A stretch of DNA of 46,053 bases from Chthoniobacter flavus (GTDB taxonomy: Bacteria; Verrucomicrobiota; Verrucomicrobiia; Chthoniobacterales; Terrimicrobiaceae): the NCBI GenBank assembly GCA_945883435.1, contig CAMCXK010000019.1, forward strand, positions 1 through 46,053, given 5' to 3'. A program made the position numbers and the translations under genes. Below the pieces are notes generated by a model that did no database searches, was not told the DNA's origin, and saw only the letters and a list, made by a program, of their open reading frames with translations. Positions 1-46,053 of the stretch are shown one piece after another (positions within the stretch are counted from its first letter, which is position 1; every line of letters starts with the position of its first letter).

Positions 1-75
1 TTCATCTGTGCGTTTTCATCCCTCATTGGCCTTGTCAAGGTGCTCAGACTCGAGCCTGCTGTGGTGTTCCGATGA
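1..75 (+). CDS. ABC exporter permease, C-terminal end only (DevC/FtsX-like)
   Basis: The reading frame is open from the first base and ends at TGA 73-75. It encodes about 24 residues ending LRLEPAVVFR, which resembles the closing residues of DevC/FtsX-type permeases (final helix, then a basic tail ending in D/E-P-x-x-V-F-R). The stop overlaps the ATG of the following ATPase in an ATGA junction, so it belongs to the same operon. It would be the membrane subunit of the exporter whose ATPase and fusion protein follow. The rest of the gene lies outside the window, so the family is inferred from the tail and the neighbours. Confidence 0.6.
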   Translation, partial: FICAFSSLIGLVKVLRLEPAVVFR

Positions 76-782
76 GTGGTCCAGCGATTGTGGTGCGTGA
101 GGTGGTGAAGTCGTTTTCGAACGGCGATGCGCGGGTGTTGGCCTTGAAGGGAGCCAGCCTGGAAGCGGCCTTCGGCGAGTTGCTCATGATTGTCGGCCCG
201 TCGGGCTGTGGAAAAACCACACTTCTCAGCGTGATTTGCGGCACGCTGGCCTTCGAGGAGGGCGAGGTGAGCGTCTTTGGGCACGATTTGCGAGGCATGG
301 GCAACGGGGAAATGACCCGCTTCCGGCGCGAGAACATCGGCTTCATTTTTCAGCAGTTCAATCTTATCCCGACTCTCACCACGGTGGAGAATGTGAGTGT
401 GCCGCTTTTGCTGCGGGGGTGTTCGAAAAAATCTGCTCAGGCGCGTGCGGCCGCGATGCTTGAAAAGGTCGGCCTCGGCGACAAGTTGCGTGCCTACCCG
501 GCACAACTTTCCGGCGGGCAGCAGCAGCGGGTCGCCATCTCGCGGGCCTTGGTGCACGAGCCCCGGTTGGTCATTTGCGACGAACCCACCGCCTCCCTCG
601 ATGCCGCCGCCGGGCACCGGACCCTTGAGCTTTTGCGCGAAAGCGCGGTTCACCCCGGGCGATGTGTGCTTCTTGTGACCCACGACAGCCGCATTTACCC
701 GTTCGCCGACCGGATTGTCCAGATGGACGACGGGCGTGTGACCGGGCAGTTTTCCGATCCATCCCATCTCCACCATGCCTAA
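72..782 (+). CDS. ABC transporter ATP-binding protein (DevA/LolD/MacB type)
   Basis: The 236-residue nucleotide-binding subunit shows a complete ABC ATPase: Walker A GPSGCGKTT near residues 43-51, a Q-loop in FIFQQFN, the signature LSGGQQQRVAISRAL near 146-160, Walker B LVICDEPTAS, and the H-loop in LVTHDSR. Length and motifs fit the MacB/LolD/DevA family, which powers MacB-like permeases exporting lipids, peptides or glycolipids across the envelope. It starts inside the stop of the permease and overlaps the next gene by 8 bases. The order permease, ATPase, fusion protein points to a DevBCA-type exporter. The substrate is unknown. Confidence 0.9.
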   Translation: MSGPAIVVREVVKSFSNGDARVLALKGASLEAAFGELLMIVGPSGCGKTTLLSVICGTLAFEEGEVSVFGHDLRGMGNGEMTRFRRENIGFIFQQFNLIPTLTTVENVSVPLLLRGCSKKSAQARAAAMLEKVGLGDKLRAYPAQLSGGQQQRVAISRALVHEPRLVICDEPTASLDAAAGHRTLELLRESAVHPGRCVLLVTHDSRIYPFADRIVQMDDGRVTGQFSDPSHLHHA

Positions 783-1695
783 ACGCCTCTCTTTTTACCT
801 TGCCCTTGCGGGGATCGCCGCCGTGACATTGCTGGTGCTGCGTCTTCGCCAGCCCGCTCCGGTTCCCGAACCCCTTGTTCCGCCGCCCGCGTCACCCTAT
901 GCGACCTCGATCGGGGGGAGGGGATTGGTGGAGAGTATCGATGAAAACATCCGCATCGCCCCCCCGGCCTCGGGATTGGTCGAGCGGGTGCTGGTCCTGC
1001 CGGGCGAATCCGTGGCGGAAGGCGCCGAGCTCTTTCAGCTCGACGCGCGGGATTCCAAAGCCAGCCTGCTCGTCCAGCAGGCGCAAGTAGGTGTTTTAAG
1101 AGCCCAGGTGGCCGAGGCGGAAACCCTTCTTGCGGACCGCAAGGACCAGCTTGACCGCAGTGCCAGGTTGCGGGAGCGCCGCGTCGCCAGCGAGGACGAG
1201 GCCGAACGGAACCGCTTCGCCTGGGAATCCGCAAACCGACAGTTGGAACGCGTGCGTGCCGATCTGGCCCTTGCCGAGGCGAAACTCCAAGCGGCTCAAG
1301 TCGCACTGGACATGCGCATGGTCAAAGCCCCCCGCTCCGCCCGCGTTTTGCAAGTCAACATCCGTCCGGGTGAATACACGATGGTCGATCCCGCGGCTCC
1401 GGCATTGCTCCTCGGAGATGTGAGCAACCTTCAACTCCGGGTGGATGTGGACGAATCCGATGCTCCGCGGGTGAGAAGCGGCGCGGCCGCCACGGCATTT
1501 CTGAAAGGAACCCGCGAAAAACCTGTGGCCTTGGATTTTGTGCGGATCGAACCTTACATCCTGCCCAAGAAGTCGCTCACCGGAGAGTCCACCGAGCGCG
1601 TGGACACGCGTGTGCTGCAAGTCATCTACCGGCTCCGCGATCCCTCGGTGCCGGTGTATGTCGGCCAGCAGATGGACGTTTTTATCGACGGTTAG
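775..1695 (+). CDS. HlyD-family membrane fusion protein (DevB-like periplasmic adaptor)
   Basis: The 306-residue adaptor has one N-terminal membrane helix (about residues 5-21), a lipoyl-like half-motif near 50-85, a long charged alpha-helical hairpin (about 95-180, rich in A, E, R, Q and L), the second lipoyl half (VKAPRSARVLQVNIRPGEY) and a beta-barrel domain ending VGQQMDVFIDG. This is the layout of HlyD/DevB adaptors that join an inner-membrane ABC exporter to an outer-membrane channel. No TolC-like gene is present here. The gene overlaps the ATPase gene by 8 bases and ends only 7 bases from the convergent accC. Confidence 0.88.
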   Translation: MPKRLSFYLALAGIAAVTLLVLRLRQPAPVPEPLVPPPASPYATSIGGRGLVESIDENIRIAPPASGLVERVLVLPGESVAEGAELFQLDARDSKASLLVQQAQVGVLRAQVAEAETLLADRKDQLDRSARLRERRVASEDEAERNRFAWESANRQLERVRADLALAEAKLQAAQVALDMRMVKAPRSARVLQVNIRPGEYTMVDPAAPALLLGDVSNLQLRVDVDESDAPRVRSGAAATAFLKGTREKPVALDFVRIEPYILPKKSLTGESTERVDTRVLQVIYRLRDPSVPVYVGQQMDVFIDG

Positions 1696-1702
1696 AGCCG
1701 AC

Positions 1703-3064
1703 TCAGCGCATCACTGGCACGCCGCCGCGCAGGAGTTCCTCGACAAAACCGGTGTGGTATCGGCCGCGACGAAAGCTTTCGTTGTGCATGATCGCCTGCT
1801 GAAACGGAATCGTCGTTTTGATGCCTGTGATCATGTATTCGTTCAAGGCCCGTGACATGCGGCGGATGCAAGCCTCCCGGTCGGATGCCGTGGCGATGAC
1901 CTTGGCGATCATCGAGTCGTAGTTCGACGGAATCGGATAGCCCGCGTAGGCATGGGAATCGATACGGATGCCGCGGCCGCCCGGGGCGTAGTAAAGCCCG
2001 ATCTGTCCCGGGCAGGGTTGGAAATTGCGCTCCGGGTCCTCGGCATTGATGCGGCACTCGATGGCATGACCGCGGGGTTTGGCTTCCACGACATAGCGGC
2101 TGAGATGTTCGCCGGCTGCAACTTGGATCTGCTGCTTCACGAGGTCGCAACCATAGACCTCCTCTGTGATCGGGTGCTCGACCTGGATGCGGGTGTTCAT
2201 TTCCATGAAGTAAAAATTTCCCGCATCGTCCACCAGATACTCGATGGTTCCCGCATTGCTGTATCCGACGCTTTCGCAGAGTCGGATCGAGGCTTCACCC
2301 ATTTTCTGGCGGAGTTCGGGTGACATGAGCGGGGAGGGGCATTCCTCCACGATTTTTTGGTTGCGGCGTTGCAGCGAACAATCGCGCTCGCCCAGATGCA
2401 CAATGCGGCCGTGCTCGTCTCCGAACACTTGAAACTCGATATGGTGCGGGTTGACGATGAATTTTTCGATATACACGGCGGCGTTGCCAAATGCCTTTTC
2501 CGCCTCCATGCGGGCCGCATGAAATCCCTGCACGAGACTGCCTTCGTTGCTGGCGATGCGCATTCCACGGCCACCGCCTCCAGCCACCGCCTTGATCATC
2601 ACGGGATACCCGATCTGCCGCGCCACGCGAAGGGCTTCCGCCTCGTCCTCGATAATCCCGTCACTGCCCGGGGACACCGGCACTCCGGCCTTGCGTGCGC
2701 AGTCGCGGGCGGAATTCTTGTCGCCCATCAACCGGATCGCCTGCGGCGTCGGACCGATAAACTTGATGTTGCAACTGGCACAAACCTCCGCGAAATGGGC
2801 ATTTTCCGCCAAAAATCCATACCCGGGGTGGATCGCATCAACGTCGGCGATTTCGGCCGCGCTAATGATGCGGTCGATTTTCAAGTAGCTTTGGTTGCTG
2901 ACCGCCGGTCCGATGCAAATCGCCTCATCCGCCAGTTGCACGTGCAAGCTGTCGATATCGGGCTCGGAGTAAATGGCCACCGACTTGACGCCCAGTTCTT
3001 TGCAAGCACGAATGATCCGCAGGGCAATTTCGCCGCGGTTGGCGATCAGGATTTTTTTAAACAT
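1703..3064 (-). CDS. accC: Acetyl-CoA carboxylase, biotin carboxylase subunit
   Basis: The 453-residue enzyme carboxylates biotin on the carrier protein using ATP and bicarbonate, the first half-reaction of malonyl-CoA synthesis for fatty acids. The N-terminus [16 protein letters not shown] is typical of the BC domain. [10 protein letters not shown], the glycine-rich ATP-grasp loop GGGGRGMR and the catalytic stretch [14 protein letters not shown] are all present. Length is normal for AccC. It starts with ATG 10 bases after the accB stop, so accB and accC form an operon. Unusually, this pair sits directly behind an ATP synthase cluster. Confidence 0.97.
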
Positions 3065-3073
3065 CGGGAAAAA

Positions 3074-3526
3074 TTACTTCAGGCGGAAAAGAACCTGGCC
3101 GAATTGAACCGGCTTGCCATTCTCGGCGCAAATTTCCGTCACGGTTCCGGAGATTTCAGCTTTGACTTCGTTCATGACCTTCATGGCTTCAATGATGCAA
3201 ACGACGGTCTCGGGGGTGACTTCCTGGCCGACTGACAGAAAAGGAGGCGCCTCAGGGGAGGGGGCGGTATAGAAGGTGCCCACCATCGGGGATTTGATCT
3301 CGATGCCGGAAGCCGCCGGGGTGGCTGTTTGACCAACCGTTGCAACCGCGGGAGCCGCTTGGGCGACCAAAACCGGCTCCGGTTGGGTTACAGAGACCAC
3401 TTGGGTAGACGCCACTGCGGAGGCGGTTTTTAAGGTGATTTTGAAACCTTCGCGTTCCATTTTGAAAACGGCGAGGCCGTTTTTCTTCATCAATTCGATC
3501 AGTGAGCGTATTTCTTTGGTATCCAC
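3074..3526 (-). CDS. accB: Acetyl-CoA carboxylase, biotin carboxyl carrier protein
   Basis: The 150-residue biotin carrier of acetyl-CoA carboxylase. Its N-terminal helix (MDTKEIRSLIELMKKNGL) matches the start of other AccB proteins, which supports the GTG start at 3526. A flexible Ala/Pro/Val-rich linker (about 35-75) leads into a biotinyl domain containing KSPMVGTFY and the biotinylation site EAMKVMNE, whose lysine carries biotin. It is co-transcribed with accC. No good ribosome site precedes the GTG; a candidate promoter lies about 30-50 bases upstream. Confidence 0.96.
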   Translation of the reverse strand: MDTKEIRSLIELMKKNGLAVFKMEREGFKITLKTASAVASTQVVSVTQPEPVLVAQAAPAVATVGQTATPAASGIEIKSPMVGTFYTAPSPEAPPFLSVGQEVTPETVVCIIEAMKVMNEVKAEISGTVTEICAENGKPVQFGQVLFRLK

Positions 3527-3552
3527 GATATGGTATTTGGGTGAGTATTGAG

Positions 3553-3580
3553 ATTGTCACAATTCCCGACAGAGGGTCAA
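3553..3580 (-). promoter_or_regulatory. Candidate promoter of accBC with an ATTGT-C-ACAAT palindrome
   Basis: On the minus strand TTGACC (3580-3575) is followed by a 16-base spacer and GACAAT (3558-3553), a moderate sigma-70 match ahead of accB. The -10 region lies inside an 11-base palindrome, ATTGTCACAAT (3553-3563), which could be an operator. It sits in the 170-base gap after atpG, consistent with accBC having its own promoter. Based on sequence match only. Confidence 0.35.
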
Positions 3581-3692
3581 GTCATGCCAAGACCAGTTGT
3601 CAAAGCCGGGAAGCGAGGAGGGATTGGGATTTTGAACCGGGTGTCTGCGGATGCGGTGCTGAGCGGTCCGCGCCGGGCACCCGTCGAGCAGG

Positions 3693-3717
3693 AAAATCAG
3701 CCCAGCGCGAGCTGGGC
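3693..3717 (-). terminator. Hairpin terminator overlapping the atpG stop codon
   Basis: On the minus strand GCCCAGC and GCTGGGC (3717-3711 and 3706-3700) form a 7-bp GC-rich stem around a 4-base loop. The atpG stop codon follows at once, then TTTT (3696-3693). The stem encodes the last residues of the gamma subunit. The short T run makes it a weak or partial intrinsic terminator, placed exactly between the ATP synthase genes and accBC. Confidence 0.5.
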
Positions 3718-4563
3718 GGTTGCGATTTCCAGAATTTCCTTGGTGATGCTGGCTTGGCGGGCCTTGTTGTATTCGAGGGTGAGATCCTTGACGAGCGACT
3801 TGGCATTGTCGGTCGCACTCTTCATGGCCACCATGCGAGCGCTGTGTTCCGAAGCGCGCGTGGCGAGTTGGGTTTGGTAAACAATGTAATGGATGTAAGC
3901 CGGGAGGATGGCGTCGAGCACGGCGGCCGCACCTGGTTCGAATTCCAGCCCGCCTTCCAGTCCATCCATGGGTTCATCCTTGCCCGGCAGGCCAGCCTCT
4001 TGGAAACTCGTGATGGGCAAAATGGGGAGGTTTACTGGATTCTGGGTCAATGTATTGACAAACCTCGGATACAAGATCGTGACCTTGTCCACCGACCCGT
4101 CCAAAAACTTTTCAAGGCAGAATTTGGAAATTTGTTTGCATTGGGCAAAACTCGGGCGCTCCGCCAACGGGAAGTCGGCGATCATCTTGCGCTTGGTGCG
4201 TGCGAGAAACTGGCTGCCCTTGCGTCCGACGCTCACGAAATCCGTGATTGAGGGATCGAAGTTGAGAGCTTCCCGCAGAAGGTTCGTATTGAGAGCTCCG
4301 CAGAGACCCTTGTCCGTGGTTAGAAGAAGAACAAGTTGGCGTTTCACCTCGCGAACCGCCAAGAGCGGATGCAACGCGGGATCGACCACGTCGCGCACCG
4401 AGACAATCACGCGGTTCATCAATCGCGAGTAGTCTCGGCCATTCAACGCCGCTTGTTGGGCCTTGCGCATTTTGGAGGCCGCCACCATTTGCATGGCTTT
4501 GGTGATTTGCGCTGTGTTCTTGACCGACTTGATGCGTCGGCGGATGTCGCGAAGGTTGGCCAT
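3697..4563 (-). CDS. atpG: ATP synthase F1 subunit gamma
   Basis: The 288-residue central stalk subunit turns within the alpha3-beta3 ring and couples proton flow to ATP synthesis. The N-terminal helix ANLRDIRRRIKSVKNTAQIT and the C-terminal helix containing MKSATDNAKSLVKDLTLEYNKARQ are the conserved gamma hallmarks; TTDKGLCGALN marks the central domain. Length is typical. It follows atpA by 9 bases. In most bacteria atpD and atpC come next, but here the cluster ends with a hairpin across the stop codon, followed by accB. Confidence 0.97.
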   Translation of the reverse strand: MANLRDIRRRIKSVKNTAQITKAMQMVAASKMRKAQQAALNGRDYSRLMNRVIVSVRDVVDPALHPLLAVREVKRQLVLLLTTDKGLCGALNTNLLREALNFDPSITDFVSVGRKGSQFLARTKRKMIADFPLAERPSFAQCKQISKFCLEKFLDGSVDKVTILYPRFVNTLTQNPVNLPILPITSFQEAGLPGKDEPMDGLEGGLEFEPGAAAVLDAILPAYIHYIVYQTQLATRASEHSARMVAMKSATDNAKSLVKDLTLEYNKARQASITKEILEIATAQLALG

Positions 4564-4572
4564 CTGGAGAGA

Positions 4573-6111
4573 TTAGAACGAGGAGAAGGATTTGAACTCG
4601 TCAAGGGCTGCCTTGAGGTCTTTTTCCACTTCTTCGTCGAATTGGCGCTTTTTCGATAGTTTTTCCAAAATCGCGTCTTTACGGGTCTCGATAAATTCCA
4701 CCAGTTTGGCTTGGGCGGTTTTCACTTTATCAACGGCGATTGCATCAAAAAGGCCTTTTTGCATGGACCAGAGGATGATCGCCTGCATTTCGACACGAAT
4801 GGGATTGTATTGCTGTTGCTTGAAAAGCTCCACAATGCGGGCTCCCCGCTCGAGGGTGGCTTTGGTTTTGGCATCCAAATCCGAGCCGAACTGTGCGAAA
4901 GCGGCCAGTTCGCGGTATTGGGCCAAGTCGCCTTTGATTTTGCCGGCCACTTGTTTCATGGCCTTGATTTGTGCGGCGGAACCAACCCGCGAGACCGAGA
5001 GACCAACGGAAATCGCAGGACGAATGCCTTGGTAGAACAAATCGGTTTCGAGATAAATCTGACCGTCGGTAATGGAAATGACGTTGGTCGGAATGTAGGC
5101 CGAAACGTCACCGGCTTGCGTCTCGATGATCGGCAAGGCGGTGAGGGAACCGTTGCCGCAATCGGCAGCGAGGCGCGCGGAACGCTCCAGAAGACGGCTG
5201 TGAAGGTAAAACACATCGCCAGGATAGGCTTCGCGGCCGGACGGGCGCTTCAAAAGAAGGGAAATTTGGCGATAGGAATTGGCGTGCTTGGTCAGATCGT
5301 CGAAAACGATCAAGGCATCCATCCCGTTGTCCATGAACCATTCTCCCATCGCAGCACCGGCAAAGGGGGCGATGTATTGGTCTGCCGCGGTATCCGAGGC
5401 TGTGGCCGCCACGATAATCGTGTAGCGGAGGGCATCATGCTCTTCCAATGTGCCAATCACACGGGCAATGTTTGCGTTTTTCTGGCCGATGGCCACGTAG
5501 ATGGAATACAGCGGACGGAAGTTCGGGTCGCCGGATTCCTCCGCAGCTCGGTTGATGCGGGCTTGGTTGATAATCGTATCGATGGCAATGGTGGTTTTGC
5601 CCGTGGCGCGGTCTCCAATGATGAGTTCGCGCTGTCCACGGCCCACAGGGATCATCGCGTCGACGCTCATGATTCCGGTTTGAACCGGTTGGCCAACGGG
5701 GTGGCGTTTGATGATGCCAGGTGCGATTTTTTCCACCGGGTAGGTGGAATCGTGGGGAATCGGGCCCTTGCCGTCGATGGGGCGTCCGAGCGCGTCGACC
5801 ACGCGGCCGAGAAGGCCTTTGCCAACCGGAACCGAGAGGAGTTGGCCAGTGGTTTTAACCTCATCGCCCTCGCTGATTTTGGTGTAGTCGCCGAGAACGA
5901 TGACGCCGACCTCGGTTTCTTCCAAGTTGAGCGCAAGGCCGCGGATGCCGCCTGGAAATTCCACCATTTCATTCAAGCGGACGGCGCTCAGGCCTTCGAC
6001 GCGGGCGATGCCATCACCAATTTCGCGGACCGTTCCGACATTGGTTTGACGGGCTGACTGGCTTTTGACGTTGCTGATTTTTTCTTCGAGTTCGAGGACG
6101 ATGTTGCTCAT
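4573..6111 (-). CDS. atpA: ATP synthase F1 subunit alpha
   Basis: The 512-residue alpha subunit carries the non-catalytic nucleotide sites of F1. The P-loop GDRATGKTT, the beta-barrel segment GIARVEGL, and the stretch containing [15 protein letters not shown] with the alpha arginine finger are visible; the length is normal. It follows the delta gene by 13 bases. The catalytic partner, subunit beta, is not encoded in this window, so the enzyme must be completed by genes elsewhere. Confidence 0.98.
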
Positions 6112-6124
6112 GGATTGGGTGAGG

Positions 6125-6511
6125 TCAGGATTGTTTCAGGGATTCGAGGCGGGATTGGACGCTGCCATCCCAGACATTGCTGCCGAGACGGACCCGGAGT
6201 CCGCCGATGAGTTCCGGTGTGTGGCGGAATTCAGCGGTGATGTCTCCGAAGCGCGAGGCAAGGCCGGACAGGATCCGGTCTTGAAGGGGCGGCGGGAGCG
6301 GGGCGGCGGTTTCCACGATGGCATGGTGCTTGGCCATTTCCAGGCGGGCCAGACGAGTGAGGCACTTGAGCATGCCCACGTAATCGCGGGGCTTTTGCGT
6401 GGCAATTTCGTCGGCGATCAGGCGAAGGCGATTGGCATCAAGCCGGCCATTCACCATGGCGAGATGAAAAAGTTCCTTGGATTGGCGTCGGGCTTCCCGG
6501 CTGAGTTTCAT
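6125..6511 (-). CDS. atpH: ATP synthase F1 subunit delta, short form
   Basis: The 128-residue protein sits in the usual delta position between b and alpha. Its C-terminus [24 protein letters not shown] matches the conserved delta tail (GG-x-x-x-R-x-G, then DGS-x-x-x-R-L). The usual delta is about 175-185 residues; the N-terminal helical bundle that binds the top of alpha is shortened to about 60 residues. I chose the ATG at 6511, 7 bases after the atpF stop, because the protein then begins with a sensible helix ([17 protein letters not shown]). An upstream in-frame non-ATG start would add only Pro/Ser/Lys-rich sequence overlapping atpF. Confidence 0.85.
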
Positions 6512-6518
6512 GGAGGGG

Positions 6519-7019
6519 TCAGGCGGCGAGTTGCTTGGTGGTTTCTCCGGCCAAGCGCTCTTGATCCGCTTCGGTGAGGATTTTTCCGGCGACTTTGGAC
6601 GTGGTGTCGACGACAAGGTGGATCATTTCGCGTTTGACATCGGCTACCATGCGGGCGCGATCGAGGTCCACGCTTTCGCGGGCTTTGGAAATAATATTTT
6701 CGGCGTCTTTGATCGCCTGTTGCAAATGCTTTTGCGTGGTGGCTTCGCTGGCGGCCCGGGCCTCTTCGATGAGGTGCTGGGCCTCGGAATTGGCTTTGCG
6801 GAGGATTTCCTGATAACGAATCTCAGCTTCGGCCAGCTGCTTTTTGATTTTTTCAGCGTTGGCTTGGCTCTCGGCAATCGCTTTTTTCCGCTCTTCAAAG
6901 ACCGCGATGATCGGGCCGAAAGCAAATTTTTTCAGCACTGCGTAGACGATGAGAAAAAGGATGACCTGAGCGATGAATTTCGGCCCGCTGATGCCAAATT
7001 GTGTCAGCAATTCGTCCAT
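6519..7019 (-). CDS. atpF: ATP synthase F0 subunit b
   Basis: The 166-residue peripheral stalk subunit has one N-terminal membrane helix (about 14-33, FIAQVILFLIVYAVLKKFAF) followed by a long charged helix (about 40-160) rich in Ala, Glu, Lys and Gln, the standard form of subunit b. It dimerises and ties F0 to the delta/alpha head. Start ATG 7019. A strong hairpin lies in the 76-base gap between this gene and atpE. Confidence 0.95.
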   Translation of the reverse strand: MDELLTQFGISGPKFIAQVILFLIVYAVLKKFAFGPIIAVFEERKKAIAESQANAEKIKKQLAEAEIRYQEILRKANSEAQHLIEEARAASEATTQKHLQQAIKDAENIISKARESVDLDRARMVADVKREMIHLVVDTTSKVAGKILTEADQERLAGETTKQLAA

Positions 7020-7049
7020 GATGGAATGATAGAAATCTTAGGTTGGGGA

Positions 7050-7083
7050 GGGGAGCCGGGCGCTGCACGCGAACCGGCTCCCC
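7050..7083 (-). other. Intercistronic hairpin between atpE and atpF
   Basis: GGGGAGCCGG (7050-7059) and CCGGCTCCCC (7074-7083) are perfect 10-base inverted arms around a 14-base loop that itself holds a GCG/CGC mini-stem. No T run follows on the minus strand, so it is not a normal terminator. Its place just downstream of atpE suits a role in stabilising the atpE message or partly attenuating transcription, so that subunit c is made in excess; that role is inferred. Confidence 0.6.
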
Positions 7084-7095
7084 CGTGAGGAGGGT

Positions 7096-7338
7096 TTAGC
7101 GGCCTTGGAAGGCGAGGATCAGCGCGTAAATCGCGATCGCCTCGGCGAGGGCCATGCCAATGATGCTCAAGGTCAGAACCTTGCCGGAAGCGCCGGGATT
7201 GCGGCCAACGGCTTCGACGGCTTTTCCGCCGATCATTCCGATGCCGATGGCTGCGGCTGCGCCTGCAATGGCGAGTGTGAAACTGCCGGAGATGCCCGAG
7301 GCAGTCTCGGCTGCGGCTGCGAGGATGTGTGGTATCAT
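7096..7338 (-). CDS. atpE: ATP synthase F0 subunit c
   Basis: The 80-residue rotor-ring proteolipid has two membrane helices joined by the polar loop AVGRNPGASGK. The carboxylate is the Glu in ALAEAIAIYAL of helix 2. The residue after it is Ala, not Ser or Thr, and helix 1 (IGIGMIGGKAVE) lacks the Gln used by Na+-binding rings, so the ring should be proton-driven. Start ATG 7338. It lies 69 bases after atpB. Confidence 0.97.
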   Translation of the reverse strand: MIPHILAAAAETASGISGSFTLAIAGAAAAIGIGMIGGKAVEAVGRNPGASGKVLTLSIIGMALAEAIAIYALILAFQGR

Positions 7339-7407
7339 GTGTGTATTTTTCTGTTTTTGTTGTTTTCTCCGCCGCCCGCAAGCTTTGTCACGGTCCCGGC
7401 GGAAAAA

Positions 7408-8265
7408 TTAGTGTCCTTCCTCCTCGTCGTGGGAGGTGGAAAGCTGCAGGTAGACGGAGCAGAGAAGCAGGAATACGGTGGCTTGCAACAGACCGACCAG
7501 AATTTCCAAAAAGTAAAATGGCACGGGAATAGTCACCGAGAGGGCGTAGGCGATCCAGTCCGGCAGGTTGAGTTGCTTGCCAAGCGTGATCATAGTGGAA
7601 AGGAGGGTTTCCCCGGCGAACACGTTGCCAAAGAGACGGAGGGAAAGCGACATCGGGCGGAAGGCCATCGAAACGACTTCGATCACGCCCACAAACAGGA
7701 AGACAGGGATGAGAGCCAAAGCCATGAAACCGGTCAGTCCGCCTTTGACTCCAAAAATGTGATCCAAAAATCCCTTGATCCCGACTTCGGAAATCGACCA
7801 GTAAAGCCAAAAAACCATAAACACGCAGGCCATCGCGAGCGTCATATTCATGTCGGCCGTTGTGGGGCGCAGGATCGGTGTCAAGACTTCAAAACCTGCC
7901 GGGGTGTCCTTGCCCCAGCCGATCGAGCCCACTCCGGGGAGAAGCGCGAACCAATTCGAAACGAGGATGAAAATAAACAACGTTGCCAGCAGGGAGAACG
8001 CCCGAGCAACCATGTGGCTGCCAACAATGCTTTCGATCAAGTCGTAAAGCCCCTGAACGACGGCCTCAAACATGTTTTGCGTCGGGCCGGGCACGACAGT
8101 CAATTGCTTGGTGGCTTGGCGAGCGAACCAGATAATGAATGCCGAGACGACGAAGCTTACGAAAACCGAGTTGGAGAGCCAATCGAAGAAACTCTCCCCG
8201 CTGCTCGGGATGATGGCGGGCGCATCGAGCGTCAAAGCAGCTGCAACGAAAAATGAATCAAGCAT
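7408..8265 (-). CDS. atpB: ATP synthase F0 subunit a
   Basis: The 285-residue stator channel has several hydrophobic segments. The fourth helix contains LSLRLFGNVFAGE with the essential Arg facing subunit c. The C-terminus ATVFLLLCSVYLQLSTSH is typical. I chose ATG 8265; an in-frame TTG at 8286 would add seven residues and neither has a good ribosome site. This is the first gene of atpB-E-F-H-A-G. No atpI precedes it, and the 135-base gap to the methyltransferase gene shows no strong promoter. Confidence 0.95.
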   Translation of the reverse strand: MLDSFFVAAALTLDAPAIIPSSGESFFDWLSNSVFVSFVVSAFIIWFARQATKQLTVVPGPTQNMFEAVVQGLYDLIESIVGSHMVARAFSLLATLFIFILVSNWFALLPGVGSIGWGKDTPAGFEVLTPILRPTTADMNMTLAMACVFMVFWLYWSISEVGIKGFLDHIFGVKGGLTGFMALALIPVFLFVGVIEVVSMAFRPMSLSLRLFGNVFAGETLLSTMITLGKQLNLPDWIAYALSVTIPVPFYFLEILVGLLQATVFLLLCSVYLQLSTSHDEEEGH

Positions 8266-8400
8266 GGAATATGGCGGCGGTTCCAATCCACGCTGGCGGC
8301 GGGGGTGAGCCTCGAAATACTTCGGAGCTGCCGAGCCGAAATTGGAGCCTCGGAGACTACCAACCTTGATGGTTCGTGCAACCCCAAAGCGAAAAAAAAT

Positions 8401-9357
8401 TCAAGCGGTTCGCTGCTCCAGCATTCGAAACGCTTCGCAAACCCCTGCCAGCGGCGAGTTCTGCGGAAGATCGAGAAATTCCCGCAGAGTCTGATGCCGT
8501 GCGGTTCTCCACCCGTGATCCGCTCCCCAGAGCTCGAGATCGGTGAAGTTGACATCGCAGGTCAGGTCGCATCGCCCCGGAGCAGCCAGCAAGTCCACAC
8601 CGTAAAGCCGCTGGTGCATGAAATACCCCCGAAGGCTGCCTTGAAGCCGCCGTCGGTAAAGTGTGGCCGCCTCCGCGCCATAGTCGATCGTCAACATCCG
8701 CCCGTCTTTCCAATGCGGGGCCCATCCGGCGAGCCAGTCGCGGTAGGAAGTGTGGACTTCCACACGCTGGCCCTCGGGATGAGGGATGTCGAAGACCGAA
8801 CTTGCGGGTGGATGCGTCTCGCGGAGAATTTCCCGCCGGCCACTGGTTGAAACAAAAACCTCCTGCCATTGGCCGGCCTTTTTTTCAAACACCCGGCATG
8901 GAAATGCATCCGGCAGTTCGTTGGAATAGATCAGGGCGCGGCCACCGGTGGCCTGGAGGGCGGATTGCATCGTGTCGTGCCAGTGCACGGGGACACCGCG
9001 CAGCGTGGCTTTCTGTCTCTGTCGAAGAGGGGGGGAAACGTCCACGATATGGAATTGCCAGCGCAAACGCCGCCACCAGCCAAGAGACTTCCAGACACCG
9101 AGGGCCAGTTCCCCGGTGCCCGCACCGATTTCAATCACGTGACGGCATCCGCCCCGCGATGCGTGCAGCCAGGCCGCGATGCGGCGGGCCAGCAGGCCGT
9201 CGAGTTGCGGCAGGGTGGTGAAATCCCCTGTTCGGCCGACCGTGCGGATGTGGCGGGTGTAGTAGCCGCTCAGTGGATCGTAAAGGGCTCCCTGCATGAA
9301 CTCCTCGAAGGAGATCGCCGGGGCCTCCCCGCCGGATCCGGTGTCTGGCACGCTCAC
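8401..9357 (-). CDS. SAM-dependent methyltransferase of the MidA/NDUFAF7 (DUF185) family
   Basis: About 318 residues. It opens with the family signature ISFEEFMQGALYDPLSGYY and has the SAM-binding motif VIEIGAGTGELAL, SNELPDAFP (the conserved S-N-E-x-x-D-A-F/L-P) and MLTIDYGA. In mitochondria NDUFAF7 methylates an arginine of a complex I subunit; the bacterial substrate is not known here. I chose the GTG at 9357 because it forms a GTGA overlap with the stop of the upstream TPR gene, implying translational coupling; a TTG at 9399 is also possible. It lies just upstream of the ATP synthase genes. Confidence 0.85.
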   Translation of the reverse strand: MSVPDTGSGGEAPAISFEEFMQGALYDPLSGYYTRHIRTVGRTGDFTTLPQLDGLLARRIAAWLHASRGGCRHVIEIGAGTGELALGVWKSLGWWRRLRWQFHIVDVSPPLRQRQKATLRGVPVHWHDTMQSALQATGGRALIYSNELPDAFPCRVFEKKAGQWQEVFVSTSGRREILRETHPPASSVFDIPHPEGQRVEVHTSYRDWLAGWAPHWKDGRMLTIDYGAEAATLYRRRLQGSLRGYFMHQRLYGVDLLAAPGRCDLTCDVNFTDLELWGADHGWRTARHQTLREFLDLPQNSPLAGVCEAFRMLEQRTA

Positions 9358-10619
9358 GGAGTGGTGAGCTTTTCCTCCTCCTCGGTCAGTCTTGTCCAAA
9401 GAGCCTTGAAATCGGGATCGTAGCGCTGGTCCTGCAGTTCCAGCATGTGTTCGCGCTTTTCCACCAGGGCTTGGATGCGCGGCAACATTTCATTCCACAC
9501 TTCGCGCAGGATGCGCAGGGCACCGGGTTCGCGGTCCCAGAGAACGGCATAGCTTTGCAGAAAATCGGCGGCGTAGTTTGGCTCCGCCCGGTCGGTGGGA
9601 AACCAGAGCTGGCGCGGGGGTTCGGGAGCCTCGAGCAGCATGGGGGCGGCGTAGATGTTTTTTAAAATGCCTTCCATGTAGTGCTCGCGGGCCTCGGCCT
9701 CCCGTCCTTCGAGCGAACAACTCAGCGCCCAGCCGAAGATAAACGACGGTTCCTTGAAGTCGCCCGGGTATTTCTCCGAGTGGCGGTCGAAGGCCTTGGC
9801 CGCTTTCTCGGGTTCCTCGGCAAGCAAGTGGAGCATGGGAATGAAAAAACGCGCCCCTTGGTTGTCGCGCGGGTTGCAGGCGATCAGTTCCTCCAAAAGC
9901 GCCACCGCCGCGCTGAATCGGCCCAGATGCCATTCCGTCATGGCCTTGCCATAAAGGGCCCGCAAGAAAGGGCGTGTGGCCACGTCCACCCACCAAGCCA
10001 CGCCCGGGGTGTTTTTCAGAGGGGCTTCACGGCGCAGGATGTCGTCGTAGTGCTCGCTGCAGGCTTTCCAATTCGAGGCGTTGAACTCGGCGTCTGCGAT
10101 CTCGATGCGGGCGGCCGAGCACTCGGGGTCGCAGTCCAGCGCCTTGCGAAGAATCGCCGCGCGCTTGGCACTTGTGCGCATGCGAAGGGCCGTGCGCACC
10201 AAGCCGGCGGCAATCGCGGCAGGGGAGGCGGATTTTTGTCCAGGGCCCTGCGCCTTGACCAGTTCACCGACCACCCGCAAATCGCTGGCCGTGGCTTTGG
10301 ACGTCGAAGAAAACCGGATGGGAATTTTCGTTTCGGAGGAAAAACCCTTCCAATCCTCCTCATCCCAGTCTCCGGTCGGCGGGACCACGAGTTGTTCGGG
10401 CGGAGGCGATTTTTCCAGCGCGCGCAGCAGCAGGTTTTCGACCCGGATCTGATCGATTTCCTCCATCATCTCGGGTGGGGCCACGGGCGCTCCGCGATGG
10501 TCGGTGACAACCACGATCGTCGGCAAGAACCACTCTCCATCCGCTCCGGGGGCGGCTTCTTCAAGATCGAACCAATGCACGTGCCAGACACGGCGGGCTG
10601 TTTTCAGTGGCTGAATCAT
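9354..10619 (-). CDS. Tetratricopeptide-repeat protein of unknown function
   Basis: The 421-residue soluble protein has an N-terminal alpha/beta part (about 1-60, containing WHVHWFDLEE and PTIVVVTDHRG), a Pro/Ser linker, then helical repeats from about 150 to 300 resembling TPRs (ILRKALDCDPECSAARIEIAD; ALYGKAMTEWHLGRFSAAVALLEELIACNPRDNQGARF). It has no signal peptide or catalytic motif I can identify. It overlaps the exonuclease gene upstream and the methyltransferase downstream by 4 bases each, so the three are translated together. A protein-binding role is likely; the partner is unknown. Confidence 0.75.
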   Translation of the reverse strand: MIQPLKTARRVWHVHWFDLEEAAPGADGEWFLPTIVVVTDHRGAPVAPPEMMEEIDQIRVENLLLRALEKSPPPEQLVVPPTGDWDEEDWKGFSSETKIPIRFSSTSKATASDLRVVGELVKAQGPGQKSASPAAIAAGLVRTALRMRTSAKRAAILRKALDCDPECSAARIEIADAEFNASNWKACSEHYDDILRREAPLKNTPGVAWWVDVATRPFLRALYGKAMTEWHLGRFSAAVALLEELIACNPRDNQGARFFIPMLHLLAEEPEKAAKAFDRHSEKYPGDFKEPSFIFGWALSCSLEGREAEAREHYMEGILKNIYAAPMLLEAPEPPRQLWFPTDRAEPNYAADFLQSYAVLWDREPGALRILREVWNEMLPRIQALVEKREHMLELQDQRYDPDFKALWTRLTEEEEKLTTP

Positions 10620-11155
10620 GTGGTCCAGCGGGTGGGAATCCGTTGCCTTTGGCCGAAGCGGTCGACATAGAAAACCTCACCGTGCCGCAGCCCGTGCTCG
10701 TGCACCATGCGCGTGACCTTCACGTCGAAACAGCAATAGCGGGCGATGTCGAGCATGCGGCCCTCCCGCCACCAGCGCACCGCGTCGAGGCTCTCCGCTG
10801 TTTTTCCCACACCCAGGGTTGCGGTCGCCACCGCATCAAGCGCCAACCGGCGGCCGGAGGATTTCTCAATGTCCACCAGCAAATCCAGTGTCGGTAGAGC
10901 CGCCCTCAAATCCAGAATCGTGTAGGCCATGAGCACATCGTAGTCGAAATTGAGCAAGTTGAAGCCGACCACTAGATCGGCACGCTGCAGCCGGCTGACC
11001 AGGGCGTCGGCCTGTTTTTCACCGAAGATCTCATAACGCGCATCCCGCGTGCTGTAGGTGACTCCCACCGACATGCCCATCGCGTGCTTGTTCGACCAGC
11101 CGCCGACATCGCCCGATGTCCGCTGGGTTTCCAAGTCGAAATAAACGATATCCAT
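10616..11155 (-). CDS. Predicted 3'-5' exonuclease, RNase H-like DEDD fold
   Basis: The 179-residue protein shows the three exonuclease motifs: Exo I YFDLET (D and E binding metal), Exo II GFNLLNFDYDV (Asp), and Exo III ARYCCFDVKVTRMVHEHG (Tyr four residues before Asp, the DEDDy pattern). It resembles the YprB/RNase_H_2 group. It begins 6 bases after the dnaA stop and overlaps the TPR gene by 4 bases. Its link to dnaA suggests a role in DNA metabolism, but RNA substrates cannot be excluded. Confidence 0.82.
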   Translation of the reverse strand: MDIVYFDLETQRTSGDVGGWSNKHAMGMSVGVTYSTRDARYEIFGEKQADALVSRLQRADLVVGFNLLNFDYDVLMAYTILDLRAALPTLDLLVDIEKSSGRRLALDAVATATLGVGKTAESLDAVRWWREGRMLDIARYCCFDVKVTRMVHEHGLRHGEVFYVDRFGQRQRIPTRWTT

Positions 11156-11161
11156 CGCGCC

Positions 11162-12502
11162 TCAGCGCTGCACCTTGCTGTCGAGGAGGCTGACGACCTG
11201 GCGGATTTTTTCGTCATCGGCCATGCGCTTTTTCACAAGGTTCACCGCGTGGATGACAGTGCCATGATCGCGCCCGCCGAAAGCCTCCCCGATATCGACC
11301 AGCGAGGATCCGGTGCGCTCGCGGCTGATAAACATCGCCACTTGCCGCGCGAAAGCGATCTGGGCGGTGCGACGTTTGCTGGTCATGTCCGCGAATCGAA
11401 TGTCAAAGTGCTCGGCGACGGCCCGCTGGATTTGATCAATGCTGACGGTTTTTTTTGCCTGTTCCTGAAAAATGTCTTTCAACAGGCCCTCCAGAACAGC
11501 GCGGGTGATCGGTTGGCGGCTGAGTGACCGGTAGGAGGCGACTCGGAGCAGGGCCCCCTCCAGACGGCGCACATTGTTCCGGATCTTGTCCGCCAAAAAG
11601 TCCAGAATCCACGGCTCCAGTTGCAATTTGAGCGTCTCGGCCTTGCTGCGGAGGATGGCAATCCGCGTTTCGATGTCGGGTGGCTGGATCTCGGCGGTCA
11701 TGCCCCATTCGAAGCGGGAGACCAGCCGTTGCTCGAGGTTCGTAATCTCGCTGGCGGGCCGGTCGCTGGAGAGCACGATCTGTTTGTGGCCGTCGTGCAG
11801 GGCGTTGAAGGTGTGGAAAAACTCCTCTTGGGAGCGTTCCTTGCCAGCAAAAAAATGGATGTCGTCGATCAACAACACATCGGCTTGACGGTATTTCTTG
11901 CGGAACTTCACCAACGTGCCGTGCTGAATCGCGTCGATGAACTCGTTGGTGAACTGCTCGCTGAACAGATACACGATCCGGGCATTCCGGTTCTTTGCCA
12001 GGATTTGATGGCCTATGGCGTGGAGAAGGTGGGTTTTCCCAAGCCCGCTTGCTCCGTAGACGAACAGCGGGTTGTAGGTCACCGCCGGGGCGTTCGCGAC
12101 AGCTTTCGCGGCCGAATGTGCAAATTCATTGTTCGTGCCGACCACATACTGGTCGAATGTGTTTCGCGGGTTCAGCCCGGCCGGCACGGGCGCGGGCTTC
12201 TCACGGGGCTTGGATTCGGCAACCGGACGCTGTGGCAGCGTGGCTTCACTTTCCGGGTCGGTGGCAAATTCGAGCTTCTTGAGGGAGGGTTCCGCGATTG
12301 AAGCAACCTCTTTTACAAGAGATAGATAATTGCTTTCAATAAAAAACTGGTGAATGGGATTGGGCACGAACAGCGTGAGGCTCTCCGTGCTCTCCGAAGC
12401 CACACGCACGTCCGTGAACCAGCGTTCGAACTCATCGGTGCTCATCCGGGCGCGCAGCGCGATGGAGATGCGGTCCCACAGGGTTGAATCCGGGCTGGTC
12501 AT
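11162..12502 (-). CDS. dnaA: Chromosomal replication initiator DnaA
   Basis: The 446-residue replication initiator. Domain I (1-80) begins LWDRISIALRARMSTDEFERWF. Domain II is a short Pro/Glu/Lys linker. Domain III, an AAA+ ATPase, has Walker A GASGLGKTH, Walker B VLLIDDIHF and sensor region IVLSSDRP. Domain IV contains the DnaA signature FGGRDHGTVIHAVNLVKK that contacts the DnaA box. Length is normal. It heads a minus-strand cluster with the exonuclease, TPR and methyltransferase genes. No dnaN, recF or gyrB lies nearby. Confidence 0.98.
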   Translation of the reverse strand: MTSPDSTLWDRISIALRARMSTDEFERWFTDVRVASESTESLTLFVPNPIHQFFIESNYLSLVKEVASIAEPSLKKLEFATDPESEATLPQRPVAESKPREKPAPVPAGLNPRNTFDQYVVGTNNEFAHSAAKAVANAPAVTYNPLFVYGASGLGKTHLLHAIGHQILAKNRNARIVYLFSEQFTNEFIDAIQHGTLVKFRKKYRQADVLLIDDIHFFAGKERSQEEFFHTFNALHDGHKQIVLSSDRPASEITNLEQRLVSRFEWGMTAEIQPPDIETRIAILRSKAETLKLQLEPWILDFLADKIRNNVRRLEGALLRVASYRSLSRQPITRAVLEGLLKDIFQEQAKKTVSIDQIQRAVAEHFDIRFADMTSKRRTAQIAFARQVAMFISRERTGSSLVDIGEAFGGRDHGTVIHAVNLVKKRMADDEKIRQVVSLLDSKVQR

Positions 12503-12834
12503 GAGGAAAAGTCTTTATCCGTAGCCGTCACAACATCGTATCCCATGTGGGTTCCGGGGGTGGTGGTGCTTGGATGGTGTAAGTTGTTAGAGTAAAATAT
12601 CAAACAAGGGATCATGTGGTCTGTGTGGTCATCCCTGCAGCAGTCCTGGCCTGCAAGGGACGACACTCTAAAAACCCCGTCCGACCCCCTCAAGAAAAAT
12701 CCCACCCCGATGCCAAAAAAAACTTCTGCGAATGACAAAAATCGCCTTGACGCGGGAACGCAATCCCCGGAGCCGCATCAAGACTTTGTTTTTCCACGCT
12801 TGCCAGAGCGGAGGCTGATCGGCATGAAAAGGCC
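12503..12834. other. Intergenic region between dnaA and a divergent pseudopilin gene
   Basis: This 332-base stretch is the only long gap in the window. It must hold promoters for dnaA (leftward) and the pseudopilin (rightward). It includes an AT-rich patch near 12588-12606 and a C-rich stretch near 12675-12712. I found no clean DnaA box; TTATCCGTA at 12513-12521 and TTTTCCACG at 12789-12797 each differ from the consensus at two positions. There is no supported gene or structured RNA, and an origin here is not supported. Confidence 0.5.
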
Positions 12835-13359
12835 ATGACCTACTCCCTCGTCTCCAAACGGGCTTTTACGCTGATTGAACTCCTCGTTGTCATTTCGATC
12901 ATCGCCATCCTTGCCTCGCTTGCCTTTCCGGCGGTGAACGGAGCATTGGATTCCGCCAAGAAAGCCCAAGCCAAGAATGCCGCGGTTCAAATCGCCACGG
13001 CGGTGACCGCCTACGAAACCGAATACGGCCGCTTGCCTGTCACCAATGCCACGACCGTGAACAAGGCCCTTATGGATGTCCTCACGGGAATCGACACGGG
13101 CTCCACGAACAATCCGCGTGGAATTGTTTTCATGGAGGTCACCGAGTGGCGGAAAGGCAAGGGGGGCACGAATTCCTCCGGTTACTGCGACCCTTGGGGC
13201 AACACCAACGCCTATCAGATCGCCATGGATGTCAACTACACCAACGAAATCACGGCGGGCACCAATAATACCAAACTCCGGAAAAGAGTCGCTGTTTGGA
13301 ACCTTCCGTCCGGGTCAGCTTCTGAACAAAAAAGACGCTACGTGACTTCGTGGGACTGA
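12835..13359 (+). CDS. Type II secretion GspG-like pseudopilin (prepilin-type N-terminal domain)
   Basis: The 174-residue protein begins with a short basic leader and the class III signal AFTLIELLVVISIIAILASL: cleavage before F, then Glu at mature position 5. After the hydrophobic helix there is a soluble domain with an extended helix (AKNAAVQIATAVTAYETEYGRLP) and CDPWGNTNAYQIAMD, recalling the D-P-W-G motif of GspG major pseudopilins. No other secretion genes are nearby; stand-alone pseudopilins are common in Verrucomicrobiota. Its stop faces the convergent pseudopilin gene 9 bases away. Confidence 0.85.
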   Translation: MTYSLVSKRAFTLIELLVVISIIAILASLAFPAVNGALDSAKKAQAKNAAVQIATAVTAYETEYGRLPVTNATTVNKALMDVLTGIDTGSTNNPRGIVFMEVTEWRKGKGGTNSSGYCDPWGNTNAYQIAMDVNYTNEITAGTNNTKLRKRVAVWNLPSGSASEQKRRYVTSWD

Positions 13360-13368
13360 CCGGGCGTC

Positions 13369-13851
13369 TCACCAGTTTTTGACCCACTGGTTGGTATTGG
13401 TGCTGCCAGCACGCGACCAAAGATCGAAAAAATTGGATCCAGACCTATTGGTGTTTCCTGGATACATGTAGCCGTAGCCCTCGCCAAAGGGATCGAGAAC
13501 CGGGTGGTTGGTTTCCATGAGATTCGTGTTCGTGCCCATACCTTTCGGAAATTCGAAATAGACCCTACCGGTCGTGGGAGCGAGGGCTGCCCGCAGGAAG
13601 GCATTATTTGTTCCTGGAGAGGACGTTCCTGAGGCTGAACCATTTGTCCCAACGGGATAATCCCCCATGTCGGCTTTGTAGCTTTCCAGGGCTGCGGACA
13701 AGGCGGCGATTTCCGCCTCGGCTCGGCTGCGGGCGGCTTTTTTTTGCATGTAGCCGGCCGTGTTGAGAATCAAGCCTGCCAGAATCGCGATGATTGTGAT
13801 GACAACCAAGAGTTCCAACAGGGTGAACCCGCCACGGGGGGAATGTTTCAT
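13369..13851 (-). CDS. Second GspG-like pseudopilin, convergent to the first
   Basis: 160 residues. The leader MKHSPRGG precedes FTLLELLVVITIIAILAGLI, with cleavage after Gly and Glu at mature position 5. A helix (SRAEAEIAALSAALESYKADMGDYP) and the loop LDPFGEGYGYMYPG, then FFDLWSRAG, match the GspG pattern of D-P-W/F-G and Y-D-L/F-x-S-x-G. I chose ATG 13851 since the longer frame starts at a TTG with no leader logic. It shares its helix style with the neighbouring pseudopilin but little else, so a recent duplication is unlikely. Confidence 0.85.
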   Translation of the reverse strand: MKHSPRGGFTLLELLVVITIIAILAGLILNTAGYMQKKAARSRAEAEIAALSAALESYKADMGDYPVGTNGSASGTSSPGTNNAFLRAALAPTTGRVYFEFPKGMGTNTNLMETNHPVLDPFGEGYGYMYPGNTNRSGSNFFDLWSRAGSTNTNQWVKNW

Positions 13852-13893
13852 GCCGGAAGTCTGTTGCGGACTCGCTGCGCTCAACAAGAAAAA

Positions 13894-15726
13894 TCAAAGC
13901 CTGGCCATGAGGAGTTCGCGCTGGAAGACGAGTTCCTTGGGCAGATGGCTGTAGAGGTTGATGAAAAGTTCGTCCTGAAGAAGGAGTTCGCGGTGCCACT
14001 CGGCGGTATCGATCCTCTGGGCCTCGGCAAATTGCGCGGCACTCACATCGAGACCCTCCAAATCGAGGTCCCCCGCTTCGGGGAGCCAACCGATGGCGGT
14101 CTCCAAGGCGTGTGCTCCCAGGCGGCAGCGCTCGACCATCCAGCGCAGCAGGCGGGCGTTCTCGCCAAAACCCGGCCAGAGGTAGCGGCCGTTGGCATCC
14201 TTGCGGAACCAATTGACGTGAAAAATGCGGGGCACGTGTTTGATGAGTTTCCGCATCTCCAGCCAATGGGCGAAGTAGTCGCCCATGTTGTAGCCACAAA
14301 AGGGAAGCATCGCCATCGGGTCGCGGCGCACCTGCCCGACCGCCCCGGCGGCGGCAGCGGTTGTTTCGGAGCCCATCGTGGCCCCGAGGTAGACGCCGTG
14401 CACCCAATTGAAGGCTTGGCAGACGAGCGGCATGGTGCCGGTGCGGCGGCCCCCGAAAAGAATCGCACTTACGGGAACCCCCTCGGGATTTTCCCACTCC
14501 GGATCGAGCACGGGGCAATTGACCGCCGGCGCTGTGAACCGGCTGTTGGGATGGCTGCTTGAAACCGGCTTGCCATCCGAGTCCACCATCCCGGGGCTCC
14601 ACGCCCGGCCCTTCCAGTCGATGAGGCCCTCGGGCGGTTCGGGTGTCATGCCTTCCCACCACACGTCACCATCCACCGTGAGGGCGACATTCGTGAAAAT
14701 GGTGTCGCGCCGGATACACTCCATGGCGACGGGATTGCTGGAGAATGAGGTGCCCGGCGCAACTCCGAAGAATCCGGCCTCGGGGTTGATGGCGCGCAAA
14801 GCTCCGTCGGCACCCGGTTTGATCCATGCGATGTCGTCACCGACACAGGTGATCTCCCACCCCTCGGACTTCATGTGCGCCGGAGGCACCATCATGGCGA
14901 AGTTGGTCTTGCCACAGGCGCTTGGAAACGCGGCGGTGACGTAGGTTTTGGCGCCGTCGGGCGATTTCATGCCAAGGATCAGCATGTGCTCGGCCATCCA
15001 ACCCTCGTCGCGGGCCATGGCGGAGGCGATGCGGAGGGCGAAACATTTTTTCCCGAGCAGGGCATTCCCGCCGTAACCCGAACCGTAGCTCATGATCAGG
15101 CGCTCCTCGGGAAAATGCACGATGTGCGTGTTGTCCGGATCGCAGGGCCAAGGCACATCCCGGGCGCCGGTGGCGAGCGGGGATCCCACCGAGTGCAGGC
15201 ATTTCACAAATTCCCCGGTGCGCTCGATTTCACTGTAAACCGCCAAGCCCACGCGGGTCATGATCCGCATGTTGGCGACCACGTAGGGGCTGTCCGAAAT
15301 TTCGACACCGTATTTTGCGATTGGGGAACCGATTGGTCCCATGCTGAAGGGGATCACGTAAAGGGTGCGGCCGGACATGCAGCCGTCAAAAAGCCGGTGA
15401 AGGCGGCTTTTCATGGCCCCGGGCTCCATCCAGTTGTTGGTCGGGCCGGCGTCCTTTCGCGAGCGGCAGCAGATGAATGTGCGCTCCTCGACGCGGGCGA
15501 CGTCCCGCGGATCGCTGCGCACCAGCAGCGAATTCGGGCGCAAACCGGGGTTCAGCCGCACCCCCGCTCCGGAGGCCACGATGGCATCGCGCATGCGGGC
15601 GTCCTCCCCGGGCGAACCATCGCACCAGACCACGCTTTGAGGCCGGGTGAGGGATTCGACCGATCGAACCCACTCCACAACGGATTCGGGAACAGCAGGA
15701 GGGGCAGGGTGTTTGAAGGTGTCCAT
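13894..15726 (-). CDS. pckG: Phosphoenolpyruvate carboxykinase (GTP)
   Basis: The roughly 610-residue enzyme converts oxaloacetate and GTP to phosphoenolpyruvate, CO2 and GDP, linking the TCA cycle to gluconeogenesis. Key parts visible are [16 protein letters not shown], the P-loop with reactive cysteine [13 protein letters not shown], the metal site [25 protein letters not shown] and the C-terminal [19 protein letters not shown]. It is the GTP family, not the ATP family. The start may be ATG 15726 or 15741; GGAGG lies at 15746-15742, 15 bases before the first and touching the second. An open frame further upstream is not PEPCK-like. Confidence 0.96.
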
Positions 15727-15773
15727 GCCTTGAGAATTCATCCTCCACAGCGGAGATGGCAAGTGAATCGCAG

Positions 15774-16955
15774 TCACGAGATGCGCAAGGGGTGGGCGAG
15801 AGGCAGGGCGTCGCGGGAGAACAAAAACTGGAAAACCTGCAACCGGCGGGCCCGGAATGCCGCGGAGCAACTCAGCAGGTAAAATCGCCACATGCGCACG
15901 AATTCCTCGCCGAAACGGCTGCGGAATTCCTCGCTCGCACGCATGAATCCCGCCTCCCAGGCCCTTAATGTCGGCACGTAGTAGGGGCCGAGGTTGTGCA
16001 TGTCTTCGTTGACAAAAAGTCCCTCGGCGGACTGGAGCACCTCGGTGGCCGAGGGGATGGCTGAATTCGCAAAGATATGGCGCGAGATAAACCGGTCGGG
16101 GTGTCCGCCCGTGGTGTTTCCCGTGATGGTGTGGCAGAGAAACAGGCCGCCGGGCTTCAAAAGGCTGCGGACCGAATGCATGAACGTGCGGTGGTTTTTG
16201 GGGCCGACATGTTCGAACATCCCGACGCTGGCAATGGCATCGTAGCATCCGTCCGCATCGCGGTAGTCCTGCAGCCGGATTTCAACGGGCAGGCCCTCGC
16301 AGTGGGCCTCGGCGTAGGCTTGCTGTTCGGCGGAGATGGTGATTCCCGTGACCCGGCAGCCGTGGTGCTCGGCGGCAAAGCGGGCGAGTCCACCCCAGCC
16401 GCACCCGATGTCGAGAAGGTGGTCGCCGGGTCGCAAGTGGAGCTTTTTGCAGATCAGCTCCATTTTCAGTTCTTGAGCCCGGGCCAGGTCGGCGGTGCCG
16501 TGGAAATACGCGCAGGAATACTGCATGGCCGGGTCGAGCATGGCTCCGAAAAAATCGTTTCCCAGATCGTAGTGGCGGCGGGCCACGACCTTTGAGCGCG
16601 ATCGGGTCTGGAGATTCAGCAGCATGGCGAGCGCCACATCCGCCAAGGCGCGCGGGCTTGGGCGAAGGGCCTCCTCGATGCCGCTGCCAATGGCACGGGC
16701 GCACATCTCCTCGATGTCATCGCAATCCCACCATCCGAGCATGTAGGCCTCGCCGAATCCCAAGGAGCCATCCCGGAGGACACGCTCATAGAACCGTGCA
16801 TCGTTCACGTGGATGTCGCACGGTTTGTGGCCGTCGATTTCGATATCGGCCCGTCTGAACAGCTCGATCACCTTTTTTTGAGCCCGTCCGGTTTGAGGCT
16901 GACATTTCTTCGTGGTTTGAAGCTGCGCTTCGATGGTGAGTGTGGCGGATTCCAT
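15774..16955 (-). CDS. cfa: Cyclopropane-fatty-acyl-phospholipid synthase
   Basis: The 393-residue enzyme moves a methylene group from SAM to cis double bonds of membrane lipids. The N-terminal lipid-binding domain (about 30-130) includes [14 protein letters not shown]. The SAM domain includes [24 protein letters not shown], the glycine-rich [17 protein letters not shown], and [13 protein letters not shown]. The C-terminal [15 protein letters not shown] and [15 protein letters not shown] are typical. I chose ATG 16955, giving a length near E. coli Cfa; the frame stays open upstream without family similarity. It is divergent from the signalling genes at 17085 onward. Confidence 0.93.
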
Positions 16956-17084
16956 GAGCGGGAACCGGTAGGCCTCCCGTGGAGATGCTTCCACGGGGTG
17001 AACACCCCATCGCTCGCACCGCCCGTTTTCCACATTCTCCCGGTGTCTCGGTCCCGAGGCCGTTAAAATCCACACATTACCACC

Positions 17085-17630
17085 ATGCCCACAAACGCCC
17101 CGATCCTCTCGCCTGTCACCATCCCTGCGCTTCGCCCGCCGAGGGTGGTGGTTGTTTACGAATCCTTCGTTTCGGCCGCCCGGGCCCTCCGGGCTTGCGC
17201 CTGCGCCTTTCAAGAAGTGCGCGGTTGCGATGAACCCGATGTCGCCATGTGGCGAATGGAAGCTTTGGAAAGACTTCCCTCTAGGCGCCGCATTCTTTCG
17301 TCTGCCCTGCGCAGCGATTTGCTGATTTTATCGACGTCGCGTCCTCTCGCCAGCGACCACCGGCTCGGCAGACTCCTCGGGGAGTGGGAGTCGCTCCGGC
17401 GCGATGGAAACCATCTTTGGAAACTTCCTGATCAGGAGGCACCACCCGCAAGGCTGGCTCTCGAGGAATTGCCGGATGATGCGGACTTCAGTGCCGGATA
17501 CCTGGATGATGAGATCGATTGGAGTCCGGGCGGTCGGGAGATTGTTTTTCCAAAACTGGCCGATGCATTCGCAGCCCCCTTGCGGGAGAGGTTGAACCAA
17601 CTTCAAAAGTCGGCCGGACTTGAGTCTTGA
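17085..17630 (+). CDS. Hypothetical protein upstream of a two-component system
   Basis: I do not recognise this 181-residue soluble protein. After a Pro-rich start, PRVVVVYESFVSAARAL and SDLLILSTSRPL resemble strand-helix elements of an alpha/beta fold, but no phospho-acceptor Asp pattern is clear. The C-terminal part is acidic (EELPDDADF, YLDDEIDW). It lies 13 bases before the histidine kinase gene in the same direction, so it is probably co-expressed with it and may serve the same signalling pathway. Confidence 0.65.
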   Translation: MPTNAPILSPVTIPALRPPRVVVVYESFVSAARALRACACAFQEVRGCDEPDVAMWRMEALERLPSRRRILSSALRSDLLILSTSRPLASDHRLGRLLGEWESLRRDGNHLWKLPDQEAPPARLALEELPDDADFSAGYLDDEIDWSPGGREIVFPKLADAFAAPLRERLNQLQKSAGLES

Positions 17631-17643
17631 CTAGGCAAGGCGA

Positions 17644-18909
17644 ATGGAAACTCTCAACGCGCTCCCCCTCATGTCCAGAAATCCACCGCTCCATAGCGCT
17701 GCGTCAGATGACTTCGGTATGACATTTCCCACCGCTCCCAGTTGGGACTCGATGCGCAGTATCAGCCGGCGATTGGAAGTCAGCGAGCGCCACTTGTTGG
17801 AGGCAAGTCGCCGATTGCTTTTTCACATGAACAATACCCCTTTGGCGGTCTTGGAATGGGACTCCGCAGACCGTTGCATTTTGTGGAATGAAGAAGCCGA
17901 GGATCTCTTCGGCCGGACACGCCCTGAGATGCTGGGCACGCCCTGCTGTTGCGAGGATTTGATTCACTCGGAGGATCGCCCGCGGTTTCGCGAGGTGTTC
18001 GAGCGCCTGCAACAAGGACGGCAGTTGAGTGATTTCATGGCCTGCCGCTCCATTCACCCCGCCGGAACAGTCTCCCACTGCGAGTGGTATCTTTCGGCCT
18101 TGATGGATGACGAGGGGCGCGTGCAATCGATCATGGCGGTGGTGAACAATGTCACGGCGCGGGAAGAGGCTCTTGCAGATCTCCAAAGCCTGAATGGCCA
18201 TCTGGAGGATGCCATTCAGGAACGCACCGAGGAGCTCCGCATCTCCAACGAGGAACTCCGCCAGGAGATTGAAGTGCGACGGGAGTTGGAAGACGATCTG
18301 ATCAGAATCAGCGAGCGGGAGCACCGTCGCATCGGCCATGATTTGCACGATGGAGTCTGCCAGGAATTGGCCGGCATCCGGTTTTCTCTGGAAGCGATGG
18401 CACGTCGCCGTCGCAAGGGAACTGTCTTTCGAAGTCAATTGGACTACATCACAGGCGCCGTCGAGCGTGCTGTGCGCCACATCCGTCTTCTTTCCCGGGG
18501 CCTTGCTCCCCTAGAACTTGAGGACGGTGATCTCGCTACAGCCCTCAAGGAGTTGGCGACCAACACATCCGAACTCTTCAGTGTTTGCTGCACCTTTGAG
18601 GCGGTCGGTCCCGCTTTGAGCATGCCGATCGAGCGATCAACCAATCTTTTCCGGATCGCCCAAGAAGCAATTCAAAACGCCATCAAACACGGCGGCGCGG
18701 CCCACATCTCAATCTGTCTGGATTTCAAGGCCGGGCAACTGCACGTGACCGACAATGGTTGTGGACTCGAAGCCGCCTTGCGCGTTCCACAGCCTCTTGG
18801 AAACGGCATGGGGCTCCGGATCATGCATCACCGGGCCGACATTCTCAACGCGACCATTCAGATGGAGCCTTCGCAATCCGGCGGAACACGCCTCATCTGC
18901 CAATTTTAA
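17644..18909 (+). CDS. PAS-domain sensor histidine kinase (NarL/DesK class, HisKA_3)
   Basis: The 421-residue kinase has no membrane helix, so it is probably cytoplasmic. A PAS domain spans about 58-180 (NTPLAVLEWDSADRCILWNEEAE; HCEWYLSALMDDEGRVQSI). A coiled coil (about 185-225, ERTEELRISNEELRQEIEVR) leads to the HisKA_3 dimerisation region HRRIGHDLHDGVCQELAGI with phospho-acceptor His near residue 235. The HATPase domain shows NLFRIAQEAIQNAIKHG and VTDNGCGL. It is followed 2 bases later by its likely partner, a LuxR-type regulator. The signal sensed by the PAS domain is unknown. Confidence 0.92.
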   Translation: METLNALPLMSRNPPLHSAASDDFGMTFPTAPSWDSMRSISRRLEVSERHLLEASRRLLFHMNNTPLAVLEWDSADRCILWNEEAEDLFGRTRPEMLGTPCCCEDLIHSEDRPRFREVFERLQQGRQLSDFMACRSIHPAGTVSHCEWYLSALMDDEGRVQSIMAVVNNVTAREEALADLQSLNGHLEDAIQERTEELRISNEELRQEIEVRRELEDDLIRISEREHRRIGHDLHDGVCQELAGIRFSLEAMARRRRKGTVFRSQLDYITGAVERAVRHIRLLSRGLAPLELEDGDLATALKELATNTSELFSVCCTFEAVGPALSMPIERSTNLFRIAQEAIQNAIKHGGAAHISICLDFKAGQLHVTDNGCGLEAALRVPQPLGNGMGLRIMHHRADILNATIQMEPSQSGGTRLICQF

Positions 18910-18911
18910 TT

Positions 18912-19622
18912 ATGAAAAACACCAAACAACCCGCCCGCAAAAGCCCCAAGCAGCGCATTCTCCTCGTCGAGGACCACCCGATGACCCGCATGGGATTGAA
19001 GATGATGATCGACAGCGAGCCGAATCTCGAGGTTTGCGGCGAAGCGGCCACGGCGAGCGAGGGCCTCGAGGCCGCAGTCCGTTTGCATCCCGACCTCGTG
19101 CTTACCGATGTGACGCTTCCGGGACGCAGCGGGTTTGAGTTGGTGCAGGACATCCACGCCCAATGCCCGGACCTGCCGGTGCTGATCCTGTCCATGCACT
19201 CGGAAACAAGCTACGCCCGACGGGCCTTGGAGATCGGCGCGCGCGGATACATCATGAAAAGCGAGCACAGCCAGAAGGTGCTGGAGGCCATCCGCACAGT
19301 CTTGAGCGGCCGAATTTATGTGAGCGAGGCGATCGCGGGCATGCTTTTGGAATTCCTCTCCCAAAAATCGAAACAGAAGCAATCGGGGATTGATGCATTG
19401 AGTCCGCGCGAGTTCGAGGTGTTCAAACTCCTGGGTGAGGGGGTTTCGGTTCTCTCGGTGTCCAAGAGGCTCAATCTCAGCCCGAAAACAGTCGAAACCC
19501 ATCGCGCACACATCAAACAAAAGCTTCACGCCACCTCGGCGGCCCACTTGATTGCGATGGCAGCCGGCTGGATCGCTCGGCAAAGTCTCGCCGGGCAGCC
19601 CCTGGCTGCGTTAGGTGTGTGA
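18912..19622 (+). CDS. Response regulator, NarL/FixJ family (REC + LuxR HTH)
   Basis: The 236-residue regulator has a receiver domain with acidic pair E20-D21, phospho-acceptor D66 in LVLTDVTLPG and the conserved Lys in GYIMKSEH. A LuxR-type helix-turn-helix follows (about 168-225): LSPREFEVFKLLGEG, then LNLSPKTVETHRAHIKQKL. It follows the histidine kinase by two bases and ends one base before the CheB-CheR gene. I chose ATG 18912; the frame stays open further back but overlaps the kinase. Target promoters are unknown. Confidence 0.94.
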   Translation: MKNTKQPARKSPKQRILLVEDHPMTRMGLKMMIDSEPNLEVCGEAATASEGLEAAVRLHPDLVLTDVTLPGRSGFELVQDIHAQCPDLPVLILSMHSETSYARRALEIGARGYIMKSEHSQKVLEAIRTVLSGRIYVSEAIAGMLLEFLSQKSKQKQSGIDALSPREFEVFKLLGEGVSVLSVSKRLNLSPKTVETHRAHIKQKLHATSAAHLIAMAAGWIARQSLAGQPLAALGV

Positions 19623-19623
19623 A

Positions 19624-22158
19624 ATGTCCGAACTTCCTCCTGCCCATCGCCCGAACGAACGGTTCCCTGTTGTTGTAATCGGTAGCTCGGCGGGTGGGTT
19701 GGAGCCGCTGGGTGAGTTTCTCTCCCAGATGGCAGGCTGCGCGCATGCGGCATTTTTTGTGGTGTGCCACTTTGCCGCCGGGCACGAAAGCCACCTGGTC
19801 GATCTTCTCCGCCGGCACTCCACCCTTCCGGTGGAATGGGCGCTCGACGAAACTGTCGTTTCTCCCGGTAAAATCCTTGTGTCTCCGGTGGGAAAGGCGT
19901 TGGAGTTTTCGGATCTCGGAGTTCGTCTGTCACCCTGTTGCGATTCCTTGGCGTATCCGATTGACGCATTGTTTGAATCCGCGGCGTGCCATTTCCGATC
20001 GTCTGTAATCGCGGTGGTTCTTTCGGGGGCGGGATCCGACGGGGCAAATGGTGCGCGGTGCGTCAAAGAGCATGGTGGGATGGTGCTGGTGCAGGAGCCG
20101 GGAAGTGCTGAGTTTTCCTCAATGCCGAGGCATGCGCTGCTCTCGGCGGCCGCCGACCTGACGTTGCCTCCCGCTGACCTGGCGCGGGAGCTGTGTCGAT
20201 TGATTTCGGGACACATGCTTCAATCATCGGTCGCCTCTCCAGACGATCCGGAAGATGATTTGAACGGGGTTCGGCGAATCACGGCCATTTTGAAGCGTCA
20301 GACTGGTCTGGACCTCTCGGCCTACAAAATCGAGAGTGTTTTACGTCGCATTCAGCGGCGTATGGGCATCTGCCGTGTCGGGCAGTTGGAAAACTACATT
20401 CCCCTACTTCAGCGAAGCCAAACCGAGCGGGAGGCGCTTTCCAAGGACATGCTGATCAGTGTCACAAGATTCTTCCGCGACTCGGCGGTTTTTGAACACC
20501 TGCGCTCCGCAGTGCTCCCGGCCGTGGTTCGTGAAGCGGCAGGGCGCCCTCTTCGCTTCTGGATCCCCGGCTGTGCCACCGGCGAGGAGGTCTACTCAAT
20601 CGGTATCCTTCTGGAAGAGGTCTTACGGGAATCGGGCGAGGCCGGGAACTCGTGTAAATTCTTCGCCACCGACCTCGACCGCGCCGCTCTCGATGCGGCA
20701 GGGCAGGGAATTTACCCGGCTTCGATCGCACGCGATGTGCCGCCGGATTTGCTCGAACGCTACTTTTCCCGCCAAGATGAACATTTTCAAATCTGCCGGG
20801 CGATTCGCGAACGCATCGTTTTTGCGCGCCACAACCTTCTCAAGGATCCGCCGTTCACCCGACTCGATATGGTGAGCTGCCGGAATGTGCTGATCTACCT
20901 TCAACCGGTTGCCCAGCATCGGGTGCTCTCGATTTTGCACTATGCCCTCCGTCCGGAAGGAGTCCTCTTGCTGGGGCAAAGTGAGACCCTTGGCGATCTT
21001 CAGAACGACTTTTCCACCGTGGATTCGAAGCACCATGTGTTTCGTAAAAAAAATACCGTTCCCAACCTTCTGCCCGATGCTTTGCAATTCGGCTTGAGCC
21101 TGCCTGCTGGTTCCCTGTTCGAGGCTCCCCGCCCTGCTGTGCCAACGGAGCGTCCCTCGTCGCGGTTTGCCGAGGCGTTTACCAACCGCATCCTCTCCCG
21201 TTTGGGGCGCACCTGTTTTGTGCTCAGTGAGCAGTTGGACGTTCTTTATAGTTTCGGAAACCCCTCGCGCTATGCGACATTGAGCGAGGGGCGAACCTCG
21301 ATGAAGTTGACCGATCTACTGCCCAAGCGCATTTCTGTGACCTTGGCGGGTGCGGCTGGCAAGGTTCTCCACGAGGGCAAGCCGTTTCAATATGGACCGG
21401 TTTCGATCGTTGAGGAATCGCCCAGTCCCACTGCGAACATCACGGTCGAGTCCTTTCGAAACCCCGGTGACGAGAGGCCTTATCTACTCGTTTTCATAGA
21501 GGAGGCGGAAAGCAGCCCTGGTATGGAGGCTTCGGCGTTCGACCTTAACGAAAGTCTGCGTCGCATCACGGAATTGGAGGATGAACTCCGGGCCAGCAAA
21601 AACCGCCTCAAAACCGCCATCGAAGAACTCGAGGCCTCGAACGAGGAACTTCAAACCTCGAACGAAGAATTGCAGGCCTCCAACGAGGAGTTGCAAAGCA
21701 CCAACGAGGAACTCGAGAGCGTGAACGAGGAACTCCAGACCCTCAACAACGATCACCAATCGAAAATCGCCGAAATCACCAAGGCGAATGAGGATCTGGA
21801 CAATTTCATCTCAAGTGCCGGCATAGCCACGGTTTTTCTGGATTCGAAGCTGCGTATTCGCCGGTTTACGCCGGGAGCCGCCCAGAAGACGGGCCTTTTG
21901 GCTCACGATATCGGGCGTTCGATCGAAGCATTTTCCGCGCCTCTTCTGGCCAAAGCGGCCGATGCCGCACGACGTATTCTTGCCGGCGAAACCATGGTTG
22001 AGCACACACTCCGCGATCCGGAGGGGATCACGGTGCTTCGCTCCACACCATTTATCCGGAAGGATGGTTCGCGCGCCGGCGCGACCGTCAGTTTCATCCA
22101 ATTCGGTCCGCAGGTCCTGGAAGCGGAATCGGGATTGCCCACCGGGCCGGAAATCTGA
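19624..22158 (+). CDS. CheB-CheR-PAS fusion protein (chemotaxis methylesterase/methyltransferase type)
   Basis: 844 residues in one chain. The CheB-like esterase (about 14-195) has Ser22 in IGSSAGG, His49 in VVCHFAAGH and Asp in [10 protein letters not shown], with no receiver domain. The CheR methyltransferase (about 215-475) has [15 protein letters not shown], the SAM loop [30 protein letters not shown] and [10 protein letters not shown] coiled coil of near-perfect seven-residue units (SNEELQT-type, about 665-715) precedes a PAS domain (about 725-835). There is no kinase domain, and no receptor or CheA gene lies nearby. It probably works with the upstream two-component pair. Confidence 0.93.
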
Positions 22159-22174
22159 TTCAAATGCTCCTTCC

Positions 22175-24991
22175 ATGAGCAATCCCTTCAACGCGCTTCG
22201 TTCTTTCGACTCCGGACTTTCAACTCCCTCCAGCCTTTATTCCCTGCCAGCACTCGAAGAATCAGGCGTCGGCCCGATCTCGAAACTCCCCGTGAGCATC
22301 CGCATCGTTCTGGAGTCTGTGCTCCGCAACTGCGACGGAAAAAAAGTTCAGGCGCGCGATGTCGAAACACTTGCCAACTGGAATGCCAAGGCTCCTGCGC
22401 CAGAGGAAATTCCGTTTGTTGTCGCCCGTATCGTGCTGCAGGACTTCACCGGCGTGCCGCTTCTCGTGGACCTCGCCGCCATGCGCAGCGCGGTCAAAAC
22501 GCTCGGGTCGAATCCCGCCATCATCGAACCCCTCGTGCCGGTCGATCTTGTCGTGGACCACTCGGTGCAGGTGGATTTCTACGGCTCCGCAAATGCGCTC
22601 CAACTCAACCTCGACATGGAATTCCAGCGCAACCGCGAGCGCTACCAATTCCTCAAATGGGGCCAGCAGGCGTTCAAAACCTTCGGCGTCGTCCCGCCCG
22701 GCATCGGCATCGTCCACCAGGTGAACCTCGAGTATCTCGCGAAGGGCGTGCTCTCCCAGGAATCTGAAATCTCAAATCTCAAATCTCAAATCTTCTACCC
22801 CGACACGCTCGTCGGCACCGATTCGCATACGACCATGATCAACGGCCTCGGCGTCGTCGGCTGGGGCGTGGGCGGCATCGAAGCCGAGGCTGGCATGCTC
22901 GGCCAGCCGGTGTATTTCCTGACTCCCGAAGTCGTGGGCGTCAACCTCACCGGCCGCCTGCGCGAGGGCGTGACCGCGACCGACCTCGCCCTCCATGTCA
23001 CCCAGCTTCTTCGCGCCGCGAAGGTGGTGGGAAAATTTGTGGAGTTCTACGGCGAGGGCGCCGCCAGCCTGCCGCTCACCGACCGCGCGACCATCGCCAA
23101 TATGGCGCCCGAATACGGCGCGACGATGGGCTTCTTCCCCGTCGATTCCGAATCCGTCAACTACCTCGCCGCCACCGGTCGCACCGACGCGCAATGTCGC
23201 GCCTTCGAAAACTACTTCAAAGCCCAAAACCTTTTTGGGATGCCGAAAAAAGGCGACATCGCTTACAGCGTCGACATGGATCTCGACCTGTCGACCGTCC
23301 AGCCCGGCGTTGCAGGCCCCAAGCGCCCGCAGGACCGCATCAATGTCCCCGAGCTCAAAAACAGCTTCACCAGCCTGCTCACGAAATCCGTCGCCGAAGG
23401 CGGCTACGGCAAGGCATTGAACGACCTCTCCAAGACGGCTGCCGTCAAGCGCAACGGCTTGCAGAGCGCCGACGAGGCCGAAATGGTCAATGACCGCCCG
23501 ACCCCTGATGCCATCACCGCCGCACACGCCAAAGGCGACCTCCACTTGCGCAACGGTTCGGTCCTCATCGCCGCCATCACCAGTTGCACAAACACCAGCA
23601 ACCCGAGTGTGATGATCGGGGCCGGTCTCCTCGCCAAAAAAGCCGCCCTACGCGGCCTCCGCGTCGATCCCGCCGTCAAAACCTCGCTCGCCCCCGGCTC
23701 CCGCGTGGTGAAAGACTACCTCGAAACAACCGGCCTCCAGCCCTATCTCGACCAACTTGGCTTCCAGATCGTCGGCTACGGCTGCACGACCTGCATCGGC
23801 AACTCCGGCCCGCTCGCGCCCGAGATCGAAAGCGCCATCGTGGAGAACGACCTCGTCACCGCCGCTGTCCTCTCGGGCAACCGCAACTTCGAGGCCCGCA
23901 TCCACCAAAACATCCGCGCCAATTTCCTCATGTCGCCACCGCTCGTCGTCGCCTACGCGCTCGCCGGCCGCGTGGACATCGACCTCACGACGGAACCGAT
24001 CGCCAAGGACAAGGACGGTGTGGAGGTTTTCCTGAAAGACATCTGGCCGAGCCTTCAGGAGATCCGCCACGAAATGCAGACCGCCCTCAAGCCCGAGGTC
24101 TTCAAAAAACTCTACACCGGCTTCGCAGACCAAAACCCCAAGTGGAACGAAGTGCCATCCAGCGTCGGTCAAATTTACGAGTGGGACCGCAAGAGCACCT
24201 ATATCCAAGAGCCGCCGTTCTTCGAGAACTTCGGCATGGAAGCCGGCACGATCTCAAACATCACCGCCGCCCGCGCGATGGGCATCTTCGGAGATAGCGT
24301 CACGACCGACCACATCTCGCCCGCCGGGGCCATCAAAGCCAGTTCGCCCGCCGGAAAATATCTCGTCGAAAACGGCATCGAGGCTGTCGATTTCAACAGC
24401 TACGGCAGCCGCCGGGGCAATGACCGCGTCATGACCCGTGGCACCTTCGCCAACGTGCGGATCAAAAACCTCATGATCCCCGCGAAAGCCGACGGCACCC
24501 GCGTGGAAGGCGGCCTCACGATCCACCAGCCCACCGGTGAGCAAATGAGCATCTACGACGCCTGCATGAAATACCAGGCCGCCGGCACCCCGCTCATCGT
24601 CTTCGCCGGACAGGAATACGGCACCGGCTCCAGCCGCGACTGGGCTGCCAAAGGCACCCGTCTCCTCGGAGTCAAAGCCGTCGTCGCCCAAAGCTTCGAA
24701 CGCATCCACCGCTCCAACCTCGTCGGCATGGGAGTCCTCCCGCTCCAATTCCCGGACGGAGTCAGTGCGCAATCGCTCAACCTCGACGGGACTGAATCCT
24801 ACGACATCACCGGCCTCAGCGACAGCATCCAACCCCGCCAGGATGTCACCCTCACCATCACGCGCCAAGACGGCACCAAGCTCGAGCAGACCGTCAAACT
24901 CCGCATCGATACCCCGATCGAAGTCGACTACTACCGCCACGGCGGCATTTTGCCGTTTGTGTTAAGGCAGTTGATCGCGGAGGCGAAGTAA
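22175..24991 (+). CDS. acnA: Aconitate hydratase A
   Basis: The 938-residue TCA-cycle enzyme interconverts citrate and isocitrate through aconitate. The three 4Fe-4S ligands are in [13 protein letters not shown] and [41 protein letters not shown] and [19 protein letters not shown] are strong signatures. It is about 45 residues longer than E. coli AcnA. Near residues 196-207 the loop before YPDTLVGTD is replaced by [11 protein letters not shown], encoded by a heptamer repeat. It starts 16 bases after the CheB-CheR gene but has no functional tie to it. Confidence 0.96.
22767..22793 (+). repeat. Heptamer tandem repeat inside acnA
   Basis: Almost four copies of the 7-mer AAATCTC run without interruption from 22767 to 22793; the seven bases before it (AATCTGA, about 22760-22766) are a degenerate copy. 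Three copies equal 21 bases, so the tract stays in frame and encodes EISNLKSQI. Its AT richness differs sharply from the GC-rich surrounding gene, which points to insertion and expansion rather than ordinary coding drift. Confidence 0.9.
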
Positions 24992-24998
24992 AGAGAGC

Positions 24999-25025
24999 CT
25001 CTCACGGAGGCACAAAGGCACGGAG
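24999..25025 (+). repeat. Left inverted repeat of the GxxExxY element
   Basis: The arm begins CTCTCACGGAGGCACAAAGG and ends CACGGAG. It pairs with 25414-25440 with two mismatches, both G in this arm against A in the complement of the other. It abuts the ATG of the enclosed gene, so its terminal GGAG touches the start codon and cannot act as a normally spaced ribosome site. Confidence 0.85.
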
Positions 25026-25529
25026 ATGAGGGAGAATGATATCGGGACGATCATTGTGGATTCGGCCGTGGAATTGCACCGGAACCTCGGGCCGGGGTTG
25101 CTGGAGACCGTTTATGAGGTGACTTTGGCGCGCTCGTGGGAACGCCGAGGGTTGGCAGTTCAGCGACAGGTTGCGGTTCCCATCGAATACCAGGGCGAAA
25201 CTTTCAGCGAAGGCTTCCGGGCAGACCTCATCGTCGGAGGCCTGGTGATCGTGGAACTCAAATCCATCGAGCGCGTCACACCTGCCCACAAGAAACAACT
25301 GCTGACCTACCTCCGACTGACCGGACTCAAACTCGGCTACCTGTTAAATTTCGGCGAAGCACTCATGCGCGACGGAATCACCCGCACGATCAACGGTTCA
25401 ATCGATTCCCAACCTCTGTGTCTTTGTGCCTCCGTGAGAGAAGATCCTCCTCGACCGCCTTCAGGCGTTGAGAAGACTGAATCCCGGCTTTCCCGACTTC
25501 ATGACGCCGTTGGCAAAAAAGTCCGTTGA
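25026..25529 (+). CDS. GxxExxY protein, PD-(D/E)XK nuclease-like
   Basis: 167 residues. The name-giving motif is G24-LL-E27-TV-Y30. A nuclease-like core follows: Asp67 in GFRADLIV, then E77-L-K79 in VIVELKS, and a Q-x-x-x-Y helix (KKQLLTYLRLTGL), together the PD-(D/E)XK pattern. The conserved core ends near residue 128 (TRTINGSID). The frame then reads through the right inverted repeat, giving LCLCASVRE, and runs 28 more residues into flanking DNA. That tail is probably an accident of insertion. The biological role of the family is unsettled. Confidence 0.82.
   Translation: MRENDIGTIIVDSAVELHRNLGPGLLETVYEVTLARSWERRGLAVQRQVAVPIEYQGETFSEGFRADLIVGGLVIVELKSIERVTPAHKKQLLTYLRLTGLKLGYLLNFGEALMRDGITRTINGSIDSQPLCLCASVREDPPRPPSGVEKTESRLSRLHDAVGKKVR
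25414..25440 (-). repeat. Right inverted repeat of the GxxExxY element
   Basis: This arm reads CTCTGTGTCTTTGTGCCTCC and then GTGAGAG on the plus strand; its complement matches 24999-25025 at 25 of 27 positions. It lies inside the 3' part of the open frame and is translated as LCLCASVRE, which does not belong to the conserved protein core. Confidence 0.85.
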
Positions 25530-25625
25530 GTATCTCGTCTTTGGAGGGAGGGGGACGGAAACCACCGCCGACTGGCGCTCATCCAGATCGCGGAACTATT
25601 TCCTGACACGCCAAATTCCCGCTGG

Positions 25626-26996
25626 TTAGACGATTCGGTTCTCGGCAACCACCCGGGCATACCACCGCGCGCTGAGCTTTGGCGTGCGCTTCTGCGTTTG
25701 GAAGTCGCAGTGCACAACGCCGAAACGCATGGTGTAGCCGTCCTCCCACTCGAAATTGTCCATGAACGACCACAGGAAATAGCTTTTCACGGGAACGCCG
25801 TCCTGGATGGCCCGGCGGATTTCGCCAAGATAGTTGCGCACGAGATCGCGGCGATGCAGGTCGAGAATGCGTCCATCGGGTTCGACAACATCGTTGTAGG
25901 CGCAGCCATTTTCGGTGATGTGAATTTCGCGGACTCCATAGATTTCCGCCATGTGGCGAGGGCCCCAATAAATCGATTGCGGCATGATTTTGAGCCATGC
26001 GGTATCGGCGACCGGGTAGCCGGTAGGATGCGGCAGGCTTTCCGGCTTCCCTCCCTTTCCGGCCTGCACAAACTTGCCGGTGTAGATGTTCATGCCCAAG
26101 TAGTCGGTGGGAAGCGAAATCAGATCGAAGTCGCCCTTCTCCACGCGGGGACGGTCTTTGCCGGCCTCTTTCAAGTAGGCGGGGTCGTATCCGCCACGGT
26201 AGATGGCATCGATGCACTTCCAGTTGTCGCGACGGAAGACCCGTTGTGCCGCTTCAATATCGGTTGGGGTCTCGGTCACAGGCACCGAGATGTGGCTGTT
26301 GTCGGTGATTCCGACGCGGGCTCCCTTGCCGCCATGCTCGCGAACCGCCCGCACTCCGGCTCCGTGGCACACCAGTGCGTGATGCCAAGTCTGGTTTACC
26401 ACACCGGCCGGCAATTTGAGTCCGGGAGCCTTCTGGCCGTTGGCATACGCCAAATGGGTGAAACAAAAAACTTCGTTCAACGTGATCCAGTTTTTCACAC
26501 GGTCGTGGAAAGCCTTCACAATCGTGTCCGCGTAGAGTGAAAAAGCATCCACAATCCCCCGTCCCCGCCAGCCTCCGAAGCGGCGCTCCAGGGCTTGTGG
26601 CGTGTCCCAATGGAACATGGTGACCCAGGGCGTGATCCCATGCTTTTCCATCGCGTCAAAAAGCCGATGGTAAAAATCCAATCCCTTCTGGTTCACCGCG
26701 CCCGATCCCTCGGGGTAGATCCGCGGCCATGCGAGCGAAAGCCGGTAATTCCGCACCCCGAGCGAGCGCATGAGCCGGAAATCCGCATCGAATCGATGGT
26801 AGTGGTCGCAGGCCACCTCCGGTGTATCGCCGTTGCGAATCCTCCCGCGCTTCCTGGCAAAGTGGTCCCAGACCGACTCGCCTTTGCCGTCCTCGTGTGC
26901 CGCCCCTTCGATCTGTGGTGCCGCTGCAGCAAATCCCCAGACAAAACCTTTAGGAAATGCCAACGGATCAGGCGAAATTTTCGGTTTGGATTTCAT
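25626..26996 (-). CDS. Glycoside hydrolase family 1, beta-glucosidase-like
   Basis: The 456-residue (beta/alpha)8 enzyme should remove beta-linked glucose or related sugars from oligosaccharides. It begins FPKGFVWGFAAAAPQIEGA and GESVWDHFAR, typical of GH1. The acid/base Glu is in WITLNEVFCF (the usual N-E-P reads N-E-V), the nucleophile Glu is in IHITENGCAYND, and the C-terminal SYFLWSFMDNFEWEDGY is conserved. No signal peptide, so it is probably cytoplasmic. I chose ATG 26996. It is the last gene of a leftward operon with the esterase and a pseudopilin, opposite a LacI-type regulator. Confidence 0.93.
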   Translation of the reverse strand: MKSKPKISPDPLAFPKGFVWGFAAAAPQIEGAAHEDGKGESVWDHFARKRGRIRNGDTPEVACDHYHRFDADFRLMRSLGVRNYRLSLAWPRIYPEGSGAVNQKGLDFYHRLFDAMEKHGITPWVTMFHWDTPQALERRFGGWRGRGIVDAFSLYADTIVKAFHDRVKNWITLNEVFCFTHLAYANGQKAPGLKLPAGVVNQTWHHALVCHGAGVRAVREHGGKGARVGITDNSHISVPVTETPTDIEAAQRVFRRDNWKCIDAIYRGGYDPAYLKEAGKDRPRVEKGDFDLISLPTDYLGMNIYTGKFVQAGKGGKPESLPHPTGYPVADTAWLKIMPQSIYWGPRHMAEIYGVREIHITENGCAYNDVVEPDGRILDLHRRDLVRNYLGEIRRAIQDGVPVKSYFLWSFMDNFEWEDGYTMRFGVVHCDFQTQKRTPKLSARWYARVVAENRIV

Positions 26997-27047
26997 CGTC
27001 ACATCTATGCGCACCCGTGATGGAACAGTCAATCGAGCGGGCGCTTG

Positions 27048-27839
27048 CTACTTAAAATCGTTGTCGTTTGCCACGGAGGCATTCATCGCTTGGCCGGCCT
27101 CGGAAGTGACGAGTTCGACCCGACCATCGAGAAAAAGCGCCAAGCCGCTGTTGCCGCCGGACCCGTAATCGTAGGCCATGTTAAACCACGGTGGTCTGTC
27201 ATAGGCCCCTTTAACGGGCGGATTGGTGGACTCAAAGTAAGGGTAGGTTCCCAGATCTCCATTGGATGTGCCCGCAACCACCAGCGGTTCGGTGCGTCCC
27301 TGCACGTCCGGGTTCGCAGGCCGCCGGTCTCCAACGCCTTCGTCCATCCGCTCTTTCCAAAGGAAAACATATTTGTTGATCGCGTAGCTGCCGTGCCCTT
27401 CGAGGAAGCCGGTTTTCGACATTTTGTGTTTGGCGACCTGCACCGGACACCACATCACTTTGGCGTAGCTTCCCGTTGTGAGATTGGTCACTTGTTCCGC
27501 ATAGGTTTTTCCAAGGGGTCCGAGTTGGGACTCCCAAATCGCCCGCCGCCAATAATGCTTGAAGCCGTCCTCAAGCCCATTGGGGTCGTTTCCCGGATCA
27601 TAAACCGCACGGGGCAGTTGGCCGTTGTGATCGCCCACGAACGCCATGATTTGGGCATGGATCTGACGCAGGTTTTGGATGGACTTGGACGTTTGCCCCC
27701 CGCGCTGCATGCGACTTGCCACGGGAATGAGGATGGCAGCCAAAATTGCGATGACGGCCACAACCGCCAGAATTTCCAGGATCGTGAAGCCGTGGAATCG
27801 AGCACGCACCGGCTGCAGGCGCTGAGGGAAGGTTTTCAT
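27048..27839 (-). CDS. Prepilin-type N-terminal cleavage/methylation domain protein
   Basis: 263 residues. A basic leader (MKTFPQRLQPVRARFHG) is followed by FTILEILAVVAVIAILAAIL, with cleavage after Gly and Glu at mature position 5. The large soluble domain contains NLRQIHAQIMAFVGDHNGQLPR, VMWCPVQ, GSYAINKYVF and near the end GLALFLDGRVELV, the form of the DUF1559-like pseudopilins abundant in PVC bacteria, though the His of the H-X9-DG tail is missing. The start overlaps the esterase stop in an ATGA junction, and GH1 follows 51 bases on. It may assemble or display enzymes at the surface; that is inference. Confidence 0.85.
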   Translation of the reverse strand: MKTFPQRLQPVRARFHGFTILEILAVVAVIAILAAILIPVASRMQRGGQTSKSIQNLRQIHAQIMAFVGDHNGQLPRAVYDPGNDPNGLEDGFKHYWRRAIWESQLGPLGKTYAEQVTNLTTGSYAKVMWCPVQVAKHKMSKTGFLEGHGSYAINKYVFLWKERMDEGVGDRRPANPDVQGRTEPLVVAGTSNGDLGTYPYFESTNPPVKGAYDRPPWFNMAYDYGSGGNSGLALFLDGRVELVTSEAGQAMNASVANDNDFK

Positions 27840-28645
27840 AGGGGAGACTGGGAGGATTCGATTTTTTCGATAAAACGCAAGACTTCCACATTGCCCGGCG
27901 GTGCCATGTCGCCATGGTTTTTGCCGGGTAATTCCAGCAATTCCGTGGCGGCGTGGCCGACGAGTTTCATCATTCTCCAAAGCAAGGCATTTTCCTCGTA
28001 GCGTCCCCACAATTCCATTTCGCGGTCGCCTGTGACCAGGAGCATGGGCGGCGCATCTTTGCGCACATGGTAAAGCGGTGCCATCTCGTCCACGACGGTC
28101 TGGAGGTTCGATAGACCGCGCTCCTTGCGGATCGTGAAGTGGGTGATGGCTTGCCCGCTGAGCGGAATCACACCCCGGAGACGATTGGCATCAATGCCGT
28201 GTGCAGCCAGATAGTGTCGATCCAATGCCAGCATGGCCGCCAGATAGCCGCCCGCCGAATGTCCCGTGAGGTAGATTTTATCCGGTGACCCCCCATGCTC
28301 TGCGATGTTTTCAAACACCCAAGCCACCGCGGCGGCGGCATCTTGAATATAAGCCGGGGATTGGACCGCGGGATGCAGTCGGTATCCAGGTGCGACCACC
28401 ACAACGTCCTTGTCTTTGAATTCCTCCGGAATACCCCGCTTCCCCTCGGTGAGACCTCCCCCGTGAAACCAGACCACCACGGGTCGTCCGCTGCCGTCCG
28501 CAGGCCGATGAATGTCCAGTCGGCAGGGCTCCGCAGAATCGTCTGGTTTGTAAGGAACTCCCGGATTTTCCACAGCCGGCCCTGCAAAGGCGTGGCAGGA
28601 GAGGGCACCGAGAGCAAGCGCGATGGAACAGGGGCGACGCAACAC
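27836..28645 (-). CDS. Secreted alpha/beta-hydrolase, esterase/lipase (HSL-like)
   Basis: 269 residues with an N-terminal signal peptide (LRRPCSIALALGALSCHAFAG, cleaved near residue 22). The alpha/beta-hydrolase core shows the oxyanion motif WFHGGGLTEG, the nucleophile elbow TGHSAGGYLA with catalytic Ser, an Asp in LVTGDREME and a His in PGKNHGDM. This pattern fits carbohydrate or acetyl esterases of the hormone-sensitive-lipase group. The start is GTG 28645, preceded by a weak purine-rich site. It is first in an operon with a pseudopilin and GH1, divergent from lacI, and may deacylate polysaccharide. Confidence 0.87.
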   Translation of the reverse strand: MLRRPCSIALALGALSCHAFAGPAVENPGVPYKPDDSAEPCRLDIHRPADGSGRPVVVWFHGGGLTEGKRGIPEEFKDKDVVVVAPGYRLHPAVQSPAYIQDAAAAVAWVFENIAEHGGSPDKIYLTGHSAGGYLAAMLALDRHYLAAHGIDANRLRGVIPLSGQAITHFTIRKERGLSNLQTVVDEMAPLYHVRKDAPPMLLVTGDREMELWGRYEENALLWRMMKLVGHAATELLELPGKNHGDMAPPGNVEVLRFIEKIESSQSPL

Positions 28646-28693
28646 AGTTCCCAGCCTCTCACCAAGTCACAGTTCCTTCAGCGAAATTGATGG

Positions 28694-28721
28694 TTTACGT
28701 AAATTTAATCTGATGTAATAT
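28694..28721 (+). promoter_or_regulatory. lacI promoter with overlapping operator palindrome
   Basis: TTTACGTAAA (28694-28703) is a perfect 10-base palindrome with the central CG common to LacI-family operators. Its first half, TTTACG, can serve as -35 with a 16-base spacer to TAATAT (28716-28721), 14 bases before the lacI ATG. A repressor bound here would block lacI itself and lies 48 bases from the start of the divergent esterase operon. The same core recurs at 29786-29799. Confidence 0.6.
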
Positions 28722-28735
28722 TATGCAATCCCTCC

Positions 28736-29830
28736 ATGACTCCAAGAAGCCCTGCCACTCTCCGACAGATTGCGGAACTGACCGGACTCAGCCGTATGGC
28801 GGTGTCCGTCGCCCTTCGCGGGAAGCCGGGAGTGTCCGAATCCACGCGCCGCAAGGTGGAGCTCGTCGCGGCCGAGCTTGGTTTTATTCCTGATCCCGAG
28901 GTTTCGAAGTTTCTTTCCCGTATTCGAACGAAGCAATCCGGAGACGGACCGCGTGCCTGCCTGGCCCTTTTGACCAGCGGGGCGTGCCTCGGCGCATGGC
29001 GCCAGTTTGCAACCGAGCGCCGTTACGTGGAGGGCGCCGAACAGCGTGCGCTGGCCTATGGCTATCGGTTGGAGGAATTCTGGATGGACGATCCCGCGTT
29101 CTCCCCCTCGCGGTTTTCCAGTATTCTTTGGAACCGCGGTATCGAGGGGGTGGTGGTGGCTCCCGTGCAGGGCCGGTTGTCGGAAAAATCCCGCTGCTTG
29201 AGCGGATTCGATTTCGCCCGCTTTTCCTGCGTGGAAATCAGTGAGACAGTGGAAACGCCCGATCTGGACCGTGCCATTCACGATCAATTCACATCCATGC
29301 GGCGCTGTTTGTTGGAACTGGAAGCTCTCGGATACCAGCGCGTCGGACTGGTTTTGGAACGGGCTTTGGACTTGCGGGCGAACGGTCGCTGGACGGCGGC
29401 TTTGCTCGAACGCCGTTTACGGACTTCGTTGCCTCCTCCTCTGATTTTGGAAGAAGCCAACGCAGTGCGGTTCTCGCGCTGGTTCGAACGTTACCAGCCG
29501 GACGCCATCGTCAGTGTGGATGGATTTGCCCTGCGCCTGATGAAGGATGTCGGAATCCGCACGCCGCGCGATGTCGCGTATGCCTCACTGGACCTCGACG
29601 GGGAGGAGGGCCGGGGAGCTTTTGCCGGAATCGACCAGAATTCCAGTCTTGTCGGCGCGGCCGCCATTGATGTGCTCGTGGCCTCGGTTCAACGCGGGTC
29701 CTGCGGAATTCCGGAAAAACCCATTCGCATGGAAATCGAAGGCACTTGGATCGGCGGTCCCAGTGCCCCGAATAAAAAATCAGGAGATTTACGTAAATCC
29801 AAGGCGGCTTTGTCGCCCCTGGCCCGCTGA
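28736..29830 (+). CDS. LacI-family transcriptional regulator
   Basis: The 364-residue regulator has a LacI helix-turn-helix at about 6-30 (TLRQIAELTGLSRMAVSVALRG), then KPGVSESTRRKVELVAAELGF and a hinge reading IPDPEVSKFLSRIR in place of the common Y-x-P-N-x-x-A-R form. The periplasmic-binding-like domain follows, with typical pieces such as GIEGVVVAPVQG, PDAIVSVDGFALRLMKDVGIRTPRDVAYASLDLDG and GAAAIDVLV. It sits between two sugar-related operons and two copies of its likely operator. The effector is probably a glucoside or mannoside fragment; this is inference. Confidence 0.9.
   Translation: MTPRSPATLRQIAELTGLSRMAVSVALRGKPGVSESTRRKVELVAAELGFIPDPEVSKFLSRIRTKQSGDGPRACLALLTSGACLGAWRQFATERRYVEGAEQRALAYGYRLEEFWMDDPAFSPSRFSSILWNRGIEGVVVAPVQGRLSEKSRCLSGFDFARFSCVEISETVETPDLDRAIHDQFTSMRRCLLELEALGYQRVGLVLERALDLRANGRWTAALLERRLRTSLPPPLILEEANAVRFSRWFERYQPDAIVSVDGFALRLMKDVGIRTPRDVAYASLDLDGEEGRGAFAGIDQNSSLVGAAAIDVLVASVQRGSCGIPEKPIRMEIEGTWIGGPSAPNKKSGDLRKSKAALSPLAR
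29786..29799. promoter_or_regulatory. Second LacI-type operator palindrome
   Basis: GATTTACGTAAATC is a perfect 14-base palindrome that extends the TTTACGTAAA core found upstream of lacI. It lies inside the last codons of lacI, 87-100 bases before the ATG of the GH71/99-like lipoprotein gene, where it could regulate that gene and the sugar symporter. I saw no other copy of the core elsewhere in the window. Confidence 0.6.
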
Positions 29831-29885
29831 TTCAGTGTCGCCTGATCCCTCTCCAAAATCGCCTCATACATCCGAATTTTTGACT

Positions 29886-31316
29886 ATGAAATCCCGCTCC
29901 CTGCTCCTTGGCATCCCGCTTTTCGCTTTGATCCTGACCGGTTGCAATCCATCGCCTGCTCCGACCGGCCCATCGGATTCTTCGACGCCTCAGCCCTCTT
30001 TACCACCACCGGACCTTGCTCCCTCGCCTGCGGTCCCCGTTCCCGGTCCGGAAAGTGCTTCGTCACCAACGGCAAATCCCACGGTCGCGCCGGCCCCGGA
30101 ACCGACGCAACCATCCCCGCCCGTGCCTCCCTCGCCGGTCCTGTCCGTGCTTGGCGAGCCGGGGACCAAGCAACTCCTCATGCACTACATGCCTTGGTAT
30201 GAGACGCCACAAGTGCGCCAAAAATGGGGCTCCCACTGGACGGGTCACAAAGGCGAACACTCCCCTTCGAAAACGGGTGACGACGGCCTTCCGGACATCT
30301 GGTCGCATTTCCACCCTCTAATCGGGCTCTATGATTCCACCGATCCCGATGCGCTGGAGTGCCACCTCTTGCAAATGAAGCTGGCTGGCGTCAATGGCGT
30401 GGTCGCCGACTGGTATGGCATTTCGGAAAATGCCGACTTTCCCGACATCCACAAAGCCACGATCGCGTTGTTCGAGGCATGCCGCGTCCAGGGTATGAAA
30501 TTTGCCGCGTGTTACGAGGACCGCACGATCGAAATGCTCCAAAACTGGGGCAAGCTCGATCCGGCCGATGCCACTTCCCACCTGGTGGGAAATTTGCGGT
30601 GGCTTGCCCAAAACTGGTTTGGCGCACCACAGTATTTTCTGTTCGGGCAGCGTCCCCTTCTCCTGAACTTTGGCCCGATCCACATGCGTGATGCCGAAGC
30701 GTGGAAATCCGCCTTGGAGGGACTGGAACCGGCGCCCTTGGTATTCGGTCTTCACCACCTGTGGAAGGGAGCGGGAATGGATGGCGGATTCACTTGGGTT
30801 CACACGGAACCCTTCGAAGGCGAGCCCGCGGCCGATGAAATCGTCCGCCGGCTCTCGGAAACCCATGCCTACCGCTCCAATGACCCGTTGAAAGCGATTC
30901 CATCGGCCTACCCGGGCTTCCGGGATGTTTACGAGAAGCCGCTGCTTTCCCTCGATCGCCGCGAGGGGCGCACGATGCGCGAGACTCTCCGGGCCGCCAT
31001 GGAGGGACCCTGGCCGGTGATTCAGTTGGTGACATGGAATGACTACGGCGAGGGCACGGTGATCGAGCCCACCCACGAGGATGGATATGATGCCCTCGAG
31101 GCCGTTCAGGAGGCCCGGCGGAAGGAGCTGGGATCCTTGTTCACTTTCACGGCTGGAGATCTGCGCTTGCCGGCCCGCCTCTTTGCCCTGCGGAAAAGCT
31201 CCACGGCTTCCCCCGCCGTTTTGGACCGTGCGTCCGCGCTGCTTTCCGCGGGCCAGTGCGCGGAAGCCTCCGCCCTTCTGGACTCTTTGGAAAAACCCGT
31301 CTCCGCGCAGCCCTGA
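29886..31316 (+). CDS. Lipoprotein with GH71/GH99-like glycoside hydrolase domain
   Basis: 476 residues. A lipoprotein signal (SLLLGIPLFALILTGC, lipid on Cys20) is followed by a long Pro/Ser/Ala-rich spacer (about 21-95). The catalytic region starts LLMHYMPWYETP, with GVNGVVADWYGISEN and, near the end, WNDYGEGTVIEPTHEDGYDAL, pieces typical of GH71/GH99-like (beta/alpha)8 enzymes that cut alpha-mannans or alpha-1,3-glucans. It is anchored in the envelope facing outward or into the periplasm. It lies 55 bases after lacI with an operator in between, and its stop overlaps the symporter start (TGATG). Confidence 0.83.
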   Translation: MKSRSLLLGIPLFALILTGCNPSPAPTGPSDSSTPQPSLPPPDLAPSPAVPVPGPESASSPTANPTVAPAPEPTQPSPPVPPSPVLSVLGEPGTKQLLMHYMPWYETPQVRQKWGSHWTGHKGEHSPSKTGDDGLPDIWSHFHPLIGLYDSTDPDALECHLLQMKLAGVNGVVADWYGISENADFPDIHKATIALFEACRVQGMKFAACYEDRTIEMLQNWGKLDPADATSHLVGNLRWLAQNWFGAPQYFLFGQRPLLLNFGPIHMRDAEAWKSALEGLEPAPLVFGLHHLWKGAGMDGGFTWVHTEPFEGEPAADEIVRRLSETHAYRSNDPLKAIPSAYPGFRDVYEKPLLSLDRREGRTMRETLRAAMEGPWPVIQLVTWNDYGEGTVIEPTHEDGYDALEAVQEARRKELGSLFTFTAGDLRLPARLFALRKSSTASPAVLDRASALLSAGQCAEASALLDSLEKPVSAQP

Positions 31317-32749
31317 TGTCGCAGGCTTCCCCCCATATCACGGCTTCCGAGGATCGAATTCCGCTGTCGCAGAAAATTTTTTACGGCACCGGCCAGATCA
31401 GCAACATGATTCTGGCCCTCGCGATTGCGAATCTGGCGTCGTTTGTTCTGACTGTGGAACTCGGCGTCAGCGCTTTTCTGGTTGGCCTCGCCACCGGCTT
31501 GCCACGACTCTGGGATGCGCTTACCGATCCCCCGGTCGGCTATCTTTCCGACAACTGGCGCTCGCGTTGGGGGCGCCGCAAGCCCTTCTTGCTGGTCGGT
31601 TCCATTTCAGTCGGCCTCACTCTCATGCTCATGTGGCAAATGCCCAGAGGGTGGAGCGAGATGGCGTATTTCTGGTTTTTCCTCGGGATGTCGCTGGTCT
31701 ACTTCCTCGCCTACACGATCTACGCCACTCCGTTTGTCGCCCTCGGATACGAACTCAGCTCCGACTACCACGAGCGCACCCGTCTCATGGGCACGATGAA
31801 CTTCATCGGATCGCTGGCTGCGATTCCCATGGCTTGGCTCTTCGCCATCACCCAGTGGGATATCTTCACCGATGGGATCCATGGCGCGCGCGTGCTCGCC
31901 GTCCTCCTCGGGGTGCTTGTCATCATCACTGGCCTCGTGCCGGTGGTTTTTCTAAAGGATCCCACCGCCCACCGGTTCCAAAAGCACGCGTCCCGTCCCG
32001 GCGACCGGGCCGGACTCTCCTTTTTTGACGGCCTGAAAACCACCTTGCGAAACCGGAATTTCCGCTGCATTTGCCTTGCCACGTTTGCGTTTTTTCCCGG
32101 CCTTGTTCTTGTCCAGAATTTCAGTTCCTTCCTGGTGATTTACTACCTTTTCAATGGTGACAAGGATGCCTCATCGGTGCTCCTCGGGTGGTCCGGCACG
32201 CTGTCGTCCTTTCTCGGCCTGGTGTTCATTCCAGTCGTGACCTGGCTGGGAACCCATCTTGGCAAGCGGAATGCTTTTATGCTCTGCGCCGCGCTGGCCC
32301 TGTTCGGAACGCTCATCAAGTGGTTTTGCTATGAAAAAAGCCTGCCGTATTTGAATCTTCTTCCCGGCCCGTTTATCGGCCTCGGTTTCTCGGCTTTGTG
32401 GGTCTTGATGGGTTCCATGATGGCCGATGTCTGCGATGAAGACGAGTTGCACACCGGCGAACGCCGCGAGGGCACCTATAGCTCGGTGTATTGGTGGATT
32501 GTGAAACTCGGTTTGTCGACCTCGCTGGTTGTCTCCGGCGCGTTGCTCGGGGTGACCGGCTTCGAGGAATCCCTCGGAGCGGCCCAGTCGCCCGCCACAT
32601 TCCTCGCGATGCGGATTTGCGACATCGTCTTTCCCGCCCTCTTCATCCTTCTGTCGATCTGGTTTATCAGCAAATTCCCCCTCACCGAGGATCGCGCCTA
32701 CGAGATCAAACGACTCCTCGCCACCCGCAAGGCTACGTCCCCGGAGTGA
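31316..32749 (+). CDS. GPH-family sugar:cation symporter (MFS, glycoside-pentoside-hexuronide)
   Basis: The 477-residue inner-membrane carrier has about 12 hydrophobic helices. The family loop after helix 2 reads DPPVGYLSDNWRSRWGRRKPFLLVG, close to the D-x-x-x-G-x-x-x-D-x-x-x-x-R-x-G-R-R-x-P-F signature of GPH symporters such as MelB and XynB. It probably brings in the glycosides released by the GH71/99-like enzyme for cytoplasmic GH1. It is translationally coupled to the upstream gene through a one-base stop/start overlap. Confidence 0.9.
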   Translation: MSQASPHITASEDRIPLSQKIFYGTGQISNMILALAIANLASFVLTVELGVSAFLVGLATGLPRLWDALTDPPVGYLSDNWRSRWGRRKPFLLVGSISVGLTLMLMWQMPRGWSEMAYFWFFLGMSLVYFLAYTIYATPFVALGYELSSDYHERTRLMGTMNFIGSLAAIPMAWLFAITQWDIFTDGIHGARVLAVLLGVLVIITGLVPVVFLKDPTAHRFQKHASRPGDRAGLSFFDGLKTTLRNRNFRCICLATFAFFPGLVLVQNFSSFLVIYYLFNGDKDASSVLLGWSGTLSSFLGLVFIPVVTWLGTHLGKRNAFMLCAALALFGTLIKWFCYEKSLPYLNLLPGPFIGLGFSALWVLMGSMMADVCDEDELHTGERREGTYSSVYWWIVKLGLSTSLVVSGALLGVTGFEESLGAAQSPATFLAMRICDIVFPALFILLSIWFISKFPLTEDRAYEIKRLLATRKATSPE

Positions 32750-32814
32750 CGTTGAACCCGCCGACAGCCTCTTGCTCCCAACGGGCAGGTGCGTAAAATA
32801 GTGTTCCCGAACTT

Positions 32815-33360
32815 ATGCCGATTTACGAATTTCATTCGCCTGACACCAACCGCATCTACTCGTTTTTCGCCCGCAGTCTTTCCTATGCCTCGGCGACCCC
32901 GCTGTGCCCCGATGATCCCAAGGCGCGCATGGAGCGTGTCGTTTCAAGATTTGCTCTTACGGGCCGGGCCAAGGAAAAATCCGAGGCTCCCGTGCCGGAT
33001 GCCATGGATGCCCGCATGGAGCGGGTCATGGCCGAAATGGAACGTGATATGGCGGGCATGGATGAAAACAACCCCGACCCCCGCGCGCTGGGGCGCATGA
33101 TGCGCAAAATGACCGAGGCCACCGGTCAAAAAATGCCCTCGGAAATGGAGCATATGATCCAGCGACTGGAAGCCGGCGAGGATCCCGAGCGCTTGGAAGA
33201 GGAATTCGGCGACGCGATGGAAAACTTCGACATGCCCGGCATGGAAGGCGAGGGGACTGGTGACGAATCCCCGGGCGCTCCGCGGACCCGCCGCGAACCT
33301 CCTGTGCGCGATCCCGCCCTTTACGAGTTTTCCGACTATCTTCCTCCTTCAGGCAAATAG
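32815..33360 (+). CDS. FmdB-like protein with degenerate zinc ribbon
   Basis: The 181-residue soluble protein begins MPIYEFHSPDTNRIYSFFAR, the opening of FmdB-type zinc ribbon proteins, and continues TPLCPDDPKARMERVVSRFALTG in line with the second half of that ribbon. Only one Cys remains of the expected C-x2-C pairs, so zinc binding is doubtful. The remainder is helical and very rich in Met and Glu (MERVMAEMERDMAGMDENN; EMEHMIQRLEAGEDPERLEEEF) and ends YEFSDYLPP. Function unknown; it stands alone between the sugar cluster and nif3. Confidence 0.72.
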   Translation: MPIYEFHSPDTNRIYSFFARSLSYASATPLCPDDPKARMERVVSRFALTGRAKEKSEAPVPDAMDARMERVMAEMERDMAGMDENNPDPRALGRMMRKMTEATGQKMPSEMEHMIQRLEAGEDPERLEEEFGDAMENFDMPGMEGEGTGDESPGAPRTRREPPVRDPALYEFSDYLPPSGK

Positions 33361-33433
33361 CGCCGGGCTTGCGTCGCGGGGTGGGTGTGCGCGGACAGAG
33401 CAAGGCCTCTCCACCATTCAGGAAAGTCGATCC

Positions 33434-34186
33434 CTACAATCCCGTGGGGTGGTCGAGAAACACCCACGGGAGGTTGAGCTTAGCGGCCAGATGGGCGGCG
33501 AGGGCTTTGACGCCGAATGTTTCAGTGGCGTAGTGGCCCGCGTAAAAAAGGTTCACGCCTTTCTCCTCAGCCAGGGGAAACGACCAGTGCGGGCCCTCGC
33601 CGGTGAGAAAAGTGTCGATGCCCAAGTCGGCCGCCTTTGCGACCTCGCCTCCCGCTCCACCGGTGATGAGACCCAGATGCCGGCAGAGGTGCGGTCCGCC
33701 GGGGGCGAGATTCACGGGGCCACCGACCGCGTGGGAAATGCGGTCGCGCAGGACCTCGCGGCTGATCTCGACTTCGAATCGCAGGCCGATGTCCTGCCCG
33801 AAGGCGTCGAAAAACGGTTGCCCGTTCGAAAGGCCGATGGCCGATGCGAGCAGGGCGTTGTTGCCATGCTCCGGGTGGATGTCGAGCGGGAGGTGCGAAC
33901 TGTAGACCGCCACATCGGCTTCGATGAGCAGTCGCGTTTTACGATAGGCCGCACCGGTGACGCTGCGCCCGGGCATCCAATACAGCCCGTGATGAACAAT
34001 CAAAAAATCGACCCTCTCGGCAACGGCGTCGCGGATCACCGCCTCGCAGGCATCGACCGCCGCGCCGATGCGGGAGATGCTGCCGGAGTTCTGGAATTGA
34101 AGCCCGTTGTGGGCTTGCGGGTAGTCACCGGTGGAACCGGTTTGGAGCAGTTCATCCAGATAGGCGACGGATTCTTGAAGATGCAT
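33434..34186 (-). CDS. Nif3/YbgI-family dinuclear metal protein
   Basis: The 250-residue protein carries the Nif3 pattern: NGLQF near the start, VDACEAVIRDAVAERVDFLIVHHGLYW with the HH metal ligands, VYSSHLPLDIHPEHGNNALLA, ITGGAGG, DTFLTGEGPHW, and the C-terminal YAGHYATETFGV. Members bind two metal ions in a hexameric ring and are sometimes annotated as GTP cyclohydrolase I type 2, with weak proof. It lies downstream of suhB and an ispF remnant in the same direction, with 69 bases between the remnant and its ATG. Confidence 0.93.
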   Translation of the reverse strand: MHLQESVAYLDELLQTGSTGDYPQAHNGLQFQNSGSISRIGAAVDACEAVIRDAVAERVDFLIVHHGLYWMPGRSVTGAAYRKTRLLIEADVAVYSSHLPLDIHPEHGNNALLASAIGLSNGQPFFDAFGQDIGLRFEVEISREVLRDRISHAVGGPVNLAPGGPHLCRHLGLITGGAGGEVAKAADLGIDTFLTGEGPHWSFPLAEEKGVNLFYAGHYATETFGVKALAAHLAAKLNLPWVFLDHPTGL

Positions 34187-34255
34187 GGCATCGCGACCTT
34201 ACCCGTGACGCCCGGAGGGCGCGAAAAAAAACATCTCCGCACTTTCCCGGATGGC

Positions 34256-34372
34256 CTAGCCGGCGCGGTCCAGGCAGGCGGTTGCGAAAGCGGCCATTCC
34301 CTCACCACCAAGCACCAGCAGGCGGCCTGCCACCAGGCGGTGCACATCATAACCGATCCCCGAGCAGATCAT
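34256..34372 (-). pseudogene. ispF: ispF remnant: N- and C-terminal ends joined, middle deleted
   Basis: A 38-codon frame starts inside the suhB stop (ATGA overlap) and ends at TAG 34258-34256. Its first part, SGIGYDVHRLVAGRLLVLGG, matches the N-terminus of 2-C-methyl-D-erythritol 2,4-cyclodiphosphate synthase, with the D-x-H metal ligands. Its last part, EGMAAFATACLDRAG, matches the C-terminus (G-R-G-E-G-I/M-A-x-x-A-x-x-L). About 120 central codons, including the third metal ligand, are missing in frame. The product cannot be an active enzyme. The joint was probably a deletion; a misassembly is possible. Confidence 0.75.
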
Positions 34373-35121
34373 TCGAGCTCCAAGTCGAAGGCCCCGCTGC
34401 AGGCGACAATCGAGAACTTGTCGGGCTTCTCCGCATGGGGGACAAGGTCCACCCGGCCGCCGGCCCGCTCGACCAGCAGGATGCCGGCCGCAACGTCCCA
34501 CAGGCTGATGCTGTTCTCGATGTAGGCATCCAAGCGGCCGCAGGCCACATAGGCGATGTCGAGCGAAGCACTACCCATCATGCGGCATTTCTTGGCGTTT
34601 CGAACCATGCGCTCGAACAGGGGAATGCCGCGATTGATGGTGTCGAGTGATTTCGAAACCCCCACCGAAACGGTTGCCTCGGCGAGCGATGTGCGGCTGC
34701 TGACTTGCACCGGATGCCCATTCAAGAGCGTGGGGCCATCTTCCATCACCGACCAGAGTTCGTCTCGCATCGGATCATGGATCACCCCGGCGATGATCCG
34801 CCCCGCCCGGCGCAAAGCGATGCTCACAGCAAAATGCGGAATGTTGTAGAAGAAGTTCACAGTTCCATCGATCGGATCGACGACCCATTGGAACTCGCTG
34901 GATTGGTCTCCGCGGATACCCTCCTCTCCGTAAATGGCATGGTGGGGATAGCGCTCAAGGATCAAGCCTTCGATGAGCGATTGGGTGTGGCGGTCGAGGG
35001 CCAGCTTGATGTCGTGGGCCAGATTTTCATCCACGGAAAGGGAACGGCCGAAGTTCGCGCGCAGGAAGCCACCGGCGGCGAGGGCCGCATCGGTCGCGGT
35101 TTGGAGAAACGAGTGAGTCAT
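34369..35121 (-). CDS. suhB: Inositol-1-monophosphatase family protein
   Basis: The 250-residue Mg2+-dependent phosphatase has the three family motifs: YGEEGIRG, WVVDPIDGTVNFFYNIP, and SLWDVAAGILLVERAGGRV, containing all metal ligands. It hydrolyses inositol monophosphate or similar phosphate esters; E. coli SuhB also acts in rRNA transcription, which cannot be judged here. The start is ATG 35121. It faces the mla operon across 106 bases, and its stop overlaps the start of the ispF remnant, so these two were once coupled. Confidence 0.93.
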   Translation of the reverse strand: MTHSFLQTATDAALAAGGFLRANFGRSLSVDENLAHDIKLALDRHTQSLIEGLILERYPHHAIYGEEGIRGDQSSEFQWVVDPIDGTVNFFYNIPHFAVSIALRRAGRIIAGVIHDPMRDELWSVMEDGPTLLNGHPVQVSSRTSLAEATVSVGVSKSLDTINRGIPLFERMVRNAKKCRMMGSASLDIAYVACGRLDAYIENSISLWDVAAGILLVERAGGRVDLVPHAEKPDKFSIVACSGAFDLELE

Positions 35122-35149
35122 GAATCCGTTGATTCAGGACGGACCGGAC

Positions 35150-35194
35150 AATCACGCAAGCTGAAAAGAAGATGTCTCCAGTGCCCGCGTGATT
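35150..35194. promoter_or_regulatory. Inverted repeat in the suhB-mlaE divergent promoter region
   Basis: AATCACGC (35150-35157) and GCGTGATT (35187-35194) are perfect 8-base inverted arms 29 bases apart. A small palindrome TTGATCAA (35193-35200) overlaps the right arm, and GAATC-cgtt-GATTC sits at 35122-35135. The position between two divergent genes suggests a shared control site, though the regulator is unknown. Confidence 0.4.
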
Positions 35195-35227
35195 GATCAA
35201 CGAGCCGCCTCCTGCCAATAGTCGGAT

Positions 35228-36010
35228 GTGATTTCTCATGTGGGCAGAACATTTCTCGGGCTCGTGGAGGGCCTCGGGCACTTTGCGGTGTTCTGCGCCG
35301 GAGCGGCGCTCTCGCCTTGGAAAACGCGGAAACTTGGATCGAGAATTCTGCGGGCGGTTCACGAGCAGGGTGCGGTGTGTCTTCCTGTGATCGTGGTCGT
35401 GGGTGTGTTCACCGGCCTGGTTCTCGGCCTTCAAGGCTATCATGTGTTGAGCCGGTTTGGTTCAGAGGGACTGCTGGGAACGTTGGTGTCGCTCTCGCTG
35501 GTGCGGGAGATGGCGCCAGTGCTTGCCGCGTTGATGTTGGTTGGGCAGGCGGGATCCGCCTTGGCCGCGGAACTCGGGATTCAGCGGAACTCCGAGCAGA
35601 TCGCCGCCCTCGATACGATGGGGGTCAACAGCCTCGGCTATTTGGTGGCGCCCCGTTTGATTGCTTCGGTGCTGATTTTCCCCGCTCAGGCCGCCTTGTT
35701 CACGGTCGTTGGTTTGTGGGGCGGCGCGCTTTCGGGTTCGCTTCTGCTGGGAGTGGACTCCAGCGTCTACTGGGCCGCTGTCGAGCGTGCGGTCGAATAC
35801 CGCGATTTGTGGGAATGCTTTCTCAAAGCGGCGGTCTTCGGACTTGGCACCATCTCCATTTGCGCCTACATGGGCTTCCATGCCGATCGCCACTCGTCCG
35901 CCGCCGGGGCGCGGGCGGTAAGTGCCTGCACCACCCGGGCGGTTGTCCTGTCGAGCATCGCGGTTCTCGTGGCCGACTACGTTCTCAGTTCGTTTTTCAT
36001 CCGACCATGA
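35228..36010 (+). CDS. mlaE: MlaE-family permease of the lipid-asymmetry ABC transporter
   Basis: The 260-residue inner-membrane subunit of the Mla phospholipid transporter has five to six membrane helices. VFTGLVLGLQGYHVL, LVREMAPVLAALMLVGQAGSALAAELG, EQIAALDTMGVNSLGYLVAPR and the C-terminal CTTRAVVLSSIAVLVADYVLSSFF are the MlaE signatures. The start appears to be GTG 35228. First gene of mlaE-F-D-C-A; it overlaps mlaF by 4 bases. No mlaB (STAS) gene is present in the cluster. Confidence 0.94.
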   Translation: MISHVGRTFLGLVEGLGHFAVFCAGAALSPWKTRKLGSRILRAVHEQGAVCLPVIVVVGVFTGLVLGLQGYHVLSRFGSEGLLGTLVSLSLVREMAPVLAALMLVGQAGSALAAELGIQRNSEQIAALDTMGVNSLGYLVAPRLIASVLIFPAQAALFTVVGLWGGALSGSLLLGVDSSVYWAAVERAVEYRDLWECFLKAAVFGLGTISICAYMGFHADRHSSAAGARAVSACTTRAVVLSSIAVLVADYVLSSFFIRP

Positions 36011-36798
36011 CCGCCAAGCCGCCGCCTGCCTTGAAAATCGAGGGCTTGAAAAAGTCGTTTCACGGCCGCCCCGTTCTTGACGGGGTCGATCTCTCCATTC
36101 CCAAGGGATCGATTTTCACCGTTCTGGGGCCGAGTGGAGCGGGAAAATCGGTGTTTTTGAAATGCATCGCCCATGTGATTGTTCCCGATGCGGGGCGTGT
36201 GGAATTCGAAGGCCGTGTCTTGGAAACGCATGATCGCGCTTCAAGAGCCGATTTCCGGCGTCGTTGCGGATTTCTTTTTCAGGGAAACGCGTTGTTCGAT
36301 TCCCTCACGGCTTTGGAAAACGTTGCCCTGCCGCTTGAGCAAACCACAAACCTTCCGGCGGCCGCGATCCGCGAGCGTGCCCGGGAGGCCTTGCGCCAAC
36401 TCGACATTGCGGATTTCGAGAGCCACCACCCCGCCCAACTCTCGGGAGGAATGCAAAAGCGGCTTGCCCTCGCCCGTGCCATCGTTACACATCCCGACAT
36501 TGTCTTATTTGATGAACCCACCGCTGGACTCGATCCCCTGCGCCGCAACGCTGTCTTTGCCATGATCGCAAAATACCGCCGCCGATTGGACTTCACCGCG
36601 CTGGTCGTGACCCACGACGTGCCCGAGGCCCTGGCGACCAGTGACCGGGTGGCCTTGCTCGGCCAAGGGCGGATCGCCTTCGAAGGCGCTCCCGTCGAGT
36701 TTGCCTCTTCGAACGACGCCAGTGTGGCTGCGTTCCGCGACAGCACGGCGGCCTTGCGTGAGACCTTGCGGTCCCTCGAAACCGGGGAGGCGCTGTGA
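36007..36798 (+). CDS. mlaF: MlaF-family ATPase of the lipid-asymmetry ABC transporter
   Basis: The 263-residue ATPase has Walker A GPSGAGKSVF, Q-loop FLFQGNALFDSL, signature LSGGMQKRLALARAI, Walker B IVLFDEPTAGLDP and H-loop VVTHDVPEA. The phrase GNALFDSLTALENVALPL is typical of MlaF. It drives phospholipid movement through MlaE. Both ends overlap neighbours by 4 bases (ATGA with mlaE, GTGA with mlaD), so synthesis is coupled. Confidence 0.95.
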   Translation: MTAKPPPALKIEGLKKSFHGRPVLDGVDLSIPKGSIFTVLGPSGAGKSVFLKCIAHVIVPDAGRVEFEGRVLETHDRASRADFRRRCGFLFQGNALFDSLTALENVALPLEQTTNLPAAAIRERAREALRQLDIADFESHHPAQLSGGMQKRLALARAIVTHPDIVLFDEPTAGLDPLRRNAVFAMIAKYRRRLDFTALVVTHDVPEALATSDRVALLGQGRIAFEGAPVEFASSNDASVAAFRDSTAALRETLRSLETGEAL

Positions 36799-37274
36799 GC
36801 AAACGCGGAATGGAGTTTTTGGTCGGCGTCTTCGTTCTGCTGTCGCTGGCAGCCCTCGCCTGGCTGACGGTTAAAGTGGGGCGCGGCAACCTTCCCGATG
36901 GCGAGACTTATCTGGTGGAATCCCGTTTTGCAAATGCCGGAGGACTCCACGCCGGCAGCATGGTCACCATTGCGGGGGTCACCGTCGGCCGGGTGGAGGA
37001 CGTTCGTATCGATCCGGTTGATTTTTCAGCCATCGCCACACTGCGCCTTCTCACCGCCCTCCGCCTGCCAACCGACTCGATGGCTTCCATCAAAACCTCC
37101 GGCCTGATCGGTGATCGCTACGTGGCCCTGTCCGCAGGCGCCGACGAATCGTTCTTAAAGCCGGGAGACCGCATCACGCTCACCGAGTCGGCCGTTGACT
37201 TGGAATCTCTCATTGGCAAAGTGGCTTTTGGATCCGTTGACAAGGAATCGCCGAAACCCAATCCCACACCGTGA
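36795..37274 (+). CDS. mlaD: MlaD-family MCE-domain protein
   Basis: 159 residues. One N-terminal membrane helix (EFLVGVFVLLSLAALAWLTV) anchors a single MCE domain (about 37-115) with FANAGGLHAGSMVTIAGVTVGRVEDVRID and SGLIGDRYVALSAG. In Mla systems MlaD forms a hexameric ring with a lipid-conducting pore on the periplasmic side of the MlaFE transporter. Start GTG 36795 inside the mlaF stop; its end overlaps mlaC. Length is close to E. coli MlaD (about 183), slightly shorter at the C-terminus. Confidence 0.94.
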   Translation: MSKRGMEFLVGVFVLLSLAALAWLTVKVGRGNLPDGETYLVESRFANAGGLHAGSMVTIAGVTVGRVEDVRIDPVDFSAIATLRLLTALRLPTDSMASIKTSGLIGDRYVALSAGADESFLKPGDRITLTESAVDLESLIGKVAFGSVDKESPKPNPTP

Positions 37275-37852
37275 AAGCCGCGCTGACCGCCCTCTTAATC
37301 GTTCTTGGACCAATCATCGCCTCCGCCGACTCGACGGCACAGGCGGAGACGTTTCTCCGCGAGTCGGTGAATCGCGTTCTGGCCGTCGCAAAATCCTCCG
37401 CCAACAGCGAGGTTCTGAACAGCAAGGTCACACCCGTGCTCTTGGATATTATCGGATTCGACGCCATGACCCGCCGGGCCGTGGGGCCGGGCTGGCGCCA
37501 GTTCACGGATTCCCAGCGTGCGGCAGCCATTCCGCTTTTTTCCCGTCTGATCATTCGCAGTTATTCCAGTCGATTCACGCCGGGCGAGTATCCCGAGATC
37601 GACTTCCGAAGCGCCTCCGAGCCCGAACCCGGGCGTGTCGAAATCGCCACCACGACTATTTACAAAGGCAGTCGATACGAAGTGGTCTATCGCCTGGAGT
37701 CCAAGGACGGCGGCCCTTGGAGCATCACCGACATCGTGATCGAGGGCGTCAGCATGGTGGCCAATTACCGCACCCAGTTCGATGCCCAGTTCCGGGCCGG
37801 CGGTGCCACCGCTGTGATCTCGTCCATCGAAAAATCTCTGGCCAAGCCATGA
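37271..37852 (+). CDS. mlaC: MlaC-family periplasmic phospholipid carrier
   Basis: 193 residues with a signal peptide (MKAALTALLIVLGPIIASADS). The mature part matches Ttg2/MlaC proteins: FDAMTRRAVGPGWRQFTDSQRAAAIPLFSRLIIRSYSSRF, then IYKGSRYEVVYRLESKDGGPWSITDIVIEGVSMVANYRTQF. MlaC shuttles phospholipid between the outer-membrane MlaA complex and the inner-membrane MlaFEDB. The start is GTG 37271 in a GTGA overlap with mlaD. Confidence 0.93.
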   Translation: MKAALTALLIVLGPIIASADSTAQAETFLRESVNRVLAVAKSSANSEVLNSKVTPVLLDIIGFDAMTRRAVGPGWRQFTDSQRAAAIPLFSRLIIRSYSSRFTPGEYPEIDFRSASEPEPGRVEIATTTIYKGSRYEVVYRLESKDGGPWSITDIVIEGVSMVANYRTQFDAQFRAGGATAVISSIEKSLAKP

Positions 37853-38844
37853 TGGTCCGCACTTTTGTCGCCTTGCTGGCGTTTGCCGCGGCTTGCCAGG
37901 CCCCGGCCTCGGCACAATCCTCCTCCGGCGGATTGTTTCATGTCTTCACCCCCCGCGATGCGGTGCCGATATCCACTCCTGCTCCCCCTGCTTCCTCCCG
38001 GGACTTTGACAAGCCACCCCAACCGCCGCGGAAAAAACCAACCAAGCCGCCCGCACCCCCTCAAAAATCCAAACCTTCAAAGCCGTCGACTGCTGCAAAG
38101 CAGACCGCCCAGGAGCCGGGGAAGCCAGCCTCCGGTTCCGGTCTGAAATCATCCTCCGCCCGCCCGGTGGCCGATGACGAACTCGACGACTTGGGAACCT
38201 ATGGCGATGTCCCGTCCGTGGCCGATCCCATCGAGCCCGTGAACCGTGGACTTTTTTGGTTCAACCACCAGCTTTACAACTTCGTCGTGCGCCCGGTTTC
38301 CAAGGTTTATACCACGGTCCTTCCGAAGCCGGTGCGGCGGGCGGTGCACAATGTTTACGAAAACGTCGAATACCCCGTGCGCGTCACCAACCACCTCTTG
38401 CAAGGCGAGTTTCGAAATGCCGATCTGGAAACCCGGAAATTCGCGGTGAACACCGTCGGAGGGGTTGGGGGGATTCTTAAAGTTTCCGACCGCTATCCCT
38501 CCCTGGCAGGAGTGCCGCGTGCCGATACCGGCCAGACCCTCGGAAAGTGGGGCATCGGCCATGGCCCCTACATCGTGCTTCCTGTTCTGGGGCCCCGCTC
38601 GACCCGTGACACCGTGGGACTCGTGGGCGACGCTGCGCTGAACCCTGTCACATGGATTCCCATCGCGGGCGCGGGACCTGCCATCGCCGTGTCGATCTCC
38701 ACACCCAACACAGTTCGAAATACTCAAAACCGCTTGGATATCTACGACGCTGCCATCCGCGATGCCATCGACCCCTACGTGGCCATTCGCAGCGGATACA
38801 TTCAAAGCCGCGAGCAGGTTGTCCGTCGAAGTCCGGCCCGCTGA
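37849..38844 (+). CDS. mlaA: MlaA/VacJ-family outer-membrane lipid-asymmetry protein
   Basis: 331 residues. An N-terminal export signal (FVALLAFAAACQAPASAQS) is followed by a long Pro/Lys/Ser-rich linker (about 40-105) and the VacJ domain (about 125-310): DPIEPVNRGLFWFNHQLYNFVVRPVSKVY, VTNHLLQGEF, GLVGDAALNPVTWI and IDPYVAIRSGYIQSR. The lipobox is poor (AAAC), so it may be a lipoprotein or a soluble exported protein. Classic MlaA lacks such a linker and is encoded away from mlaFEDCB; here it is the last gene of the operon, overlapping mlaC by 4 bases. Confidence 0.92.
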   Translation: MMVRTFVALLAFAAACQAPASAQSSSGGLFHVFTPRDAVPISTPAPPASSRDFDKPPQPPRKKPTKPPAPPQKSKPSKPSTAAKQTAQEPGKPASGSGLKSSSARPVADDELDDLGTYGDVPSVADPIEPVNRGLFWFNHQLYNFVVRPVSKVYTTVLPKPVRRAVHNVYENVEYPVRVTNHLLQGEFRNADLETRKFAVNTVGGVGGILKVSDRYPSLAGVPRADTGQTLGKWGIGHGPYIVLPVLGPRSTRDTVGLVGDAALNPVTWIPIAGAGPAIAVSISTPNTVRNTQNRLDIYDAAIRDAIDPYVAIRSGYIQSREQVVRRSPAR

Positions 38845-38909
38845 CTGGGGTGATTTTCAGAGAATGCAGTTGATCTCCACACCATTTTTTCTTAACCAGT
38901 TCACCTGAT

Positions 38910-39536
38910 ATGAAGTTTCTTCCCTTCTCCTTCCTTCTAGCTTTCTGCTCCATGGCTTCCGTGTATGGATTCGGAGGAGCTCCCGGCGGGCCTTTCAGCA
39001 ACGGTCAATATTTTCCCAACGACGGCACTTACACGGCGGTTGTGAGGGGGCAGAACCTTGTTGGCACTGTCAATTTCAGCACATCCACCACCGGGGGAAA
39101 TGGCTCTGCTGGCGTTTCCACCATTTATTTTGATGGAAACACCTACACGGGTAATTCGCAAGGATCCTACAACGCGCAGGGATCCACGATGGTCGTGAAC
39201 TTCCAAGGGGCATCCCAAGCCCAAGGAGAGGGCACTTTCACGAGCACCAACTCGACTTCTGGACTGGTTGTCACGGGCTCTTATTTTGACTCCCTCTCTC
39301 TGAACGGAGAAGCACAATGCCGCGTGAAAAACGCATTTCCGAACCAGATCTTCAAGGGCAATGGACAAGCGGTTTTTCAAAACTTGGACTTTTCCGGACA
39401 ACTTCCCCGGCTTTCAAAGTCTCTTCCAATCCCGGTCAGTGTTTCCGGCGTTCGTGTTGCAGACACTGCGTCTCAATTCACTCCGGCGGACGTAAGACCC
39501 CCCTCTGTCTCCCAATACACTGAAACAACGCCCTAA
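38910..39536 (+). CDS. Secreted protein of unknown function, beta-rich
   Basis: 208 residues with a signal peptide (MKFLPFSFLLAFCSMASVYG). The mature part is rich in Gly, Ser, Thr, Asn and Tyr in short alternating stretches (NGQYFPNDGTYTAVVRGQNLVGTVNFSTS; TIYFDGNTYTGNSQGSYNAQGSTMVVNFQG), suggesting a beta-barrel or beta-sandwich on the surface or in the periplasm. I know similar proteins from Verrucomicrobiota but no function. It lies between mlaA and a pseudopilin gene, 20 bases before the latter. Confidence 0.7.
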   Translation: MKFLPFSFLLAFCSMASVYGFGGAPGGPFSNGQYFPNDGTYTAVVRGQNLVGTVNFSTSTTGGNGSAGVSTIYFDGNTYTGNSQGSYNAQGSTMVVNFQGASQAQGEGTFTSTNSTSGLVVTGSYFDSLSLNGEAQCRVKNAFPNQIFKGNGQAVFQNLDFSGQLPRLSKSLPIPVSVSGVRVADTASQFTPADVRPPSVSQYTETTP

Positions 39537-39555
39537 ACAAATCTCGCTTGGCGCG

Positions 39556-40038
39556 TTGAAATCCGCATTCACGCTCCTCGAGATGCTGGCGGCGGTTGTC
39601 ATCGTTCTCGTGCTGGCATCGATGATTTACCCTGCTGTTTCAGGTTTGACCCCATCGGCCGAGCGCGCGGTGTGTATGTCGAATTTGCGCAACCTCCATA
39701 CCGCTTTTGCAGGCTACGCGTTCGAGGGGTGGCCACAGATTCCGGGTGGGATCGTCTTGGGATCGCTTCAGGAGCAAAAGTGGTGGCGCGACAAGGCCCG
39801 ACAGGATTTGGGCCTGGGCGACAAGGCTTGGGAGTGCCCGACTCTGAGGCGTTCCTTCCGGACATTTCCGGAGGACGAGCGCCCGGTCATTCACTACTTG
39901 CCCACGCCCTTCGGTCCACAACCGAATCTGGCGAATAAAAACTCGCAGATGCCATGGTTCATCGAGATGGGGGACGCCCACGGTGGAGGCAATCTCATGG
40001 TTCGTCAAAATGGCACCGTGGAGCCTTCGAGGCAGTAG
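39556..40038 (+). CDS. Prepilin-type protein with H-X9-NG tail
   Basis: 160 residues. The very short leader MKSA precedes FTLLEMLAAVVIVLVLASMIYP, with Glu at mature position 5. SNLRNLHTAFAGYA and a W-rich middle follow. The C-terminal HGGGNLMVRQNG fits the H-X9-DG tail of PVC pseudopilins, with Asn in place of Asp. An in-frame stop at 39493-39495 and the absence of any ATG leave TTG 39556 as the best start; no ribosome site is visible, so translation may be coupled to the gene 20 bases upstream. Confidence 0.78.
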   Translation: MKSAFTLLEMLAAVVIVLVLASMIYPAVSGLTPSAERAVCMSNLRNLHTAFAGYAFEGWPQIPGGIVLGSLQEQKWWRDKARQDLGLGDKAWECPTLRRSFRTFPEDERPVIHYLPTPFGPQPNLANKNSQMPWFIEMGDAHGGGNLMVRQNGTVEPSRQ

Positions 40039-40061
40039 ACGCCGCTGGTTCGAAAAAAATT

Positions 40062-40089
40062 TTGAACATTTCGAAAGTCGGAGTATCTA
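40062..40089 (+). promoter_or_regulatory. Candidate promoter of the Gld-like ABC operon
   Basis: TTGAAC (40062-40067), a 16-base spacer and TATCTA (40084-40089) form a fair sigma-70 promoter 56 bases before the ATG at 40145. The -35 lies in an AT-rich stretch with an imperfect inverted repeat (GTTCGAAAA and TTTTGAAC, 40048-40067). Sequence match only. Confidence 0.45.
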
Positions 40090-40144
40090 ACCGACCGACA
40101 TTTTTTCGCTGAAAGATGACTCCGTCTCCAATCGAAGAAAACCC

Positions 40145-41083
40145 ATGATCCAAGCACGCAACCTGACAAAGACATTCGGTCCCAAGGTCGCTGTGGACGG
40201 CATTTCCTTCACCCTCGAGAAGGGTGAGGTTTTGGGCTTCCTGGGCCCCAACGGCGCGGGAAAATCCACCACCATGCGAATGGTCACAGGCTATTTGCCG
40301 CCGACCTCGGGAGAAATCCTCATCTCAAACTTGAATCTTGCCACCCGCCCTGTCGCGGCGCGACGCCTGATCGGTTACCTCCCCGAGAATGCGCCTTCCT
40401 ACAGCGATATGACGGTCGAGGGATTTTTGCGATTCGCGGCAAACATGCGTGGGTTGAGCGGTGAATCCGCCAAGCGGGCCTTGGGACGGGCGGTGGAACT
40501 GTGTTTTCTCCAACCAGTCCTGCACCAGGGGATCGAAACGCTCTCGAAAGGCTATCGCCACCGGATTTGTTTCGCCCAGTCCATCATTCACGATCCCGAT
40601 ATTCTTATCCTTGATGAGCCCACCGATGGTCTTGATCCGAATCAAAAGCACGAGGTCCGGTCGCTGATCAAGTCGATGGGACGCACCAAGGCGATCCTGT
40701 TTTCGACTCATATCCTCGAAGAGGTCGAGGCTGCCTGCACCCGCGCGGTTGTAATCGACCGCGGTCGCATCGTGGCGAACGGCACCCCGGAGGATCTCAA
40801 GGCCCGCTCGCCCGAGGCCGGAGCCATTACGATCTCCACTTCCAAGCCGATGGATTCCGCGCTCGCAGGCCTCGCCGGTGTTCGGAAAACATCGCAGCTC
40901 GAGAATGGTCGACTCCGCATTTATCCCGTCGAGAAATTGTCTTCGGCGGAATTGGTCGCCGGCCTTCTCGCAGCGGCTCAAAAAGCGGGCGTCGACGTCT
41001 ATGACATCCGCATCGAAGAGGGCCGCCTCGACGATGTTTTCCGCTCGCTCACGATTTCCGACACCAAGGAGGTGCGCCCATGA
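40145..41083 (+). CDS. ABC transporter ATP-binding protein, GldA/CcmA-like
   Basis: The 312-residue ATPase has Walker A GPNGAGKSTT, signature LSKGYRHRICFAQSI, Walker B ILILDEPTDGLDP and H-loop LFSTHILEEVEA. A C-terminal extension (about 220-312) includes VDVYDIRIEEGRLDDVFRSLT. This layout matches GldA-type ATPases that work with GldF and GldG. In Bacteroidota these relate to gliding; elsewhere the trio is a general exporter of unknown substrate. Its end overlaps the permease gene by 4 bases. Confidence 0.9.
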   Translation: MIQARNLTKTFGPKVAVDGISFTLEKGEVLGFLGPNGAGKSTTMRMVTGYLPPTSGEILISNLNLATRPVAARRLIGYLPENAPSYSDMTVEGFLRFAANMRGLSGESAKRALGRAVELCFLQPVLHQGIETLSKGYRHRICFAQSIIHDPDILILDEPTDGLDPNQKHEVRSLIKSMGRTKAILFSTHILEEVEAACTRAVVIDRGRIVANGTPEDLKARSPEAGAITISTSKPMDSALAGLAGVRKTSQLENGRLRIYPVEKLSSAELVAGLLAAAQKAGVDVYDIRIEEGRLDDVFRSLTISDTKEVRP

Positions 41084-41814
41084 ATCCCGCTCTGACAATC
41101 GCTCGACGGGAACTGGCCGGCTATTTCCAGTCGCCGGTGGCCTACGTGTTTTTGGTGATTTACCTGCTTCTCAGCGGATTCTTCACCTTCATGGTGGGGG
41201 GATTTTTCGAGCGTGGAACCTCCTCGCTCGAGGCGTTTTTCATCTGGCAGCCGTGGCTGTATTTGTTCCTGGTGCCAGCCGTGGGAATGCGCCTGTGGTC
41301 GGAGGAGCGCCGCATGGGAACGCTGGAACTCCTCCTCACGATGCCGGTCACGCCGCTTCAAGCCATTCTCGGGAAATATCTCGCCGCTTGGTTGGTGATC
41401 GCCGCCGCCTTGGCACTCACTTTTCCCCTTGTGCTGACGGTGAACTATCTGGGCACGCCGGACAACGGAGTCATCCTCGCCGGCTACATCGGAAGCCTTC
41501 TTCTCGGAGGAGCCTATCTTTCGATCGCATGCCTCACCTCGGCCACCACCCGCAACCAGGTGGTCAGTTTTATTGTATCGGTGGTGGTCTGCCTGTTCCT
41601 CCTGCTTGCAGGGTGGCCGCCTGTCACCGATTTGCTCGTGCAGTGGGCCGACCCGGCGTTCGTGCAACTCGTCTCCAGCCTGAGCGTGATGACCCACTTT
41701 CAATCGATCACCAAAGGCGTGCTGGACTCGCGCGACGTCCTTTATTTCGCGTCGGTCATCGTCTTCTGCCTCTTCACCACCGGAGTCATCCTTCGCACCG
41801 AGCGTGCGAATTGA
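41080..41814 (+). CDS. ABC-2 type permease, GldF-like
   Basis: The 244-residue membrane protein has six predicted helices. It starts ALTIARRELAGYFQSPVAYVF, with EERRMGTLELLLTMPVTPLQAILGKYLAAWLVI, the conserved helix-loop of ABC-2 permeases, and ends MTHFQSITKGVLDSRDVLYFASVIVFCLF, all typical of GldF. It starts within the stop of the ATPase gene and precedes gldG by 15 bases, so the three subunits are made together. Gene-level assignment is firm; the substrate is not known. Confidence 0.91.
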   Translation: MNPALTIARRELAGYFQSPVAYVFLVIYLLLSGFFTFMVGGFFERGTSSLEAFFIWQPWLYLFLVPAVGMRLWSEERRMGTLELLLTMPVTPLQAILGKYLAAWLVIAAALALTFPLVLTVNYLGTPDNGVILAGYIGSLLLGGAYLSIACLTSATTRNQVVSFIVSVVVCLFLLLAGWPPVTDLLVQWADPAFVQLVSSLSVMTHFQSITKGVLDSRDVLYFASVIVFCLFTTGVILRTERAN

Positions 41815-41829
41815 GCACTTGAAAAATCC

Positions 41830-43683
41830 ATGATGAAAAACCGATTTCCTGTTTCGATCACATCCACAGTGGGCGTGGCCGCTGTTTTGGTTCTGCTCGT
41901 GGCTGTGAACTACCTTCTTGGAGCCTTCAAGGTCCGCTTCGACCTGACCGAGGAAAAGGCCCACACACTTTCGGAGGGGACCCGGGCGGTGCTTGCAAAG
42001 CTTGATACGCCCGTGCAAATCCGACTTTATGCAAGCTTGTCGAATCCCGACATGCCGGTCGTCCTGAAAAATTACGCCCGACAGGTCGAGGATTTGCTGG
42101 GCGAATACGTGCAAGCCTCCAAGGGCCTTGTTCAAATCCGCAAACTCGATCCCGAACCCGACTCGGAAGCCGAGGATTCAGCCCGCCTTGATGGCATCGA
42201 GGGGGAGATGCTGCCGAATGGCGATCGCATTTTCCTCGGAGTTTGCGTTTCGATGCTCGACCAGCGCCAAGCCATCCCGTTGCTTGTGCCATCCCGGGAA
42301 CGATTGTTGGAATATGACCTCACCCGTGCCATTTCACGGGTTGCAACGCCGAAAAAACCCGTTGTCGGCCTGATCTCCCCGCTTCCGATCGCGGGGCAGG
42401 GCAGCCCGTTCATGATGGGCTCCGGGGTCTCCAGAGCGTGGGTGATTCACAACGAACTCAAGGCCGACTACGACTTGCGCACGATTCCGATGACTGCGGA
42501 GGACATTCCCTCCGACGTCTCGGTGTTGGTGGTCGTCCACCCCAAAGGCATTTCGGAGGGATTGCAATTTGCCATCGATCAATACCTCCTGCGGGGCGGC
42601 AAAATGGTCGCCTTCCTCGATCCCGCAAGTCCATTGGAATCCCCGATGATGAGCGCTGGTCCGGCCGGATCCACCTTGGACAAGCTGCTGCCCGCCTGGG
42701 GCCTCTCCTTCGACACCGGGAAAGTCGTCGCGGACATGGCTTATCTGGCGGAAACGCGACAAGGCCGCCAGCCCGCGTTTCTGGCCCTCTCTGGTGACGC
42801 GATCAACCGGGACGACGTGGTTACAGCCGATGCCGACACGCTGGTGCTTCTGTTCGGCGGGGCTTTTACGGGAACTCCGGTGGCATCCCTTCAAAAATCC
42901 ACGCTTGTGCACTCCTCCAAAGAATCCGAACTCGTGGATTCCGTTCTGGCCCGCTCCGGTGGCGAGGCGCTCATTCGCAACTTCAAGCCCTCGGGAGTGG
43001 AATACGATCTGGCCTTGAGGCTCATGGGCAAGTTTCCAACGGCATTCCCCGATGGACGTCCGGCTTCACAGTCACCCACCGGCACCGCGAACCCGGACAC
43101 ACCCGTCCTGAAGGAAGCCCAGGCCGAGGCAGGTGTGATTCTTTTCGGAGACAGCGATCTTTTGCAGGATGCCGTGGCGATCCAAGAATTCCCGGGACCC
43201 TTTGGGCAGCGCCTGATCATGCCCTCGAACAGCAACCTTGCGGTCGTCCAAGCCGCGATCGAAAACCTTGCGGGCGATACCAGCCTGGCTTCGATCCGCA
43301 GCCGCGCCAGCCGGGAGCGGCCGTTCACCCTCGTTCGCCAGTTGCAAGCGCGGGCCGAGTCCCGCTTCCGCGACCGCATCGCTCAACTGGAGCGGGGCCT
43401 CGCGGAGACCGAACAGCGCCTGAACGAGTTGCAGGCGCGCAAGCAGGGCTCCTCGCAACAGTTCATCCTCTCGCCCGAGCAGCAAAAAGAACTCGAAAAC
43501 TTCCGGCGGAAGGAGGCCGAGGCGCGAAAGGATCTTAAGATCGTCCGCCGCGAACTCCGCGGCGAGATCGATGCACTGGAGACCTCGCTGAAATGGATCA
43601 ATATCGCGGCCGTGCCGCTGTTGATCGGATGCTTCGGCATTGCCTACGCGATCTACCGCCGCACGCGCTCCGCGGCCCGCTAA
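41830..43683 (+). CDS. GldG-family ABC transporter auxiliary protein
   Basis: 617 residues. An N-terminal helix (TSTVGVAAVLVLLVAVNYLL) precedes RFDLTEEKAHTLSEGTRAVLAKLDTPVQIRLYAS, the hallmark of the GldG/ABC_transp_aux domain. IPSDVSVLVVVHPKGISEGLQFAIDQYLLRGGKMVAFLDP is the central domain resembling periplasmic enzymes. A coiled coil (about 510-590) with many Glu, Arg and Gln leads to a C-terminal membrane helix and RRTRSAAR. The bulk should lie on the periplasmic side. It sits between GldF and a DUF4340 protein. Confidence 0.9.
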   Translation: MMKNRFPVSITSTVGVAAVLVLLVAVNYLLGAFKVRFDLTEEKAHTLSEGTRAVLAKLDTPVQIRLYASLSNPDMPVVLKNYARQVEDLLGEYVQASKGLVQIRKLDPEPDSEAEDSARLDGIEGEMLPNGDRIFLGVCVSMLDQRQAIPLLVPSRERLLEYDLTRAISRVATPKKPVVGLISPLPIAGQGSPFMMGSGVSRAWVIHNELKADYDLRTIPMTAEDIPSDVSVLVVVHPKGISEGLQFAIDQYLLRGGKMVAFLDPASPLESPMMSAGPAGSTLDKLLPAWGLSFDTGKVVADMAYLAETRQGRQPAFLALSGDAINRDDVVTADADTLVLLFGGAFTGTPVASLQKSTLVHSSKESELVDSVLARSGGEALIRNFKPSGVEYDLALRLMGKFPTAFPDGRPASQSPTGTANPDTPVLKEAQAEAGVILFGDSDLLQDAVAIQEFPGPFGQRLIMPSNSNLAVVQAAIENLAGDTSLASIRSRASRERPFTLVRQLQARAESRFRDRIAQLERGLAETEQRLNELQARKQGSSQQFILSPEQQKELENFRRKEAEARKDLKIVRRELRGEIDALETSLKWINIAAVPLLIGCFGIAYAIYRRTRSAAR

Positions 43684-43698
43684 CATCAATCACCGATT

Positions 43699-44832
43699 AT
43701 GAATCTGAAAACCGTTCTTCTTCTCATCTCCGCGGCCCTCATCGCTTCCGGTGTGGGACTTATGGTTCACCAAGGCCGCGAAGCCGCCCGGAGCGCGAAT
43801 CCAGCCCAAGCGGGTGCCTTTCTGCCAAAGTTCGACCTCAATGCGGTGGCCGAGGTGCAGGTTCGGGATAATTCCTCCTCCGCCACAATGCGCAAGTCCC
43901 CCGAGGGATGGGTTGTGGTCGAGCGGGGAAACTATCCGGCGGATTTCGCTGCCGTGGGCGACCTTGTGCAAAGGTTGTGGGATTTCAAGCCGGCGCAAGA
44001 GGTGATAGCTGGCCCCTCTCAATTCGGACGTCTCCAGTTGCTCCCTCCCGACGGAAAATCCCCGGAGTCTGGAACCCTTGTCGAATTCAAGGCGGCGGAT
44101 GGTTCACGCCTGGCAGCGGCCATCTTTGGCAAGGAGTCGTTCGCCCAGCCCGATCCTGACTCGCCATTCCCGCCCCAGCCGAATGGACGCTTCGTGGTTG
44201 CGGCGGACTCCCAAGGGCCAGTGGCCGTGGCCGCTTCGGGTTTTGAGGATTTGCCCGCCAGTCCCTCAAAATGGCTGGATCCCGCCTTTGTTTCGCTCCA
44301 CGGCCTTCAGGAACTCGCCGTGGAAGGAGCGGGTTTTTCGTGGAGCGCGCGGCGGGATGGGGCTGGTTCACCATGGGTTTTTGTGAACGCACCCGCCGGA
44401 GAGGTTCCCGATCAGGCAAAACTCGAGGCTGCGGCATCCATGCTCTCGAATCTGAGGTTTCAGGATGTCGTCACGGAGCCCAAGGACGCCCTGTTCTCCG
44501 CTCCGGCCCGCCTCACCTCCACCACAGCCGAGGGACTTCAGGTTGTCTGGACCGTAGGGGAGCGGCAGGCGGGTGAATACCCCGTAAAGGTCTCCGCCAC
44601 CTCTCAACGCCCGCCCACCCGATCACCCGCAGAGGGGGAGTCGGATGAGGATAAAAAACGCTTGGATGCCGAGTTTGAGAAATCCCGGGCCGTTCTCGAG
44701 GCCGACCTGGCGAGGTTGGGCAAACTGGCCCGCTCGGTCTACCTCGTGCCGGCCAATGCCGTCGAATCGCTCCTGAAACCCCGTTCCGAGTTCCTGCCGG
44801 CGCCACCGGCGGCTTCACCGCCCGCCCCTTGA
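43699..44832 (+). CDS. DUF4340 domain-containing membrane-anchored protein
   Basis: 377 residues with one N-terminal membrane anchor (TVLLLISAALIASGVGLMV) and a periplasmic body of repeated beta/alpha units typical of DUF4340: LPKFDLNAVAEVQVRDN, MRKSPEGWVVVERGNYPADFAAVGDLVQRLWDFKPAQEV and a second such unit around 195-270. The Pro-rich C-terminus (APPAASPPAP) is probably unstructured. DUF4340 proteins commonly sit next to Gld-like ABC genes, as here (15 bases after gldG), and probably form part of the same complex. Confidence 0.85.
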   Translation: MNLKTVLLLISAALIASGVGLMVHQGREAARSANPAQAGAFLPKFDLNAVAEVQVRDNSSSATMRKSPEGWVVVERGNYPADFAAVGDLVQRLWDFKPAQEVIAGPSQFGRLQLLPPDGKSPESGTLVEFKAADGSRLAAAIFGKESFAQPDPDSPFPPQPNGRFVVAADSQGPVAVAASGFEDLPASPSKWLDPAFVSLHGLQELAVEGAGFSWSARRDGAGSPWVFVNAPAGEVPDQAKLEAAASMLSNLRFQDVVTEPKDALFSAPARLTSTTAEGLQVVWTVGERQAGEYPVKVSATSQRPPTRSPAEGESDEDKKRLDAEFEKSRAVLEADLARLGKLARSVYLVPANAVESLLKPRSEFLPAPPAASPPAP

Positions 44833-44845
44833 GGAGACAGCGCCT

Positions 44846-45667
44846 TCAGGATTTGATTTCCAGCACCACCGCGGTGGCATTGTCCCGACCCGAAGACTCC
44901 ACACCGCTTCGAACCACCTCCGCAGCGGGATTTTCTTGGCCCGACTGCAGGATTTCCGCCAACCGTTCGTCGTAAAGCCCGTCTGTCACTCCGTCCGAGC
45001 AGAGCAGAAACCGGTCACCGGGCTGCAATACCACATCGCCGATTTGAGGATCGATAAACTGGTGGCCGGCTCCGAGGGCTTTCTGAAGCACATTGCGCCG
45101 GGGGTGGGTTTTCGCCTCCCGCTCGTTGATCTGACCGTTGCGATACATCCACCCCACGTAGGTGTCGTCATGCGTGATTTGCCGCATTGTTCCTCCCGCC
45201 GGGAGGTAGTAGATGCGGCTGTCGCCGACATGCGCAAAATGCAGATGTCCCGGAGTGATCCACACCAGACTCAGTGTGGCTCCCATTCCTGAGCACTCCT
45301 CGTAGCAGGATCCCAGATAAAGAAGAGCCTTGTGAATTTCCGCAAAGATTTCCTGCAGCACTTCTCCGAAACCCGGGGAAAGCCCCGCCGCGCGCTGGCG
45401 AAAAAGCGGAGGTAGCAACCTTGTGATTTTTTCAACCGCCGTTTTGCTGGCGAATTCCCCCGCCATCGCCCCTCCCATGCCGTCGCTTACCGCAAAGACC
45501 AAATCGGCCGAATCCGTGGCCGCGGTTCCCGTTTTTCCAAGGTGCTGCACTCCCTGGGCGCTCACCAGCAAACCCAGGAAGGCATCCTCGTTGTTTTTTC
45601 GCACGCGCCCGCGATCGGTTTGGCCGGTCCACACGACGTGCCGGGGGGGGAGGGAATCACCGCTCAT
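44846..45667 (-). CDS. PP2C-family serine/threonine protein phosphatase
   Basis: The 273-residue soluble enzyme removes phosphate from Ser/Thr residues with Mn2+ or Mg2+. It carries the metal-ligand motifs GRVRKNNEDAFL, VFAVSDGMGGAMAGEFAS, HFAHVGDSRIYYL, LLCSDGVTDGLYD and GRDNATAVVLE in order, all acidic ligands intact. It overlaps the small kinase-like gene upstream by 4 bases, so the two are made together, a typical kinase/phosphatase pairing. The stop lies 13 bases from the convergent DUF4340 gene. Confidence 0.95.
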   Translation of the reverse strand: MSGDSLPPRHVVWTGQTDRGRVRKNNEDAFLGLLVSAQGVQHLGKTGTAATDSADLVFAVSDGMGGAMAGEFASKTAVEKITRLLPPLFRQRAAGLSPGFGEVLQEIFAEIHKALLYLGSCYEECSGMGATLSLVWITPGHLHFAHVGDSRIYYLPAGGTMRQITHDDTYVGWMYRNGQINEREAKTHPRRNVLQKALGAGHQFIDPQIGDVVLQPGDRFLLCSDGVTDGLYDERLAEILQSGQENPAAEVVRSGVESSGRDNATAVVLEIKS

Positions 45668-46041
45668 TGGTCGAGAAGGGTCGAAAACTCAAAATCGATG
45701 AGGCAAAAGCGCCCGTCCGACTGGCGGTAGGTGACATTGCGCAATTCGGCATCGTCGTGGCGCACCCCGTAGGCTTCGAGTTCGGCGAAAAGTTCGCGGC
45801 ATCGCGCGTCGTCCAAATGCTCGACCCGCGTGCCGCAATTCGTGGTAACGATACGCAAAGACTCCGAATCCGCCTCGAGAAGCCTCGGCACAAAGGGACA
45901 CCCCCGCTCTTCGAGATGCCGCAGCACACGCACCTCGTTTGCAAACCGCTCCCCGGCTTGAGGACCGCGGAATTGTTTGTGGACCTTCCCATCGTAGCCG
46001 ATGCGCACCGTGGCACGCAGAGTGTCTTTGACCTGTTGCAT
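45664..46041 (-). CDS. Minimal protein-kinase-like protein
   Basis: Only 125 residues, yet kinase landmarks appear in order: Lys22 in KVHKQF (VAIK-type), Glu36 in FANEVRVL (C-helix), HDDAELRN at 95-102 matching H-x-D-x4-N of the catalytic loop, and D116-F-E for DFG. The C-lobe stops about 10 residues later, with no activation segment or APE region. RIO/Bud32-like or aminoglycoside-kinase-like folds are alternatives. Start ATG 46041, 13 bases from the window end. It overlaps the PP2C gene by 4 bases, which suggests a working pair. Confidence 0.75.
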   Translation of the reverse strand: MQQVKDTLRATVRIGYDGKVHKQFRGPQAGERFANEVRVLRHLEERGCPFVPRLLEADSESLRIVTTNCGTRVEHLDDARCRELFAELEAYGVRHDDAELRNVTYRQSDGRFCLIDFEFSTLLDQ

Positions 46042-46053
46042 CTGAAAAATCGC

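Follow-up and report, generated by a model that had tools for sequence, protein, structure and literature searches.

Does a small nuclease-like gene set between inverted repeats downstream of acnA form a mobile unit and, if so, what would move it? The question is raised by a 46,053-nt stretch of Chthoniobacter flavus DNA (contig CAMCXK010000019.1; the window), which belongs to a 2.84-Mb, 97.6%-complete assembly. The initial annotation saw in it a compact mobile element whose GxxExxY nuclease moves or copies the unit, as RAYT transposases do for REP sequences. The GxxExxY gene family is common, but no role has been settled for it and no paper on its function was found; two papers name GxxExxY without giving it a function, and one names PF13366.

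With a probability of roughly 60%, the 442-bp stretch (measured from arm to arm) is a member of a very widespread family in which inverted arms of tandem units surround one single-domain Cas4/RecB-like PD-(D/E)XK nuclease gene, with copying driven by that nuclease. Genes and arms occur repeatedly as a pair and diverge in step, conservation extends to both, and at defined junctions the whole block is either there or missing. The best reading is a mobile unit of the chromosome that moves slowly and operates as RAYT/REPIN does, but with an unrelated enzyme, which would act on the arms. Specifically, the nuclease would recognise the repeated units that form its own ends, as well as those of gene-less units that match, and would cut or trim DNA there. 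Host replication or repair would then complete copying into a new intergenic spot, with the unit spreading rarely and afterwards passing vertically.

The unit downstream of acnA

The left arm (positions 24,999 to 25,025, forward strand; CTCTCACGGAGGCACAAAGGCACGGAG) consists of three tandem octamer-type units with CTCTC at its outer end. The right arm (25,414 to 25,440, reverse strand; CTCTGTGTCTTTGTGCCTCCGTGAGAG) is an inverted copy of the left, identified by an inverted-repeat (IR) search with a shuffle test. The arms, 27 nt each and separated by 388 nt, are 93% complementary, in agreement with the 25 of 27 matching positions originally described, and each comprises approximately three tandem octamers, CACGGAGG-CACAAAGG-CACGGAG. 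No inverted repeat other than this pair was reported in the 1.2-kb region around the unit, and its IR score in the window was 21, whereas 20 shuffles reached 11 at most. Upstream, the left arm follows the end of the AcnA (aconitate hydratase) open frame by 7 nt; that frame spans 21,962 to 24,991 on the forward strand, with an uncertain start and homology from residue 75. Just upstream of acnA, positions 19,615 to 22,158 hold one open frame with CheB and CheR domains and a coiled-coil stretch.

The nuclease frame opens, as the initial annotation stated, with an ATG at the first base past the left arm (25,026). Its conserved GxxExxY/PDDEXK_3 domain of 127 aa (25,026 to 25,406, forward strand) was recognised from profiles, invariant columns, AlphaFold2 and dN/dS. 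Beyond it lies a read-through tail (25,407 to 25,529, forward strand), made up of the translated right arm, flank and a stop. The tail LCLCASVRE, correctly recognised at the outset as right-arm translation, exists because the window copy has lost its stop codon: it reads CAA just before the right arm, where most same-locus orthologues have TAA or TGA.

The protein belongs to the GxxExxY family, since its scores exceed the curated cut-offs of both TIGR04256 (GxxExxY; E 2.8e-37, 127.6 bits against 35) and PF13366 (PDDEXK_3; E 6.4e-37, 126.9 bits against 22). It carries the GxxExxY motif together with the D...ExK catalytic residues, the key positions of the domain being G24xxE27xxY30, D67, E77-L-K79, Q91xxxY95 and N108; the D67...E77-L-K79 series had already been pointed out and is present. 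In an alignment of 91 sequences, G24, E27, Y30 and K79 are invariant, and D67 and E77 nearly so. The conserved Q91xxxY95 suits a nuclease of RecB/Cas4 type.

An AlphaFold2 model (pLDDT 94) gives the nuclease a predicted Cas4/RecB/lambda-exonuclease-like fold, based on structural matches to solved members. The best PDB matches of the predicted fold were Cas4 SSO0001, LHK-Exo and lambda exonuclease, and comparison of the model with 4ic1 gave a Foldseek probability of 1.00 (E 4e-3), Z 9.4 and rmsd 3.9 with 101 aligned. Searches for solved relatives by sequence returned a chance-level match at best, and profile libraries returned weak Cas4-like matches and a weak match to a defence-associated nuclease profile. 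With these enzymes the GxxExxY nuclease shares predicted fold, catalytic motif order and QxxxY, but it differs from them in its 127-aa length and its framing by arms. It is not an iron-sulphur Cas4, because the conserved domain has no cysteine and hence none of the four iron-sulphur cysteines of Cas4. Purifying selection on the gene is strong: dN/dS was 0.025–0.053 between the window copy and its five acnA-locus orthologues, with synonymous sites near saturation in most comparisons.

The window genome carries this one GxxExxY gene and no second. The search for further arm copies that the initial annotation had proposed found none in the full genome at up to 3 mismatches. The single copy counts against mobility.

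Arms and gene-less units across genomes

GxxExxY loci and neighbouring control ORFs were given an identical inverted-repeat test, with a threshold IR score of at least 13, in 40 loci from the genus, 62 from the wider order (chosen regardless of arms) and 80 from many phyla. Arms above the threshold framed 30/39 GxxExxY genes in the genus, 52/62 in the order and 54/74 across phyla, against 5/342, 2/127 and 16/749 control ORFs, respectively. The totals (136/175 against 23/1,218) are not fully independent, as the cross-phylum survey overlaps the genus and order sets by a few loci. Gene and arms therefore form a recurrent unit in relatives, as had been proposed.

Arms generally consist of approximately three tandem units with a period of 7–11 nt. 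Close relatives of the window protein are framed by the octamers CACGGAGG and CGCAGAGG; distant GxxExxY subfamilies have the units ACAGGATTT, GACAGAATTA, CCGCAGATT, CAGGAAAG, CGCGAAACA and others. Arm similarity tracks protein identity (Mantel r 0.59; 0 of 999 permutations), including among pairs below 60% protein identity (r 0.40; 0 of 999 permutations). Counted against mobility, such a correlation is also expected under plain joint inheritance of the block. The observation that a left arm is best matched by its own right arm (108/136) was set aside as circular, since arms had been chosen as the best inverted match.

The family is patchily distributed, with several paralogues per genome, and was found in 104 of 195 genomes sampled from the phylum. 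GxxExxY genes were present in 7 of 72,556 plasmid records and in 0 of 50,697 phages, which again counts against mobility. This distribution bears on a quite improbable explanation, that of a homing-type or defence nuclease that cuts foreign or empty DNA, with the unit copied through recombination or retained for its protective effect. It would be in line with the strong purifying selection on this small PD-(D/E)XK enzyme, its patchy occurrence, its several paralogues and the weak profile matches to a defence-associated nuclease and to Cas4. The same goes for the precedent of Rpn nucleases, which were first named recombination-promoting and later reported as anti-phage toxins with internal antitoxins (PMC5350276, PMC10327210). 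However, a plain defence gene gives no role to conserved inverted arms or to gene-less units, GxxExxY genes are almost never on plasmids or phages, and no conserved partner gene stands alongside them in the loci read.

Gene-less units sharing the arms of gene-bearing units do exist in relatives. Inverted short-repeat pairs forming gene-less hairpins, as in RAYT/REPIN systems, were found there and not in the window genome, and they lie both beside and away from GxxExxY genes. For example, genome G046 has a full unit amid tandem hairpin units of ~100 bp with matching arms (DNA fold z near -6). Among arrays listed in nine genomes, neighbours no more than 700 nt apart were arranged (+,-) in 23 cases and (-,+) in 3, and their spacings fell into two groups, of 39–243 nt and 401–633 nt. 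Two of the long-spaced pairs were confirmed to enclose a listed GxxExxY gene (G198:C86 and G122:C32).

Octamer arrays were detected in 60/104 phylum genomes with GxxExxY and in 6/91 without (Fisher p 4e-15, relatedness ignored), amounting to 1,039 copies in the former and 23 in the latter. Counted against a tie between the two is the closed genome G137, where 167 octamer arrays accompany one GxxExxY gene with a different arm unit, so that a matching gene is not needed for arrays to spread or persist. As the units differ, the possibility that these arrays are copies of that gene's own arms was rejected. In G137 (5.73 Mb, single contig), the 167 CGCGAAGG-type arrays lie in a REP-like repeat (L358–L387, L400–L405). 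Among the first 100 places listed, they are mostly on one strand at negative GC skew and on the other at positive, and their orientation seems tied to replication direction. A dispersed gene-less repeat of ~190 bp with a conserved middle in G054 (L261–L268) was kept separate, as its array ends face the opposite way to the GxxExxY arms.

Relation to known systems

REPINs are doublets of REP sequences associated with REP-associated tyrosine transposases, the RAYTs (PMC3116915). Like these, GxxExxY units combine a chromosomal gene for a DNA-cutting enzyme with flanking inverted short repeats, and they have gene-less hairpin units in intergenic positions and tandem clusters. Unlike RAYTs, the enzyme is a PD-(D/E)XK nuclease and not an HUH tyrosine transposase; the arms are tandem arrays of 7–11-nt units that pair across the gene, with no internal palindrome or GTAG tag. 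Only PDDEXK_3/GxxExxY profiles match the protein, its predicted fold is PD-(D/E)XK, and no HUH tyrosine (Y1) transposase domain was found in it. Because the enzyme class differs, GxxExxY units are not members of RAYT/REPIN. The likeness to RAYTs that the initial annotation drew thus fits in organisation, but not in enzyme family. Nor does the unit contain the DDE transposase domain of classical insertion sequences.

A link between small repeats and a PD-(D/E)XK nuclease gene has been suggested before, for Yhg-A/Rpn elements (PD-(D/E)XK_2) as well as for the hupL MITE of Thiomargarita (PMC4853749). Yhg-A/Rpn nucleases belong to PF04754/PF12784, whereas the GxxExxY family is PF13366, and in the hupL MITE a single 19-bp inverted repeat with a direct repeat of 10 bp takes the place of tandem-unit arms (PMC4853749). 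The 21 class 2 paired sites of Geobacter metallireducens (PMC2700814, Additional file 8) share the design of the arms, with a unit, TCTCCGTS[Y], nearly identical to the octamers. They are described there as presumed regulator binding sites, and the main text, as far as read, draws no connection to GxxExxY.

These sites bring in a further explanation, in which the arms bind a host chromosomal protein (IHF/HU-like) or form a regulatory hairpin, and the nuclease gene profits from such sites as a passenger. In PMC2700814, triple TCTCCGTS[Y] repeats paired on opposite strands are predicted global regulator sites. The gene-less arrays even in the 6 genomes without a detected gene point the same way, as does the transcript of the window unit, which folds with its arms paired (z -3.5). 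Nevertheless, this explanation is unlikely: arm sequence shifts with nuclease subfamily within one genus, which is unexpected for a single host protein, IR framing sets GxxExxY genes apart from the other ORFs compared, and arrays associate with the gene across genomes.

No paper was found that joins GxxExxY to arm repeats or reports the arm sequences, in a search that covered mainly open literature. A broader reading, held tentatively and at somewhat less than even odds, is that GxxExxY and its tandem-unit arms make up a class of minimal mobile DNA, ~0.45 kb in size, that spans phyla and has gone unrecognised. Here, the nuclease alone, with host replication or repair, would move itself and feed gene-less hairpins, each lineage reading its own unit. 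Once nuclease and arms are tied together, what was an annotation label becomes an enzyme-substrate pair that can be tested. The tie would also account for dispersed 7–11-nt tandem repeats in many bacteria, and extend the short list of bacterial DNA-spreading enzymes by one nuclease class.

Occupied and empty sites

The 15 genus relatives were classed where their acnA end could be recovered: five carry the acnA-locus unit, which with the window genome makes 6 species, and 4 lack it. It lies directly after acnA in G003, G004, G008 and G013 and ~1.5 kb downstream in G007; G010, G011, G012 and G015 have other sequence in its place. Between species, left and right arms have mean identities of 97% and 95% (each arm being 93–100% identical among the six copies), compared with 58% for third codon positions of the gene and a mean of 36% over 30 nt for the right flank (25,441 to 25,560 in the window), which is unconserved and different in each genome. 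Arms and protein are thus both conserved between species, so that either selection holds both or copying keeps the arms alike. The occupied acnA sites look old and vertically inherited, not like recent jumps. A vertical pattern at this locus across all relatives had been named as grounds against mobility; the occupied copies do look vertical, but four species lack the unit. In unit-less relatives (L105, L107, L109, L110), the region after acnA has, by eye, the look of an accessory hotspot with toxin-antitoxin-like small genes.

Sharp-ended occupied and empty sites in sister species, such as the initial annotation had proposed to seek downstream of acnA, were found at two other operon junctions in the genus and not for the acnA copy. 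At the first, which precedes a gene named by eye as a cyclopropane-fatty-acid-type methyltransferase, two genes overlap in ATGA and the unit is absent in eight genus genomes (G005, G013, G006, G014, G008, G007, G012 and G001). In G015, G003, G004 and G010, the unit sits inside this overlap; its left border reads ATGATC or ATGAAC and its right border ATGATC, so that both neighbouring genes remain intact. As the overlap is what the genomes commonly show, insertion is the more economical reading; the comparisons are between species, not strains, so direct observation does not separate insertion from precise loss. The second, an ABC-permease-type junction, is empty in most genus genomes, including G000, and holds gene-less inverted arrays in G014 and the gene, arms and extra miniature units in G001.

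Across 106 units, adjacent direct repeats were no commoner than in shuffled flank pairs, indicating no general target-site duplication and none of the fixed-length kind left by classical DDE insertion sequences. As a separate case, a 16-nt direct repeat (AAGACGGGGGATGCTC) flanks one unit, at L330, an exception among units. The gene upstream is co-directional in 69/96 units; ordinary operon genes show about the same, and this was therefore left out as evidence. In 43 of the 69, the upstream stop codon lies -20 to +10 nt from the left arm.

The claim of a compact mobile element accordingly holds in part: the recurrent unit, the empty sites and the gene-less units speak for it, and the single copy here, the age of the acnA copy and the lack of a general target duplication against. 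Another explanation is that the block is what is left of a larger transposon, decayed or domesticated and once moved by a transposase encoded elsewhere, with the nuclease no longer the mover. Profile searches detected neither a DDE nor an HUH or recombinase domain in the unit, target duplication is not uniform, and the vertical copies are old, all in keeping with such a remnant. It is nonetheless very unlikely, as dN/dS near 0.03 and arm conservation favour a present function, and the same minimal layout is found in many phyla with arm units that differ, unlike the product of a single foreign transposase.

For the slow-moving unit preferred here, the recurrence of purQ-purL, ABC-permease and prepilin loci in different genera counts against, since it can mean old vertical retention. 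GxxExxY units stand directly before purL in two families, with differing arm units (L064–L070, L292). These purL-adjacent units are mostly located between purQ and purL, and in G010 the unit follows another gene.
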